A stretch of 64,000 nt of DNA. It comes from Lucinisca nassula. Its lineage: Eukaryota > Mollusca > Bivalvia > Lucinida > Lucinidae. How positions within the stretch are numbered: position 1 is the first letter of the stretch; every line of letters starts with the position of its first letter. The notes under the pieces are model-generated. The model was not told the origin of the DNA. It made no database searches and saw only the letters and a list, made by a program, of their open reading frames with translations. The DNA is taken from contig OY757012.1 of the NCBI GenBank assembly GCA_963580285.1, positions 167,140,652 to 167,204,651 of the forward strand, in the 5' to 3' direction. Positions 1-64,000 of this stretch are shown here, one piece after another. The translations under genes and the position numbers were made by a program.

Positions 1-172
1 GCCGTTTACCGCACCTTCCTATCGCATCTATTAGCTGAGATATTGATAAAAACATCATTTTTTCTTCTGCTGGGAAGATAGACAAAAATGTTTGTCTCCG
101 AATTTCGGATTTTTTCTCTCTATACTTAGTCGCTATATAAATGATGAAGAACGCCGTTTATGAATTCTTCCG
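1..172 (-). repeat. Isolated or edge monomer of the 153 bp satellite, inverted
   Basis: The first ~170 bases match the reverse complement of the satellite that fills 10,832-24,699, including the TCCGAATTTCGGA core and the CTATACTTAGTCGCTAT block. Similarity stops at about position 170 after GAACGCCGTTTA. It may be the end of another array lying left of the window, in opposite orientation to the main one, or a single dispersed monomer. The window edge prevents a decision. Confidence 0.9.
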
Positions 173-337
173 AGATGGGCAGAGCCATTTCCAGTTTGAG
201 AGGAATCTAACAGTAATAATAATTTCCATCTTTTGTAGCACATATTCATACATCGTAGACTCTCTCAAATACTGCACTTAGCAACTATCGACCTGGGTAA
301 GGAAACGTAAAAAAGAGAAGCAAAATGTGCTAGGAGT

Positions 338-498
338 GAGTGAGTGTTTCAGTTTTACGTCCCACCAACAGCTAAGGTTATACGGAGACGGGACCTCGGT
401 TTAAAGACTCATCCGAAAGTCTGGAGAAGCCCGGGATCGATCCTGCGATCCCTGGTTTACAAGGCGAGTAGCGTAACCACTACACCACGGAGGCTTCT
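338..498 (-). mobile_element. tRNA-derived SINE (family E) with 16 bp TSD
   Basis: Read on the minus strand it starts with a tRNA-like head: an A-box-like TGGTGTAGTGGTTA and a B-box-like GGATCGATCCC. It ends in a tail with TGTTGGTGGGACGTAAAAC. It is flanked by a perfect 16 bp duplication, AAAATGTGCTAGGAGT, at 322-337 and 499-514, the hallmark of target-primed reverse transcription. It is about 160 bp long and therefore probably complete. It has no coding capacity. Confidence 0.85.
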
Positions 499-660
499 AA
501 AATGTGCTAGGAGTAGTCTGATCAAGATCATCACTGTTAGAGGTGCAGTCTGATCAGAGTCCACACTGTTTGACAGGATGCAAAACCTGCAACAAGATGC
601 AGCAGACGACACAAACAGATAACATTTTCAGATAGATGTTTTCAAAGCATAATAGGGTTT

Positions 661-961
661 ATTTGTTTGTTTGATTTGAGGTTTAACGTCCCCGTCAACA
701 TTGTAAAGGTCATTTTGGAGGCGTTGCCTCGAATTTTGTGGGACTTTAACCCGATATTGAGATGGAATGACATCTCAAGCCCTGTCGCCCAATGAAACCA
801 ATAGGGTTTATAAGCAATGACAGTCCGACACTCACACCGCTTTGCCTGGGCAGGCTTAGATCCTCTAAGCGGATAACCAGTACTCGTGTGCGGGTCGGTT
901 TCAGCTCTGCGTGGAAGCATCATGCTGCCCATATATTTCTTCAAGCCCCGATGGGCGGGCG
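661..961 (-). mobile_element. SINE-like repeat, family B, near full length
   Basis: One of at least ten related copies in the window. Sense strand starts with a GC-rich hairpin (CCCCGCCCATCGGGG-like), runs through GTACTGGTAAACCGCTTA and CCTGCCCAGGCAAAG, and ends with GTTGACGGGGACGTTAAACC then CAAAT and CAAACAAA repeats. No clear tRNA head is visible. Family B copies at 43.8, 46.0 and 48.3 kb have 12-14 bp TSDs, so it moves by retrotransposition. Confidence 0.75.
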
Positions 962-1343
962 CCGTGGCATCTTAGGGCTTCATCTCTTAACTCTCTTCGT
1001 ATATAGCTTCCAATTTTTAGCTCACCTGTCACGTAGTGTTGGGTATGATAATGATATCTCAAGCAAGTTTGACTTTTAGAGTCTGGGCTCAAGGTCAAGG
1101 TCACTGTGGCTATTTTAGAGAGAGAAAAAAACTAGCACCTATACTATTTATTGCAGAACGATTTAGCAATTTCACTGACCCACAAACTGCACTTGATCTG
1201 TCGTTTTTGTCACGTAGGCAAGTTATTTTTGGATGGAAAGTTGGAGCGTAACTATAGCCTATGAACTTTGATTTCGCATTCCCTCTTTGTGGGTCATAAG
1301 CGTCGATCGGTTGATGATCAACGGCTCCGAATGAATATCAGTT
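962..1343. other. No gene; fragment of AGCTCACCTGTCACGTAGTG repeat
   Basis: Around 1,015-1,045 is a short match to the terminus of the composite repeat seen at 45,393 (AGCTCAC, TGTCACGTAGTG). The rest of the interval shows nothing I recognise. Confidence 0.5.
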
Positions 1344-1616
1344 TTTGTTTTGTTTGATTTAAGGTTTATCGCCCCCCGCTGCTTCCAATTTTATGGGATT
1401 TTTACTCGACATTGAGATGAAATGACATCTCAAGCCCTGCCGCCCAATGAAACCAATAGGGTTTATAAGCATGGACGGTCCGACTCGCACTGCTTAGTCT
1501 TGGCAGGCTAAGATCCTCTAAGCGGTTCACCAGTACTCGTGTGCGGTCGGTTTCAGCTCTGCGTGGAAGCAGCATGCAGCCCATCTATTTCTTCAAGCCC
1601 CGATCGGCGGGGGCAA
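1344..1616 (-). mobile_element. SINE-like repeat, family B, internally deleted
   Basis: Same body as the copy at 661-961, but the tail region is shortened: after the AAACCTTAAATC block the GTCATTTTGGAGACG segment is missing. The head ends at a GC-rich CCCCGATCGGCGGGGGC. It lies directly before another copy in the same orientation. Confidence 0.7.
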
Positions 1617-1623
1617 GAATATC

Positions 1624-2018
1624 AGATTTTGAATTGAGGTTTAACGTCCTCGTCAGAACTTTTCAGGTCATTTTGGAGACGTTGCTTCTAATTGTGTTGG
1701 ACTTTTACCCGACATTGAGATGAAATATCAAAGGGAGGGTGGTAGCTCAGTAGTACACCTGGCTAGAATGTGCGCGATGGCGTATGGTAGTGTACAGAGA
1801 AAGAAAAGAAAAAGAAAAAGAAATGACATCTCAAGCCGTGCAACCCATTGAACACCGACTGGGTTAATATGCATGGACGTTTCGACTCGTATTACTTTGC
1901 CTGGAAGGGCTTCGACGTCCTAAGCGGTTTACCAGTACCCATGTGCGGTCAGTTTGAGCTCTGTGTGAAAGCACCATGCAACCAAGTCAATTTCTCCTAT
2001 CCCCGAGGGGCGGGGTCC
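1624..2018 (-). mobile_element. SINE-like repeat, family B, split by a short insertion
   Basis: Family B tail and body at 1,624-1,726 resume at 1,820 (AAATGACATCTCAAGCC). The copy is interrupted by a 93 bp tRNA-like insertion at 1,727-1,819 flanked by GAAAT. The head runs to about 2,018 and is more diverged than its neighbours. Confidence 0.7.
1727..1819 (+). mobile_element. Short tRNA-like insertion (mini-SINE candidate)
   Basis: Contains GGTGGTAGCTCAGTAG, close to a pol III A box and the start of a tRNA, then AGTGTACAG and an A/G-rich tail (AAAGAAAAGAAAAAG). GAAAT flanks it at 1,722-1,726 and 1,820-1,824. At ~93 bp it resembles a tRNA-head-only retroposed RNA. I see no B box. Confidence 0.5.
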
Positions 2019-2038
2019 GAACGAACATGCATGCGTTC

Positions 2039-2041
<3 letters not shown>

Positions 2042-2072
<31 letters not shown>
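2042..2072. repeat. (GT)n microsatellite
   Basis: Uninterrupted GT dinucleotide run at the junction between two family B copies. Confidence 0.98.
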
Positions 2073-2075
<3 letters not shown>

Positions 2076-2096
2076 ATTTGAGTTTTTACGTCACCG

Positions 2097-2625
2097 TCCA
2101 CACCCATCGGGGCTTGAAGAAATAGATAGGCTGCATGATGCTTCCCCGCAGAGCTGAAACAGACCGTCCATGAGTACTGGTAAACCGCTTAGAGGATCTA
2201 AGCCTGCCCAGGCAAAGTGGTGTGATTCGGACCATCCATGCTTATAAACCCGATTGGATTCATTGGGCGATAAGGTTTGAGAAGTCATTTCATCTCAATG
2301 TTGGAAAAAAGTCCCACACGGCCCCCGCTCACTGGGGCTTGAAGAAATAGATAAAAGCGGTGCGAGTCGGCCCGTCCATGCTAATAAACCCTATTGGTTT
2401 CATTGGCGGCAGGGCTTGAGATATCATTTCATCCCAAGGTCGGGTAAAAGTCACACAAAATTGGAAGCGACGTCTCCAAAATTACCTTTACAGTGTTGAT
2501 AGGGACGTTACACCTCAAATCAAACAATCAAACAAAAGTCCCACAAAATTGGTAGAAATGTCTCCAATGCATGACCTGTACAGTGTTGAAGGGGACGTTA
2601 AACCTCAAACCAAACAAACAAAACC
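2097..2625 (+). mobile_element. Three consecutive family B SINE pieces
   Basis: Sense-orientation head and body at about 2,097-2,322, a second head/body/tail at 2,323-2,535, and an extra tail-only piece at 2,537-2,625 ending GACGTTAAACCTCAAACC. Repeated tails with CAAACAAA between them suggest successive insertions into existing 3' ends or local duplication. Confidence 0.65.
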
Positions 2626-2626
2626 T

Positions 2627-3010
2627 CCCTGTCAACATTCTATAGGTCATTTTGGAGACGTTGCTTCCACTTGTGTGGAACTGAGATGAAATGACATACA
2701 AAGCCCTGCCGCTCAATGAACCAATAGGGTTTATATGCATGGACGGTTCCGACGCACATCAATTTTCCTGGGAAGGCTTAGATCCTCTAAGCGGTTTACC
2801 AGTACCCATGTGCGGTCAGCCCGATCTATTTCTTCAAGCTCCGATGGGCGGGGGCGGTGTGTGCGTGCGTGTGTGCGCACGCACACGTGTGAGTATGGGA
2901 GAGAGAGAGAGACAGACAGAGAGAGAGAATGGGAGTTTGATTTGAGGTTTAACGTCCCCGTCAACACTGTATAGGCCATTTTAGAGACGTTGCATCTAAT
3001 TTTGTGGGAC
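2627..3010 (-). mobile_element. Two family B SINE pieces, antisense
   Basis: 2,627-2,860 carries tail, body and head in antisense. After a GT/GA-rich low-complexity stretch (2,861-2,928), 2,935-3,010 repeats the antisense tail (GGTTTAACGTCCCCGTCAAC). Together with 2,097-2,625 this forms a head-to-head arrangement of B copies, an imperfect inverted repeat. Confidence 0.65.
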
Positions 3011-3211
3011 TTTTGGCTACTCGATCATGAGTGTAAGTTTACCGAATTCAGTGCGGCAGATATGCATTCGTATGTGTTGCTAGACCCAAAAACAATATGA
3101 AAAGAAAAATAGATGGGAAGCCTAAGTGAGAAAGTGTGAGCTAAAATATCTATATGAACCAAATCCCGCTAAAATGCATGCCGCATTTTTAACCATTTTC
3201 TCTTGGATATT

Positions 3212-3438
3212 TTTGTTCTGCCTTTACGGAACTTTTAAAATCATTTCACATACATGTATCGGGGCGATCCTTACTCAGGGTCGGGCGAAAACGGGAGAAC
3301 TCGGAGAAAAAACACATGACCTACAGTTGCAGAACTTGGCGTTTCACATGTGATCCGAGTGGGGCTCGAATCACAGTGGTTAGTGACCTAAAGATTAAGA
3401 GTCAGCGCCCTTACCCATCAAGCCAGGAAGGCCCGGTT
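3212..3438 (-). mobile_element. tRNA-derived SINE, family A
   Basis: Minus-strand head reads GGGCCTTCCTGGCTTGATGG, then GGGCGCTGACTCTTAATC and a B-box-like GTGATTCGAGCCCC. Body has CACATGTGAAACGCCAAGTT and GCAACTGTAGGTC. The tail ends TTTTAAAAGTTCCGTAAAG, a diverged form of the shared 3' tail. Other A copies: 5.9, 32.3, 46.4 and 49.1 kb. Confidence 0.75.
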
Positions 3439-3659
3439 AATCACTTGGGCATAGTGTGAATGTTTATATCTGCTATCCAGCACAATTTGAAGATGTAACT
3501 CTGTTTACCGCAGTCATAATAGCATACTGAAGATTTTCTTTACAATTTGTTTAACTACAAGTCGAAGTTCGCTAACACAATTCCACAGGGTTAAATGAGG
3601 GCGCAAAAACAGGCGTGAACACGTATTCAGTGCCTGCTTGCCCCAACACTACAACCCTA

Positions 3660-4540
3660 CACTGTTCGGCTCGGAAAATGCCCACAAAATTGGAAGCCAC
3701 GTCTCAAAAATGACCTACACAGTGCTGAAGGAGACATTAAACCTCAAAACAAACACAGTTGCCTATCCAGGTCCTCTGGATTTAAACACATATTTCCCTT
3801 ATTGTCAAATGAATGCAAGGCCTCGTGAAAAATAAATCCAAAAAAAAAACGTATCTGTGTTTGTTGTCCCCGCCCACAATATTTGCGGGTAGGGGGGGGG
3901 GGGGGCGCCCAACGGGCTTAATGAAATAAATGGGCGGCATGTTGCGTCCAGGCAGAGCTGAAACCAAGACCGCATACTGTTCAGACAAAGTGATGCGAGT
4001 TGGACCAGCCATGCAAGTACACCCTCCTTGTTTCATTCGGCGGCAGGTCTTGAGATGTCAAACCATCTCAATGTCCGATAAAAGTCGCACAAAATTGGAA
4101 GCAACGTCTCCAAAATGACCTACACAGTGTTGAAGGGGACGTTAAACCTCAAAACAAACAAAACAAACGGTTTATATAGCTGTTGACTATTATAACCAGG
4201 TCCTCTGGATTTAAACACATATTTCCATTATTGTCAAATGAATGCAAGGCCTCGTGAAAAAAAAAAAAAAAAAAAAAAAAACGTATCTGTATTGGCGCTT
4301 AATGAGAAATGTGGTCTGCATGATGCTTCCACGCAAAGCTGAAACCGACCGATTACTGTCCAGGCAAAGTGATGCGAGTTGGGCCGTCCATGCATGTACA
4401 CCCTCTTTGTTCCATTGGGCGGCAGGTCTTGAGATGTCATTCCATTTCAATGTCGGGTAAAAGTCGCACAACATTGGAAGCAAAATCTCAGAATGACCTA
4501 CATAGTGTTGACGGGGACGTTTAACCTCAAATCAATCAAT
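3660..4540 (+). repeat. Local direct duplication carrying two family B SINEs
   Basis: The block at 3,765-3,850 (GGTCCTCTGGATTTAAACAC through GCAAGGCCTCGTGAAAA to ACGTATCTGT) is repeated at 4,195-4,290, each time followed by a sense family B copy (3,890-4,167 and 4,298-4,540). Tail-only B sequence also lies at 3,660-3,750. The second copy has a longer A run (4,256-4,281). This indicates a ~430 bp tandem duplication. Confidence 0.7.
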
Positions 4541-4624
4541 ATTTGCGTATGAAATACCGTATACTCTAATTACACACGGGGTATTCGACTACGTGGAACG
4601 CAGACGGATACCAAAAACGCCGAC

Positions 4625-5537
4625 GAAAAAAAGCAACAAACATTCGTGTTGAGTTGAACAAATCGCATTTTATGGGCATATATTAAATAGATGCCCACAG
4701 ATGTTGATAGCAATCTGTTTCTCAGTGTCTCGGAATACTTTCCACGAACTGTGGATGCAAATCCTTCTGTCAATGACGAATTATGACCTATTTTATTCGG
4801 CAAAATATAGATGCTTGATGCAAGTCGACAGTTTTTTTTTTAGTTTTACAGCAATAATTCGTATATAATATCCAATGTTTCCTGAATAGCATAAAATACT
4901 AATGTATTGAGTACCTGCCATGCGTTATTAGAATTAGCAAAAAGCAGGATTTTAGAATTATAGATGTGAATTTCTTGATGAGGGTGTTCGAATAAGGATA
5001 CCAATGACGACCCGCACAGATACCACGCAATGCAGACGGCACAAAGTTATGGTTACCATTGACGTGAAAACCACAAGCGTGGAAAATTGAAAAAAAAAGG
5101 AGTAAAATACATTCTGTTTTCGTTTAATTGGAAAGTTAATCCAGACACTGAGTCTTACCACAGTGTACCTCGACCAAAGAGGGTATTCTCGATGTAGAAG
5201 GGAAGGCAATGACCAGGAATCGATACGATTGCCTTTCGCTTTTCGCCAAAAGACACCAAACGTGACGGTTTGTCTTAATACCACGTGTGGGCCATATTCG
5301 CGCATATGACTTTATATAGCGCACATGACCCGTCAATTCTTATTAGGTGTCATAAATCTGTGATTTTATAATGTTAGATACATTTACGATCAAATAGGTA
5401 CGATTTGTAAACTTCCTTAGGTATATTAATAGCGTAGTCCCACAAAACAACCACGGACATGAATTCAGTCCTTCTCGCTACATTTTGTCATCGCAGAGTA
5501 CTTTTAAATTCATTATTTTGACAGATAAATATGAATA
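4625..5537. other. No gene or repeat recognised
   Basis: AT-rich sequence inside the 5.45 kb TIR segment. Open frames of 60-115 codons occur on the minus strand (e.g. 4,958-5,305), but they show no domain, motif or splice context that I recognise. Confidence 0.5.
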
Positions 5538-5539
5538 TA

Positions 5540-5888
5540 CAGTCGAACTTCAATGGCTCGAACACTCTTTGGACTAAGAAAATTTGTTCGAGACCACGGT
5601 GGTTCGAGCCACAGGTGGTTGATCTTGGAGCTAGGGGAGGAGGCCGAATATGGACATATTTTCAGTTTTCTTCAAAATAAATGCATGTTGTGTGTACTCA
5701 TTAGAATCGCCTCATCGAGGCGATTCTAGTGAGTACACAAAACATACATTTTCAAAATCAAATTAGACAATTATACAAACTATATTTATACCTGCAGTTA
5801 TGGAATTTTCTTTCTATGGACTCAAGAAAGAGTTCGACTCGGCCGTAGTAAATGGGCCATCAGTGTTTGAGTCATCGAAGTTTCACTG
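5540..5888. mobile_element. Tc1/mariner-like MITE with TA TSD
   Basis: Starts CAGTCGAACTTCAATGGCTC and ends with the inverse of CAGTGAAACTTCGATGACTC. Dinucleotide TA flanks both ends (5,538-5,539; 5,889-5,890). CAGT termini with TA duplication are the signature of the Tc1/mariner superfamily. The centre holds a hairpin around 5,690-5,755 (TGTACTCATTAGAATCGCCT and its inverse). No coding sequence. A related copy lies at 41.29-41.63 kb. Confidence 0.8.
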
Positions 5889-5911
5889 TACATTTAATTT
5901 CAAAACAGATC

Positions 5912-6092
5912 GTTTTTTTTTTTTTTTTTTTTTTTTTTGGTTTTGGTTTTACGGCCCTTTCAAGATTATTTCACTCATGTCGAGCCGATCGTTAATCAGA
6001 GGTGGGCGAAAACCGGAGAAAAACGACCTGACCTTCCGTTGCAGAACTTGGCGTCTCACACGTGACCCGAGCCAGGCTCGAACTAAAAACAG
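5912..6092 (-). mobile_element. SINE family A, 5' truncated
   Basis: A T run (5,912-5,938) is followed by the antisense tail GGTTTTACGGCCCTTTCAAG and the A body up to GAGCCAGGCTCGAAC, which is the B-box end. The rest of the tRNA-like head is absent. The T run corresponds to the poly(A) end of the retroposed RNA. Confidence 0.7.
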
Positions 6093-6162
6093 ATCGTATT
6101 AGAACTGTACGAGTTTGTTTCATTATTTTGACATATAAATATGATTATTCATTATTGCAGAG

Positions 6163-6450
6163 CCCACGGGCTTGAAGAAATATATGGGCTACATGATGCT
6201 TCCACGCAGAGCTGACTCCGGTCCGCACACGAGTACTGGTAAACTGCTTAGTGGACCTAAGCCTATCCAGGCAAAGCGGTGCGAGTCGGACCGTCCATGC
6301 TTATAAACCCTATTGGTTTCATTGGGCGACAGGGCTTGAGATGTCATTTCATCTCAATGTCGGGTAGAAGTCCCACAAAATTGGAAGCAACGTCTCCAAA
6401 ATGACCTTTACAGTGTTGACGTGGACGTGAAACCTCAAATCAAACAAACA
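6163..6450 (+). mobile_element. SINE-like repeat, family B, near full length
   Basis: Sense-orientation copy from GCCCACGGGCTTGAAGAAAT to GTGGACGTGAAACCTCAAAT with a CAAACAAA tail. It is among the best preserved copies and useful as a reference for the family. Confidence 0.75.
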
Positions 6451-6613
6451 TTATTGCAACGACGTTGATATGGCGTTGTTCCAGTGTGTGGTACGTGGTG
6501 GTAGGGTCGGGTCCTACAAAATTACGAATCGGTCTTATTAGATAAACAATGTGAAATTTATAGTAAAATTTCGGGAAAGAATGACGCACCTGAACGAATG
6601 GCAATATAATTAA

Positions 6614-6814
6614 CCCATATATGCCCTCTTCTGGGAAATTAGCAAACAGTGCCGATCCAGATCAGACACGGCGTCTGATCTTGGTCTAAATTGTTTGCGA
6701 AAAGAAAATTCATTTTTGTAAAATTTGCCACAAATAAAAACAAACCTGACACCCTAATAATAGGAAGTGACAACTCCAAACTTACTAGGTGGAAGACTCC
6801 GTGTCACATATGGG
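6614..6814. mobile_element. piggyBac-like MITE with TTAA TSD
   Basis: Bounded by TTAA on both sides (6,610-6,613; 6,815-6,818) and by inverted ends CCCATATATG / CATATGGG. About 200 bp, non-coding. The interior has the family's inverted core GATCAGACACGGCGTCTGATC-like (6,660-6,682). TTAA duplication with CCC/GGG termini points to piggyBac-type mobilisation. Related copies: 25.9, 31.1, 35.2, 41.6, 51.1, 52.4 and 58.6 kb. Confidence 0.75.
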
Positions 6815-6921
6815 TTAAAACATACGAAGAATAGTTTGTTTCTCTCACCCCACCCCCTTTAGCAGTAAAGAATGAATGGCCAAACAGTTGTCCAGAATTA
6901 AATATTGCCAGGATATTTGTT

Positions 6922-7216
6922 TGTTTGAATTGAGTTTTAACGTTTCCGTCAACACTATTTAGGTCATTTTGGAGATGCCGCTTCCAATGTATTGGTACTT
7001 TTACCCGACATTGAGATGAAATGGCAACTCAAGCCCTGTCGACCAATGATACCAAAATGCTTGTATGCATTGGACGCTCTGAATAACACCACTTTGCCTG
7101 GGCAGGCTTAGTCCTTCTAAACGGTTTACCAGTTCTCATGTGTGTTGAGTTTTAGGTCTGCGTGGAAGCACCATGCAGCCCAATCCATTTATCCAAGCAC
7201 TGATGGGCGGGGGCGA
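6922..7216 (-). mobile_element. SINE-like repeat, family B
   Basis: Antisense copy from the tail (GAGTTTTAACGTTTCCGTC) to the head (GATGGGCGGGGGC). Moderately diverged, with some substitutions in the GTACTGGTAAACC body. Confidence 0.7.
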
Positions 7217-7440
7217 TATTGCCATGATAGACATGCAAAGAAATACAACGAAAATCATAAACCAAAAAGAGAAGCACCGCCTTGGAGCGGTCAGTAAGTG
7301 TTTTTCATGGCCAGCAATCGTAGTGACTGCATATTCAAACTCTACGTTTTAAGATTAAAGTAATGCAAGACATACAATGCTGCAGTTGAACTGTAGACGT
7401 ATACCGTGGTACTATAGCTGAACATAACAGTGAAACTTAG

Positions 7441-7704
7441 GATTCGGGTCCAGTTTTGTCTGGTGTCCCACAAGGTGCCGTTTTTGGCTCATTTTTGTTC
7501 TTCGTGGATTTTAATGACATTTTAACTGACACTGGCTCAGGCATTGGAAAAGATGACTGTGTTTACTACCGTGAAATGAGAAATGGAGATAACTCATTGA
7601 AACATCAGACTGATAAAGATAGATTAAGATGTTGGGCAATAAAACGGGCCATCAGAAAATCCTCTGTGAGTTGTAATTTCTCTTTTTATCTCCCGACCGA
7701 ATAG
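7441..7704 (+). pseudogene. LINE reverse transcriptase fragment (non-LTR, Jockey/CR1-like)
   Basis: The plus frame reads SGVPQGAVFGSFLFFVDFND, a decayed match to the conserved non-LTR reverse-transcriptase block (usually SGVPQGS-LGP-LF-YINDL). It is followed by a DDC motif within GKDDCVYYREM, standing where families have F-ADD, then D-DRL-CW. Only ~85 residues remain; a full ORF2 would exceed 900. No endonuclease or upstream domain is present. The catalytic YADD/FADD context is altered (GKDD) and the frame ends at 7,702. It is a dead fragment inside the 5.45 kb TIR segment. Confidence 0.75.
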
Positions 7705-9010
7705 GTTCGGGGGATATAGCGATCAGCCTGGCGTCCGTCCGTCTGTCCGTCCGTAGACGCAACCTTGTGATGGCCATAACTCCTATACCCTTTGGAATTC
7801 ATTGATGGTTCTTGTCACAATTGTTCACAAGGCTGAGACGGCGTGTCATGCGCAAGAACCAGAACTCTGGATGCCATACTTTTTGAGTTATCTCCCTTTT
7901 TAATAAAATAGAATGATTACTTTGTGGCCATAAGTCCAATATCTTTTGAGATATATTGATGACACCTGGCACAGTTGTTCACAAGGCTGCGACAGCGTGT
8001 CATGCACAAGAACCACAACTCTGGTTGCCATGGGTTTTTTGTTATCTCCCCTTCCAATAAAATAGAGTGACTACCTTGTGATGGCCATAACTCCAAAACC
8101 CTTTAGGATATATTAATGATACCTGGCACATTTGTTTACAAGGCCGAGACGGTGTGTCATGCATAAGAACCACAACTCTGGGTGCCATGGTTTTTGAGTT
8201 ATTTCCCCTTCCAATAATATAGAATCACTACCTTGTGATGGCCACATCTCCAACACTTTTTGAGATATGTTGATGGTACTTGGTACAGTTATACATGAGG
8301 TTAAGCAGGTGTGTCACGTGCCAGAACCACAACTCTGGGTGCCCTGGATTTTTAATTATCTCCCCTGACAATATAACCTTGAGATGGCCATAACTCCAAT
8401 ACCCTTTGAGATATATTGATGGTACTTGGCACACTTGTATGCAAGGTTGAGACGGCGTTTCATGCCTAAGAACCACAACTCTGGCTGCTATGATATTTGA
8501 GTTATCTCCCCTTCCAATATACCAGTATGATTACCTTGTGATCACCGTACCTCCAATACCACTTGACATATATTGGTGGTACTTGATGCAGATGTACATG
8601 AGGTTAAGCAAGTGTGTCATGCTCAAGAATTACAACTCTGGCTTTTGAGTATTCTCCCCTGCCAATATAACCTTGTGATGACCATAGCTCCAACACACTT
8701 TGAGATATATTCAAGGAACTTGGCGCAATTGTATACAAGGTACAGAAGGGGTGTCATGTGCAAGAAATACAACTGTTGGTGCTGTGGTATTTGAGTTATC
8801 TACCTTTCCAATATAACAGTATGACCAGCTTCTGATCATCATATCTCAAATACCCTTTGAGATATATTGATGGTACTTTGTACAAAAATACATGAGCTTA
8901 AGCAGGCATGTCATGCGCAAGAACCACAATTCTGAGTGCCCTGGTTTTTTAGTTATCTCCCCTGACAGTATAATCTTGTGAATGCCATAACTGCAGTAAC
9001 TTTTGTGATA
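7685..9010 (+). repeat. ~155 bp tandem array, about 8.5 copies
   Basis: Units begin near CCTTGTGATGGCCATAACTC (7,762, 7,918, 8,075, 8,230, 8,388, 8,537, 8,677, 8,825, 8,978) and include GAGATATATTGATGGTACTT and GAGTTATCTCCCCTTCCAAT. The array is preceded by CCGTCCGTCTGTCC (7,727-7,745), a feature of many arrays here. Units are diverged, so this is an old array. Open frames inside it are incidental. Confidence 0.85.
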
Positions 9011-9313
9011 TATTGCTGGTTTAATTCTGGTGCACTTTCTATTGGTGAACAATCTTCTAAAGGCCATATTGGCTTTTGGTCGGGGGTGGGGGGGGGGGGG
9101 ATTTGCCATCTCTTCGATGGCTATTTTTTCTTATTTTATTCAATAAAATGTGGAACTATTATAGTAAAAAAAATATTTGAACCAAGGAAAGGCTCTCTGA
9201 CTGTTCCTATCAGTTATCTTCTGAAGGCACTTATGTAAGTATAGGAAACATGAACTATCCAAACATTTCCTGAAATGGAAGTCGTTGAAATTCATAATCC
9301 CTATACCAGACAC

Positions 9314-9393
<80 letters not shown>

Positions 9394-9969
9394 ACCATTT
9401 ACTCGTCTTACGCTATTTTCACCATCGTTGTTTATATACGGCATGGGAAATATTCAGCACTGTTCATAACCGTGCTTTTTGAACCTCAAAATTAAGGAGA
9501 TATGGAAGTAGGCATTGATTTAGCCATTAATTGTAAATCCGTCATTGGTATCCATCGTCTGCGTTTCATGGTAACATCGAAGAAATCCGTCTGTCGTAAA
9601 TATTATCTTCTTTTAGCATGGTGCACTCAAGTCCATGCTTATTGCTGCCCGAGCAACGTATGGCATAAGTATATAGGAGTTTATTTTTGGACAAGAACTA
9701 TTTCTCTTTCAAGCTACAATGACATCTTTGGATAAATCGGTTTCATTTCTGGTACTTACAATAATTATTTTAGAAATTGTGCATGTTTTGCATTTAATTT
9801 GTCTATAAAGACGCTTTCATGTAATCTATCGAAGCTAAAAGCACCATTACGAAACAGCTGTGACAGTTCCAGAAGAATACAGCAAAAAATCAAAACTGAT
9901 TTTTTTAATAGGGTCGCAAAAAACATGATTTTATCGACTCACCCTCTTTCAAATCCAAGGTAAACAGTC
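9011..9969. other. No gene seen; contains (GA)n run
   Basis: Mostly unique-looking AT-rich sequence at the right end of the 5.45 kb TIR segment. A G run lies at 9,081-9,100 and an uninterrupted (GA)n tract at 9,318-9,391. Short open frames (e.g. 9,502-9,735) carry no recognisable motif. Confidence 0.5.
9318..9391. repeat. (GA)n microsatellite, ~37 units
   Basis: Perfect purine dinucleotide run. It generates a spurious Arg-Glu repeat in one frame. Confidence 0.99.
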
Positions 9970-10112
9970 AGCGTTTTTGGTATCTGTCTGCGTTCCAAGT
10001 AGTCGAATACCCCGTGTGTAATAAGCAAATTGAGTTTTCTGCCCGCGGAGAAATTCAAAGGCTAATTCCCCCTTTCGCGAATGTACATATTCTTGGTGAC
10101 AACAAGCGACAG

Positions 10113-10235
10113 TCCGCCCCGCCCAGTGGGGCTTGGAGAAAAAAAATGGGCTGCATGATGCTGCCACGCAGAGCTGCAACTGGCAATACATGAGTGCTGG
10201 TAAACCGCTTAGAAGGACTAAGCCTGCCCAGGCAA
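10113..10235 (+). mobile_element. SINE family B head, truncated
   Basis: Sense 5' portion only (CCCGCCCAGTGGGGCTTGG to CTAAGCCTGCCCAGGCAA). The 3' half is replaced by an antisense family C SINE starting at 10,236. Confidence 0.7.
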
Positions 10236-10566
10236 TGTGTGTGTGAATTCGGGTTTAACATCGCTTTCAACAATTTTTCAGTCATATCACGACGGTGTCT
10301 GGTTGCGACAGTGAGCTCTATGCTCACTTTTATAGAGTTGCCTCACTGAAGTATCATGTCCCAGATACACTACACGATACCACACCCAGTCACATTATTC
10401 TGACACTGGGTCGACCAGTCCTAGCTCTACCCCGTAAATCTGAGTGCCAAGCGAGTAGCAGCTAGTACCATTCTTAACGACTTGGGTATGTCGCGGCCCC
10501 CGATCGAACCCGTGACCTCCCGTTTCCCGGAGCGGACATTCTACCAACTGAGCATTGGGGCCGTGT
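10236..10566 (-). mobile_element. Full-length tRNA-derived SINE, family C
   Basis: Minus-strand head has GCTCAGTTGGTAGAATGTCC (A box) and GGTTCGATCGGGGG (B box). The body has GGGGTAGAGCTAGGACTGGT, and the tail has TTGTTGAAAGCGATGTTAAA then CCCGAATTCACACAC. Colinear over its whole length with the plus-strand copy at 55,510-55,839, which has an 11 bp TSD. Confidence 0.85.
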
Positions 10567-10579
10567 GACAACCTCTAAT

Positions 10580-10682
10580 GTAATACAAAGCCAAATGTAA
10601 TAAACCAGTTTATTACATTAGGCGTTATTACATTAGGCGTTGCAGTCAACGCCATATGTAACAACGCCTAATGTAATAAAGT
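10580..10682. repeat. Short inverted/direct repeats of ATTACATTAGGCGTT
   Basis: TTATTACATTAGGCGTT appears twice directly (10,610-10,640) and once inverted (AACGCCTAATGTAATAA at 10,663-10,679), so the block can fold back. It sits between the family C SINE and the satellite edge. Function unknown. Confidence 0.6.
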
Positions 10683-10747
10683 AACTTTCGTCTAGGACAA
10701 GATGAAATCTCAAAAAAAGTTAAAATCATAGAGTATCCATATACCTT

Positions 10748-10830
10748 GGGGTCGAAGGTTGTGTGGGTACTGGGGTCGAAGGTGTCGTGGGTACTGGGGT
10801 CGAAGGTGGTGTGGGTACTTGGAGTGTGTA
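10748..10830 (+). repeat. 24 bp minisatellite, 3+ units, at satellite edge
   Basis: Three units of GGGGTCGAAGGTNGTGTGGG plus TACT immediately precede the first 153 bp satellite monomer. In the minus frame it reads as an 8-residue repeat (STHTTFDP), in frame with the satellite open frame; I regard this as coincidental. Confidence 0.85.
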
Positions 10831-10831
10831 T

Positions 10832-13800
10832 GGCGATAGGAAGGTGCGGTAAACGGCGTTCTTCATCATTTTTATAGCGACTAAGTATAGAGAGAAAAAA
10901 TCCGAAATTCGGAGACAAAAATTTTTCTCGGTCTTCCCAGCAGAAGAAAAAAAATGATGTTTTTCTCAATATCTCAGCTAATAAATGCGATAGGAAGGCG
11001 CGGTAAACGGCGTTCTTCATCATTTTTATAGCGACTAAGTATAGAGAGAAAAAATCCGAAATTCGGAGACAAAAAATTTTCTCGGTCTTCCCAGCAGAAG
11101 AAAAAAATGATGTTTTTCTCAATATCTCAGATAATAAATGCGATAGGAAGGCGCGGTAAACGGCGTTCTTCATTATTTTTATAGCGACTAAGTATAGAGA
11201 GAAAAAATCCGAAATTCGGAGACAAAAATTTTTCTCGGTCTTCCCAGCAGAAGAAAAAAATGATGTTTTTCTCAATATCTCAGCTAATAAATGCGATAGG
11301 AAGGTGCGGTAAACGGCATCTTCATCATTTTTATAGCGACTAAGTATAGAGAGAAAAAATCCGAAATTCTGAGACAAAAAATTTTCTCTATCTTCCCAGC
11401 AGAATACAAAAATGATGTTTTTCTCAATATCTCAGCTAATAAATGTGATAGGAAGGCGCGGTAAACGGCGTTCTTCATCATTTTTATAGCGACTAAGTAT
11501 AGAGAGAGAAAATCCGAAATTCGGAGACAAAAATTTTTCTCTATCTTCCCAGCAGAAGAAAAAAATGATGTTTTTCTCAATATCTCAGCTAATAAATGCG
11601 ATAGGAAGGCGCGGTAAACGGCGTTCTTCATCATTTTTATAGCGACTAAGTACAGAGAGAAAAAATCCGAAATTCCGAGACAAAAATTTTTCTCGGTCTT
11701 CCCAGCAGAAGAAAAAAATGATGTTTTTCTCAATATCTCAGCTAATAAATGCGATAGGAAGGTGCGGTAAACGGCGTTCTTCATCATTTTTATAGCGACT
11801 AAGTATAGAGAGAAAAAATCCGAAATTCGGAAACAAAATTTTTTCTCTATCTTCCCAGCAGAATACAAAAATGATGTTTTTCTCAATATCTCAGCTAATA
11901 AATGCGATAGGAAGGCGCGGTAAACGGCGTTCTTCATCATTTTTATAGCGACTAAGTATAGAGAGAAAAAATCCGAAATTCGGAGACAAAAATTTTTCTC
12001 TATCTTCCCAGCAGAATACAAAAATGATGTTTCTCTCAATATCTCAGCTAATAAATGCGATAGGAAGGCGCGGTAAACGGCGTTCTTCATCATTTTTATA
12101 GCGACTAAGTATAGAGAGAAAAAATCCGAAATTCCGTGACAAAAGTTTTTCTCTATCTTCCCAGCAGAAGAAAAAAATGATGTTTTTCTCAATATCTCAG
12201 CTAATAAATGCGATAGGAAGGCGCGGTAAACGGCGTTCTTCATCATTTTTATAGCGACTAAGTATAGAGAGAAAAATTCCGAAATTCCGAGACAAAATTT
12301 TTTCTCGGTCTTCCCAGCAGAAGAAAAAAATGATGTTTTTCTCAATATCTCAGCTAATAAATGCGATAGGAAGGCGCGGTAAACGGCGTTCTTCATCATT
12401 TTATAGCGACTAAGTATAGAGAGAAAAAATCCGAAATTCGGAGACAAAAATTTTTCTCGGTCTTCCCTGCAGGAGAAAAAAAATGATGTTTTTCTCAATA
12501 TCTCAGCTTATAAATGCGATAGGAAGGCGCGGTAAACGGCGTTCTTCATCATTTTTATAGCGACTTAGTATAGAGAGAAAAAATCCGAAATTCGGAGACA
12601 AAAATTTTTCTCTATCTTCCCAGCAGAATACAAAAATGATGTTTTTCTCAATATCTCAGCTAATAAATGCGATAGGAAGGCGCGGTAAACGGCGTTCTTC
12701 ATCATTTTTATAGCGACTAAGTATAGAGAGAAAAAATCCGAAATTCGGAGACAAAAATTTTTCTCTATCTTCCCAGCAGAATACAAAAATGATGTTTTTC
12801 TCAATATCTCAGCTAATAAATGCGATAGGAAGGCGCGGTAAACGGCGTTCTTCATCATTTTTATAGCGACTAAGTATAGAGAGAAAAAATCCGAAATTCG
12901 GAGACAAAAATTTTTCTCTATCTTCCCAGTAGAATACAAAAATGATGTTTTTCTCAATATCTCAGCTAATAAATGCGATAGGAAGGCGTGGTAAACGGCG
13001 TTCTTCATCATTTTTATAGCGACTAAGTATAGAGAGAAAAAATCCGAAATTCGGAGACAAAAATTTTTCTCTATCTTCCCAGCAGAATACAAAAATGATG
13101 TTTTTCTCAATATCTCAGCTAATAAATGCGATAGGAAGGCGCGGTAAACGGCGTTCTTCATCATTTTTATAGCGACTAAGTATAGAGAGAAAAAATCCGA
13201 AATTCGGAGACAAAAAATTTTCTCTATCTTCCCAGCAGAATACAAAAATGATGTTTTTCTCGATATCTCAGCTAATAAATGCGATAGGAAGGCGCGGTAA
13301 ACGGCGTTCTTCATCATTTTTATAGCGACTAAGTATAGAGAGAAAAAATCCGAAATTCGGAAACAAAATTTTTTCTCTATCTTCCCAGCAGAATACAAAA
13401 ATGATGTTTTTCTCAATATCTCAGCTAATAAATGCGATAGGAAGGCGCGGTAAACGGCGTTCTTCATCATTTTTATAGCGACTAAGTATAGAGAGAAAAA
13501 ATCCGAAATTCGGAGACAAAAATTTTTCTCTATCTTCCCAGTTGAATACAAAAATGATGTTTTTTCTCAATATCTCAGCTAATAAATGCGATAGGAAGGC
13601 GCGGTAAACGGCGTTCTTCATCATTTTTATAGCGACTAAGTATAGAGAGAAAAAATCCGAAATTCCGTGACAAAATTTTTTCGCTATCTTCCCAGCAGAA
13701 GAAAAAAATGTTTTTCTCAATATCTCAGCTAATAAATGCGATAGGAAGGCGCGGTAAACGGCGTTCTTCATCATTTTTATAGCGACTAAGTATAGAGAGA

Positions 13801-16800
13801 AAAATTCCGAAATTCCGAGACAAAATTTTTTCTCGGTCTTCCCAGCAGAAGAAAAAAATGATGTTTTTCTCAATATCTCAGCTAATAAATGCGATAGGAA
13901 GGCGCGGTAAACGGCGTTCTTCATCATTTTATAGCGACTAAGTATAGAGAGAAAAAATCCGAAATTCGGAGACAAAAATTTTTCTCTATCTTCCCAGCAG
14001 GAGAAAAAAAATTATGTTTTTCTCAATATCTCAGCTTATAAATGCGATAGGAAGGCGCGGTAAACGGCGTTCTTCATCATTTTTATAGCGACTAAGTATA
14101 GAGAGAAAAAATCCGAAATTCGGAGACAAAAATTTTACTCTATCTTCCCAGCAGAATACAAAAATGATGTTTTTCTCAATATCTCAGCTAATAAATGCGA
14201 TAGGAAGGCGCGGTAAACGGCGTTCTTCATCATTTTTATAGCGACTAAGTATAGAGAGAAAAAATCCGAAATTCGGAGACAAAAATTTTTCTCTATCTTC
14301 CCAGTAGAATACAAAAATGATGTTTTTCTCAATATCTCAGCTAATAAATGCGATAGGAAGGCGTGGTAAACGGCGTTCTTCATCATTTTTATAGCGACTT
14401 AGTATAGAGAGAAAAAATCCGACATTCGGAGACAAAAATTTTTCTCTATCTTCCCAGCAGAATACAAAAATGATGTTTTTCTCAATATCTCAGCTAATAA
14501 ATGCGATAGGAAGGCGCGGTAAACGGCGTTCTTCATCATTTTTATAGCGACTAAGTATAGAGAGAAAAAATCCGAAATTCGGAGACAAAAAATTTTCTCT
14601 ATCTTCCCAGCAGAATACAAAAATGATGTTTTTCTCGATATCTCAGCTAATAAATGCGATAGGAAGGCGCGGTAAACGGCGTTCTTCATCATTTTTATAG
14701 CGACTAAGTATAGAGAGAAAAAATCCGAAATTCGGAGACAAAAATTTTTCTCTATCTTCCCAGCAGAAGAAAAAAAATGATGTTTTTCTCAATATCTCAG
14801 CTAATAAATGCGATAGGAAGGCGCGGTAATCGGTGTTCTTCATCATTTTTATAGCGACTAAGTACAGAGAGAAAAATTCCGAAATTCCGAGACAAAAATT
14901 TTTCTCGGTCTTCCCAGCAGAAGAACAAAATTATGTTTTTCTCAATATCTCAGCTAATAAATGCTATAGGAAGGCGCGGTAAACGGCGTTCTTCATCATT
15001 TTATAGCGACTAAGTATAGAGAGAAAAAATCCGAAATTCGGAGACAAAAATTTTTCTCGGTCTTCCCAGCAGGAGAAAAAAAATGATGTTTTTCTCAATA
15101 TCTCAGCTTATAAATGCGATAGGAAGGTGCGGTAAACGGCGTTCTTCATCATTTTTATAGCGACTAAGTATAGAGAGAAAAAATCCGAAATTCGGAGACA
15201 AAAATTTTTCTCTATCTTCCCAGCAGAATACAAAAATGATGTTTTTCTCAATATCTCAGCTAATAAATGCGATAGGAAGGCGTGGTAAACGGCGTTCTTC
15301 ATCATTTTTATAGCGACTAAGTATAGAGAGAAAAAATCCGAAATTCGGAGACAAAAAATTTTCTCTATCTTCCCAGCAGAATACAAAAATGATGTTTTTC
15401 TCGATATCTCAGCTAATAAATGCGATAGGAAGGCGCGGTAAACGGCGTTCTTCATCATTTTTATAGCGACTAAGTATAGAGAGAAAAAATCCGAAATTCG
15501 GAGACAAAAATTTTTCTCTATCTTCCCAGCAGAAGAAAAAAAATGATGTTTTTCTCAATATCTCAGCTAATAAATGCGATAGGAAGGCGCGGTAAACGGT
15601 GTTCTTCATCATTTTTATAGCGACTAAGTACAGAGAGAAAAAATCCGAAATTCGGAGACAAAAATTTTTCTCGGTCTTCCCAGCAGAAGAAAAAAATGAT
15701 GTTTTTCTCAATATCTCAGCTAATAAATGCGATAGGAAGGTGCGGTAAACGGCGTTCTTCATCATTTTTATAGCGACTAATTATAGAGAGAAAAAATCCG
15801 AAATTCGGAGACAAAAATTTTTCTCTATCTTCCCAGCAGAATACAAAAATGATGTTTTTCTCAATATCTCAGCTAATAAATGCGATAGGAAGGCGTGGTA
15901 AACGGCGTTCTTCATCATTTTTATAGCGACTAAGTATAGAGAGAAAAAATCCGAAATTCGGAGACAAAAATTTTTCTCTATCTTCCCAGTAGAATACAAA
16001 AATGATGTTTTTCTCAATATCTCAGCTAATAAATGCGATAGGAAGGCGTGGTAAACGGCGTTCTTCATCATTTTTATAGCGACTAAGTATAGAGAGAAAA
16101 AATCCGAAATTCGGAGACAAAAATTTTTCTCTATCTTCCCAGCAGAATACAAAAATGATGTTTTTCTCAATATCTCAGCTAATAAATGCGATAGGAAGGC
16201 GCGGTAAACGGCGTTCTTCATCATTTTTATAGCGACTAAGTATAGAGAGAAAAAATCCGAAATTCGGAGACAAAAATTTTTCTCTATCTTCCCAGCAGAA
16301 GAAAAAAATGATGTTTTTCTCAATATCTCAGCTAATAAATGCGATAGGAAGGCGCGGTAAACGGCGTTCTTCATTATTTTTATAGCGACTAAGTATAGAG
16401 AGAAAAAATCCGAAATTCCGAGACAAAAATTTTTCTCGGTCTTCCCAGCAGAAGAAAAAAAATGATGTTTTTCTCAATATCTCAGCTAATAAATGCGATA
16501 GGAAGGTGCGGAAAACGGCGTTCTTCATCATTTTTATAGCGACTAAGTATAGAGAGAAAAAATCCGAAATTCGGAGACAAAAATTTTTCTCTATCTTCCC
16601 AGCAGAATACAAAAATGATGTTTTTCTCAATATCTCAGCTAATAAATGCGATAGGAAGGCGCGGTAAACGGTGTTCTTCATCATTTTTATAGCGACTAAG
16701 TATAGAGAGAAAAAATCCGAAATTCGGAGACAAAAATTTTTCTCTATCTTCCCAGCAGAATACAAAAATGATGTTTTTCTCAATATCTCAGCTAATAAAT

Positions 16801-19800
16801 GCGATAGGAAGGCGCGGTAAACGGCGTTCTTCATCATTTTTATAGCGACTAAGTATAGAGAGAAAAAATCCGAAATTCGGAGACAAAAAATTTTCTCTAT
16901 CTTCCCAGCAGAATACAAAAATGATGTTTTTCTCGATATCTCAGCTAATAAATGCGATAGGAAGGCGCGGTAAACGGCGTTCTTCATCATTTTTATAGCG
17001 ACTAAGTATAGAGAGAAAAAATCCGAAATTCGGAGACAAAAATTTTTCTCTATCTTCCCAGCAGAAGAAAAAAAATGATGTTTTTCTCAATATCTCAGCT
17101 AATAAATGCGATAGGAAGGCGCGGTAAACGGTGTTCTTCATCATTTTTATAGCGACTAAGTACAGAGAGAAAAATTCCGAAATTCCGAGACAAAAATTTT
17201 TCTCGGTCTTCCCAGCAGAAGAAAAAAATTATGTTTTTCTCAATATCTCAGCTAATAAATGCTATAGGAAGGCGCGGTAAACGGCGTTCTTCATCATTTT
17301 ATAGCGACTAAGTATAGAGAGAAAAAATCCGAAATTCGGAGACAAAAATTTTTCTCGGTCTTCCCAGCAGGAGAAAAAAAATGATGTTTTTCTCAATATC
17401 TCAGCTTATAAATGCGATAGGAAGGTGCGGTAAACGGCGTTCTTCATCATTTTTATAGCGACTAAGTATAGAGAGAAAAAATCCGAAATTCGGAGACAAA
17501 AATTTTTCTCTATCTTCCCAGCAGAATACAAAAATGATGTTTTTCTCAATATCTCAGCTAATAAATGCGATAGGAAGGCGTGGTAAACGGCGTTCTTCAT
17601 CATTTGTATAGCGACTAAGTATAGAGAGAAAAAATCCGAAATTCGGAGACAAAAAATTTTCTCTATCTTCCCAGCAGAATACAAAAATGACGTTTTTCTC
17701 GATATCTCAGCTAATAAATGCGATAGGAAGGCGCGGTAAACGGCGTTCTTCATCATTTTTATAGCGACTAAGTATAGAGAGAAAAAATCCGAAATTCGGA
17801 GACAAAAATTTTTCTCTATCTTCCCAGCAGAAGAAAAAAAATGATGTTTTTCTCAATATCTCAGCTAATAAATGCGATAGGAAAGCGCGGTAAACGGTGT
17901 TCTTCATCATTTTTATAGCGACTAAGTACAGAGAGAAAAAATCCGAAATTCGGAGACAAAAATTTTTCTCGGTCTTCCCAGCAGAAGAAAAAAATGATGT
18001 TTTTCTCAATATCTCAGCTAATAAATGCGATAGGAAGGTGCGGTAAACGGCGTTCTTCATCATTTTTATAGCGACTAAGTATAGAGAGAAAAAATCCGAA
18101 ATTCGGAGACAAAAATTTTTCTCTATCTTCCCAGCAGAATACAAAAATGATGTTTTTCTCAATATCTCAGCTAATAAATGCGATAGGAAGGCGCGGTAAA
18201 CGGCGTTCTTCATCATTTTTATAGCGACTAAGTATAGAGAGAAAAAATCCGAAATTCGGAGACAAAAATTTTTCTCTATCTTCCCAGTAGAATACAAAAA
18301 TGATGTTTTTCTCAATATCTCAGCTAATAAATGCGATAGGAAGGCGTGGTAAACGGCGTTCTTCATCATTTTTATAGCGACTAAGTATAGAGAGAAAAAA
18401 TCCGAAATTCGGAGACAAAATTTTTCTCTATCTTCCCAGCAGAATACAAAAATGATGTTTTTCTCAATATCTCAGCTAATAAATGCGATAGGAAGGCGCG
18501 GTAAACGGCGTTCTTCATCATTTTTATAGCGACTAAGTATAGAGAGAAAAAATCCGAAATTCGGAGACAAAAATTTTTCTCTATCTACCCAGCAGAAGAA
18601 AAAAATGATGTTTTTCTCAATATCTCAGCTAATAAATGCGATAGGAAGGCGCGGTAAACGGCGTTCTTCATTATTTTTATAGCGACTAAGTATAGAGAGA
18701 AAAAATCCGAAATTCCGAGACAAAAATTTTTCTCGGTCTTCCCAGCAGAAGAAAAAAAATGATGTTTTTCTCAATATCTCAGCTAATAAATGCGATAGGA
18801 AGGTGCGGAAAACGGCGTTCTTCATCATTTTTATAGCGACTAAGTATAGAGAGAAAAAATCCGAAATTCGGAGACAAAAATTTTTCTCTATCTTCCCAGC
18901 AGAATACAAAAATGATGTTTTTCTCAATATCTCAGCTAATAAATGCGATAGGAAGGCGCGGTAAACGGCGTTCTTCATCATTTTTATAGCGACTAAGTAT
19001 AGAGAGAAAAAATCCGAAATTCGGAGACAAAAATTTTTCTCTATCTTCCCAGCAGAATACAAAAATGATGTTTTTCTCAATATCTCAGCTAATAAATGCG
19101 ATAGGAAGGCGCGGTAAACGGCGTTCTTCATCATTTTTATAGCGACTAAGTATAGAGAGAAAAAATCCGAAATTCGGAGACAAAAAATTTTCTCTATCTT
19201 CCCAGCAGAATACAAAAATGATGTTTTTCTCGATATCTCAGCTAATAAATGCGATAGGAAGGCGCGGTAAACGGCGTTCTTCATCATTTTTATAGCGACT
19301 AAGTATAGAGAGAAAAAATCCGAAATTCGGAGACAAAAATTTTTCTCTATCTTCCCAGCAGAAGAAAAAAAATGATGTTTTTCTCAATATCTCAGCTAAT
19401 AAATGCGATAGGAAGGCGCGGTAAACGGTGTTCTTCATCATTTTTATAGCGACTAAGTACAGAGAGAAAAATTCCGAAATTCCGAGACAAAAATTTTTCT
19501 CTATCTTCCAAGCAGAAGAAAAAAATTATGTTTTTCTCAATATCTCAGCTTATAAATGCTATAGGAAGATGCGGTAAATGGCGTTCTTCATCATTTTATA
19601 GCGACTAAGTATAGAGAGAAAAAATCCGAAATTCGGAGACAAAAATTTTTCTCGGTCTTCCCAGCAGGAGAAAAAAAATGATGTTTTTCTCAATATCTCA
19701 GCTTATAAATGCGATAGGAAGGTGCGGTAAACGGCGTTCTTCATCATTTTTATAGCGACTAAGTATAGAGAGAAAAAATCCGAAATTCGGAGACAAAAAT

Positions 19801-22800
19801 TTTTCTCTATCTTCCCAGCAGAATACAAAAATGATGTTTTTCTCAATATCTCAGCTAATAAATGCGATAGGAAGGCGTGGTAAACGGCGTTCTTCATCAT
19901 TTTTATAGCGACTAAGTATAGAGAGAAAAAATCCGAAATTCGGAGACAAAAAAATTTCTCTATCTTCCCAGCAGAATACAAAAATGATGTTTTTCTCGAT
20001 ATCTCAGCTAATAAATGCGATAGGAAGGCGCAGTAAACGGCGTTCTTCATCATTTTTATAGCGACTAAGTATAGAGAGAAAAAATCCGAAATTCGGAGAC
20101 AAAAATTTTTCTCTATCTTCCCAGCAGAAGAAAAAAATGATGTTTTTCTCAATATCTCAGCTAATAAATGCGATAGGAAGGCGCGGTAAACGGTGTTCTT
20201 CATCATTTTTATAGCGACTAAGTACAGAGAGAAAAAATCCGAAATTCGGAGACAAAAATTTTTCTCGGTCTTCCCAGCAGAAGAAAAAAATGATGTTTTT
20301 CTCAATATCTCAGCTAATAAATGCGATAGGAAGGTGCGGTAAACGACGTTCTTCATCATTTTTATAGCGACTAAGTATAGAGAGAAAAAATCCGAAATTC
20401 GGAAACAAAATTTTTTCTCTATCTTCCCAGCAGAATACAAAAATGATGTTTTTCTCAATATCTCAGCTAATAAATGCGATAGGAAGGCGCGGTAAACGGC
20501 GTTCTTCATCATTTTTATAGCGACTAAGTATAGAGAGAAAAAATCCGAAATTCGGAGACAAAAATTTTTCTCTATCTTCCCAGTAGAATACAAAAATGAT
20601 GTTTTTCTCAATATCTCAGCTAATAAATGCGATAGGAAGGCGTGGTAAACGGCGTTCTTCATCATTTTTATAGCGACTAAGTATAGAGAGAAAAAATCCG
20701 AAATTCGGAGACAAAAATTTTTCTCTATCTTCCCAGCAGAATACAAAAATGATGTTTTTCTCAATATCTCAGCTAATAAATGCGATAGGAAGGCGCGGTA
20801 AACGGCGTTCTTCATCATTTTTATAGCGACTAAGTATAGAGAGAAAAAATCCGAAATTCGGGGACAAAAATTTTTCTCTATCTTCCCAGCAGAATACAAA
20901 AATGATGTTTTTCTCAATATCTCAGCTAATAAATGCGATAGGAAGGCGCGGTAAACGGCGTTCTTCATTATTTTTATAGCGACTAAGTATAGAGAGAAAA
21001 AATCCGAAATTCCGAGACAAAAATTTTTCTCGGTCTTCCCAGCAGAAGAAAAAAAATGATGTTTTTCTCAATATCTCAGCTAATAAATGCGATAGGAAGG
21101 TGCGGAAAACGGCGTTCTTCATCATTTTTATAGCGACTAAGTATAGAGAGAAAAAATCCGAAATTCGGAGACAAAAATTTTTCTCTATCTTCCCAGCAGA
21201 ATACAAAAATGATGTTTTTCTCAATATCTCAGCTAATAAATGCGATAGGAAGGCGCGGTAAACGGCGTTCTTCATCATTTTTATAGCGACTAAGTATAGA
21301 GAGAAAAAATCCGAAATTCGGAGACAAAAATTTTTCTCTATCTTCCCAGTAGAATACAAAAATGATGTTTTTCTCAATATCTCAGCTAATAAATGCGATA
21401 GGAAGGCGTGGTAAACGGCGTTCTTCATCATTTTTATAGCGACTAAGTATAGAGAGAAAAAATCCGAAATTCGGAGACAAAAATTTTTCTCTATCTTCCC
21501 AGCAGAATACAAAAATGATGTTTTTCTCAATATCTCAGCTAATAAATGCGATAGGAAGGCGCGGTAAACGGCGTTCTTCATCATTTTTATAGCGACTAAG
21601 TATAGAGAGAAAAAATCCGAAATTCGGAGACAAAAATTTTTCTCTATCTACCCAGCAGAAGAAAAAAATGATGTTTTTCTCAATATCTCAGCTAATAAAT
21701 GCGATAGGAAGGCGCGGTAAACGGCGTTCTTCATTATTTTTATAGCGACTAAGTATAGAGAGAAAAAATCCGAAATTCCGAGACAAAAATTTTTCTCGGT
21801 CTTCCCAGCAGAAGAAAAAAAATGATGTTTTTCTCAATATCTCAGCTAATAAATGCGATAGGAAGGTGCGGAAAACGGCGTTCTTCATCATTTTAATAGC
21901 GACTAAGTATAGAGAGAAAAAAATCCGAAATTCGGAGACAAAAATTTTTCTCTATCTTCCCAGCAGAATACAAAAATGATGTTTTTCTCAATATCTCAGC
22001 TAATAAATGCGATAGGAAGGCGCGGTAAACGGCGTTCTTCATCATTTTTATAGCGACTAAGTATAGAGAGAAAAAATCCGAAATTCGGAGACAAAAATTT
22101 TTCTCTATCTTCCCAGCAGAATACAAAAATGATGTTTTTCTCAATATCTCAGCTAATAAATGCGATAGGAAGGCGCGGTAAACGGCGTTCTTCATCATTT
22201 TTATAGCGACTAAGTATAGAGAGAAAAAATCCGAAATTCGGAGACAAAAAATTTTCTCTATCTTCCCAGCAGAATACAAAAATGATGTTTTTCTCGATAT
22301 CTCAGCTAATAAATGCGATAGGAAGGCGCGGTAAACGGCGTTCTTCATCATTTTTATAGCGACTAAGTATAGAGAGAAAAAATCCGAAATTCGGAGACAA
22401 AAATTTTTCTCTATCTTCCCAGCAGAAGAAAAAAAATGATGTTTTTCTCAATATCTCAGCTAATAAATGCGATAGGAAGGCGCGGTAAACGGTGTTCTTC
22501 ATCATTTTTATAGCGACTAAGTACAGAGAGAAAAATTCCGAAATTCCGAGACAAAAATTTTTCTCTATCTTCCCAGCAGAAGAAAAAAATTATGTTTTTC
22601 TCAATATCTCAGCTTATAAATGCTATAGGAAGATGCGGTAAACGGCGTTCTTCATCATTTTATAGCGACTAAGTATAGAGAGAAAAAATCCGAAATTCGG
22701 AGACAAAAATTTTTCTCGGTCTTCCCAGCAGGAGAAAAAAAATGATGTTTTTCTCAATATCTCAGCTTATAAATGCGATAGGAAGGTGCGGTAAACGGCG

Positions 22801-24699
22801 TTCTTCATCATTTTTATAGCGACTAAGTATAGAGAGAAAAAATCCGAAATTCGGAGACAAAAATTTTTCTCTATCTTCCCAGCAGAATACAAAAATGATG
22901 TTTTTCTCAATATCTCAGCTAATAAATGCGATAGGAAGGCGTGGTAAACGGCGTTCTTCATCATTTTTATAGCGACTAAGTATAGAGAGAAAAAATCCGA
23001 AATTCGGAGACAAAAAATTTTCTCTATCTTCCCAGCAGAATACAAAAATGATGTTTTTCTCGATATCTCAGCTAATAAATGCGATAGGAAGGCGCAGTAA
23101 ACGGCGTTCTTCATCATTTTTATAGCGACTAAGTATAGAGAGAAAAAATCCGAAATTCGGAGACAAAAATTTTTCTCTATCTTCCCAGCAGAAGAAAAAA
23201 ATGATGTTTTTCTCAATATCTCAGCTAATAAATGCGATAGGAAGGCGCGGTAAACGGTGTTCTTCATCATTTTTATAGCGACTAAGTACAGAGAGAAAAA
23301 ATCCGAAATTCGGAGACAAAAATTTTTCTCGGTCTTCCCAGCAGAAGAAAAAAATGATGTTTTTCTCAATATCTCAGCTAATAAATGCGATAGGAAGGTG
23401 CGGTAAACGACGTTCTTCATCATTTTTATAGCGACTAAGTATAGAGAGAAAAAATCCGAAATTCGGAAACAAAATTTTTTCTCTATCTTCCCAGCAGAAT
23501 ACAAAAATGATGTTTTTCTCAATATCTCAGCTAATAAATGCGATAGGAAGGCGCGGTAAACGGCGTTCTTCATCATTTTTATAGCGACTAAGTATAGAGA
23601 GAAAAAATCCGAAATTCGGAGACAAAAATTTTTCTCTATCTTCCCAGTAGAATACAAAAATGATGTTTTTCTCAATATCTCAGCTAATAAATGCGATAGG
23701 AAGGCGTGGTAAACGGCGTTCTTCATCATTTTTATAGCGACTAAGTATAGAGAGAAAAAATCCGAAATTCGGAGACAAAAATTTTTCTCTATCTTCCCAG
23801 CAGAATACAAAAATGATGTTTTTCTCAATATCTCAGCTAATAAATGCGATAGGAAGGCGCGGTAAACGGCGTTCTTCATCATTTTTATAGCGACTAAGTA
23901 TAGAGAGAAAAAATCCGAAATTCGGAGACAAAAATTTTTCTCTATCTTCCCAGCAGAATACAAAAATGATGTTTTTCTCAATATCTCAGCTAATAAATGC
24001 GATAGGAAGGCGCGGTAAACGGCGTTCTTCATTATTTTTATAGCGACTAAGTATAGAGAGAAAAAATCCGAAATTCCGAGACAAAAATTTTTCTCGGTCT
24101 TCCCAGCAGAAGAAAAAAAATGATGTTTTTCTCAATATCTCAGCTAATAAATGCGATAGGAAGGTGCGGAAAACGGCGTTCTTCATCATTTTTATAGCGA
24201 CTAAGTATAGAGAGAAAAAATCCGAAATTCGGAGACAAAAATTTTTCTCTATCTTCCCAGCAGAATACAAAAATGATGTTTTTCTCAATATCTCAGCTAA
24301 TAAATGCGATAGGAAGGCGCGGTAAACGGCGTTCTTCATCATTTTTATAGCGACTAAGTATAGAGAGAAAAAATCCGAAATTCGGAGACAAAAATTTTTC
24401 TCTATCTTCCCAGCAGAATACAAAATGATGTTTTTCTCAATATCTCAGCTAATAAATGCGATAGGAAGGCGCGGTAAACGGCGTTCTTCATCATTTTTAT
24501 AGCGACTAAGTATAGAGAGAAAAAATCCGAAATTCGGAGACAAAAATGTTTCTCTATCTTCCCAGCAGAATACAAAAATGATGTTTTTCTCAATATCTCA
24601 GCTAATAAATGCGATAGGAAGGCGCAGTAAACGGCGTTCTTCATCATTTTTATAGCGACTAAGTATAGAGAGAAAAAATCCGAAATTCAGAGACAAAAA
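10832..24699 (+). repeat. ~153 bp satellite array, about 90 monomers with higher-order structure
   Basis: Monomer: GCGATAGGAAGG-C-GGTAAAC, GGCGTTCTTCATCATTTTTA, TAGCGACTAAGTATAGAGAG, TCCGAAATTCGGAGAC, CTTCCCAGCAG, TGATGTTTTTCTC, ATATCTCAGCTAATAAATG. Two main subtypes differ after CCCAGCAGAA (TACAAAAATG versus GAAAAAAATG). A rare AGTACAGAGAG variant recurs at 14,861, 17,159, 19,456 and 22,520, giving higher-order periods of 2,298, 2,297 and 3,064 bp (15, 15 and 20 monomers). Because the unit is usually 51 codons, the minus strand stays open for up to 421 codons (repeat MMKNAVYRAFLSHLLAEILR...), broken only by 1 bp homopolymer changes. No signal, domain or gene context supports a protein. Confidence 0.97.
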
Positions 24700-24739
24700 A
24701 CCGCATACATCATCTTTTTGAGAGACTTTGTATGTAGTC

Positions 24740-25100
24740 TTGTTTTTTTTTTTTTTTTTTTTCTTGTTCTGTTGTTCTGCTAACTTGACCATTTCTTCTG
24801 TTGGTTTAGTTGTTTTGCTAATATGACCATTTTCTACTGGTTCTGCTCTTATTTGACCAGTTCGTTCTGCTCGTTCTGCTGTTCTGTTGTTCTGCTATCT
24901 TGACCAATCCGTTCTGCTCGTTCTGCTGTTCTGCTAGCTTGACCAATCTGTTCTGCTCGTTCTGCTATTCTGCTAACTTGACCATTTCGTTCTGCTCGTT
25001 CTGCTGTTCTGCTAACTTGACCATTTCGTTCTGCTCGTTCTGCTGTTCTGCTAACTTGACCATTTCTTCTGCTCGTTCTGCTGTTCTGCCAACTTTACCT
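24740..25100 (+). repeat. 39 bp minisatellite (GTTCTGCT-rich)
   Basis: Follows the satellite after a T run. Units contain GCTAACTTGACCATTTCGTT and CTGCTCGTTCTGCTGTTCT. About eight units, the last four nearly identical. Strand asymmetry is strong (T/C/G-rich, few A). Confidence 0.9.
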
Positions 25101-25139
25101 GGCCCAGTGTAGGTTGTAAGCCGTGTCGTCTTGACTTAC

Positions 25140-25360
25140 ACATTTTTTTTCCTTTTTTTTTTTTTATTGCAAAAGATATGCATTCCTATGCTAAGACTAA
25201 CTTTAAAAGTGGTCTATAAGACCCACTTTTGAACGATCCCAATGTTGGTCTCATTGGGTGTAGAAAAGAAGAAGAAGAAAAAAAAAACACTTTTAAATGT
25301 GTTATAAAGATAAAAAAAGGTCTTAATATGAGCTGGTCTTAAAATAGTGGAATTTCACTC
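25140..25360. mobile_element. Decayed mariner-type MITE
   Basis: Carries AAGTGGTCTATAAGACCCAC, CTTTTGAACGATCCCAATG and GGTCTTAAAATAGTGGAATT, related to the MITE at 51,364-51,545. Termini are lost and an A/G-rich stretch has expanded in the middle. Confidence 0.5.
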
Positions 25361-25930
25361 TGCACATGCATGTGCATATAAAGTTGAACTTGCTTGGGTG
25401 GTCATTACATAGACGGATGTATACATATTTAATAGATGCTTACAAGAACTGCTTACGTTTTTCTCTTTGTTGTTTTAGTTCTTTTTGTGATTCAACATTA
25501 GAATAAAACTGATCCTAATCGCATTATCCTCTATAATTAAGCTTAATCATGCTTCTACACACAATCTGTAGATTAGGCTCAGTGTGGGGCGGTATTCTTT
25601 GGGATGAGAAAACGAATAATCTCAAATGAAAAAGTACGGGAACTGTGGTGATAGAAAAAGAGAACCTTATATCAGCCCGGTCCGGTTCTTCCTAGACTGG
25701 TAGCGTTTAGAGTTTTGTTTCAATGTACATCGCTTTCGCGCGCTTGACAAATGCATAAGACCCAGTCTGCCTGAGTGCGTTGTGGCAGTAAACACATCTT
25801 GGTTGGGTGTAACCTTAAACTATGTGGGCTACAAAAACGCCTTTGTTTATTTTCTTGCGTGATGAAAATTGTGATTTACTTCAGAACATTGCCAAAATAG
25901 TCTAGTTACACGCAATGATCAATGATACTT
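25361..25930. other. No gene or repeat recognised
   Basis: AT-rich sequence between two MITEs. I see no long frame, tRNA-like box or inverted repeat. Confidence 0.45.
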
Positions 25931-25934
25931 TTAA

Positions 25935-26123
25935 CCCGTTTTATACTTATGGCACCCCCACCCTCCCTCTAATGTACTCGTGTCAGGCTCAGTTTTTAGA
26001 AATGATTGAACTTTCTGCTAACAGTGGCGTCTCTGTCATTTCAGACGATGCGTTCTGTGGCGTATGATCGGGGCCTGCACTGTTTGCTAATGACTCGTTT
26101 TGGGGTTTCCTGTATAAAATGGG
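25935..26123. mobile_element. piggyBac-like MITE with TTAA TSD
   Basis: TTAA at 25,931-25,934 and 26,124-26,127; ends CCCGTTTTATAC / GTATAAAATGGG. The core is diverged (TTCAGACGATGCG, CGTATGATCGGGGCCTGCAC). Same family as 6,614-6,814. Confidence 0.75.
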
Positions 26124-26127
26124 TTAA

Positions 26128-26639
26128 GGTAGATGCCGCGTGAACTTCTACATGTAAGAAGTTCACTAACACATAATTTGCTTCCCTTCTTTAAATTTGG
26201 TTATAAGAAATAACTGATTTCTCCTGATTCTAAAGGGATTCAGAAACCAGGAAAACCAATTCCTTTAGCCACATCCCTTCGATAACTGATATCTAGTTGT
26301 GCAACTCAATACGGACTGCAAATGTTACGCTTCGAGTAAGTATCGGCCTGTCGTGGTAATTTTGAGTATGTCATGATGATAAAATGTATTTTAAGATAGT
26401 TAACCTACTATTTATCGTTGTTCCAAGCTGCCTAAAGTTAATAATACCGTCATTCATATATTGCTGTTGTTCACGTGATAATCACTGACCAATGCAGTTT
26501 AACCACGCGCTAATTAGAAATAGATAGAAATGAAAATAGAGGGGAAGTGTTTAGTTCACCCACCATGACAGTCCTAACGTCCAAAAATTGGGCCATAGGC
26601 CAGCTCAGACGCCACAGCATTAAAAATCTAAAATGTAAC
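26128..26639. other. No gene recognised
   Basis: Unique-looking sequence with one small inverted repeat at 26,140-26,165 (GTGAACTTCT / AGAAGTTCAC). Nothing else to report. Confidence 0.45.
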
Positions 26640-26849
26640 ATTTTTCTTATTTCTGCTCAAAATATAGATTGTTATCCTCGTTAGAACCGCCTCATCGAGG
26701 CGGTTCTAACGAGTACCCACAATCTATATTTTAGAGCAAAAATAAACCAAATAATGTTTACCCCTGTAAACCCCAGTTTTACTATATAAAAATGGGGTGA
26801 GGGGGGGGGGGGGTGAGGGGCAAAATTATATAGGCGTGTATTCGTGATG
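26640..26849 (+). mobile_element. Palindromic MITE, subfamily I, left-truncated
   Basis: Has the family hairpin GTTAGAACCGCCTC-ATC-GAGGCGGTTCTAAC extended outward by ATATAGATTGT / ACAATCTATAT, then the ACCCCAGTTTTACTATATA hairpin, a G run, and the right terminus TATAGGCGTGT-TTCGTGATG. The left terminus (CATTACGAAAACACGCC in other copies) is missing. Confidence 0.75.
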
Positions 26850-27076
26850 GAACGCAGCTTCTGATCAAGGTCTAAATTGGTTTTTAAAGCACAGGAATTT
26901 TAGGCTTAACCGAAACCACACAGGTTCAGTTCTGAACCGTACGAGGGACGTTCATTTAATAGTGTAATTGAGGTTCTACAGGGCGCGTTATTAATCTCAT
27001 TTACATTTCCTTTACTGCAACCCTTCGAAGTATATTCTTCCTTGACGGAAAAAAAACTTTTCAAGTCTTGAAATCC

Positions 27077-27339
27077 CATTGCGATAACACGTACGTGCGA
27101 CATAGTGCATTTTTTTCCTGTCTTCAAAATGGATTCATCATGATATTTTTCTTATATTTACTGCAAACATAGGTTGTGTGTGCTCGTTAGAACCGCCTCA
27201 ATGAGGTTCTAACGATTACCTACGACCTATGTCCTGGAGCAGAAAAAAGAAAACTAATGTATACCCCTTAAACCCCAGTTTTCTCTATATAAAGAGGGGT
27301 TTAGAGGGGTGTTCATTACACAAACTTGTTAACATGATG
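27077..27339 (+). mobile_element. Palindromic MITE, subfamily II
   Basis: Same architecture as subfamily I but with different termini: CATTGCGATAACACGTACGT at left, ACAAACTTGTTAACATGATG at right, and ATAGGTTGT instead of ATAGATTGT in the hairpin. The hairpin is shortened on one side (CAATGAGGTTCTAACG). Copies with intact hairpins lie at 43.2 and 56.0 kb. Confidence 0.75.
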
Positions 27340-27723
27340 CATTCTGTAAAAGTAGAGAAGTAAGCATTTTAGGTATTCCCCGAAGACACTGGTTAATTGC
27401 ACCACCAAGTTCATATAAACGACGATCAGAAAAAGGTTTTCTTTTGTAAAGGAAAAAACTCCGAAACAGGGAAAAGTCGCAGAGACTAAGGTCTTATATT
27501 TGTTTGGTGAATAAGGTTGATGAGAGAGAGGAACCACATTTTTCTCTTTCAAGAAGTCTTCCAAAGGATAACCCTTTCTAGAACATATTTAACGTCACTA
27601 CAGCTGATATCTGGGAATGCATGGCGGCCGTAAAACGTCTCCCTGCCCTACACCATAGTGTAGTTTATATGTTCTTGTCCTTTGCGATCATTGATTCCGT
27701 TGTGGAATTTTGAAAACTTTTGA

Positions 27724-27769
27724 GGGTCACTGATGAGGCCTGATTGACCGAAACTAGCTAGTCTGGTCC
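27724..27769 (+). ncRNA. Type I hammerhead ribozyme, core intact
   Basis: Stem I GGGTCA (27,724-27,729) pairs with TGGTCC (27,764-27,769) with two G-U wobbles. Core CTGATGA is at 27,730-27,736, stem II GGCC/GACC carries one C-A mismatch, GAAA is at 27,750-27,753, stem III is CTAGCTAG, and the cleavage site is after GTC (27,763). All core residues are present. The stem II mismatch probably weakens activity. Confidence 0.85.
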
Positions 27770-27984
27770 AGAAAAATATGTACACTCCATATTTTCCAGT
27801 TCTGTGGTGTATTCTTTGCTTCCAAAGGATAACCCTTTCTAGAACATATTTAACGTCACTACAGCTGGTGTCTGGGAATGTGTGGCGGGCGTAAAAAGTC
27901 TCCCTGTCCTACATCACAGTGTAGTTTATATTTTCTTGTCCTTTGGGATCATTGATTCCATTGTGGAATTTTGAACACTTTTGA

Positions 27985-28030
27985 GGGTCACTGTTCAGGC
28001 CTAATTGGCCGAAACTAGCTAGTCTGGTCC
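27985..28030 (+). ncRNA. Hammerhead ribozyme, core mutated
   Basis: Same layout as the copy 261 bp upstream: stem I GGGTCA/TGGTCC, perfect stem II GGCC-TAATT-GGCC, GAAA and GTC. The core reads CTGTTCA instead of CTGATGA, changing two invariant residues (A6 and G8). It should be inactive. Confidence 0.8.
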
Positions 28031-28279
28031 AGAAAAAATGTACACTCCATTATTTCCAGATCTGTGGTGTATTCCTTACTTCCAAAGGATAACCCTTTCT
28101 AGAATATATTGGACAAGAACACATTTGTCAGCAGGTGCGGTGTCACGGATTAGATACAGATCTCTTTAACGGGTTGCTGGTCTACGTTTTTCATAGTGTG
28201 CCTTTACGTTTGACAATTCATCAGGCTTATGAAATTTACCAGTGATTGCCTTGCCATTTGGTCCATAGCAATTGAAAAA

Positions 28280-28600
28280 AAAATAAATAAAAACTAGATC
28301 GCGCAGTCGATGGCGCGCCATCGCAAATCCCCACGTTTATTGCAAACATTGCCCTTGTACAGCACATCATAGTTTTAAGCAAATTTGACCTTTTGACCCC
28401 TCCCCAGGGCCCCTGGGGGGTCAAAATGAACGTGATCTCGCGCAAGCCATTAATGTAAGCAACTCACATACTCAAATTGGTTGGATTCCGGAAAACGGTT
28501 TAGGAGGAGATCGCCGGACAGACGGACGGACGGACGGACAGACGGAGGCGATAACAATATCCCCACTTTTCTTCGAAAAACGTGGGGATAAAAACAAGAG
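28280..28600 (-). repeat. Composite repeat with GGACGGACGG tract
   Basis: Contains GTCGATGGCGCGCCATCGCA, AATCCCCACG, a tract of GACGGACGGACGG (28,515-28,545), and TTCTTCGAAAAACGTGGGGATA. The CCCCACG/CGTGGGG pair forms terminal-like inverted repeats. A second copy of the same architecture is at 48,660-48,950. No coding content. Confidence 0.65.
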
Positions 28601-29160
28601 TTGTCAGAAGACAACATAACTTGCCTTTTGAGGCCTTAGTTGGGTGAGGGCAAGTTATCAATAATAATAATAATTATAATCTTCTGTAAAACAGCCCAAC
28701 AGGCTACAGCAAGGACATGAGAACTAGTAAATACCCCTAAGAACCACTGATAAGAACCACTGAAGAAGAATATCAGCACTTTCTTTCACCGTGAACCTTG
28801 CATCTCTGCTACAGCAGGAACTCTAGCAGCTTTTGATGGAAACCTCCATTGTCTGTCGTCGTGCGTCATTGTTAACACTTTCGACTCATACTTTTCAATC
28901 AGTAACGAAAATATGATTAAAACCAATTCTGTGACTTTTTCCGTGACTTTTTTTCCTACCCAAAACTGTGACTTTCCGTGAGATTGCCAGTACACCAAAC
29001 TTGCAGTGCTGCACCAAATTTTGAGTAACCTATACAAGTTACCAGTGCATTGTTATTCAAAGTAACACTTTACACCCAAAATGGTGTGTGGGCCTAGTTT
29101 TAGTGTAAACTTTACCTTACGTCGACTTAACACTAATTGTTTACATTGTGTGTCGTTTTA
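28601..29160. other. No gene recognised
   Basis: Short AATAATAATA tract near 28,660. Otherwise there are no repeats or frames that I can support. Confidence 0.45.
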
Positions 29161-29440
29161 CATCACGAAAACAAGCCTATATAATTTTGACCCCCTTGAA
29201 CCCCACTTTTATATAGAAAAACTGGGGTTTCGGGGGGTATACCTTATTTTTCTTATTTCTGCTATAAAATATAGATTGTGGGTACTCGTTAGAACCGCCT
29301 CGTCGAGGCGGTTCTAACGAATGTCCACAATCTATATTTTGAGCAGAAATAAGAAAAATATCACAATTTTTCATCATAAAAATTTCATTTTTTCGGCGAT
29401 AAAGGTGGCAATGTATTTGTATAGGCATTTTTGCATAATG
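29161..29440 (-). mobile_element. Palindromic MITE, subfamily I, complete
   Basis: Starts CATCACGAAAACAAGCCTAT and ends ATAGGCATTTTTGCATAATG. The interior holds both the CCCCACTTTTATATAG hairpin and the large GTTAGAACCGCCTCG-TCG hairpin extended by ATATAGATTGTGGGTACTC. ~280 bp. No obvious TSD outside the termini. Confidence 0.8.
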
Positions 29441-29452
29441 TTTCCCGTCATT

Positions 29453-31045
29453 GTGCCGCCGCTCAATCTGGGCCTGGAGAAAGAGATCGGGCTGCATGTG
29501 CTTCCGCGCAGAACTGAAACCGAGCGAACGCCTGGGTACTGGTAGACCGCGTAGAGCGTCTATGCATGCACAGGAAAAGTTGTGCGAGGCTGAATGTCAT
29601 TTAAACCATTTAAAAGGTTTCTTTGGGTTAGAGATATCATTTCATCTTACTGAGAGTAATGTCTCCAAACATATAACCTATATATACCCAGTCAAAAAAA
29701 GTAACTTAACAAGTTCCGGGTAAATTCTAGCAGCTATCCGGTAGCCATTCAGCTAAAGATGGCTGTTAACTTACGAATCGGACGTTTAGCTCCAAAATGC
29801 ATAAATTTGCATTTGCCCATACTATTCTCCTCAAGAGTTGTCTTCCAATATGTGCCTAGAACGGTTTTGCAAGGAATTTGACATTACGCATGTGCAGATG
29901 ATCATTTTATGTCTGAGATGAAAGATCATATCCATTGAACATCGAAACTCACTTTACCTTTGCAATATCTCATGATATTGCACTACAATCAAGACTTTAA
30001 TTTGTGAACTTCTCAGATTATCTCCCTTTCAATTAAAAATATAGCAATTTTCAAACTGTTGTTATTTCTATACCTGTCATTCAATTTTTGCAATTTCTTT
30101 AAAACGCGCTTTGTTGCCAGCATTGCTGTTAACAATGATGGAAAATATTGTGGAAAACTCATGTAGCATGTAGCACTGCCAATTGCCATTTTCTATGGTG
30201 TTTCAATTGAAAACACACCTTCAAAGAATTGGAGGCCTATACGTGATCGTCTGTTTCTCTTAGCAAATGGCGCTTAAAGGTGCATTATTGAGCTATCCGG
30301 AAAAAATGCTTCCAAAAATAAAATACATATAGCCGGTATTTTTCTTTAAAACAATACAAATGAATGCATTTATGCAAAAATGCGAACAATTATGATGACA
30401 GGTAAACGAGTTTGAGAAGGATTCCCTAACTAGGTTTCGAACACTAGTTAGATCTATTTTTAGTTCGTGACAAAAATAGAATCTCCATATATGACGTGAT
30501 GCGACGTTCATTTTTGGCCTTGTTTGCTTAGGCCATGCCTGAATCGGAAAAAAATATGACGCTGAATACCATGCCATAAGTAACGACACTCAGAGACGAT
30601 ACTGTCGCCATGAATGTGTAAAGTGACAGATTTATTTTTAGAACAGAAATTCCGAACACATGTTCAGATCGAAGGGTAAGTTCCAAATCTTTTGTGAATA
30701 GACAGGCAGGGTATCTAATGAAAAGTTACATGTATCAGATTTTAGAAATCTTGTGCTAAGTGTAATTTTTAATGGCGTTGAATCTTGGCGTTTGTATAAT
30801 GATTTGTTCTGCGAAATTGTCACAGTGACCCCAGGGGTGTTTAAAACAATAGCCCAGGCTGGCTAATTTACATAAACAAAAACAGTTTAGGCTTTTGCAT
30901 GGAGAAATGAGTCCTCTAACCAAAACAAAACAAATTTTATGTATTTTTCATTTTTAGTACCTATGGTAATAGAAGCAATTTTAGGTATAGGAACTTTTTT
31001 GACCGAGTATAGTATTGACGTGAACGTTAAACCTCGATACAAAGT
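29453..31045 (+). mobile_element. SINE family B interrupted by a 1.33 kb element
   Basis: Diverged B head and body run from 29,453 to the tail block GTCTCCAAAC-ATATAACCTATA (29,680). The tail resumes at 31,010 with AGTATTGACGTGAACGTTAA and ACC. The intervening 1.33 kb has its own inverted termini, so the SINE is older than the insertion. Confidence 0.7.
29681..31012 (-). mobile_element. 1.33 kb non-autonomous DNA element nested in a SINE
   Basis: Termini TATATACCCAGTCAAAAAAA and the inverse of TACTCGGTCAAAAAAGTTCC form imperfect inverted repeats. TATA lies at both junctions, suggesting TA-type duplication. A shorter copy at 57,437-58,379, in inverse orientation, shares interior blocks such as GGTCACTGTG(T)CA and CTTTTGC-TGGA. 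No transposase. Includes about 1.0 kb with no other recognised feature. Confidence 0.7.
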
Positions 31046-31077
31046 ACTACTTTGAATTTTAACCGCAGCCGCTTTAA

Positions 31078-31284
31078 CCCATTGCATGCGAGAAATCCCT
31101 AACGGGGCACCTTGGCATACACTGCAGGCCCAGATCAGGCGTCTGATCAGGGCCTGCACTATTAGCTAGCAGAATTTCCCATCAAAAATAGAATGAAAAC
31201 GATAACATAGGCCTGACACCCCCTATATGACAAATGGACTTGTCCAGCATAAAACAATGGGAGAGTCCACTAGTATACAATGGA
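31078..31284. mobile_element. piggyBac-like MITE with TTAA TSD
   Basis: TTAA at 31,074-31,077 and 31,285-31,288. The core inverted repeat CCCAGATCAGGCGTCTGATC and GGGCCTGCACT are preserved. ~207 bp. Confidence 0.75.
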
Positions 31285-31288
31285 TTAA

Positions 31289-31780
31289 AGTTGTCACTAT
31301 AACCCTTCCCAGTCTGACTGGTTGACTTACTTTTAACAAAACAAATTGTACGCAAGGCAAAGAACAGGTTGATTCATCGTCTCGCGTGACAGTAGTGTTT
31401 TTCCTCCCGCTCATTTTTTTTTTTCATTCAGAAATTTGTACTTGACCTGATGACACTGCAAGACAAAACAGCGGGCCAACGTAGGGTCGGTGGCGATACG
31501 ACGTTGCCTTGTCGAATTGCTGTCGGCCCGACGTTGGCTTCCTGACGACACTTTTGTGCCTTTGTTCGAGTGACGGACAAAGGACAGTTTGCTTATATGT
31601 ATAAATTGATAATGAATCTATTATACTGGGCATATGACGTTCACGGAATGTCACATGAACGACGATGCAACATCGAAAACAGAAAAAATGCAGAAAAAAG
31701 AAGACTTTAATGAGCACACACAAAATTGTAAGAAATTTTTCTATAAGTAACCTTCATATATACTATTTCTGTAGCTGCCT
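31289..31780. other. No gene recognised
   Basis: No open frame with motifs. A T run lies near 31,416-31,424. A GCTGCCTGGTAGCTATTCAG block at its right end also occurs near 29,728 and marks the start of the next repeat. Confidence 0.45.
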
Positions 31781-32280
31781 GGTAGCTATTCAGGTAAAGA
31801 TGGATGTAGACATGCGAATTGGACGTTTAGCTACATTACCGGAATCAAAGATTCGGGAGCATTTAGTTTTTGGTTTGTCTGTTTGTCTGTCCGCAAAAAC
31901 CTTAACATTGGGCATAACTTTTGAATGGTAACTGATAGGGCTTTCATATTTCACATGTGCATTCCTTATCACAAGACCTTTCAAGAGGTACCATAAATTT
32001 TGATCTCGTGACCTTTACCTTGGCATTTGACCTACTGTTGACCTTTTAAAAAACTTTAACATTGCCCATATCCTGCGATTTGTAAGTGGTAGGGCTTTCA
32101 TATTTCACATGTGCATTCCTTGTCACAAGCCCTTTCTAGTGGTACCATAATTTTGACCTCGTAATCTTGAACTTGACGTTTGAACTTTTTAAAAACTTTA
32201 ACATTTGCCATAACTTTCGATTGGTAAGTGGTAGGGCTTTCATATTTCACATGTGCATTCCTTTCAAGACCTTTCTGTTT
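31781..32280 (+). repeat. ~150 bp tandem array, about 3 copies
   Basis: Units contain ACTTTAACATTG-CCATA, GTGGTAGGGCTTTCATATTT and CACATGTGCATTCCTT (near 31,955, 32,105 and 32,250). Preceded by TTTGTCTGTTTGTCTGTCCG. Similar in design to the arrays at 7.7, 47.6 and 61.5 kb. Confidence 0.8.
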
Positions 32281-32415
32281 TTTTTTTTGTTGTTGTTTTT
32301 TTTTTCGATTTACGACCCTTTCAAAATTATTTTACTTATTTTGAGCCGATCGCCAGAGTACCCGAGGAGAAAAAAACATATGACCTTCCGTTCTCACACC
32401 AGTAAACTGAATAAA
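32281..32415 (-). mobile_element. SINE family A, truncated
   Basis: A T run (32,279-32,305), then the antisense tail TTTACGACCCTTTCAAAATT and body to ACATATGACCTTCCGTT. The tRNA head is absent. Confidence 0.65.
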
Positions 32416-32820
32416 TGGTTAACGTGTTAAATAGATTTGTAATTTTAGTTTCCGCGTATCCTCAAATACAAGAGGCCGTGAATTACGTTTTTCCTGTCTA
32501 TGTTTACCAAGATGGATAATAAATTGCACTTGCGATTTTACATCACTCATTGCCATAGTTATTACCGATATGAATAAATCTTTCAGGTACGCTATTCTGG
32601 ACACATGCCAGCTGAACTTTTTTTATTGAGTAGGCCATGACAAGCCGAAGGGAGCTTTGGAGAATGTGCGCTCATGTAACCTGCGCTCGACCCACCGTGA
32701 TCTAACTGCTCTGATATCGGGTTGAGTCCTCAACCCTGATTCATGATTGTATTATTCTATACATGGTAGTTTTACTGTGTATTTTATTTATTATGAATCA
32801 CTTTTGAGTCAGGAAGCCTC
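32416..32820. other. No gene recognised
   Basis: Nothing I can support. A short CTGCGCTCGACCC stretch with weak resemblance to a SINE body was not convincing. Confidence 0.4.
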
Positions 32821-32824
32821 CCTG

Positions 32825-33207
32825 CGGAGTTTAACGGCCCCGTCAACACTATTTAGGTCATTTTTAGCCCGTCAGTTTACCTATCCAAACTTTTCCTGGG
32901 CAGGCTTATTTGTTTGTTTGTATTTGAGTTTAACGACCAAGTCAACACTATTTTAGATCACTTTTGAGCCGGCCAGTTTACCTATCCACACTTTTCCTGG
33001 GCAAGCTTATACGTAAGCGGTTTACCAGTACAGTGCACATTCTTTCGCCAGAAACGAACAACTGCCCTTCTTGAATCAGCGGAAAGGAGAGAATGACGGC
33101 AGAAAAGATTTCATGATCAATCACCACGAAAGAATGTTGCCGACCCCGGCAGGTATCGAACCTACGTCCTCCTGATCATCCGACTGAGTTACCGAGGCCG
33201 GCCTCCT
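32825..33207 (-). mobile_element. tRNA-derived SINE, family D, plus extra tail fragment
   Basis: Full copy at about 32,925-33,207: the minus-strand head has GCCTCGGTAACTCAGTCGGA (A box) and GGTTCGATACCTGCC (B box). The body has AGAAGGGCAGTTGTTCGTTT and CTGGCGAAAGAATGTGCACT, then GTACTGGTAAACCGCTTACG and the GTTGACTTGGTCGTTAAAC tail. A second antisense tail precedes it at 32,825-32,908. Related: 42.2, 56.6 and 58.5 kb. Confidence 0.85.
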
Positions 33208-33243
33208 CCATACGGAATACGACACTGGAACTGAGAGCGATCG

Positions 33244-33315
33244 TTGAAATTTCATAACCCCCCCCCCCCCAACACACACACACACACACACACACACCAC
33301 CACCACCGCCACCGC
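33244..33315. repeat. Low complexity: C run, (CA)n and CCACCACCG
   Basis: A poly-C run at 33,259-33,270, a CA dinucleotide tract at about 33,272-33,297, and ACC triplets. Confidence 0.95.
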
Positions 33316-33370
33316 CAAGTAGTTTCCCTGCTTTTTATGTGACTTTAGACTTTAGCTTTCCTTGGGCGGA

Positions 33371-33686
33371 CATTACGAAAACACGCCTATACAAATACAT
33401 TGCCACCTTTATCGCCGAAAAAATGAAAATTTTATGATGAAAAATTGTGATATTTTTCTTATTTCTGCTCTAAAACATAGATTTTGGGTACTCGTTAGAA
33501 CCGCCTCGATGAGGCGGTTCTTACGGGTAGCCACAATCTATATCTCGATGAGGCGGTTCTAACGAGTACCCACAATCTATATTTTAGAGCAGAAATAAAA
33601 AAAGGTATACCCCCGGAAACCCCAGTTTTACTATATAAAAGTAGGGTTCAAGTAGGTCAAAATTATATAGGCGTGTTTTCGTGATG
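33371..33686 (+). mobile_element. Palindromic MITE, subfamily I, with duplicated hairpin arm
   Basis: Complete termini CATTACGAAAACACGCCTAT and TATAGGCGTGTTTTCGTGATG (imperfect TIRs). The central hairpin arm is duplicated: CGATGAGGCGGTTCT occurs twice (about 33,507 and 33,545), each followed by a variant of ACAATCTATAT. This makes the copy ~35 bp longer than its relatives. Confidence 0.8.
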
Positions 33687-33774
33687 GAAGGGCGTAAATG
33701 GATAATCCGCAGATGTCGTATTGAGTATCCATAAAAATATTTATTGATTTATTTATTATTTATTTAGTTTTATT

Positions 33775-34750
33775 AGCTCACCAGAGCCGAAGTATAGGAT
33801 ATGCAGTTGTCCGTCGTCGTCTGGCGTCAACATTTTCAAACGACTTCTCCTCTGAAGCCACTGGGCCGATTGGGTCCAAATTTCATCTGTAGCTTCCTTG
33901 GGCTGGGGGGGGGGGGGGTTGAGAGTTTGTGCTTTTTATGACAATCGGCTTTTTAGTTTCCATAGACTTATAATGGAGAAAAATTACCTCCAAGTCATTG
34001 CAGATAATTTGACAAAACTTTTATAGAAATGTTTCATGGTGAAACTTCTCTCAGCCATATGCGTTTACCTGAGGGCCCCCCAGGTTGTGCCGGGGCCATG
34101 CCCCACCATTCCACTATACAGATTCACTGCCCTATATCATATATATTATTGCTCCTTATGATAAGACGCATTCAGTGACACCAGCCTGGATGTGCCGGGG
34201 CAGAGCCCCTTCCCCTCCACTTCATTAAAGGCCAAATATCTTGGAAACCTTGCAGATCACCACCCCTAAACCATATAAATTCTTGCTCCGAATTATAAGA
34301 CACATTTAGTGACACAAATCTAGGGGTCTGTCGGGGTGCGTCCGGGCCATACCCCACCCCTCCACTTCACAAAAGGCCATATATCTGTGAAACTGCTCAC
34401 AGCCCTACCCCTAAACCATATATATTCATGTTCCTTATGAAACAATCTTTGTCTTTACTGCTTTAAGGCCTTATATCTCAGAATCCGTACAGAAACCCAC
34501 CCCATAACCACAATGTTCGTGTTCCTTATGATATGATGCATTCAGTGATAGCAACCAGTCCATGCTTCATAAATGCCTAATATTTCAGGTACAGAGTCCA
34601 CATGGGTGCGCATTTGGGAATGGGGGGTTGTTGGGGGAGACTTTGTAATCGGTAGATTAAAATAATATCATGTTAAAATACATGGCTGTCAGTGGGCAGC
34701 GCCCAACTGAGCTCTGGTGAGCATAGTGGCCCAAATGCCTCTTGTTTATT
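33775..34750. mobile_element. Composite repeat with AGCTCACCAGAGC ends and internal tandem array
   Basis: AGCTCACCAGAGCC at 33,775-33,788 and its inverse GCTCTGGTGAGC at 34,711-34,722 bracket GTCCGTCGTCGTCTGGCGTC, a G run (33,904-33,918), and ~4 diverged units of 105-140 bp (34,080-34,560; GGCCATGCCCCACC, CTAAACCATATA, TTCCTTATGA-A-GA). Found in the same form in many bivalve sequences. Coding content none. Confidence 0.65.
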
Positions 34751-34916
34751 TATTTATGTGCACACAGACAAGTGTTTCCGGCATATCGTCACTCTTGGAG
34801 CATATATATTTTTGCTCAGAAAACCCATAGAATCTGAGATTTCACACGTTTATACCATCGTTAATGTAGGAGTCATGTGAAAGCATTCGTCAGATTCATA
34901 TGTTTTGAGCGTAAAT

Positions 34917-35152
34917 GGGCACCGTCAAGCGATTTTGGTACTTATCGCCTATGCGAGCAGCGAAGGTTCAGGCGAGCCTGCGCATCCGCGCAGTCTCGCC
35001 AGAACCTTCGCTGCTCGCTCATACAAGCAGTGAATCAAGAGGAACCTTCAGACAGAAAGCCATATCCCTGGCCCCTCTGAATGGCTGGGCATGCGCAGTT
35101 AAAATTTGTCATGACGGAATGCTCGAAGACCCAAATTCGCTTGGCGGGGCTC
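34917..35152 (+). mobile_element. GGGCCCCGTCAAGCGA MITE with 4 bp TSD AAAT
   Basis: Ends GGGCACCGTCAAGCGATTTT and the inverse of GAGCCCCGCCAAGCGAATTT. AAAT flanks both sides (34,913-34,916; 35,153-35,156). The centre is a strong GC-rich hairpin (GCGAGCAGCGAAGGTTC / GAACCTTCGCTGCTCGC). Two more copies (42.85 and 54.15 kb) also have 4 bp TSDs. Confidence 0.85.
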
Positions 35153-35225
35153 AAATAAAATATCTGGGATGCCTGCCAGTAGAATGTGTGCAATATATTT
35201 CTGACAAAGTAGGTAAGTGAATTAA

Positions 35226-35409
35226 CCCGTATGTGACAAATGGACTCGTTCACTTATAGTTTTGGATTCTTCCATTTCCAGTTTTAGGGATCTGTGTTTT
35301 ATTTGCTGTAAAATGTTGAAATTTACAGCAAATATTGTATACTCTGGCGTCTGATCTGGAGTACATTGTTTGTCAGAGTCTCTTTCATTGGATGCTGAGC
35401 ATATGTGGG
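35226..35409. mobile_element. piggyBac-like MITE
   Basis: TTAA at 35,222-35,225, left end CCCGTATGTGAC, right end CATATGTGGG followed by TAAA (one change from TTAA). The core keeps GGCGTCTGATCTGGAG. The repeat begins right after the GGGC-type MITE region. Confidence 0.65.
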
Positions 35410-35556
35410 TAAATCCAGACTGGTAGACATGAAAAACATGGCACTTGCTCTTTGTAGACCCCACTATTCGTGGTCTGGGATCCGAACCAGTCTATTGTAT
35501 AATAGCCTTTATAGTCTGGAAACAGTGGCTTTTTTGTATGACGTTTGTTTAATTAA

Positions 35557-35727
35557 GAAATAGATCAGCTCTAGCTGTGATTTGTTGAGTAATAAATCAC
35601 AGTTTGGAGGTCAGTTGTAAAGTAGACAAATCACGAGCGCGTAGCGCGCGTGATTTGTCTACTTACAACTGACCGACAAACTGTGATTTATTACTCAACA
35701 AATCACAGACAAGAGCTGATCTATTTC
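35557..35727. repeat. Long near-perfect hairpin, ~79 bp arms
   Basis: The left arm (35,557-35,635; GAAATAGATCAGCTCT, AGCTGTGATTTGTTGAGTAA, AGTAGACAAATCACG) is matched almost base for base by 35,648-35,727. The spacer is ~13 nt rich in GCGC. Such arms would form a foldback in single-stranded DNA or RNA. A related AGCTGTGATTTGTTG block is at 38,268. Confidence 0.9.
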
Positions 35728-35893
35728 GATTCTAACACGCTGCAAAATCGGCAATAATGTTGTTGTTTCCTTCAAAATCTCACAACCTTTCGCCATTGTT
35801 AGAAGAAATCCCGCTAAAATTATCGACTGAAACACATGCATTTATATCCTTTTCTTACGTTTTCGATGCGAGAAAATGACGTTACACCGTCTA

Positions 35894-38192
35894 CAGGGCG
35901 TCAAGTTACCTATATTTACCTATATTTTCCTATATTTCAGGCCATTACCTATAATAACCTATAAAATCCTATATTTTACCAAATACCTATAAATACCTAT
36001 AATTTGGAATTTTGGGTAAGCAAGGAATACAAAGTTTCTAAAAAAATCTTTGACAGTAGATGTTTTCTATAATATTTGAGCTGTTTCTTTTTAGAAATTT
36101 GTATTCCTTTTTGGTGTAGTGACCCTGGAGTCCAGCCCAGCTTTTGGAAAGCTTTAGCAGGTGGAAATACTGCTATTTCTTTTAAAATTGAAATGTTCCA
36201 TTTTGATGTTGTTTTTACTATTGTTTCTTTATGAATATTAGGTAAACAAGTTTTGCCGTTTTTTAGCAGACGAGCTATTGCGATCTGTCACCGTCCGCCG
36301 TCCTTTAAATGACATCCTGAATAGATTTTGACCAAACTTGACATGAATCATCATTGGGTGGTCTTCTCTTAAAGTTGTTCAACAAATTTCAGTCCATGCT
36401 GAATACTCATAGGCTCGTTTGAAATTAAGTTACAGTATTTCTGCAGAAATATTGTGACAGGATTCTGACATGAAACCTGTATGAAAAATTTTCAAATAGA
36501 ATTTCCACAAAAAATTTTCACTTAAATTTTGTCTTCGATATGGGATTCAGCTGGGAATCAGTGTGGAAAAGCTTGTGGAATATTTAAATTGGCAGGAAAA
36601 TTGATGCAGGAATCCTGTAGAAAAAACAAGCTAGGATTCCTGTATAAATTACTGACAGGATTCCTTCATGGTTCCTGCAGGATTCCTGAATGAATTATTG
36701 ACAGGATTTCTGCCCGAGCTACTGACAGTATTACGGTCTGTATATCCCTGCAGGATGCCTGCTAATTTAAATATTTGGTCCATTTTCATTAACATAACAC
36801 AATCATCTTCAGATACACTGTAAAAATTGTGAGATTTTATCTGTACACAATAAGGAAGGAATATACTTGTGATGGAAAAGAACATACAAAAACCTTGCAT
36901 GCTACTTACTTGTAACTCTTGAATTTGAATCCTTGGATTTCCAAAGATTCATGGTGATCCAATAACTTCAGTCTGCAAACACATACATAAATATGTGGGT
37001 GGGGTGCAATCTTTGCAGTTTGCAAACATAAAACTTTTGACACCCCACTAGTTAAGTATTTAAAACACTGTTAATCTAAAATGCTAAAAGTAACTCACAA
37101 TGTCTTCCAAAATATAGTTGTAAATCCTTAGAACAGCTTTATACAAGTAAAGTTGTAAAGTAACACACAAGCAACACATCATCCCGGACTGCTCCCACCA
37201 AAATATTATGTTTCAGGAAGTGATTATGCTTTTTTTTTTTATGCCAGACTTTTAAACAGAAATTTGGGTAACATTTTCATGCAGAATTTCTGTTAAGATC
37301 TGGCCATTTGCCTTGTGGAATCTGTAACTAAATTCCGTGGACAGGAAAAAAGAGTTCTACCATGATTCCTGTTACTGTCAACAAAGACTCCATGTGGAAT
37401 CATGTCTGAATTTTTTCAGGTGGTTACCAAGGCAAACAAATAGGGGAAAATAAGAAAAAACCTTTAAAAATCTTCTTGTCTGAAACCAGAATGCCCAGGT
37501 CTTTGATATTTGGTATGAAGCTTCATCTACAGGGTCTCTACCAAGATTGTTCAAATTATAGCCCTAGGGCCAAAACTGGCACTGCCCCAGGGCCCACTGG
37601 TTTTACATAGGCTTATATAGGGAAAACCTGAAACCAGAAGGCTCAGGTCTTTGATATTTGGTATGATGCTTTGTATAGTGGACATTGATTGTGCAAATTA
37701 TAGCCCTGCAGCCAAAAATGGGCCCTCCACAGGGCCTACTTCTTACACTTTGGATCACGTGAGCAATCCAGGGCCATCAAAGCCCTCTTGTTTAAAGGGA
37801 AGAATGTCCCATTTTTGATTCTGCCTGAATTGTCAGATAGACCACAGTTGGGTTTTGTTATCTCTTGTTCCACGAAATAGATACGGTGGTTATCAGATGA
37901 TATTTAAGTAGATCACTCAGTTCTGTATAAAACATACATTGAGGGCATTCATTAGAATCATCTACTAAGGACTGATTTTTATGGAGATTTATTAAAGATT
38001 TGTTCCTTAATTATAACCAGCTGACTGACTACCTTATCTATTTCTATATGTTGTATTATTAATAAAAGAGAAGAGCTGGTTTGTTTTTCTTCAGTGTAGG
38101 CAACCTATAATATCCTATATTTCTGGTCAGTAGATACCTATATTTCTGGACCTAACCTATATTTTTGACTCCAAATATCACTTGACGCCCTG
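35894..38192. mobile_element. 2.3 kb DNA transposon with 6 bp TSD and ACCTATA subterminal repeats
   Basis: Terminal inverted repeats CAGGGCGTCAAGT (35,894-35,906; inverse at 38,180-38,192) are flanked by CGTCTA (35,888-35,893; 38,193-38,198). Inside both ends lie clusters of ACCTATA/ACCTATATTT motifs, typical of transposase-binding subterminal repeats. The middle holds GATTCCTG-rich sequence and a tandem repeat fragment (37,470-37,790). No transposase frame is visible, so it is non-autonomous. Superfamily undetermined; 6 bp duplications are unusual. Confidence 0.75.
37470..37790 (+). repeat. Two units of the GGTCTTTGATATTTGGTATGA repeat
   Basis: TCTGAAACCAGAA-GC-CAGGTC units at 37,477 and 37,627 carry GATTGTTCAAATTATAGCCC and a GGGCC-rich segment. 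They match the array at 49.4-50.1 kb. Confidence 0.75.
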
Positions 38193-38198
38193 CGTCTA

Positions 38199-38583
38199 AC
38201 GTCAAGGAAATCGACTAGTGACGTCATAAATTGGGAATTTCAATGACGTCACTCGTCACGCTCTTCCTAGCTGTGATTTGTTGCAGAATAAAACACAGTT
38301 AATTTCCATTGCCTATATAGGCGCGCTGTGTTAGAACTCGCGATATAAAAACAAAATGTCAACCGCAACGTTTTTTTATTGTTTAAAAGATCAGGCATTA
38401 AAAATGTGAGAATTACTTTGAATGTCACTCATCTCGTAAAATGTCAAATGTCTTTCCAGCATGTTTGAATTTTGCTCTAAACAGACTTCCTAGTGAAACC
38501 TACGATATAAACCTATAATTTTGACTCAAACCTATAAAGCCTTTATTTTGTTCATAAAACCTATAAAAAGCCTATATTCTCAT

Positions 38584-38585
<2 letters not shown>
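38199..38585. other. Remnant of the foldback-type host element
   Basis: Contains TGACGTCA-rich sequence, AGCTGTGATTTGTTG (38,268) related to the hairpin at 35,557, and more ACCTATAA motifs (38,500-38,580). It appears to be the right part of the element into which the 2.3 kb transposon inserted. Confidence 0.45.
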
Positions 38586-38657
<72 letters not shown>

Positions 38658-38663
38658 CACACA
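38586..38663. repeat. (AC)n microsatellite, ~38 units
   Basis: AC dinucleotide tract with one GC interruption near its right end. Confidence 0.99.
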
Positions 38664-39189
38664 AAACAATATTTTTCACTTTTTGAACCGTCTCGCAACT
38701 CTACCTTAACTTTTCTTCAAAATGCCCTACTAATTTTACTTTTTAGTCACAAAAAAATGATGAAAAGTATCTTTTTTTTTATTTTTTATTTTTTTTTTTT
38801 GACTTCCTGAAATTCAAAACCACTTTATGATTAATCGTGGCGCATCAAATATTTTTTTCTACAGTTTTAAATCTTTATGTGAGTTTGGAAAAACCTTTTT
38901 AACTCATATTTTTTTAAACTATATTTTTAGTAAGAAGAACCTATATAAAAACCTGTACAATAGGAAACCTGTTAACTAAACACATAATTCAGCATTTGTG
39001 ACGAGTCAGTTCATTAGAAAAGGCGCTTACCGCATAGGGAACGAGCGAAGTCTCAGGCGAGGCTGTGCTGCTCTCAGACATGCAGAGTGCTTCTTGCAAA
39101 GTTGGAAAATACATAGTCGAACAGTGAAATCCCGCTATTAAGAAGACAAATTATGCTTTTAAAAGCATATTTAGATTCAATAACTTTTT
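38664..39189. other. No gene recognised
   Basis: T-rich sequence including a T run at 38,770-38,800. The block at 39,015-39,110 is GC-richer with a weak inverted repeat; nothing firm. Confidence 0.4.
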
Positions 39190-39625
39190 CTTTGTGTCTT
39201 CTACATCCAGTGACCTCTTTTGGGACTGTTCAGAAGTGCTCTTTAAGTCCGTGAGATGAATACTCTGGTAAATCGCACTTTAAACACCACAACCTCATTA
39301 TAACAATGTTCGTTACAGCACAATTTTTTTATATAACACGGTTTCATTTCAAAATGTAAATATTATATAGCGAAAGTTGTGTATTTCTCTATCAAATCTA
39401 TACATTTTTCTTCGGATACAACAGTTGTTTAAATAACACGTTTTTCTGCTTTGGAACCAATTAATTGTGTTATAAAGAGGTTGTGTTATATTGGAAAAAA
39501 TGTGAGTATATCTTATTTTCTTTATTGCTGCATAGACTGTAGGTGCTCGTTCGAACCGCTACATTGATTCTGTTCTTACAAGCACCCACAATCTATGTTG
39601 GAGCAGAAATAAGGAAAAAATCTGA
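39190..39625. mobile_element. Decayed MITE remnants
   Basis: CTTTTGGGACTGTTCAGAAG resembles the mariner-type MITE at 51.36 kb. AACCTCATTATAACA (39,290) and TGTTATAAAGAGGTT (39,468) form an inverted pair. A degenerate subfamily I hairpin (GTAGGTGCTCGTTCGAACCG) is at 39,540-39,600. Confidence 0.5.
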
Positions 39626-39630
39626 AACAT

Positions 39631-39910
39631 CATCACGAAAACACGCCTATATAATTTTTACCCCCTTGAACCCCATTTTTATATAGTAAAACTGGGGTTT
39701 CCGGGGATATACCTTATTTTTCTTATTTCTGCTCTAAAATATAGACTGTAGGTACTCGTTAGAACCGGCTCGATGAGGCGGTTCTAACGAGTGTCCACAA
39801 TCTATATTTTGAGCAGAAATAAGAAAAATATCACAATTGTTCATCATAAAATTTTCTTTTTTCCGGCGATAAAGGTGGCAATGTATTTGTATAGGCCTGT
39901 TTACGTAATG
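39631..39910 (-). mobile_element. Palindromic MITE, subfamily I, complete
   Basis: CATCACGAAAACACGCCTAT at left and ATAGGCCTGTTTACGTAATG at right, with the usual two internal hairpins. Same orientation and very similar to the copy at 29,161-29,440. Confidence 0.8.
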
Positions 39911-40034
39911 CTAGTTCTAGAGAAAGCCAAGAAACCACCATTGCGCATGCCTGAGTTATAGCCTAGCCCTAAAACCGGAAAATACGTTACGTTAATTTGG
40001 ACCCCCGTCACACACGGACTAAGACCACAAAGAC

Positions 40035-40175
40035 CATACATTATATGCTAGTGGACTCTTCCAATGCTATATAAGGGGTGTCAAGCCTATTTTTTTCTCA
40101 ATTTTATTTTATTTTTGACGGAACATTCTGTTAGCAAATAGTGCAGAACCTGATCAGACTCCGCGTTCTGCTGCG
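40035..40175. mobile_element. Partial piggyBac-like MITE
   Basis: Contains GTGGACTCTTCCAATGC, GGGGTGTCAAGCC and AGTGCAGAACCTGATCAGAC from the family interior. Termini are not clear. Confidence 0.5.
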
Positions 40176-40670
40176 TTAAAACTTGGCAAACGCTGGGAGC
40201 AACACAAAACACAGCTTTCAAGTTGGTTCCACGTCTTTACTACGCTCCTGTCAGGATATCAGTGCGCCTAACACGTCCCTGCTAAGTTTTGTCGCGCGCT
40301 TGATCACACCCACCACGTCCTATGCATTTTTACTACGTTCTTTCAGATTGTACCTCGATACCACTTTCTCACTGCGCCCTTCGTGGTCTTATAAATTCAA
40401 GCCCACGCACTCTTGCGTTCTGTCATACAACTACATGTATATATGCCACCAAAGGTCGCGAGACAGAAATGGGATAACACTTCACAACCTGCCCCCCCCC
40501 CCCCCCCCCCCCCCCCCTCAAAGGATTGACGTGTCGTGAAACCCCAACACAACCAGTCAGTCAGCCACAACAAGTAAAAAGCTATTGTAGACCAATTGCA
40601 TAGACCATTTGCGTTCAGCGAAGGCTCAAAATAGCTTACGTACATAGCACACGACCTTTATAACTCCGAT
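40176..40670. other. No gene; poly-C run
   Basis: A poly-C run of 26 at 40,492-40,517 creates a proline-rich open frame (40,183-40,539) that I do not regard as a gene. Rest unremarkable. Confidence 0.5.
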
Positions 40671-40895
40671 TCAGTAGGCATCCATATAGTGTACAGTGAT
40701 ACTCCGAGTCAGTGGGCATCCATATAGTGCACAGTGATAATCCGAGTCAGTGGGCATCCATGTAGTGCACAGTGATACTCCGAGTCAGTGGGCATCCATA
40801 TAGTGCACAGTGATACTCCGAGTCATTGGGCATCCATATAGTGCACAGTGATACTCCAAGTCGGTGGGCGTTCATATAGTGCACACAGTGATCAT
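40671..40895 (+). repeat. 38 bp minisatellite, ~5.5 copies
   Basis: Unit: GTCAGTGGGCATCCATATAG, TGCACAGTGATACTCCGA. Copies are nearly identical except the last (GTCGGTGGGCGTTCATATAG), indicating recent amplification. Confidence 0.95.
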
Positions 40896-40982
40896 TGATC
40901 AGACCGCGCGGGTGCGCAGGCTGGTCCTGAGTTTTCGCTGGTCGCACGTGCTCCTGACCGCTTGTCGTGTCCCAAGTTTTGA

Positions 40983-41230
40983 TCGAGTGTTTGGGTTTAA
41001 CGACACGTCAACCCTTGTGGGTCATTTTGTGTCCTCTGCCAGAGAAAGGGAGAAAAAAAGAGATAGAAGAGATACTGAGATAGTAGTGGAAATGAAAGAG
41101 AAGGGATGAAGAAAAAGGAAAATGAATGGAGAAATAACAACAGCCCTTTACCCTTACCTGCTGCAAGGACAGCAGGCTTTATCCAACTGTAAGCCAATAT
41201 CAGTTGGGCGCTTCAGTGAAACAACATGCA
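40983..41230 (-). mobile_element. Possible SINE with shared tail
   Basis: Antisense tail GGGTTTAACGACACGTCAAC and GGGTCATTTTGTGTC match the common 3' end of families A-E. The rest (purine-rich 41,040-41,120, then GCTGCAAGGACAGCAGGC) matches none of the five; it may be a sixth family or a chimera. No tRNA head seen. Confidence 0.45.
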
Positions 41231-41289
41231 GCGTCCCCTTTGCCTCACCCAAACACCCTCTCGTGACCCAATTTAGTCATACAAACATA

Positions 41290-41627
41290 TAATCAAACTT
41301 CAATAGCCCGAATACATTTGGGCGATGACCAACAAATGTTCCAAAATAGGGCAAGGTCGGACCACTGAGAGTTAATCCATGAGACATAATGGGAATGACT
41401 TACGAATGTCTTTTGATGTATGTAATAAAGGAATGTTGTTTCTACTCATTAGAATCGCCTCATTGAGGCGATTCTAATGAGTACACACAACATACCTTTT
41501 TAAGATAAAGTCAAACAAACCATCATAAATTACTGTAAATAATTGGGTATCTGCAGTATTAGAAGAAGTCTCTAGGGACAACAGAACGGGTTCAACGAAT
41601 TATCCAATCCATGTTTGAGTTTCACTG
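41290..41627. mobile_element. Tc1/mariner-like MITE
   Basis: Left end is diverged (ATCAAACTTCAATAGCCCGA); right end is TTTGAGTTTCACTG followed by TA. Central hairpin TACTCATTAGAATCGCCTCA / TGAGGCGATTCTAATGAGTA is at 41,443-41,482. Same family as 5,540-5,888. Directly abuts the next element. Confidence 0.7.
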
Positions 41628-41633
41628 TATTAA

Positions 41634-41832
41634 CCCTTTTTGTACCAAATGGAATTATATATGGTTGGAGTCCATTTCAAAATTTTGGGATGTCAGGTTG
41701 TGTTTTCTTTAAAATTTATTTGGAAAATGACAGAACTTTTATCATACAGTGGAGGCCCTGTTCTGCGGCGTCTGATCTGGACCTGCACTGTTTGCCAGGT
41801 TACCCCTCTAGGGATTTCTGGTACTGAATGGG
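41634..41832. mobile_element. piggyBac-like MITE
   Basis: TTAA at 41,630-41,633 then CCCTTTTTGTACCAAATGG. Right end GGTACTGAATGGG followed by TTCA, one change from TTAA. The core reads GCGGCGTCTGATCTGGAC. Inserted immediately next to the mariner-type MITE terminus. Confidence 0.7.
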
Positions 41833-42230
41833 TTCACAGAAAAGTTGTGTCTTGGGTAAGCATACTGTTTTCTGAGCAAGTAAGGCGCTATTTCTTCTAC
41901 GTTCGGTATTTTCCCTCGCTCTTGTGGCGACACCACGCGGCACAGATAACCCACTCACTCAGTACTTCTTTGGCGGGAAACAAGGAGAATAACTTTGTTT
42001 CTTGGACACCCACAAATCTACTGAAGCATCCTTGTAAGTGCGGATATCTCTGTCGTGAATAAATATTATGATGACTTCACCCTAAGAGGTCCGGAAGTAC
42101 GTTGTTTGGATAATTACCACACGTTTGTCACCTTCGCATCTTAAAAATGTGCACTGTTACAACGCCTTCATCTTTATGTCGCAGCTCCTCCGTTGTGTCG
42201 TATTTAAAAATTGGAGTTATAGATCCTGTT
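41833..42230. other. No gene recognised
   Basis: The open frame at 41,640-42,062 runs out of the MITE and has no family resemblance. Nothing else supported. Confidence 0.4.
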
Positions 42231-42234
42231 GATT

Positions 42235-42420
42235 TGGTCGGTTGGTTAACAGACCAGTACAGTTCCCGTCCTTTCTCCTGAAACCGACAACTATCCTTCA
42301 TGAATCAGCGGAAGGGGGCTGAAATGACCTGGAAAATATTTCATGATTTCCACGAGATAATGTTGCCGGACGCGCTGATCACTAGACAGACGTGCGCTAC
42401 CGAGGCCGGCAAAATTTCCA
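42235..42420 (-). mobile_element. SINE family D, 3' truncated
   Basis: Antisense body ACCGACAACTATCCTTCATG, AATCAGCGGAAGGGGGCTG, then the decayed head GCGCTACCGAGGCCGGC. The B box is largely lost. Confidence 0.65.
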
Positions 42421-42494
42421 CACAACATCGGTGTAGAGATGGTATGGTTTAAAAGCATCTATGTGCCACTTCATACTTTAGAGGAGATTTGATG

Positions 42495-42600
42495 TTTTCA
42501 GTGTAAGATGAACCCAAAAACTGGTATTTTCACGAGTGGCGCAGCCACGAGTGAAAATACCAGTTCTGCTGTTCATGTGATCTTTACACTGACAAAATCA
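42495..42600. repeat. Hairpin, ~48 bp arms
   Basis: TTTTCAGTGTAAGATGAAC and ACTGGTATTTTCACGAGTGGC pair with GCCACGAGTGAAAATACCAGT (off by a few bases) and GTTCATGTGATCTTTACACTG across a ~2-4 nt centre. A similar TTTTCACGAGTG hairpin lies at 44,560-44,705. Confidence 0.8.
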
Positions 42601-42853
42601 AAATCTTCTGTTTCTTACATTCTTTTAACGGCAGTATTTTGCTTCACCTATCGCGTCACTCACCCACGAACAAAACTTTTTTCCTGGTCATCTCCTGTCA
42701 CACAATGTGTTTATTGGGTATAATAATGGATATGAAATGAAAATAGTCTCGTATGACATTTTCAGGGCTGGTTGAAAAAGTTGCGGACTGATCTAACTGA
42801 TCTAAAATGACGTCTTCGTGACTTGTGAACAGGCTAAGCGTCAATCATAATAG

Positions 42854-43089
42854 GGGCCCCGTCAAGCGATTTTGGTACTTATCGCCTATGCGAGCAGCGA
42901 AGGTTCAGGCGAGCCTGCGCATCCGCGCAGTCTCGCCAGAACCTTCGCTGCTCGCTCATACAAGCAGTGAATCAAGAGGAATCTTCAGACAGAAAGCCAT
43001 ATCCCTGGCCCCTCTGAATGACTGGGCATGCGCAATCAAAATTTGTCATGACGGAATGCTCGAAGACACAAATTCGCTTGGCGGGGCTC
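42854..43089 (+). mobile_element. GGGCCCCGTCAAGCGA MITE with 4 bp TSD ATAG
   Basis: Nearly identical to 34,917-35,152, including the GC-rich hairpin. ATAG flanks both sides (42,850-42,853; 43,090-43,093). High similarity implies recent movement. Confidence 0.88.
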
Positions 43090-43176
43090 ATAGAGTTCAT
43101 TAATTTTCAATCATCTAACATTGGAAAAAACTGGTTTAAGAAACTAGAGCTGTCATCAGACAGCAGCTCGCCTGGA

Positions 43177-43455
43177 CATTACGATAACAGACCCGTGCGA
43201 CACAGTGCATTTTTCACATCTCAAAACTGGCTACTTTTCTGATGAAAATCCTTGATATTTTTCTTATTTATACTGCAAACATAGGTTGTGGGTGCTCGTT
43301 AGAACCGCCTCATTGAGGCGGTTCTAACGAGTACCCACAACCTATGTCTTGGAGCAGAAATAAGAAGAATAATGTTTACCCCTGTAAACCCCTGTTTTCT
43401 CTATATATAGTGGGGTTTAGGGGGGTCTTCATTTCACGGACTTGTTCACGTGATG
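43177..43455 (+). mobile_element. Palindromic MITE, subfamily II, complete
   Basis: CATTACGATAACAGACCCGT at left, CACGGACTTGTTCACGTGATG-like right end, hairpin GTTAGAACCGCCTCATTGAGG extended by ACATAGGTTGTGGGTGCTC. The cleanest subfamily II copy. Confidence 0.8.
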
Positions 43456-43479
43456 AAAAGTTTCTATGACGCCATGGGA

Positions 43480-44420
43480 ATAGGTGGGGGTATCGCCTAT
43501 TAAAACTTTGGACCTATATCTATCATCGTACCAAATCCATTGTTGTCGATAGTTAGGTAAATATGAGCTCTAAAATTGTAACATAATTTTTTTTCTAAGT
43601 CCGACCTTGAGGTCATAGGCATGGGCATTGGCATTGCTGAATGTAACTGTGGACCTATATCACCATACCAAATATGAACCGAATTCGTCCAACCGTTTGG
43701 AAAATATGAGCATTTAAACAACTTAAGCATAAAAATTTCGAAAAAAAAAAGAATACTAAAGCCATGACATTGATTTGATTTTTGATTGATTTGAGGTTTA
43801 ACGTCCCCGTCAACACTGTAAAGGTCATTTTGGAGACGTTGCTGCCAATTTTGTGGGACTTTTACCCGACATCGAGATGAAATGGCATCTCAATCCCTGC
43901 CGCCCAATGAAACCTATAGGGTTTATAAGCATGGGCGAGCCGACTCGCACCCGGCTTTGCCTGGGCATGCTTAGTTCCTCTAAGCGGTTTACCAGTACTC
44001 TTGTGCGGGTCGGTTTCAGCTCTGCGTGGAAGCATCACGCAGCCCATCTATTTCTTCAAGCCCTGATGGGCGGGGGGCCATCCATGACATTGACCTTGAG
44101 GCCATGGGCATAGGCGGAGGTATTGCTGAATGAAACTCGGGACCTATATCTATCATCATACCAAATATGAACCAAAATCGTCCAATAGTTCGAAAGTATG
44201 AGCATTTAAAAACTTAAACATAAACATTTCGAAGAAAAAAAAAATCACACAAAAATTCGTAAAAAAAATCATATATAAATTCGAAGTCCATGACCTTGAC
44301 CTTGAGGTCATGGGCATGTGCGGAGGTATTGCTTAATAAATCTTTGATCCTATTTCTACTATCATACAAAACATGAACCAAATCTACTGCATGGTTTAGA
44401 AAATATGAGCTCTTAAAAAA
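43480..44420 (+). repeat. ~170-200 bp tandem array split by a SINE
   Basis: Units carry TGACCTTGAGGTCATAGGCA, GGACCTATATC, CATACCAAATATGAACC and AAAATATGAGCATTTAAA (near 43,602, 44,092 and 44,299). The family B SINE at 43,774-44,081 interrupts it with a 12 bp TSD. Confidence 0.8.
43774..44081 (-). mobile_element. SINE family B, full length, with 12 bp TSD
   Basis: Antisense copy. CCATGACATTGA at 43,762-43,773 and 44,082-44,093 is a perfect TSD, and the host array is continuous across it. Direct evidence that family B inserts by target-primed reverse transcription. Confidence 0.88.
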
Positions 44421-44559
44421 ACTTAAACGCAAATATGGACGCCGACGCCGACGTCGGTAGTAATGCAATAGCTCTTCCTGGACTTCGTCCAGGCAAGCAA
44501 AACAGTGAAAAATGAAATTGACATCAGTCCCTGTTTGAGACAGTGACGGTTTCCATGAG

Positions 44560-44705
44560 AAATCTCTATATTTTTTAGGTGGATGCCAAAAATATAGCAT
44601 CGAGTGTGCTGAAAACTAGGGCTTTTCACGAGTGCGAAGTATGAGTGAAAATTCGTATGTTTTCAGCACACGAGGTGAAATATTTTTGGTATCCGCCTAA
44701 AAAGT
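44560..44705. repeat. Hairpin, ~50 bp arms
   Basis: TTTTTTAGGTGGATGCCAAA and CGAGTGTGCTGAAAAC pair with GTTTTCAGCACACGAGG and TTTTTGGTATCCGCCTAAAA. The loop includes GGGCTTTTCACGAGTGCGAA. Confidence 0.8.
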
Positions 44706-45297
44706 ATATTTCTTTTTATTTTATAAGGTATGACAATACTTATTACACGGAACGTAATTGGTTCGTTACACTATAACCATATAAATGATATCAGTCACTA
44801 GGGGAATGATACGATATCATTTCATACGATATCATTTCACTAGTGTTTGACATCATTTTTATTTCTTTCAGATATGCATTGATTTTACTGCTAAGTATAA
44901 AATAAAAACTTGTATTCATGTTATAGACGCGCAGCAAAGGATCTGGCGAGACTGCGCAGAGCCTTTGATGCTCGAAGCCATGTAGAATATGTCTTGAGGC
45001 CACGCAAGCGGTCCTAACGAGTACCCACAATCTCTTTTTGGAACAAAACAAGTAAACTAATGTACCCCAGTACCTATATCGGATATACCTTACAAGGTAC
45101 AATGTAATTCATTATATGGCGAAAATATATCATCGTTTGGACAGATTCCTTGGTAGTGTATGTCTCTTCTTTGATTTTGAAAACAAGCCAATTCCAAAGA
45201 GAATTAATGTTATCTGTATAGCTAAAAATGACAAAGTTTAAAATGTAGAGAAAAGTAACAAAATATAATTTCATGAATAAACAAAAGTACACGCACA
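44706..45297. other. No gene recognised
   Basis: Short ATGATACGATATCATTTCAT repeats at 44,805-44,840, a GC-richer GCGAGACTGCGCAG block near 44,950 and a scrap of the GGTCCTAACGAGTACCCACA MITE hairpin at 45,010. Otherwise nothing. Confidence 0.45.
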
Positions 45298-45391
45298 TCA
45301 TCAGCACGAAAACACGCCTATATAATTTTGACCCCCTTGAGCCCCACTTTTATGTAGTAAAACCGGGGTTTGCAGGGGCAAACCTTATTTT
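45298..45391 (-). mobile_element. Palindromic MITE, subfamily I, truncated
   Basis: Left terminus with CACGAAAACACGCCTATATA and the CCCCACTTTTATGTAG hairpin. Cut off at 45,391 by the start of the AGCTCACATGTCACG repeat. Confidence 0.7.
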
Positions 45392-45998
45392 TAGCTCACA
45401 TGTCACGTAGTGACAAGGTGAGCTTTTGTGATCACTTTTCGTCCGTCGTCCGTCGTCAATACATGCGTGTGTGCGTAAACAATTTCTTCAAACGACATCT
45501 CCTAAACCACTGATCAGATTTTGACCAAACTCCACAGCAGTGATCCTTAGGTTGTCCCCTAGACTAGCTACTAGTCGGATATCATATTTTAAAGTTAATA
45601 AGTAATATTCTTCTATATTCTTCTTTTTTTTTCACTTTTTTCCCTCTCTGATAGCAACTTTTTTTTATCTTGTGAAGATATCCGACTAGTGCAATACGAA
45701 ATGGACTCCCAGAAGTGATTGGCATTTATTGCTTTCTTAATGACCCTTATCTGATTCCACAGGTTGTTAAAATTTTGGTTTCTCAGTGTTTGTTTACATA
45801 ACTGGGGTTCTGAGTTTCAGACATATTTACACATCAACATTTCAGAAGTTAGTTGTGAAGAGAGATCAGTCTGTGTATATTAGACATGTAGCATTTTGAT
45901 AGCGATGTAGTTTTTAACTTGTGAAAAAAAATGTGTTTTCAGATTTTTATCAATATTTAATATACTGAGATAATTGCATCACATTAATGAGTCTGTGT

Positions 45999-46299
45999 TT
46001 GTTTGTTTGATTTGAGGTTTAACGTCCCCGTTAACACTGTAAAGGTCATTTTAGAGAAGTTGCTTCCAATTTTGTGGGACTTTTACCCGACATTGAGATG
46101 AAATGACATCTCAAGCCCTGTCGCCCAATAAACCAATAGGGTTTATAAGCATGGACGGTCCGACACTCACACCGCTTTGCCTGGGCAGGCTTAGATCCTC
46201 TAAGCGGTTTACCAGTACTCGTGTGTGGGTCGGATTCAATTCTGCGTGGAAGCATCATGCAGCCCATATATTTCTTAAAGCCCCGATGGGCGGGGGCCG
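45999..46299 (-). mobile_element. SINE family B with 13 bp TSD
   Basis: Full-length antisense copy flanked by AATGAGTCTGTGT (45,986-45,998; 46,300-46,312). Confidence 0.88.
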
Positions 46300-46427
46300 A
46301 ATGAGTCTGTGTAGTGTAAACCAATTGGGTAACATTATTTTCCTTTTTTTTTCCTGCTCCAAACAGTTCAAATAGGCGGTTCTAATAATTATTATTATCA
46401 TTTGGTGAAGGGGCTGGGTGGGCGGGG

Positions 46428-46663
46428 ATTTTACCGCCCTTTCAAGATTATTTCACTCATATCCAGCTGATCGTTAATCCAAAAAAGGGGGGGGGGGGGG
46501 GGGGGGGGGCGAAAATACAGAGTACCCCGAGAAAAAAGAAAACATTTGACCTTCCATTGCAGAACTTGGCGTCTCACATGTGACCGGAGCAAGGCTCCAA
46601 CCCACAGCGATATGATCTAATGATTAAAAGTCAGCGCTCTTATCCACTTGGCCACGGAGGCCC
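46428..46663 (-). mobile_element. SINE family A, full length
   Basis: Antisense tail TTTTACCGCCCTTTCAAGAT, a G run (46,487-46,509), body GCAGAACTTGGCGTCTCACA, and head ending with CTTGGCCACGGAGGCC, i.e. minus-strand GGCCTCCGTGGCCAAGTGGA (A box) and a decayed B box. Confidence 0.75.
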
Positions 46664-46736
46664 ATTCTAATTATTGTCCAAAACTATATTTGGAATTAAA
46701 CTAACATCATTTTTTTCTCATTTCTGGTCCAAACAT

Positions 46737-47380
46737 TACGGAACCCGGGAAGGGACATGATTTTTTTTTATTTTATAAGTTGTGCGCACAAGATAATATC
46801 TTGTGCGGACAAGATATTATCTTGTTCGGACAACATATTATCTTGTCCGCACAAGATATTATCTTGTGCGGACAACATATTATCTTGTGCAGATATTATC
46901 TTGTCCGCACAAGATATTAAGTTGTGCGAACAAGATATTATCTTGTCCGCACAAGATAATATCTTGTCTGCACAAGATAGATCTTGTGCAGACAAGATAT
47001 TATCTTGTTCGCACAACTTATTATCTTGTGCGCACAAGATATTATCTTGTCCGCACAAGATAATATCTTGTGCGCACAAGATAATATGTTGTCCGAACAA
47101 GATAATATCTTGTCCGCACAAGATAATATCTTGTTCGCACAACTTCCCAAGATCTATGTTGTGCAAACAAGATATTATCTTGTGCGGACAAGATATTATC
47201 TTGTTCGCACAAGATAATATGTTGTGCAAACAAGATAATATCTTGTCCGCACAAGATAATATCTTGTCCACACAAGATAATATGTTGTCCGAACAAGATA
47301 ATATCTTGTCCGCTCAAGATATTATCTTGTTCGCACAACATAATAAAAATAAAAAATCATGTCCCTTCCCGGGTTCCGTA
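46737..47380. mobile_element. 644 bp palindromic-array transposon, 6 bp TSD
   Basis: Perfect terminal inverted repeats of 25 bp beginning TACGGAACCCGGGAAGGGAC, flanked by AAACAT on both sides (46,731-46,736; 47,381-47,386). The target, CCAAACATAGATTGTGG of a subfamily I MITE, is reconstituted exactly when the insert is removed. Between the TIRs lie ~26 units of ~21 bp, mostly CAAGATATTATCTTG separated by TCCGCA/TGCGGA/TTCGCA/TGCGCA, i.e. near-palindromes in tandem. Stop-free open frames in several frames of both strands (to 222 codons) follow from the 21 bp period and are not genes. Superfamily unknown. Confidence 0.88.
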
Positions 47381-47451
47381 AAACATAGATTGTGGATACT
47401 TGTTAGAACCATTTCAACAGTTTGAGGTGTTTCTAACAACTATTTTACATA

Positions 47452-47620
47452 AGGTCAACAAGCCTATATAATCTTTCTCCCTTAAACCCCACTTCTGTAT
47501 ATATGTTAAAACTAGTTTACATTTGGTATACGTTATTTTTGTTCAACACCATAGATTGTGGGTACTCGTTAGAACCGCCCTGGCAAGGCGATTCTTATAA
47601 GTTACCCACATTCTAAATGA
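47452..47620 (-). mobile_element. Decayed palindromic MITE, subfamily I
   Basis: AACAAGCCTATATAATCTTT, CCCTTAAACCCCACTTCTG and the hairpin GTGGGTACTCGTTAGAACCG-CCC. Right portion missing. A diverged hairpin also flanks the palindromic element (47,387-47,450). Confidence 0.65.
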
Positions 47621-47639
47621 TTATACCTCTGCCTTTTCG

Positions 47640-48060
47640 AATAATAGCGGAAGGGCATTAAGTGTTATTCCTGTCTGTCCGTCCATTAATGAAACCTTAC
47701 ATGTGCCTGCATAACAATTAGACGATGTGTCATGAACAAGGAAGACAACTCTTGCTTTTTTTTAGTGTTGAATTTTCTGCCCTTGACTAAGTTCCTATAG
47801 TAAACTATGTCCAGGCCATAACTCCTAAGCCATATGAAATATATTTATGAAACTTTACAGGTACATGCATGGCATTGAGACAAGGAAGACAACTCTTGTT
47901 TTTTGTTTTTGACTTATCTGCCTTTGACTTGGTTCCTTATAGTAAACTGTGTCATGACAAAACTCCAAAACCATATGGAATATATTCATGAAACTACAGG
48001 TGTATGTATGGCTCTGAGATGATGTGTCATGAACAAGGAAGACAACTCTTGTTCTCTTGA
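47640..48060 (+). repeat. ~150 bp tandem array, ~2.7 copies
   Basis: Units with GATGTGTCATGAACAAGGAA, GACAACTCTTG, and CCATATG-AATATATT-ATGAAACT. Preceded by CTGTCTGTCCGTCC. Related in wording to the array at 7.7 kb (GTGTCATG-CAAGAA). Confidence 0.8.
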
Positions 48061-48306
48061 AAATGACATCTACCTTAATAATAACTTCATGCTATACCTG
48101 TTACAATTACATAACCCTTTTTGTGCATTTTGGCGGGGGCATCCGTGTCCTATGGACATTTTTCTAGTTAGCCAGAATATGAAAAATATGAAAACAAAAT
48201 ATGAAAATTCTTTTTTTCCTAGTGGAAAAATTTTCTATTTATTTGAATAGGCGTGTGTTCAAAATGGTCAAATCATTGTTTCGAACAGAAATAACATTAT
48301 TTTCTT

Positions 48307-48400
48307 GTCGGGTAAAAGTCCCACAAAATTGGAAGCAACGTCTCCAAAATGACCTCTACAGTGTTGACGGGGACGTTAAGCCTCAAATCAAACAAAAAAA
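48307..48400 (+). mobile_element. SINE family B, 5' truncated, with ~13 bp TSD
   Basis: Only the last ~94 bp (GTCGGGTAAAAGTCCCAC to CAAATCAAACAAAAAAA). ACATTATTTTCTT occurs at both junctions (48,294-48,306; 48,401-48,413). 5' truncation with a TSD is expected of incomplete reverse transcription. Confidence 0.88.
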
Positions 48401-48640
48401 ACATTATTTTCTTTTTTTCTGGTCCAAACATAGATTGTGGGTACGTGTTAGAATCAGCTCAATGAGGCGGTTTTACCAACTGTTCATTTTACGGTATGTT
48501 TGGAACAGAAATAACACTATTTTTCCTTATTTCCGCTCCTAACATTTATTGTGGAACTTGTGAGAGCCATCTCCTTGAATCAGTTCTTATAAGTACACAT
48601 AATGTATGTTTGGAACATAAATAAGTTAACATTATTGATT
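48401..48640. mobile_element. Degenerate subfamily I hairpins
   Basis: Two decayed copies of the ACATAGATTGTGGGTAC hairpin core (48,430-48,500 and 48,540-48,620). The left flank was the target for the truncated SINE at 48,307. Confidence 0.6.
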
Positions 48641-48659
48641 CTAATACATGTGTTTATTT

Positions 48660-48950
48660 TGGTATTTGTAAGAACTGTCATACATAGTCGATGGCATGCC
48701 ATCACATATCTCCACGCTTCCCCGCGGGCCCCACCGCCTGGGCCCGCCCCTAGGGGTGTGATAAAAATTCCGAAAGTGTCATGCACTCCCCAGACCAAAG
48801 ATCTATCAGTTTCCAAAGTTTCAAGTTTCTGTCTATAACTGTCTAACAGTTATCCGGTAAGACGTACGTACGGACGTACGGACGGAGAACAGCATTACAA
48901 TACCTCAACTTTTTTTCTTCGAAAAGCGTGGGGATAACAAGTACACAAAA
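48660..48950 (-). repeat. Composite repeat with CGGACGTACGGACGG tract
   Basis: GTCGATGGCATGCCATCACA, CTCCACGCTTCCCCGCGGGC, a GTACGTACGGACGTACGGAC tract, and TTCTTCGAAAAGCGTGGGGATA. Same order of parts as 28,280-28,600. Confidence 0.65.
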
Positions 48951-49078
48951 TCTATTTTTGGAACAAAAATGATATTACATGTTATTCCTTTATTTCTGCC
49001 TGAAGCATGGATTGTGGGTACTTCTTAGTATCCTCTCAATGAGGTAGCATGTATATATAATTTATGACGGGCCTCCGG

Positions 49079-49205
49079 GGCCTAGTGGTTAAGAGCGCTG
49101 ACTCTTAATCATTAGGTCTCTCACCGCTGTGGTTCGAGCCTCGCTCGGGTCATATGTGAGACGCCAAATTCTGCAACGGAAGGTCAGGTGGTTTTTCTTG
49201 ATGTT
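49079..49205 (+). mobile_element. SINE family A, head and body only
   Basis: GGGCCTCCGGGGCCTAGTGG (A box region), GAGCGCTGACTCTTAATC, GTGGTTCGAGCCTCG (B box), GAGACGCCAAATTCTGCAAC. The 3' tail is missing. This is the best preserved A-family pol III promoter in the window. Confidence 0.78.
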
Positions 49206-49399
49206 TGAGACAAGATTAAAGTCTAACAAGGTTTCATATTTGATAAAAGCACACAGGATGGTGGGTCAGTGGTAAATATGACATCAAGGTCTAGGAGCTA
49301 GACTAGTTGTCCCCTTATAAAGTTGTTCAAATGGTTCCGGTCTGTTGCACATCTGGGTCACAGGAGTCAAAAATAGATTTTTTCACCGAAAACTTAAAA

Positions 49400-50110
49400 T
49401 TTTTTCTTCTGAAACCACAAGGCCCAGGTCTTTGATATTTGGTATAAAGCTTCATCCAGTGGGCCCCTACCAAGATTGTTCAAATTATAGTGCTGGGGCC
49501 AAAAATGCCCCCGCCCCGGGGCCCTTTGGTTTTACATGGGCTTATATAGGGAAAATCTTTAAAATCTTCCTCTCTGAAACCGCAAGGCCCAGGTCTTTGA
49601 TATTTGGTATGAAGCTTCATCTAGTGGACCCCAACCAAGATTGTTCAAATTATAGTGCTGGGGCCAAAAATGCCCCCGCCCCGGGGCCCTTTGGTTTTAC
49701 AGGGGCTTATATAGGGAGAATCTTTAAAAATCTTCTGCTCTGAAACCGCAAGGCGCAGGTCTTTGCTAATTGGTATGAAGCTTTATCTAGTAGACCCCTA
49801 CCAAGATTGTTCAAATTATAGTGCTGGGGCAAAAAATGCCCCCGCCCCGGGGCCCTTTGGTTTTACATGGGCTTATATAGGGAAAATCTTTAAAAATCTT
49901 CATCTCTGAAACCGCTTGGCCCAGGTCTTTGCTATTTGGTATGAAGCTTTATCTAGTGGACCCCTACCAAGATTGTTCAAATTATAGCCCTGGGGCCAAA
50001 AATGCCCCCGCCCAGGGACCCTTTGGTTTTACAGGGGCTTATATTGGGATTTTTTTTTTTAAATCTTCTTCTCTGAAACCGCAAGGCCCAGGTCTTTGCT
50101 ATTTGTAAGC
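49400..50110 (+). repeat. ~165 bp tandem array, 4.5 copies
   Basis: TCTGAAACC-CAAGGCCCAGGT units at about 49,408, 49,575, 49,739, 49,905 and 50,075, each with GATTGTTCAAATTATAGTGC, GCCCCCGCCCCGGGGCCCTT and TTTTACATGGGCTTATATAG. Homogeneous, so relatively young. It matches two units at 37.5 kb. Confidence 0.88.
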
Positions 50111-50216
50111 ACATATCGGGGTTGGGATGCATGGTGCTAGAACTGGTGGGCTGAGCCTGTCCAGACAATCTTAATGTCCCACAAAATTTGAAGCAACGTC
50201 TCCAAATTGACCTAAA

Positions 50217-50498
50217 CATTTCGAATACACGCCTATACAAATACATTGTAATCTTTACCACCGAAAAAACGAAACTTTTATTATGAAGAATTATGATATT
50301 TTGCTTATTTTTGCTAAAAAAAAATAGATTGTGTGTACTCGTTAGAACCGCCTCATTGAGGCGGTTCTAACGAATACCCACACTCTATATTTTAGAGCAG
50401 AAATAAGCAAAATAATGTTTACCCCCGTAAACCCCAGTTTTACTATATAAAAGTGCGGTTCAATGGGGTCATTATTATATAGGCGTGTTTTCCTGATG
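50217..50498 (+). mobile_element. Palindromic MITE, subfamily I, complete
   Basis: CATTTCGAATACACGCCTAT to TATAGGCGTGTTTTCCTGATG-like end. Large hairpin around GCCTCATTGAGGCGG. Preceded by a SINE B tail scrap (50,172-50,216). Confidence 0.8.
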
Positions 50499-50564
50499 CA
50501 GAGTGAAGGAACAAAATAAACAAAACTAAAAGCTCTTTGCAGTAGCACAATTGTATAAAATTCA

Positions 50565-50669
50565 CCCTTTCACTCCTGCGTTTCTCAAACTGTTGGTCCT
50601 GATGTTCCGTCTCATCTAGATCTACACTATGAAAATCAAACAAATGACCAGTCTACAGGGTTGAAAGGG
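50565..50669. mobile_element. Short TTAA-flanked MITE
   Basis: CCCTTTCACTCCTG / TTGAAAGGG inverted ends. TTAA at right (50,670-50,673), TTCA at left. 105 bp; the interior has TCATCTAGATCTACACT. A relative of the piggyBac-like MITEs. Confidence 0.5.
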
Positions 50670-50673
50670 TTAA

Positions 50674-51053
50674 AACACATGAAGATCCGATTGTATACAA
50701 CTGCAGAGATAAATTTTGTCATGTTTTCGGTAAATGGAATAACTTTCATATCGGGGATTTAAACTCCTATATTTGTCTGTCAAAGCATCTGTGTTTTATC
50801 AGAAGAAATGACACCTATAATCTCCCCTGGCAAGGTTACCGCCACGTAAACCTTTACGTATTGCCTGGCAGCCGCGATATTTGGGATAATTTTGATAGAG
50901 AAAGTGACCTGCCCAGGTGACAGGAATGAAGTAAAATACCACAGAGACTAAGCTACCTATCTCCGTATCTTAGTAAATTCATGCCTCATATTTTTCAGGC
51001 ATTTGCAGGATTTCAGGCTTTTAGAGCTTGATTTTTTCCTTTTTTATTTTTTA
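50674..51053. other. No gene recognised
   Basis: Unique-looking sequence between two TTAA-type MITEs. No supportable feature. Confidence 0.4.
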
Positions 51054-51243
51054 CCCTTATCCTGCTGTAAAAAAAATTTAGCCACGCCCATTTCTGACTA
51101 TTAACCAATCAAATTATTGATACAATGTATTTGTTGAATTCACAAACTGCATTACAAATAGTGTTGATCCTGATCAGATGGCTTCTGAAGAAGCCATCTG
51201 ATCTGGATCTAGACTGTTTGCAAAGGTAATTGCAGGATAAGGG
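51054..51243. mobile_element. piggyBac-like MITE
   Basis: CCCTTATCCTGC and its exact inverse GCAGGATAAGGG. TTAA at right (51,244-51,247), TTTA at left. Core GATCAGATGGCTTCTGAAGA / AGCCATCTGATCTGG is a perfect hairpin. Confidence 0.75.
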
Positions 51244-51363
51244 TTAAGGCTGCAAATTCGGGCCTTTCAGGCATGGAAAAGCTTGGTCAGTTGTAATTAT
51301 TGTGACAGATGGTCTACAAATACGGTTCGATCTATCATGTTAACTTCAGTCCGGGCACATGTA

Positions 51364-51545
51364 CAGCAAAATTCCTATATAAAGACCACCTTTGGGACTG
51401 TTCAAAAGTGGTCTTTAAGACCACTTTTGAACAGCCCCAAAGGTTGTCTCTGACCAGAGGACACTGTATGCAGAAAAGACAAAGAAAGAATAACTGCAAC
51501 CTATTTAGTCTTAATTTAGGTGGTCTTAATAGCGTAATTTTACTG
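51364..51545. mobile_element. Second Tc1/mariner-like MITE family, TA TSD
   Basis: Ends CAGCAAAATTCCTATATAAA and inverse of CAGTAAAATTACGCTATTAA, with TA on both sides (51,362-51,363; 51,546-51,547). Internal hairpin GGGACTGTTCAAAAGTGGTC / GACCACTTTTGAACAGCCCC. 182 bp. Relatives: 25.1, 39.2 and 57.2 kb (fragments). Confidence 0.82.
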
Positions 51546-51776
51546 TATTTACACATGTGAGACCCTTATAACTCCTATTTAATTTTTATGTGGTTAAAAT
51601 GTAGGGTTTTACTTAGGGAAATCGTCAATGTTTGTAGCATAATATTCCTCTGACTCCACGTTAGCAAAGTATTGCACTGGTTACCCCGGTAAATTCAACA
51701 TTATATAGAGAAAAATAGAGTACATGTGCAACATTTGCCTTTTTATGTTTCTTATTCGTGCTCTTAACCAAAGATT

Positions 51777-52027
51777 TAGCCTAGCCACTAGACGTTAAAA
51801 TGAATAATATGGAATTAAAATCAGCTTTTGCACTAAAATGAAGTGTTTAAAAGTTTAGCTAGTCTAGTCTTTCCGGCTCAATTTTAACACTCAATTTGAT
51901 AATCCTAAGATTTGAGACTACCAAATAGACTTGCCATTACTAAGACGGTGATAAATTTTTAAACCAATAAAAAAAACAAAAACAAAAAAATGATCAGACT
52001 TTTGTTATCAGACTAGTAGCTAGTCTA
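51777..52027. mobile_element. 251 bp TAG..CTA MITE with 9 bp TSD
   Basis: Ends TAGCCTAGCCACTAGAC and inverse of TAGACTAGCTACTAGTCTGA. CCAAAGATT at 51,768-51,776 and 52,028-52,036. It is inserted in a subfamily I MITE remnant (CTTATTCGTGCTC before, GTGGGTATTCCTTAGAGCC after). Confidence 0.82.
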
Positions 52028-52155
52028 CCAAAGATTGTGGGTATTCCTTAGAGCCACCTCTGTGAATCTAACTAGCTGCCTAGCAGATATGAGAAAAATA
52101 TCAAAGTTCCATTAGAAAAAAAGCCATTTTTCAATCAGAAAGCATTAATTTGCAC

Positions 52156-52176
52156 GGGGGGGGGGGGGGGGGGGGG
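52156..52176. repeat. Poly-G run (21)
   Basis: Uninterrupted G run. Confidence 0.98.
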
Positions 52177-52377
52177 CAAGAATTGTGACAGCAATTATTT
52201 GTAAATGAAACCACAGTGGCGTAGCCAAAATAAAAATGTAACGCAAAAAAAAGGAAACCGTGGGAACTCAATGCCAAGTTGTTGCCATGTAGTTTCTTTG
52301 TAGGGAAGGTCGCAACTTATGTTGTGAGAACTTGTAGCCCACCACCAAATCTATATGTTTAGGTAGATTCTCTTTAA

Positions 52378-52588
52378 CCATTTTTGTACCAAATGGAATC
52401 TTCCTTCTTATATATAGCAGGAGTCCATTTCAAAATTTGGGGGTGTCAGGTTGTGTTTTCTTCAAAATTTATTTGGGAAACGGCTTAACTTTTGGCAAAC
52501 AGTGTAGGCCCTGATCAGACGCCGCGTCTGATCTGGGCCTGCACTGTTTGCCAAGGTACCCCTTTAGGGGCTTCTGGTACTGAATGGG
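52378..52588. mobile_element. piggyBac-like MITE
   Basis: TTAA at 52,374-52,377, then CCATTTTTGTACCAAATGG. Right end GGTACTGAATGGG followed by TTAT. The core is the family's clearest palindrome, GATCAGACGCCGCGTCTGATC-like, with AACAGTGTAGGCCCT / GGGCCTGCACTGTTTGCC around it. Confidence 0.75.
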
Positions 52589-52688
52589 TTATTGCGCATA
52601 TTTTGCATTACGCACATGCGTAATATGCGAAATACCATAAAAACCGTTGAAAATGGGACATCTTAAGGTCTTGCCATAATTCTCTTTA

Positions 52689-52960
52689 CATTACGATAAC
52701 ACACCCGTAAGATATAGTGCATTTTTTCACACCTCCAAAATGGCTTTTTTTCGGAAGAAAATCCATTATATCTTTCTTATTTATACTGCAAACATAGGTT
52801 GTGGGTGCTCGTTAGAACCGCCTCACGAGTACCCACAAACTATGTCTTGGAGCAAAAATAAGAAAAATAATGTTTATTGTTTACCCCCGTAAACCCCAGT
52901 TTTCTCTATACAAAGTGGGGTGAAAGGGGGTGTTCGTTTCACGGACTTGTTCACGTGATG
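52689..52960 (+). mobile_element. Palindromic MITE, subfamily II
   Basis: CATTACGATAACACACCCGT to ACGGACTTGTTCACGTGATG. The hairpin is collapsed (GTTAGAACCGCCTCACGAGTACCC), i.e. most of one arm is deleted. Confidence 0.8.
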
Positions 52961-52999
52961 AACCAGAGGCATGCAACAGATGAGAAATGATTGAGATCA

Positions 53000-53115
53000 G
53001 TCTAGGATACAGAGATATAGCTGCTCAAAAGTGTGGATGGACGGACGGACGGACGACGGAGGACCCACTATACTAGAAGCTCCCCTGGAGCCTTCGGCCC
53101 AGGTGAGCTAAAAAG
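53000..53115 (-). repeat. Terminal fragment of AGCTCACCTGGGCC composite repeat
   Basis: GGACGGACGGACGACGGAGG then CTGGAGCCTTCGGCCCAGGT and GAGCTAAAAA. This is the conserved end of the GTCCGTCC-bearing repeat class. Confidence 0.6.
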
Positions 53116-54140
53116 GTGTAGACCCTGATCAGACTGCTCCTTCAGTGTTTGCAAAGGCCTGTCGGTCCCAATACTTAGGATCATTACGGTAGATTTAACA
53201 TTTCAAACCAGGTATTATGTGACGAAAATAAAATTTACATTTTCAAAAGTGCAATCTGTATCAAAACGGCAAGTCGTATGACTTCTGCGTTGCTGTTTAC
53301 AATCGGTTTAGTAAAAACATTGACCTTTAAAGAAGCTTTCATTCAAGATTTTTAACCGCATTCTAGGCAGAAAATGCACGCCATTAGGCACGTGCATGAC
53401 AGAAAATTACTGACTTTAAAATGTCGCATAATAAATTTTCCGCATAAATTATTATTTTTTTTACATATTAAGCTACATTATGACATATGACGTCAAAGTA
53501 AAAACTGTCAACCTCGCCTGATTAATGATTTCTGTTTTAGTAGTCTATGTTTCTCAGATTTATGACCGAGGGCTGGAGGAAGAAGTTAGTCACGTCGACG
53601 TTTTTTTCTTGCGTTGCCACGCGTCGGGGGAAAACTAGGAAATTGATTTATATTACAAGGCCAGGGAATTGTTGGGGAATTCTGAGAACTGTCTGGGAAT
53701 TTTGGAATTTTGGCGGATGTCAGGGCATTGTCGGAGAATTTTGAAAAAAAAAAAAAAAACTGATTTTCTCAAGCAGCGTCGTCCAGGTGACCCTGACTTA
53801 TGAGGAGTTAATTCTAGCTTGAGGCAGAATTTGCCATGGTTTGACAGGCAATATCCCAGAAAGACCAAATATCGCAATGTAATGTGTCCGGGAAATGTGT
53901 GGCAACCCAGCACTAGATCGTATGCATGTTGAATAGTGTCGTTGATATAACTTTTCCATGCAATGCCTTCGTTGGCAATAAAAAATGACAATTTTGGCTC
54001 GATTGTTTTGTCAGTCGACCCAAAGTTACTGTTACTAATCACAATAGCTTTACACTGTTGTGTTTGTCAGTCGACCCAAAAGTACTAATTGTTATGTCCA
54101 CGTGACTATCACTGATTTACATGAAATCCAGGAAACGGTT
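53116..54140. other. No gene recognised
   Basis: About 1 kb with no repeat family that I recognise, except GGGAATT-type short reiterations at 53,664-53,735 and an A run at 53,743-53,759. Open frame 53,653-54,042 (minus) has no visible motif. Confidence 0.45.
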
Positions 54141-54144
54141 ATTT

Positions 54145-54311
54145 GAGCCCCGCCAAGCGAATTTGTGTCTTCGAACATTCCGTCATGACAAGTTTTAACT
54201 GCGCATGCCCAGCCATTCAGAGGGGGGCAGGAATATGGCTTTCTGTCTGAAAGTTCCTCTTGATTCACTGCTCGCATAGGCGATAAGTACCAAAATCGCT
54301 TGACGGGGCCC
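54145..54311 (-). mobile_element. GGGCCCCGTCAAGCGA MITE lacking its hairpin, 4 bp TSD ATTT
   Basis: Same termini as the copies at 34.9 and 42.9 kb, flanked by ATTT (54,141-54,144; 54,312-54,315). It is ~70 bp shorter because the GC-rich hairpin is missing cleanly between two GAGCAG/CAAGCAG direct repeats. Confidence 0.85.
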
Positions 54312-54436
54312 ATTTATAGAAAATAGCCGCGGTGAGGTCAGCGGATTGCGTAAGAGAGCCATCTACATGTATAGAATCCGGACTGAAATCATGTTGTTGT
54401 TGTTTTTCTCAAACAATGTAGACCCAGAATGCGACG

Positions 54437-54956
54437 CATTACGAAAATACGCCTATTCAAATATATTGGAAATATTTTACCACCAAAAAATGAACTTGTT
54501 CAGATAGAAAATGCTTATATTTTTCATATTTCTGCTCAAAACATAGCTTGTGGCTACTCATTAGAACCGCCTCGGCGGTTCTAATGAGTAGCCACAAGCT
54601 ATGTTTTTGAGCAGAAATAAGAAAAATAACGTATTCCCCTGTAAACCCCAGTTTTACTATATAAAAGTGGGGTTGAAGGGGTCAAAATTATAAAGGCGTG
54701 TTCTCGTGATGGTCTAATCAGGGTCTAAATATTTTACCACCAAAAATGAAATTGTTCAGATAAAAATGCTTATATTTTTCATATTTCTGCTCAAAACATA
54801 GCTTGTGGCTACTCGCCGAGGCGGTTCTAACGAGTACCCACGAGCTATGTTTTGAGCAGAAATAAGAAAAATAACGTATGCCCCTGTAAACCCCAGTTTT
54901 ACTATATAAAAGTGGGGTTGAAGGGGTCAAAACTTTATAGGCGTGTTCTCGTGATG
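54437..54956 (+). mobile_element. Palindromic MITE, subfamily I, with 245 bp tandem duplication
   Basis: First copy 54,437-54,711 is complete (CATTACGAAAATACGCCTAT ... GTGTTCTCGTGATG). 54,712-54,956 repeats everything from the ATATTTTACCACC block to the right end, together with flanking GGTCTAATCAGGGTCTA. The second hairpin has lost part of one arm (GTGGCTACTCGCCGAGGCGG). Confidence 0.82.
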
Positions 54957-55076
54957 GTCTAATCAGGGTCTACGGGTCAGGGTTTGAGTTACAGTACAGA
55001 AATTTAGACGAAGCAGCCTTAAGTCCCCGTTCAGGACCATTTTCATAGCCTACACCCAAGAGACAATCAACCCACC

Positions 55077-55352
55077 AGGCCCCCGCCCATTGGGCATTGG
55101 TCAAATAGATTGGGCTGCTTGGTACTTCCATGCAGAGCTGAAATCGGCCGCAATGAGTACTGGTACACTGCTAAGAAGGTTTAAGCCTACCAGACAAAAT
55201 GGTGCGAGTCATACGTGTCTGCATAAAACATATTGGTTTGTTTAGGCGCTAGGGCTGGAGATGTCAGGTAAAAGTCGCACAAAATTAGAAGCAACGTCTC
55301 CAAAATGACCTAAATAGTGTTAAGGGGGCGTAAAACCTCAATTCAAACAAAC
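55077..55352 (+). mobile_element. SINE family B
   Basis: Sense copy from GGCCCCCGCCCATTGGGC to GTAAAACCTCAATTCAAACA. Diverged, with the CATTGGGCGACAGGGC segment altered. Confidence 0.72.
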
Positions 55353-55509
55353 AATCGGCAATCGACCCACCAGTTCTGTCAGTACTGTTCTTTAGCTCTA
55401 AGCAGTTCAACATTAAGCTAGGATATTCGTACGCTGAGTTTTTCTCTGGCCACGTGGGCCTGATTCACATCCGGCTTACACACATAAACTGCCTATTCTA
55501 CGCTCGGGA

Positions 55510-55839
55510 CCGGCCCCGATAGCTCAGTTGGTAGAGTGTTCGCTCCGGGGAACGGGAGGTCTCGGGTTCGATCCCGGGCCGCGACATACCAAAGTCGTTA
55601 AAAATTGTACTAGCTGCTCCTCGCTTGGCACTCAGATTTACGGGGTAGAGCTAGGACTGGTCGATCCAGTGTCAGGATAATGTGACCGGGTGTGGTATCA
55701 TGTAATGTGTCTGGGACATGATACTTCAGTGAGGCAGCACTATAAACGTGAGCATTGAGCTCCCTGTCGCAACCAGACACCGTCGTGATATGACTGAAAA
55801 ATTGTTGAAAGCGACGTTAAACCCGAATTCACACACATT
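55510..55839 (+). mobile_element. Full-length tRNA-derived SINE, family C, 11 bp TSD
   Basis: Head at 55,511-55,586: GATAGCTCAGTTGGTAGAGT (A box) and GGTTCGATCCCGGGCC (B box). The 5' and 3' ends of this head do not form a proper acceptor stem, so it is not a functional tRNA. The body has GGGGTAGAGCTAGGACTGGT, ending TTGTTGAAAGCGACGTTAAA plus CCCGAATTCACACAC. TSD TACGCTCGGGA at 55,499-55,509 and 55,840-55,850. Confidence 0.92.
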
Positions 55840-55984
55840 TACGCTCGGGAGACTGCTTACACATATAAAACGCTACAAAATTCCCGCTCATAACGAATGA
55901 TCGTCGAATACAGATACCTGAGCTCTTGAGTCCCATCCATATACAGAACACAACGTATTTTCTTCAGAAAAGTAATGATTATTG

Positions 55985-56246
55985 CATTATGATAACACAC
56001 CCGTGCGACATAGTGCATTTCTTTCACATCTCCAAAAGTTTCTGATAAAAATCTGTGATATTTTTCTTACTTATACTGCAAACATTGGCTGTGGGTGCCC
56101 GCTAGAACACATTGAGGCGGTTCTAACGACTAACCTAAATTTATATCTTGGAACAGAAAAAAAGAATGTATACGCCCGTAAACCCCAGTTTTTTCTGTAT
56201 AAAGAGGGGTTTGGGGTGTTCATTTCACGGATTTGTTCACGCGATG
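55985..56246 (+). mobile_element. Palindromic MITE, subfamily II
   Basis: CATTATGATAACACACCCGT to TTTGTTCACGCGATG. The hairpin is partly eroded (GGGTGCCCGCTAGAACACAT). Confidence 0.75.
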
Positions 56247-56645
56247 GTAAGTTAAAACGAAACCAGAATAAAGTAGCCGAATTCTGTAGATTTTGGTTGT
56301 CTTTCAAGTAATCTCAGAACTTCAGTTTACAGCAAATCATTTTCAAAGCAAACAAGTAAATTGTTAACAGGAAATGTTTTCCAAACATTATTCGTGTAGA
56401 GATGTGTATCTCGCGTTTTCCTTTGCCTTTCATTTAACAATTAGAGATGTAAAAAGAATAAAATGAAAATTACTAACGACGAGTTGCCGTGACGAAATAG
56501 ATTGTATTACTGAAGTTCGCGTGACTGCCATGCGGCTGTATATTTGAACGTCCGTGTTCGTCAATGCTTCGCCGATCATCGCGTGACACAATTCATTTTA
56601 TCCTGTACCAGAGTTCCGCGCCATAAAGATGGTCGACACAGCAAG
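56247..56645. other. No gene recognised
   Basis: No supportable feature. Confidence 0.4.
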
Positions 56646-56649
56646 CATG

Positions 56650-56915
56650 CCGGTCCCGGTAGCTCAGTCGGATACGCGGGTTTGACACCCACCGGGGTCG
56701 GAAACAGATCATAAAATCTTCTACGGTCATTCTCTCCCTTCCGCTGATTCAAGAAGGACAGTTGTCAGTTTCTGGCGAAAGAACGTGCACTGTACGGGTT
56801 ATCCACTTACGTATAAGCCTGCGCAGGGAAAAGTGAATGGGTAAACTGACCGGCTCAAATATGACCTAACTAGTGTTGACTGGGCCGTTAAACTCCAATA
56901 CGAACAAACAAATGA
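56650..56915 (+). mobile_element. tRNA-derived SINE, family D
   Basis: GCCGGTCCCGGTAGCTCAGT (A box), B box decayed (GGGTTTGACACCCACCGGGG), body CTTCCGCTGATTCAAGAAGG, GCGAAAGAACGTGCACTGTA, TAAGCCTGCGCAGGGAAAAG, tail TAGTGTTGACTGGGCCGTTA and AACTCC. Confidence 0.8.
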
Positions 56916-56918
56916 CAT

Positions 56919-57246
56919 AAAACCGATTTTCTCATGACGTGGCTGATTATCTCGCTGTGACATTTCTAAACGGGTTCCCGCAGTCTAAATGTTACCCTTG
57001 TATGGAATTTACCATTATGTGCATTGCACGTACTGATAAACGTGATTAACTGTCAGTCATTGATTTGAAAACCTGTGTCAAAGCCTACTGATCAGGGTTT
57101 GCAGTATTCGTTTTTCATGTCCCGCTTGATCTCGTATTTTAATCCTACCTCAAATCAAAGAAACAAAAAAAATAGCAGAATTAGTCTTATTTTTAAGTGG
57201 TCTTAATAGCGGAATTTTACTGTACATGTGGTCAGACATTAAGCTA
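56919..57246. other. No gene; 3' end of a mariner-type MITE
   Basis: 57,175-57,224 ends AAGTGGTCTTAATAGCGGAA and TTTTACTGTA, the right terminus of the family at 51,364. The rest shows nothing. Confidence 0.5.
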
Positions 57247-57255
57247 GTGGCTTCC

Positions 57256-58424
57256 TAGTCTAGCTCCTAGACCTTGATGTCATATTTATCAATCTTCCTG
57301 TATGTTTCATCAAATATGAGACTTTGTGGCTAGTCTTTAGTCTTGTCTCAGGCATCAAGGATAACTTCCCCCAAGATAAAACAAGCTGCTATCAGAGAGG
57401 CAAAAAGAAATGAAAAAAAAAAAAAATATGCATATGTATATATACTCAGTCAAAAAAGTTCCTATACCTAAAATTGCTTCTGTTACTATAGCTACAACAG
57501 ATAAAAACTACACAAAGTTTGTTATGTTTTGATAAGAAAACTCATTTTTCCGTGCAAAAGCACCATTCGTTTTTGTTTTCGTAAACATATCATCGTAGAC
57601 TATTGCTTAAACACCCAAGGGGTCACTGTGTCATTTTCGCAGAGAAAAATCATTAAAACATGCTATGATTTAACATCACAAAATTTCCCTGTACCCTACA
57701 TTTCTAAAATTAGGTACATGTGACATTTCTTTAGATACCATTTGCGTCTATTCACAAAAGATTTGGAACTTTAGTTGTATCAGCTACGAGAAACAGGCTA
57801 TCACATATTGACCGCCTATTCTTAGAAGTTGTGTGCAAATGCTGCTTTCAATGGGAACTCCATAGAAAATCGCAATCGATAGTGCTACATGCTACATGAA
57901 TTTTCTGTATTGTTTACCATCATGATGAACAGCAATGGTGGACATAAAGCGTTTTTTGAAAAAATGGCAAAAATTTATTGACAGGAATGAAAATTACAGC
58001 AGTTCGAAAATTGCTATATTTTTAATTGCAAAGGAGATAATTTGAGAATTTCACAAATTAAAACCTCGCTTATAATGCGAGATCATGAGATATTGTAAAA
58101 GTAAAGTGTTATCCGATGTTCAGAGAATATTGTCTTTCATCTTAGAGCAAAAAGAACTTTCTGCGCATGCGCAATGTCCATTTTCTACCAAAATCTTTCT
58201 AGGCACATATTGGAAGACAACTCTGGAGCAGAAAGGTATGGACAAATGCAAGTTTGAGCATTCTCTAGCTAAACGTCCGATTTAAATGTCTACAGCCAAA
58301 TTTAGCTCAATAGCTGCCAGATATCTAGTGAGTTTCACCCGAAAGTTGGTATAGTTACTTTTTTGACTAAGTATATATAAGTATACTAACTTAATCATAT
58401 GATATCCGACTAGTAGCTAGTCTA
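57256..58424. mobile_element. TAG..CTA element with 9 bp TSD, carrying a nested element
   Basis: Left end TAGTCTAGCTCCTAGACCTT, right end inverse of TAGACTAGCTACTAGTCGGA. TSD GTGGCTTCC at 57,247-57,255 and 58,425-58,433. Without the nested 943 bp insertion it would be a MITE of ~230 bp. Confidence 0.85.
57437..58379 (+). mobile_element. 943 bp nested non-autonomous element
   Basis: Termini TATATACTCAGTCAAAAAAG (left) and inverse TATATACTTAGTCAAAAAAG (right). Same family as 29,681-31,012, in opposite orientation and internally shorter. TA-rich target. No transposase frame. Confidence 0.72.
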
Positions 58425-58509
58425 GTGGCTTCCCTGACATGTTTCTCGAAGTTCATATATAGAGTTTGATACGTTAAACCCTTGTGTCAACAGTGCTGCG
58501 TTAAGCTGT

Positions 58510-58960
58510 TGTATGTTTGTTTGTTTGGAGGGCCAAGTTAACATTGTTAAGGTCACATTGAGTCGGCCTGTCCACATAACCACACTTTTCCTGGGCAGGC
58601 CCTTAATGAGTGGAAGGCAGTTAACCCATTTAGTACCAGACACCCCAAAACGGGTAACAGACAAACCGTGCAGGCCCAGATCAGACGCCGCAGAACGCGG
58701 CGTCTGATCAGGGCCTACACTGTTTGCAAAGAGTTCAGCCATTTTCCTGACAAAGTTTAAAAAAAAACACAACCTGACACCCCTAAAGTTTGTAATGGAC
58801 TCATGCTATCTATATATAAGGTGGAAGATTCCATTTGGTACAAAAAGGGTTAAGATGTCAGCATCAATCTCCACGAAAGAATGTTGCCGACACGGCGGAT
58901 AACGAGACCGCGATTTGTGTGACCAGTTTGATGCGACTCCGACTGAGCTACCGAGGCCGA
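58510..58960 (-). mobile_element. SINE family D split by a TTAA MITE
   Basis: Antisense tail and body at 58,525-58,620 (AGGGCCAAGTTAACATTG, CACACTTTTCCTGGGCAGGC). The head resumes at 58,854 (GATGTCAGCATCAATCTCCA, CGAAAGAATGTTGCCGACAC, GACTGAGCTACCGAGGCCG). The middle is replaced by the MITE at 58,625-58,849. Confidence 0.8.
58625..58849. mobile_element. piggyBac-like MITE nested in SINE D
   Basis: TTAA at 58,621-58,624 and 58,850-58,853. CCCATTTAGTACCAGA / CCATTTGGTACAAAAAGGG ends. The core GATCAGACGCCGCAGAACGC then GGCGTCTGATC is a larger palindrome than in its relatives. 225 bp. Confidence 0.85.
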
Positions 58961-59006
58961 TTGGACAAGCAAAATCATGCATGACAACTTTTTGTGGCTG
59001 AATAAA

Positions 59007-59215
59007 GTAAAAGTCGACAATAAAAAACAGTCGATCAACAAGGGCCCAGTGGGCTAACACTTGGGCAAAATTGAAGTCAAAAGTCAACTAACACCGGGGA
59101 CAAATCGAAGATAAAATCGACCGACAAACACTTGGGCCAAATGAAAGGTAAAGGTAGTCCTCTGACACTGGTGCCAAATTAAAGGTAAAAGTCAACCAAC
59201 AGCGTGGCCAACTAA
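59007..59215 (+). repeat. ~50 bp degenerate tandem repeat
   Basis: About four to five units of AAAGTCAACCAACAC-GGG-CAAATTGAAG-TAAA. Diverged. Confidence 0.7.
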
Positions 59216-59689
59216 AACCAAGATATTTCTATTTATGAACAGTAATATTTGTCCAGTAGTTCGCACAGATTATATAAGCATCCGTTCGCATGTAAGACCG
59301 AGAGTGCATAAATGTAGTGTTCGAATATGCACATGCTTTGCCCTGTATATTACGTGTATGGCACGTGTGAAGAAGACTTTATCAAACACGGTCCAGAAAA
59401 GGCTAAGCATAACAAAATAAAAACAACAAAAAAGATTGGTGTGATCAGCAAACACTTGTCAGATTCGCTTTTTTCTCAAGTTGGCTAGACAGCCCAAAGC
59501 TGCCACCAGCTGCAATTTGCTGTAATTTACCGGGTCGTCCGTGGAGTCAACAACACGGTCACCCTTCTAGGTACCAACCAAGATGTTAGGTGCTTAACTT
59601 CGTGTATAAGCCAACCACTGCACGCGTCGCTAAAAGAGCCGGCTCGTACAGCAAGACTGCAGAACATGTGGTCAATATTGTCTCAGCTT
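59216..59689. other. No gene recognised
   Basis: No supportable feature. The short frames 59,235-59,420 (+) and 59,270-59,455 (-) overlap and look incidental. Confidence 0.4.
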
Positions 59690-60460
59690 CGATTGTACAT
59701 GTACATGAATATTTTACAGCGTATGTTGTTCTCTAAGGCGGTTACAGCGTCGCTTGTTAATGAAGGTAGTTACAGCTTCACTTTTACATGAAAGTTGTAA
59801 CAGTCACCTCTACAGAAAGAGATCGTTACAGTGTCCCCCTAACATAAACATTATTACAACATTGCTTGTACATAAAGATTGTTGCAGTCCCTTCTGCATA
59901 AAATCGTTAGAGCGTTTCTAGTTTATGAAGCATGTATACGGAGATTGTTCTAGTATCGCCTGTACATTGAGATTTTACAGAATCCCATGTACATTAAGAT
60001 TGATACAACATTGCTTTTACTGCTTTTCTTGAAAATGAAGATTGTTACAGCAGCTCTTGTGTCTCTTACATAGATGGTTACAGTGTCCCTTGTGCATGCC
60101 ATTACGAAAACACGCCTATAGAATTACCGCTGAAAAAAAAAATGGAAAAAATTCAGTTGAAAATTTCTGATATTTTTCTTATTTTTGCTCAAAATATAGA
60201 TTGTGGGTACTCGTTAGAACCGTCTCAGGCGATTCTAAGGAGTACCCACATTCTATAAAGAGGCGGTTCTAACGAGTACCTACAATCTATTTTTAGAGCA
60301 GAAATAAGAAAAATAAGGGATACCCTTGTAAACATCCGTTTTACTATATAAAAAGTGGGGGGGGGTCTGAATTATACAGGTGTTTTCGTGATGCAGATGG
60401 TAATAGCATCAGTTATAACTGCAGATTGTTACCGTGTCTTTCATACATATAGGTCTATCT
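59690..60460 (+). repeat. Degenerate ~32 bp tandem repeat, interrupted by a MITE
   Basis: Reiterations of TTGTACATGAAGATTGTTAC and AGCGTC, ~14 units to 60,099. They resume after the MITE (CAGATGGTAATAGCATC, GATTGTTACCGTGTC), and a few more units lie at 61,370-61,480 beyond the LINE fragment. The LINE and MITE therefore inserted into one older array. Confidence 0.7.
60100..60393 (+). mobile_element. Palindromic MITE, subfamily I, rearranged hairpin
   Basis: CATTACGAAAACACGCCTAT to CAGGTGTTTTCGTGATG. The hairpin arm is partly duplicated (GAGTACCCACATTCTATAAA then GAGGCGGTTCTAACGAGTAC), like the copy at 33.37 kb. Confidence 0.8.
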
Positions 60461-60629
60461 ACCTTCATATAATGAGTCGGTCACATTTGGCTGTTACCTC
60501 AGTTGGGTTGCATTCAGCTCAAAAAAGGACGCTGAATGAGTCCTTAAAACTGTTTACAATCTGAATAGCAGATGTATACTAGTTTCTAAACCGTATACTA
60601 CTCTGTCCCAGTCTATACTGTACGGGCTT

Positions 60630-61345
60630 TGAACCCCTCTGAGGTCTTAACATCTACCGTAGACGAGGGAAGACTATTCCTCAGTACTATTCCACTGAGG
60701 AATAGTTCTGGGAAAAAAAGGAATGCTATAGGACATCACTATAGGCCTGGTACCTACGACATTATGTGTTATTTACTTATGATGCCCTTGTTTGAGTTGA
60801 AGCTATCACTGGGGTCAAGTATTTATCTTTATCTAGAGACACTATACCAGAGTGTATCTTATAAAAGAAGGTTAAAGAGGACTGCTCACGACGGACCTCA
60901 AGGGACGTCCACTCCCAACTAGCTAAGCACGACACCGACGCTACTCTTATTTCGCAATCGCCGACATGCTCATCGAGCTGCTGTCCTCTGAACTTCTCAT
61001 CCTGCTGAATCTGAGTTTCAAATAGGTGATGCATATTCCAGTTGAGGCGAACCAATGTTATATTTTCATCATCCTTTGACTGCCTAGGTGCAAAAACCAA
61101 ATTACGTCTTAGAAATCCTAAAGTCCTTGTTGCTTTTGATGTAATCTCTGAAATATGATGACCACAAACAAGATTTTAGTGATGGTGATACCGAGATATT
61201 TGGCGGATTGAACCTGCTCCAAAGTTTGCTGTTGTAGTGAATAATCAAACTGAATCTGATTGTCTGGAAGATGTCGTGACACCCTCATCGAATGACATTT
61301 GGTCACATTGAACTAATCTGCCAATCGGCCTCCCACTGTGCTAGT
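60630..61345 (-). pseudogene. LINE reverse transcriptase C-terminal fragment (Jockey/CR1-like)
   Basis: Reading the minus strand from 61,345: a WEADWQ block, then after a frame change FNVTKCHSMRVSRHLPDNQI and QSAKYLGITIT, matching the thumb region of non-LTR reverse transcriptases (W-x-FN-x-KC ... KYLG). Further on SLEVRREQSSLTFFYKIHSG and LDKDKYLTP, and finally FFPRTIPQWNS, the usual C-terminal end block (LP-T-WN). Several frameshifts and stops break it; the palm domain with the catalytic aspartates and the N-terminal endonuclease are absent. A 5'-truncated, dead insertion in the ~32 bp array. Confidence 0.85.
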
Positions 61346-61889
61346 CGGTGGCTCCTCTTATCCTATAGTATTCTAGTTTGTACATGAAGACTGTTACAGC
61401 CTCGTTTATGTAGATTTTAACATCGCTTCCGCATTTAGGTTGATAAGCCATCGCTTGTTCATGAACATTTTTGTCGCACCTGCTATTAGCATGGCGCGAT
61501 ATAGGCGTCCCGTTTTCCGTCCGTTCGTTCGTCCGTTAGTCCGTGAGTTTCTAGACGTCAACATTTGCGACCACCCTAGCGTTGACCCAAAGGTTCAAGT
61601 TTATTTCTTAAGAACTATAAGAGTTTCATTAATGATACTTGGTACAAACTTGTATCTGGGGATGGTAACTTAAAATATAAGCATCCGTATTTGACCTTGA
61701 CCTACATTTTATGGTTCACTGACTTTGTAAAATATTGCGACCACCCTAGCGTTCACCCTAATTGTCAAGTTTATTTCTCAAGAACTATAAGAGTTTCAAA
61801 GAGTTTCCCTGCCCTACATCATAGTGTAGATTATATTTTCTTGTCTTTTGGGATCATTGATTTCATTGTGGAATTTTGAAAACATCTGA

Positions 61890-61935
61890 GGGTCACTGAT
61901 GAGGCCTAATTGGCCGAAACTAGCTAGTCTGGCCC
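61890..61935 (+). ncRNA. Type I hammerhead ribozyme, intact
   Basis: Stem I GGGTCA/TGGCCC (one U-G wobble); core CTGATGA (61,896-61,902); stem II GGCC-TAATT-GGCC; GAAA (61,916-61,919); stem III CTAGCTAG, a 3 bp stem with 2-nt loop; cleavage after GTC at 61,929. All invariant core residues are present. Confidence 0.92.
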
Positions 61936-62150
61936 AGAAAACATGTACACTTCATATTTTTCAGTTCGGTGGTGAATTCCTTGCTTCCAAAGGACAACCC
62001 TTTTATAGAACATATTTAACTTCACTACAGCTGGTGTGTGGGAATGTGTGGCGGCGGTAAAACGTCTCCCTGCCCTACATCATAGTGTAGATTATATTTT
62101 CTTGTCCTTTGGGATCATTGATTTCATTGGTGAATTTTGAAAATATCTGA

Positions 62151-62196
62151 GGGTCACTGATGAGGCCTAATTGGCCGAAACTAGCTAGTCTGGCCC
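62151..62196 (+). ncRNA. Type I hammerhead ribozyme, intact
   Basis: Identical in all core and stem residues to the copy 261 bp upstream: CTGATGA at 62,157-62,163, GAAA at 62,177-62,180, cleavage after position 62,190. Confidence 0.92.
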
Positions 62197-62914
62197 AGAA
62201 AACATGTACACTTCATATTTTTCAGTTCGGTGGTGTATTCCTTGCTTCCAAAGGACAACCCTTTTATAGAACATCATTAATGGTATTTGGTACAAACTTG
62301 AATCTAGCGATGGCAACTTAAATGCAAGCATCCGCATTTGACCTTGACCTAAATTTCATGGTTCACTGACTTTGTAAAATATTTTGACCACCCTAGCGTT
62401 CGCCCTAATGGACAAGTTTATTTCTCAATTACTATAAGAGCTTCATTAATGATTCTTGGTACAAACTTGCATCTCGGGATGGCAACTTAAATGCAAGAAT
62501 CCATATTTGACCTTGATCTACATTTCATGGTTCACTGACTTTGTAAAATATTGCGACCAACCTAGCGTTCACCCAAAATGGCCAAGTTAATTTCTCAACA
62601 ACTATAAGATGCTTGGTACAAACTTGTATCTGGAGATGGAAACTTAAATGCAAGCATCCATATTTGACCTTGACCAACATTTTATGGTTCACTGACTTTG
62701 TAAAATATTGCAACCACCCTAGCGTTCACCCTAATGATTAAGTTCATTTCTCAAGAATTACTACAGCTTAATGAATTATACTTAGTACAAGCTTGCATTT
62801 AAGATAGCAACTTTTATGCAAGCATATATGTTTGACGGGCCTTGGCCTAGATGTCATGGTTCTCTGACTTTGCGCCCCCATAGGCGCGACATAGCCTCCG
62901 GCGGAATTATTGTT

Positions 62915-63993
62915 ATGCCCCGCCACCAGAAAGTAACGGGGTATTATGTTATACCCTCCGAAATTTTTAGTGTCCGTCCGTCTGTCTGTCCGCACCAACG
63001 AAACGACATTTAGGGGGCAAAAAATTTGGACAGTTTGACACTTTAGTATATATTCGTGAGTCCAAATGGACTTTATTCCATTATTTTGGTACTTAAGTGG
63101 CAAAAATTGTCTCTTAGGTGGCTTGCCGCTTAAGAGGATTTGCCGCTTAAGTAGTCAATATGCCGACGCCTAGCCACTTAAGTATCCATTCGTGAGAACG
63201 TCCGTCCGTCCGTCCCCCACACCATTCTTGTGTGCGCAACTCCTCCTACATTTTTTGGCCAATCCTTTTGAAACTTTACAGGTACTTTTAGGATGGTCTG
63301 GAGACATGCATATTGTTTTTTTTTCAGAATCCTTGAATTATTATTTAGCATTTTTAACTTAGACGTTTTTCGCGCCCTAATACAACAGAAACATAGGGAG
63401 TATCCATCCACATTGTGTGTGCAACTCCTCCTACAGTTTTAGTCCAATCCTTTAGAAACTTTATAAGTGATTTGAAGATGGTCTGAAGGTATGCATATTG
63501 TTGTTTTTTTTCAGAAGCCTGAGTTTATTTTTATCATTTTTTTGCATTTTCAACTTGGTCTTTTTTGACCCCTAATACTATAGAAATGTATAGGGAGTAT
63601 GTACCTTGTGTGCGCAATTCCTCCTACAGTTTTTGGCGAATCCTTTTGGAACTCTACACATGCTTTAAGCATGTTCTGAAGATATGCATATTTTTTCAGA
63701 GTCCTGAAATTATTTTTATCACATTTTTGCACTTTTAACTTAGACTTTTTTCGAGCCCTAATACTACAGAAATGTATACAGGTGTGTGCGCAACTCCTCC
63801 TTCAGTTTTAGGCCAGTACTTTTGAAACTTTTCAAGCCTTTGTATGATGGTCTGAAGATATGCATATTGTTATTTCCAGAAACATGAAATTCTTTTTTAT
63901 CACCTTTTTTGCATTTTTAACTTCGACTTTTTTCATGCCCAAATACTACAGAAATGTATACTTGTTTTTGATATAAGTGCAGTGGCGGGGCAT
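62915..63993. mobile_element. Composite repeat with ATGCCCCGCCAC ends and ~187 bp tandem array
   Basis: ATGCCCCGCCAC (62,915-62,926) and its inverse GTGGCGGGGCAT (63,982-63,993) bracket TGTCCGTCCGTCTGTCTGTC, a GTCCGTCCGTCCGTCCC tract (63,200), and four units starting TGTGTGCGCAACTCCTCCTA (63,230, 63,416, 63,608, 63,783). Each unit has CCAATCCTTTTGAAACTTT and GATGGTCTGAAGATATGCAT. It may extend past the window edge. No coding content. Confidence 0.75.
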
Positions 63994-64000
63994 GGTGCAT

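Follow-up and report, generated by a model that had tools for sequence, protein, structure and literature searches.

What kind of element brought two hammerhead ribozymes into the middle of a satellite, and how are its copies made? The question is raised by an insertion of 472 bp at positions 61803-62274 (plus strand; L121 in our samples) of the window, that is, the whole stretch of 64,000 nucleotides of the bivalve Lucinisca nassula that was analysed. The insertion is a retrozyme of 1.8 units of 261 bp, anchored at its 3' end and truncated at its 5' end. It interrupts a satellite of about 169 bp, of which the left part lies at 61569-61798 and the right part at 62275-62872 (both plus strand). 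One satellite monomer is split between 61739-61798 on the left of the element and 62275-62385 on the right, and the flanks, once joined, match the uninterrupted neighbouring monomers. The original prediction was of a clean insertion into an unrelated array of about 170 bp. The insertion itself is confirmed, and it is almost but not perfectly clean, with four extra nucleotides on the left side and a 2-bp overlap at the target.

Two type I hammerhead ribozymes are predicted within the element, at 61890-61935 and 62151-62196 (plus strand), with cuts expected after 61929 and 62190, respectively. The two 46-nt sites are identical (GGGTCA-CTGATGA-GGCC-TAATT-GGCC-GAAA-CTAGCTAG-TC-TGGCCC) and spaced by exactly 261. 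Helix I (GGGUCA/UGGCCC) has 6 bp, the core reads CUGAUGA, and the cut falls after GUC. Helix II (GGCC/GGCC) has 4 bp with the loop UAAUU and is followed by GAAA, and helix III (CU/AG) has 2 bp with the loop AGCU. The letters first noticed at this locus, namely CTGATGA, GAAA and GTC, stems I and II, and the 261-bp repeat, are thus present where they had been placed. Both hammerheads also proved intact as claimed, being matched by a three-helix descriptor and by a covariance model, R1, with 45.0 bits each (E 9.8e-12). The descriptor found these two sites only in the window, and matched anywhere in 3 of 200 dinucleotide shuffles of it. As read from its letters, the motif is a type I and not a type III hammerhead.

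The Rfam models, which had been expected to hit at 61,890 and 62,151, gave 0 matches at their gathering cut-offs. No hammerhead family was present among the 63 whole-window Rfam matches at E<=10, and the best Rfam hammerhead scores on short stretches were 17.6-19.7 bits. This silence is uninformative, because viral hammerheads used as a control were missed at the same cut-offs. For the control, viral contigs were taken by a loose hammerhead pattern, giving at least 120 stretches. The descriptor recognized 55 three-helix hammerheads in the 120 stretches, including some that duplicate others, and Rfam at gathering returned 0 hammerhead matches in 13 viral loci with 18 descriptor-positive hammerheads. 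Model R1 was built from six phage-borne (viral) hammerheads. In a held-out control, it gave 30 matches of at least 25.9 bits in 19 viral loci outside the model, and in the window its next match, besides the copies at 27 kb described below, had 11.0 bits. The 13-nt helix II hairpin, the 8-nt helix III and the total of 46 nt are the same lengths as those of the viral hammerheads L001 and L007. Exact family patterns were found in 0 places in viral contigs and in prokaryote genomes, collections from which records of the window's own genome may be absent.

Cutting at both sites would free an RNA of 261 nt (61930-62190, plus strand; GC 0.41), which could be circularised. The G+C content of the unit is low (0.414). 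The longest ATG frame touching the element has 53 aa, in agreement with the earlier description of repeats without ORFs, and no ORF for a reverse transcriptase (RT) with GIY-YIG lies inside it. Pfam matched nothing at E 0.01 in ten ORFs of the window, and no tRNA was found in the 64 kb. The two units of the window element differ at 6 of 211 nt, so this copy is not fresh. None of the differences lies in the ribozymes; since 1.3 would be expected in a 46-nt ribozyme and the probability of none is 0.27, the lack of change there is compatible with chance. A second, older retrozyme insertion, absent from the original prediction, is located at 27558-28107 (plus strand). It has 2.1 units, which are 9.2% divergent, and it also ends at the 3' end common to the family. 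One of its hammerheads has an intact core and a C-A mismatch in helix II (27724-27769, plus strand; 33.5 bits), and the other has a broken core, CTGTTCA (27985-28030, plus strand; 29.4 bits).

The family is large. A search of the window's own assembly (2.93 Gb, 696 contigs) with the 261-bp unit gave at least 122 matches, with 40 of the 3,325 first-look candidates scored. The 21-mer that precedes the 3' end occurs, with up to two mismatches, at 19,516 + 19,465 = 38,981 places, compared with 2 + 2 = 4 places for the reversed 21-mer used as a control. The loci analysed were L121-L163, taken by unit similarity, L164-L198, taken by the 21-mer, and the 27-kb locus; these samples favour young, similar copies. 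Arrays with repeated flanks, with short flanks, or reaching the end of the locus were left out of the set used for 3' ends.

The copies end at the same base. Among 84 non-redundant arrays, 69 end exactly at unit position 261 (equal to 62274 in the window) and 71 at positions 255-261. This common 3' end (..CTTCCAAAGGACAACCCTTTTATAGAACAT; 62245-62274, plus strand), whose letters are given as ..GAACAUAUU / ..CCCTTTTATAGAACATATT, probably marks the start of reverse transcription. The ribozyme cut lies 84 nt upstream of this end, which is therefore not a ribozyme product. When arrays of at least 200 nt are considered, 39 of 42 in the whole-unit sample end at 259-261, as do 23 of 23 in the 21-mer sample, which was selected by that same 21-mer. 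Other 3' ends are seen in 13 of the 84 arrays, ten of which are shorter than 200 nt; the three longer ones are L135 (698), L156 (1192) and L158 (679). L163, with its 12 units, and L179, which is 55 nt long, both have the common end.

The 5' ends, by comparison, are scattered. In the 71 arrays they are spread over unit positions 2-255 (KS test against a uniform distribution, P 0.06), with 26 near the start site against 15.2 expected (P 0.0025, for an interval picked post hoc). A pile-up at the ribozyme cut was considered and rejected, with 3 of 71 ends at positions 175-179. Array lengths range from 55 to 3116 nt, 54 of the 71 arrays being longer than one unit, and no long, LTR-like repeats were seen flanking the arrays examined. 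The locus had been called a live, mobile retrozyme candidate. Mobility agrees with the dispersal of the family, its common 3' end and scattered 5' ends, and the identical or nearly identical units within insertions. The type I hammerhead and the tandem, ORF-free units of a dispersed multicopy family likewise bear out the retrozyme assignment. "Live" appears to hold for the family, judging by its sequences; the window copy, with its diverged units, is not fresh. As a separate observation, one three-unit retrozyme with identical flanks is present on four contigs (L122, L125, L126 and L129). It adjoins an open frame of 238-332 aa starting VMPRKKTWKK, which in the L122 copy has no Pfam match, and it seems to travel within another repeated element.

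The ribozyme was compared across 166 family units that cover it, arrays under 88% identity being left out. The core (13 letters tested) is intact in 129 of them, and the core with all 12 pairs in 101. The 46-nt ribozyme stretch ranks 7 of 261 windows along the unit in conservation, and the core letters alone are not conserved above random unit positions (P 0.24). Helix III is formed by CUAGCUAG, a self-complementary 8-mer that is unchanged in 151 of the 166 units, and an 8-bp helix common to two ribozymes is computed at -10.3 kcal/mol. When the hammerhead is forced, the fold has the 6-bp helix I, a GA bulge and then UCU/AGA. Compensatory change between the two window units was not above chance (P 0.25 and 0.73).

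The circular fold predicted for 61930-62190 is a long rod of -77.9 kcal/mol, with a z of -4.2 against 100 dinucleotide shuffles; the minus strand has a z of -0.3. The rod is not special here, since 38 of 300 segments taken from the window as background reach the same stability and the units of the 27-kb locus have z values of -1.0 and -1.3 (-1.0 for the cut-to-cut unit). For the circle 61811-62071, the free fold has -73.0 kcal/mol compared with -63.9 kcal/mol with the hammerhead forced, and the remaining rod is almost unaltered. Local folds of 100 nt give -21.2 and -25.4 when free, compared with -15.9 and -15.2 when forced. In these models, free folding would favour a pairing in which the ribozyme is blocked; for the circle, the preference is about 9 kcal/mol.

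We consider it likely that the family is a non-autonomous, non-LTR animal retrozyme whose circular RNA is reverse-transcribed from one fixed start. In the proposed mechanism, arrays would first be transcribed. The hammerheads would then release 261-nt monomers from the RNA, a reaction that probably works best between paired ribozymes, since the self-complementary helix III can be shared by two of them. A host ligase would close the monomers into circles, as published work on relatives suggests. A reverse transcriptase supplied in trans would use a nicked A+T-rich target reading (A)TT as its primer, would begin at a single position 84 nt past the cut, and would run round the circle for anything from part of a lap to many laps. 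This step is supported by the common 3' end, the scattered 5' ends and the multi-lap arrays of like units. Irregular joining of the second strand would finally leave an overlap of 1-8 bp or remove 1-25 bp, as seen at 18 empty sites.

The target sites bear on the priming step. The 3' flank of the 71 arrays starts with A in 64, T in 63 and T in 62 of them, followed weakly by T, A and A. Pairing of the start with a target end rich in TT would be expected to give such letters. Element and target are indistinguishable at the 3' boundary, since the unit itself continues ATTTAAC. A comparison of the flanks of 27 arrays revealed no target-site duplication: the mean best match was 2.15 compared with 1.93 in shuffled pairs, and 135 of 500 shuffles were as high as observed. 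Empty sites were sought for 71 arrays, a number that equals that of the 3'-end set by coincidence, as the filters differ. They were found for 18 of the 71. Nine show an overlap of 1-8 bp and the other nine a loss of 1-25 bp, judged for each site by the alignment that was commonest or best; several sites rest on one uninterrupted copy with 74-96% identity. The overlap exceeds 4 bp in two of the 18 (L168, 5; L169, 8). Separately, four arrays (L165, L166, L179 and L195) have the start of their 3' flank in common and lie in one repeat family (..GGCAGGC/TTAGATCC..), and this point of the repeat is possibly a target hot spot.

Penelope-like elements (PLEs) with hammerheads are reportedly the subject of works by Cervera & de la Pena (2014) and Lunse et al. 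(2017). GIY-YIG has at least 138 matches in the present genome (150 of 746 candidates scored), of which 21 are in frames of 763-820 aa. Three ORFs that were fetched (L199, L200 and L201) have 727, 777 and 751 aa, with the mechanical starts TTG, GTG and ATG. All three match GIY-YIG and RVT_1, the RVT_1 match of L201 being under its cut-off, and on these matches they are taken to be Penelope-like. No hammerhead was found in the three PLE loci with model R1, and no 3' end common to them and the unit. A TA repeat downstream of the L199 ORF is matched in L200, and positions 1-1701 of L200 form a large inverted repeat, 81% alike. As an identity for the insertion itself, an autonomous PLE was rejected, because RT and GIY-YIG are not encoded inside it and such ORFs lie elsewhere in the genome.

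A purified PLE has been described as cutting preferentially at ATT and starting reverse transcription within its RNA (PMC11167929). Together with the open ORFs of this genome, these properties make a PLE the most likely source of the enzyme, and this is the weakest step of the proposal. Against it, the boundary here shares ATT, whereas the start site of the published PLE is reported to have no homology to the cut DNA (PMC11167929). The lack of an R1 hammerhead and of the unit's 3' end in the three PLE loci, and the presence of LINE ORFs in the genome, also weigh against this step. The full reading, in which the approximately 39,000 units are a record of rolling-circle reverse transcription from one fixed base, probably by a PLE enzyme that starts at an (A)TT nick and stops nearly at random, is held with evenly divided confidence.

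The same retrozyme could instead be mobilised by an APE-type LINE through target-primed reverse transcription, as a SINE-like parasite, which we regard as possible and somewhat doubtful. Copies anchored at the 3' end and truncated at the 5' end are the pattern left by LINEs and SINEs, and the arrays fit it. A LINE-type endonuclease domain (Exo_endo_phos_2) adjoins L123, L136 and L149, RVT_1 adjoins L130, and an A+T-rich start is compatible with either enzyme. A regular long target-site duplication is, however, lacking, with values from -25 to +8 at the 18 empty sites, and the flanks of the 27 arrays match no better than shuffled pairs.

The sequences of the arrays bear on the nature of the template. 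Units of one array diverge by a mean of 2.57% (111 full units, 35 arrays) and units of different arrays by 5.95% (132 full units, 56 arrays), and 0 of 2000 relabelings of the units gave a within-array value as low as that observed. Array L123 has 801 nt and 3.07 laps with 0 differences among its units; L128, L131, L136, L138 and L146+ have 0-2 differences per unit. The plainest reading of these sequences is one circular template per insertion. Copies of many laps free of differences suggest very recent activity, and L123 with its identical laps argues that the family was active very recently. Other arrays are untidy. L127, L137 and L156 are internally diverse, with neighbours differing by a mean of 9-11, two unit types alternate in the middle of L162 (8 units), and the units of L163 recur at a distance of four. 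Copying one monomer circle yields neither such diversity nor the period-2 and period-4 patterns of the long arrays. Circles of more than one unit, switching of templates or unequal exchange after insertion could each account for these arrays. L123 (C13), beside its Exo_endo_phos_2 ORF, sits in an apparent LINE.

Instead of a circle, the template might have been a linear RNA transcribed from an existing array and containing several units, the laps then being copied units. The several unit types of L127 and L137 and the alternation in L162 would suit such a template, but the multi-lap arrays with 0-2 differences per unit would not, and the likeness within arrays is far above that of relabeled units. 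Unit lengths are also specific to an array, as in L162, where seven of the eight units have 262 or 263 and the first unit is truncated. On this evidence, a linear template is unlikely.

An ordinary satellite with a relic ribozyme, spread by unequal exchange or by extrachromosomal DNA circles, is very improbable. Tandem units and the higher-order pattern of the longest arrays are what it would produce, and hammerhead-bearing newt satellites have long been known, as noted in PMC7229834. Reinsertion of DNA circles, however, does not fix the 3' nucleotide while leaving the 5' end free, and single partial units from 55 nt up end here at the same base as the 12 units of L163. Chance likeness to a hammerhead within a tandem repeat can hardly explain the motif, for although the descriptor does match in a few shuffled windows and the Rfam scores stay under their cut-offs, both sites score 45 bits with the phage-hammerhead model, the next match has 11 bits, and the helices and loops are as long as those of L001 and L007.

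The retrozyme so favoured is of a kind already known (PMC7229834); its fixed start was found in no paper searched. According to the main text of Cervera & de la Pena (2020, PMC7229834), metazoan non-LTR retrozymes likewise have type I hammerheads, tandem units of about 170-400 nt, low G+C and no LTR. They also range from dimers to large multimers, with thousands of motifs per genome, where PLEs are present as well. Some mussel circles are also predicted to hide the ribozyme, as is the circle here, and mussel ribozymes are described as being without most of the usual loop-contact nucleotides (PMC7229834). The units of M. galloprovincialis have about 350-390 bp, compared with 261 here. Retrozyme target-site duplications are stated there to exceed 4 bp when present and not to be required (PMC7229834), whereas the values here are irregular (-25 to +8). 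The discussion of that paper envisages tandem cDNA made on a primed circle, with the primer and the enzyme left open. The terms "truncat", "TPRT" and "junction" are absent from its main text, in which a fixed start site was not found described. In the main texts of open-licence papers more widely, neither a fixed start site nor lap-identical arrays were found described for animal retrozymes.

Satellite hammerheads of newt and axolotl are similar in having a helix III of 1-2 bp, with a palindromic tetraloop in one family (PMC7229834). Salamander repeats are described there as cleaving better through paired ribozymes, which the self-complementary helix III of the present family resembles. Their units have 330-350 bp and are from vertebrates, compared with 261 here, and the two are likened by description only. 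PLEs with hammerheads, as described in the text of Frangieh et al. (2024, PMC11167929), share a defined internal RT start, a cut at ATT, a tandem arrangement and a hammerhead. They encode RT and GIY-YIG and have minimal hammerheads, unlike the element here with its longest ATG frame of 53 aa. The hammerhead of the published PLE is reported not to be needed for insertion in vitro (PMC11167929).

The SMalpha/W-elements of schistosomes are also short, repeated and noncoding, with working hammerheads and partial autosomal copies, and their SINE-like unit has 335 bp compared with 261 here (PMC8490949). The available text of that paper contains neither "retrozyme" nor "truncat". A tRNA sequence is noted for the schistosome repeats (PMC4918200), whereas the window here has no tRNA. 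Plant LTR retrozymes follow the same logic of a retroelement with circular RNA, but they are described with type III hammerheads, LTRs, PBS/PPT and a 4-bp target-site duplication (PMC4918200), compared with type I here. Their circles have 600-800 nt (PMC7229834), compared with the 261-nt unit. A plant-type LTR retrozyme was ruled out by the type I topology seen with the descriptor and R1.

The size of the family, its common 3' end and its lap-identical arrays make the question of mobilisation, as left open in the text of PMC7229834, directly testable: the start site and the target motif are both defined, and candidate enzymes are encoded in the same genome. If the reading is true, the start site of animal retrozymes would be known and their partner open to testing, and such an enzyme would be able to use a covalently closed circle as its template.

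A relative of the retrozyme with a unit of 200 bp is present at L144:132-531 (C17), in two copies with 98% matches. It keeps CTAGCTAGT and the TAATT letters, and its helices I and II are degenerate. The window also contains a satellite of 153 bp with about 90 copies and 96% matches, which extends over 13.9 kb (10833-24699), and further tandem repeats at 7761-9020 (unit of about 303 (157) bp), 46780-47345 (unit of 21 bp) and 63228-63961 (unit of about 185 bp).
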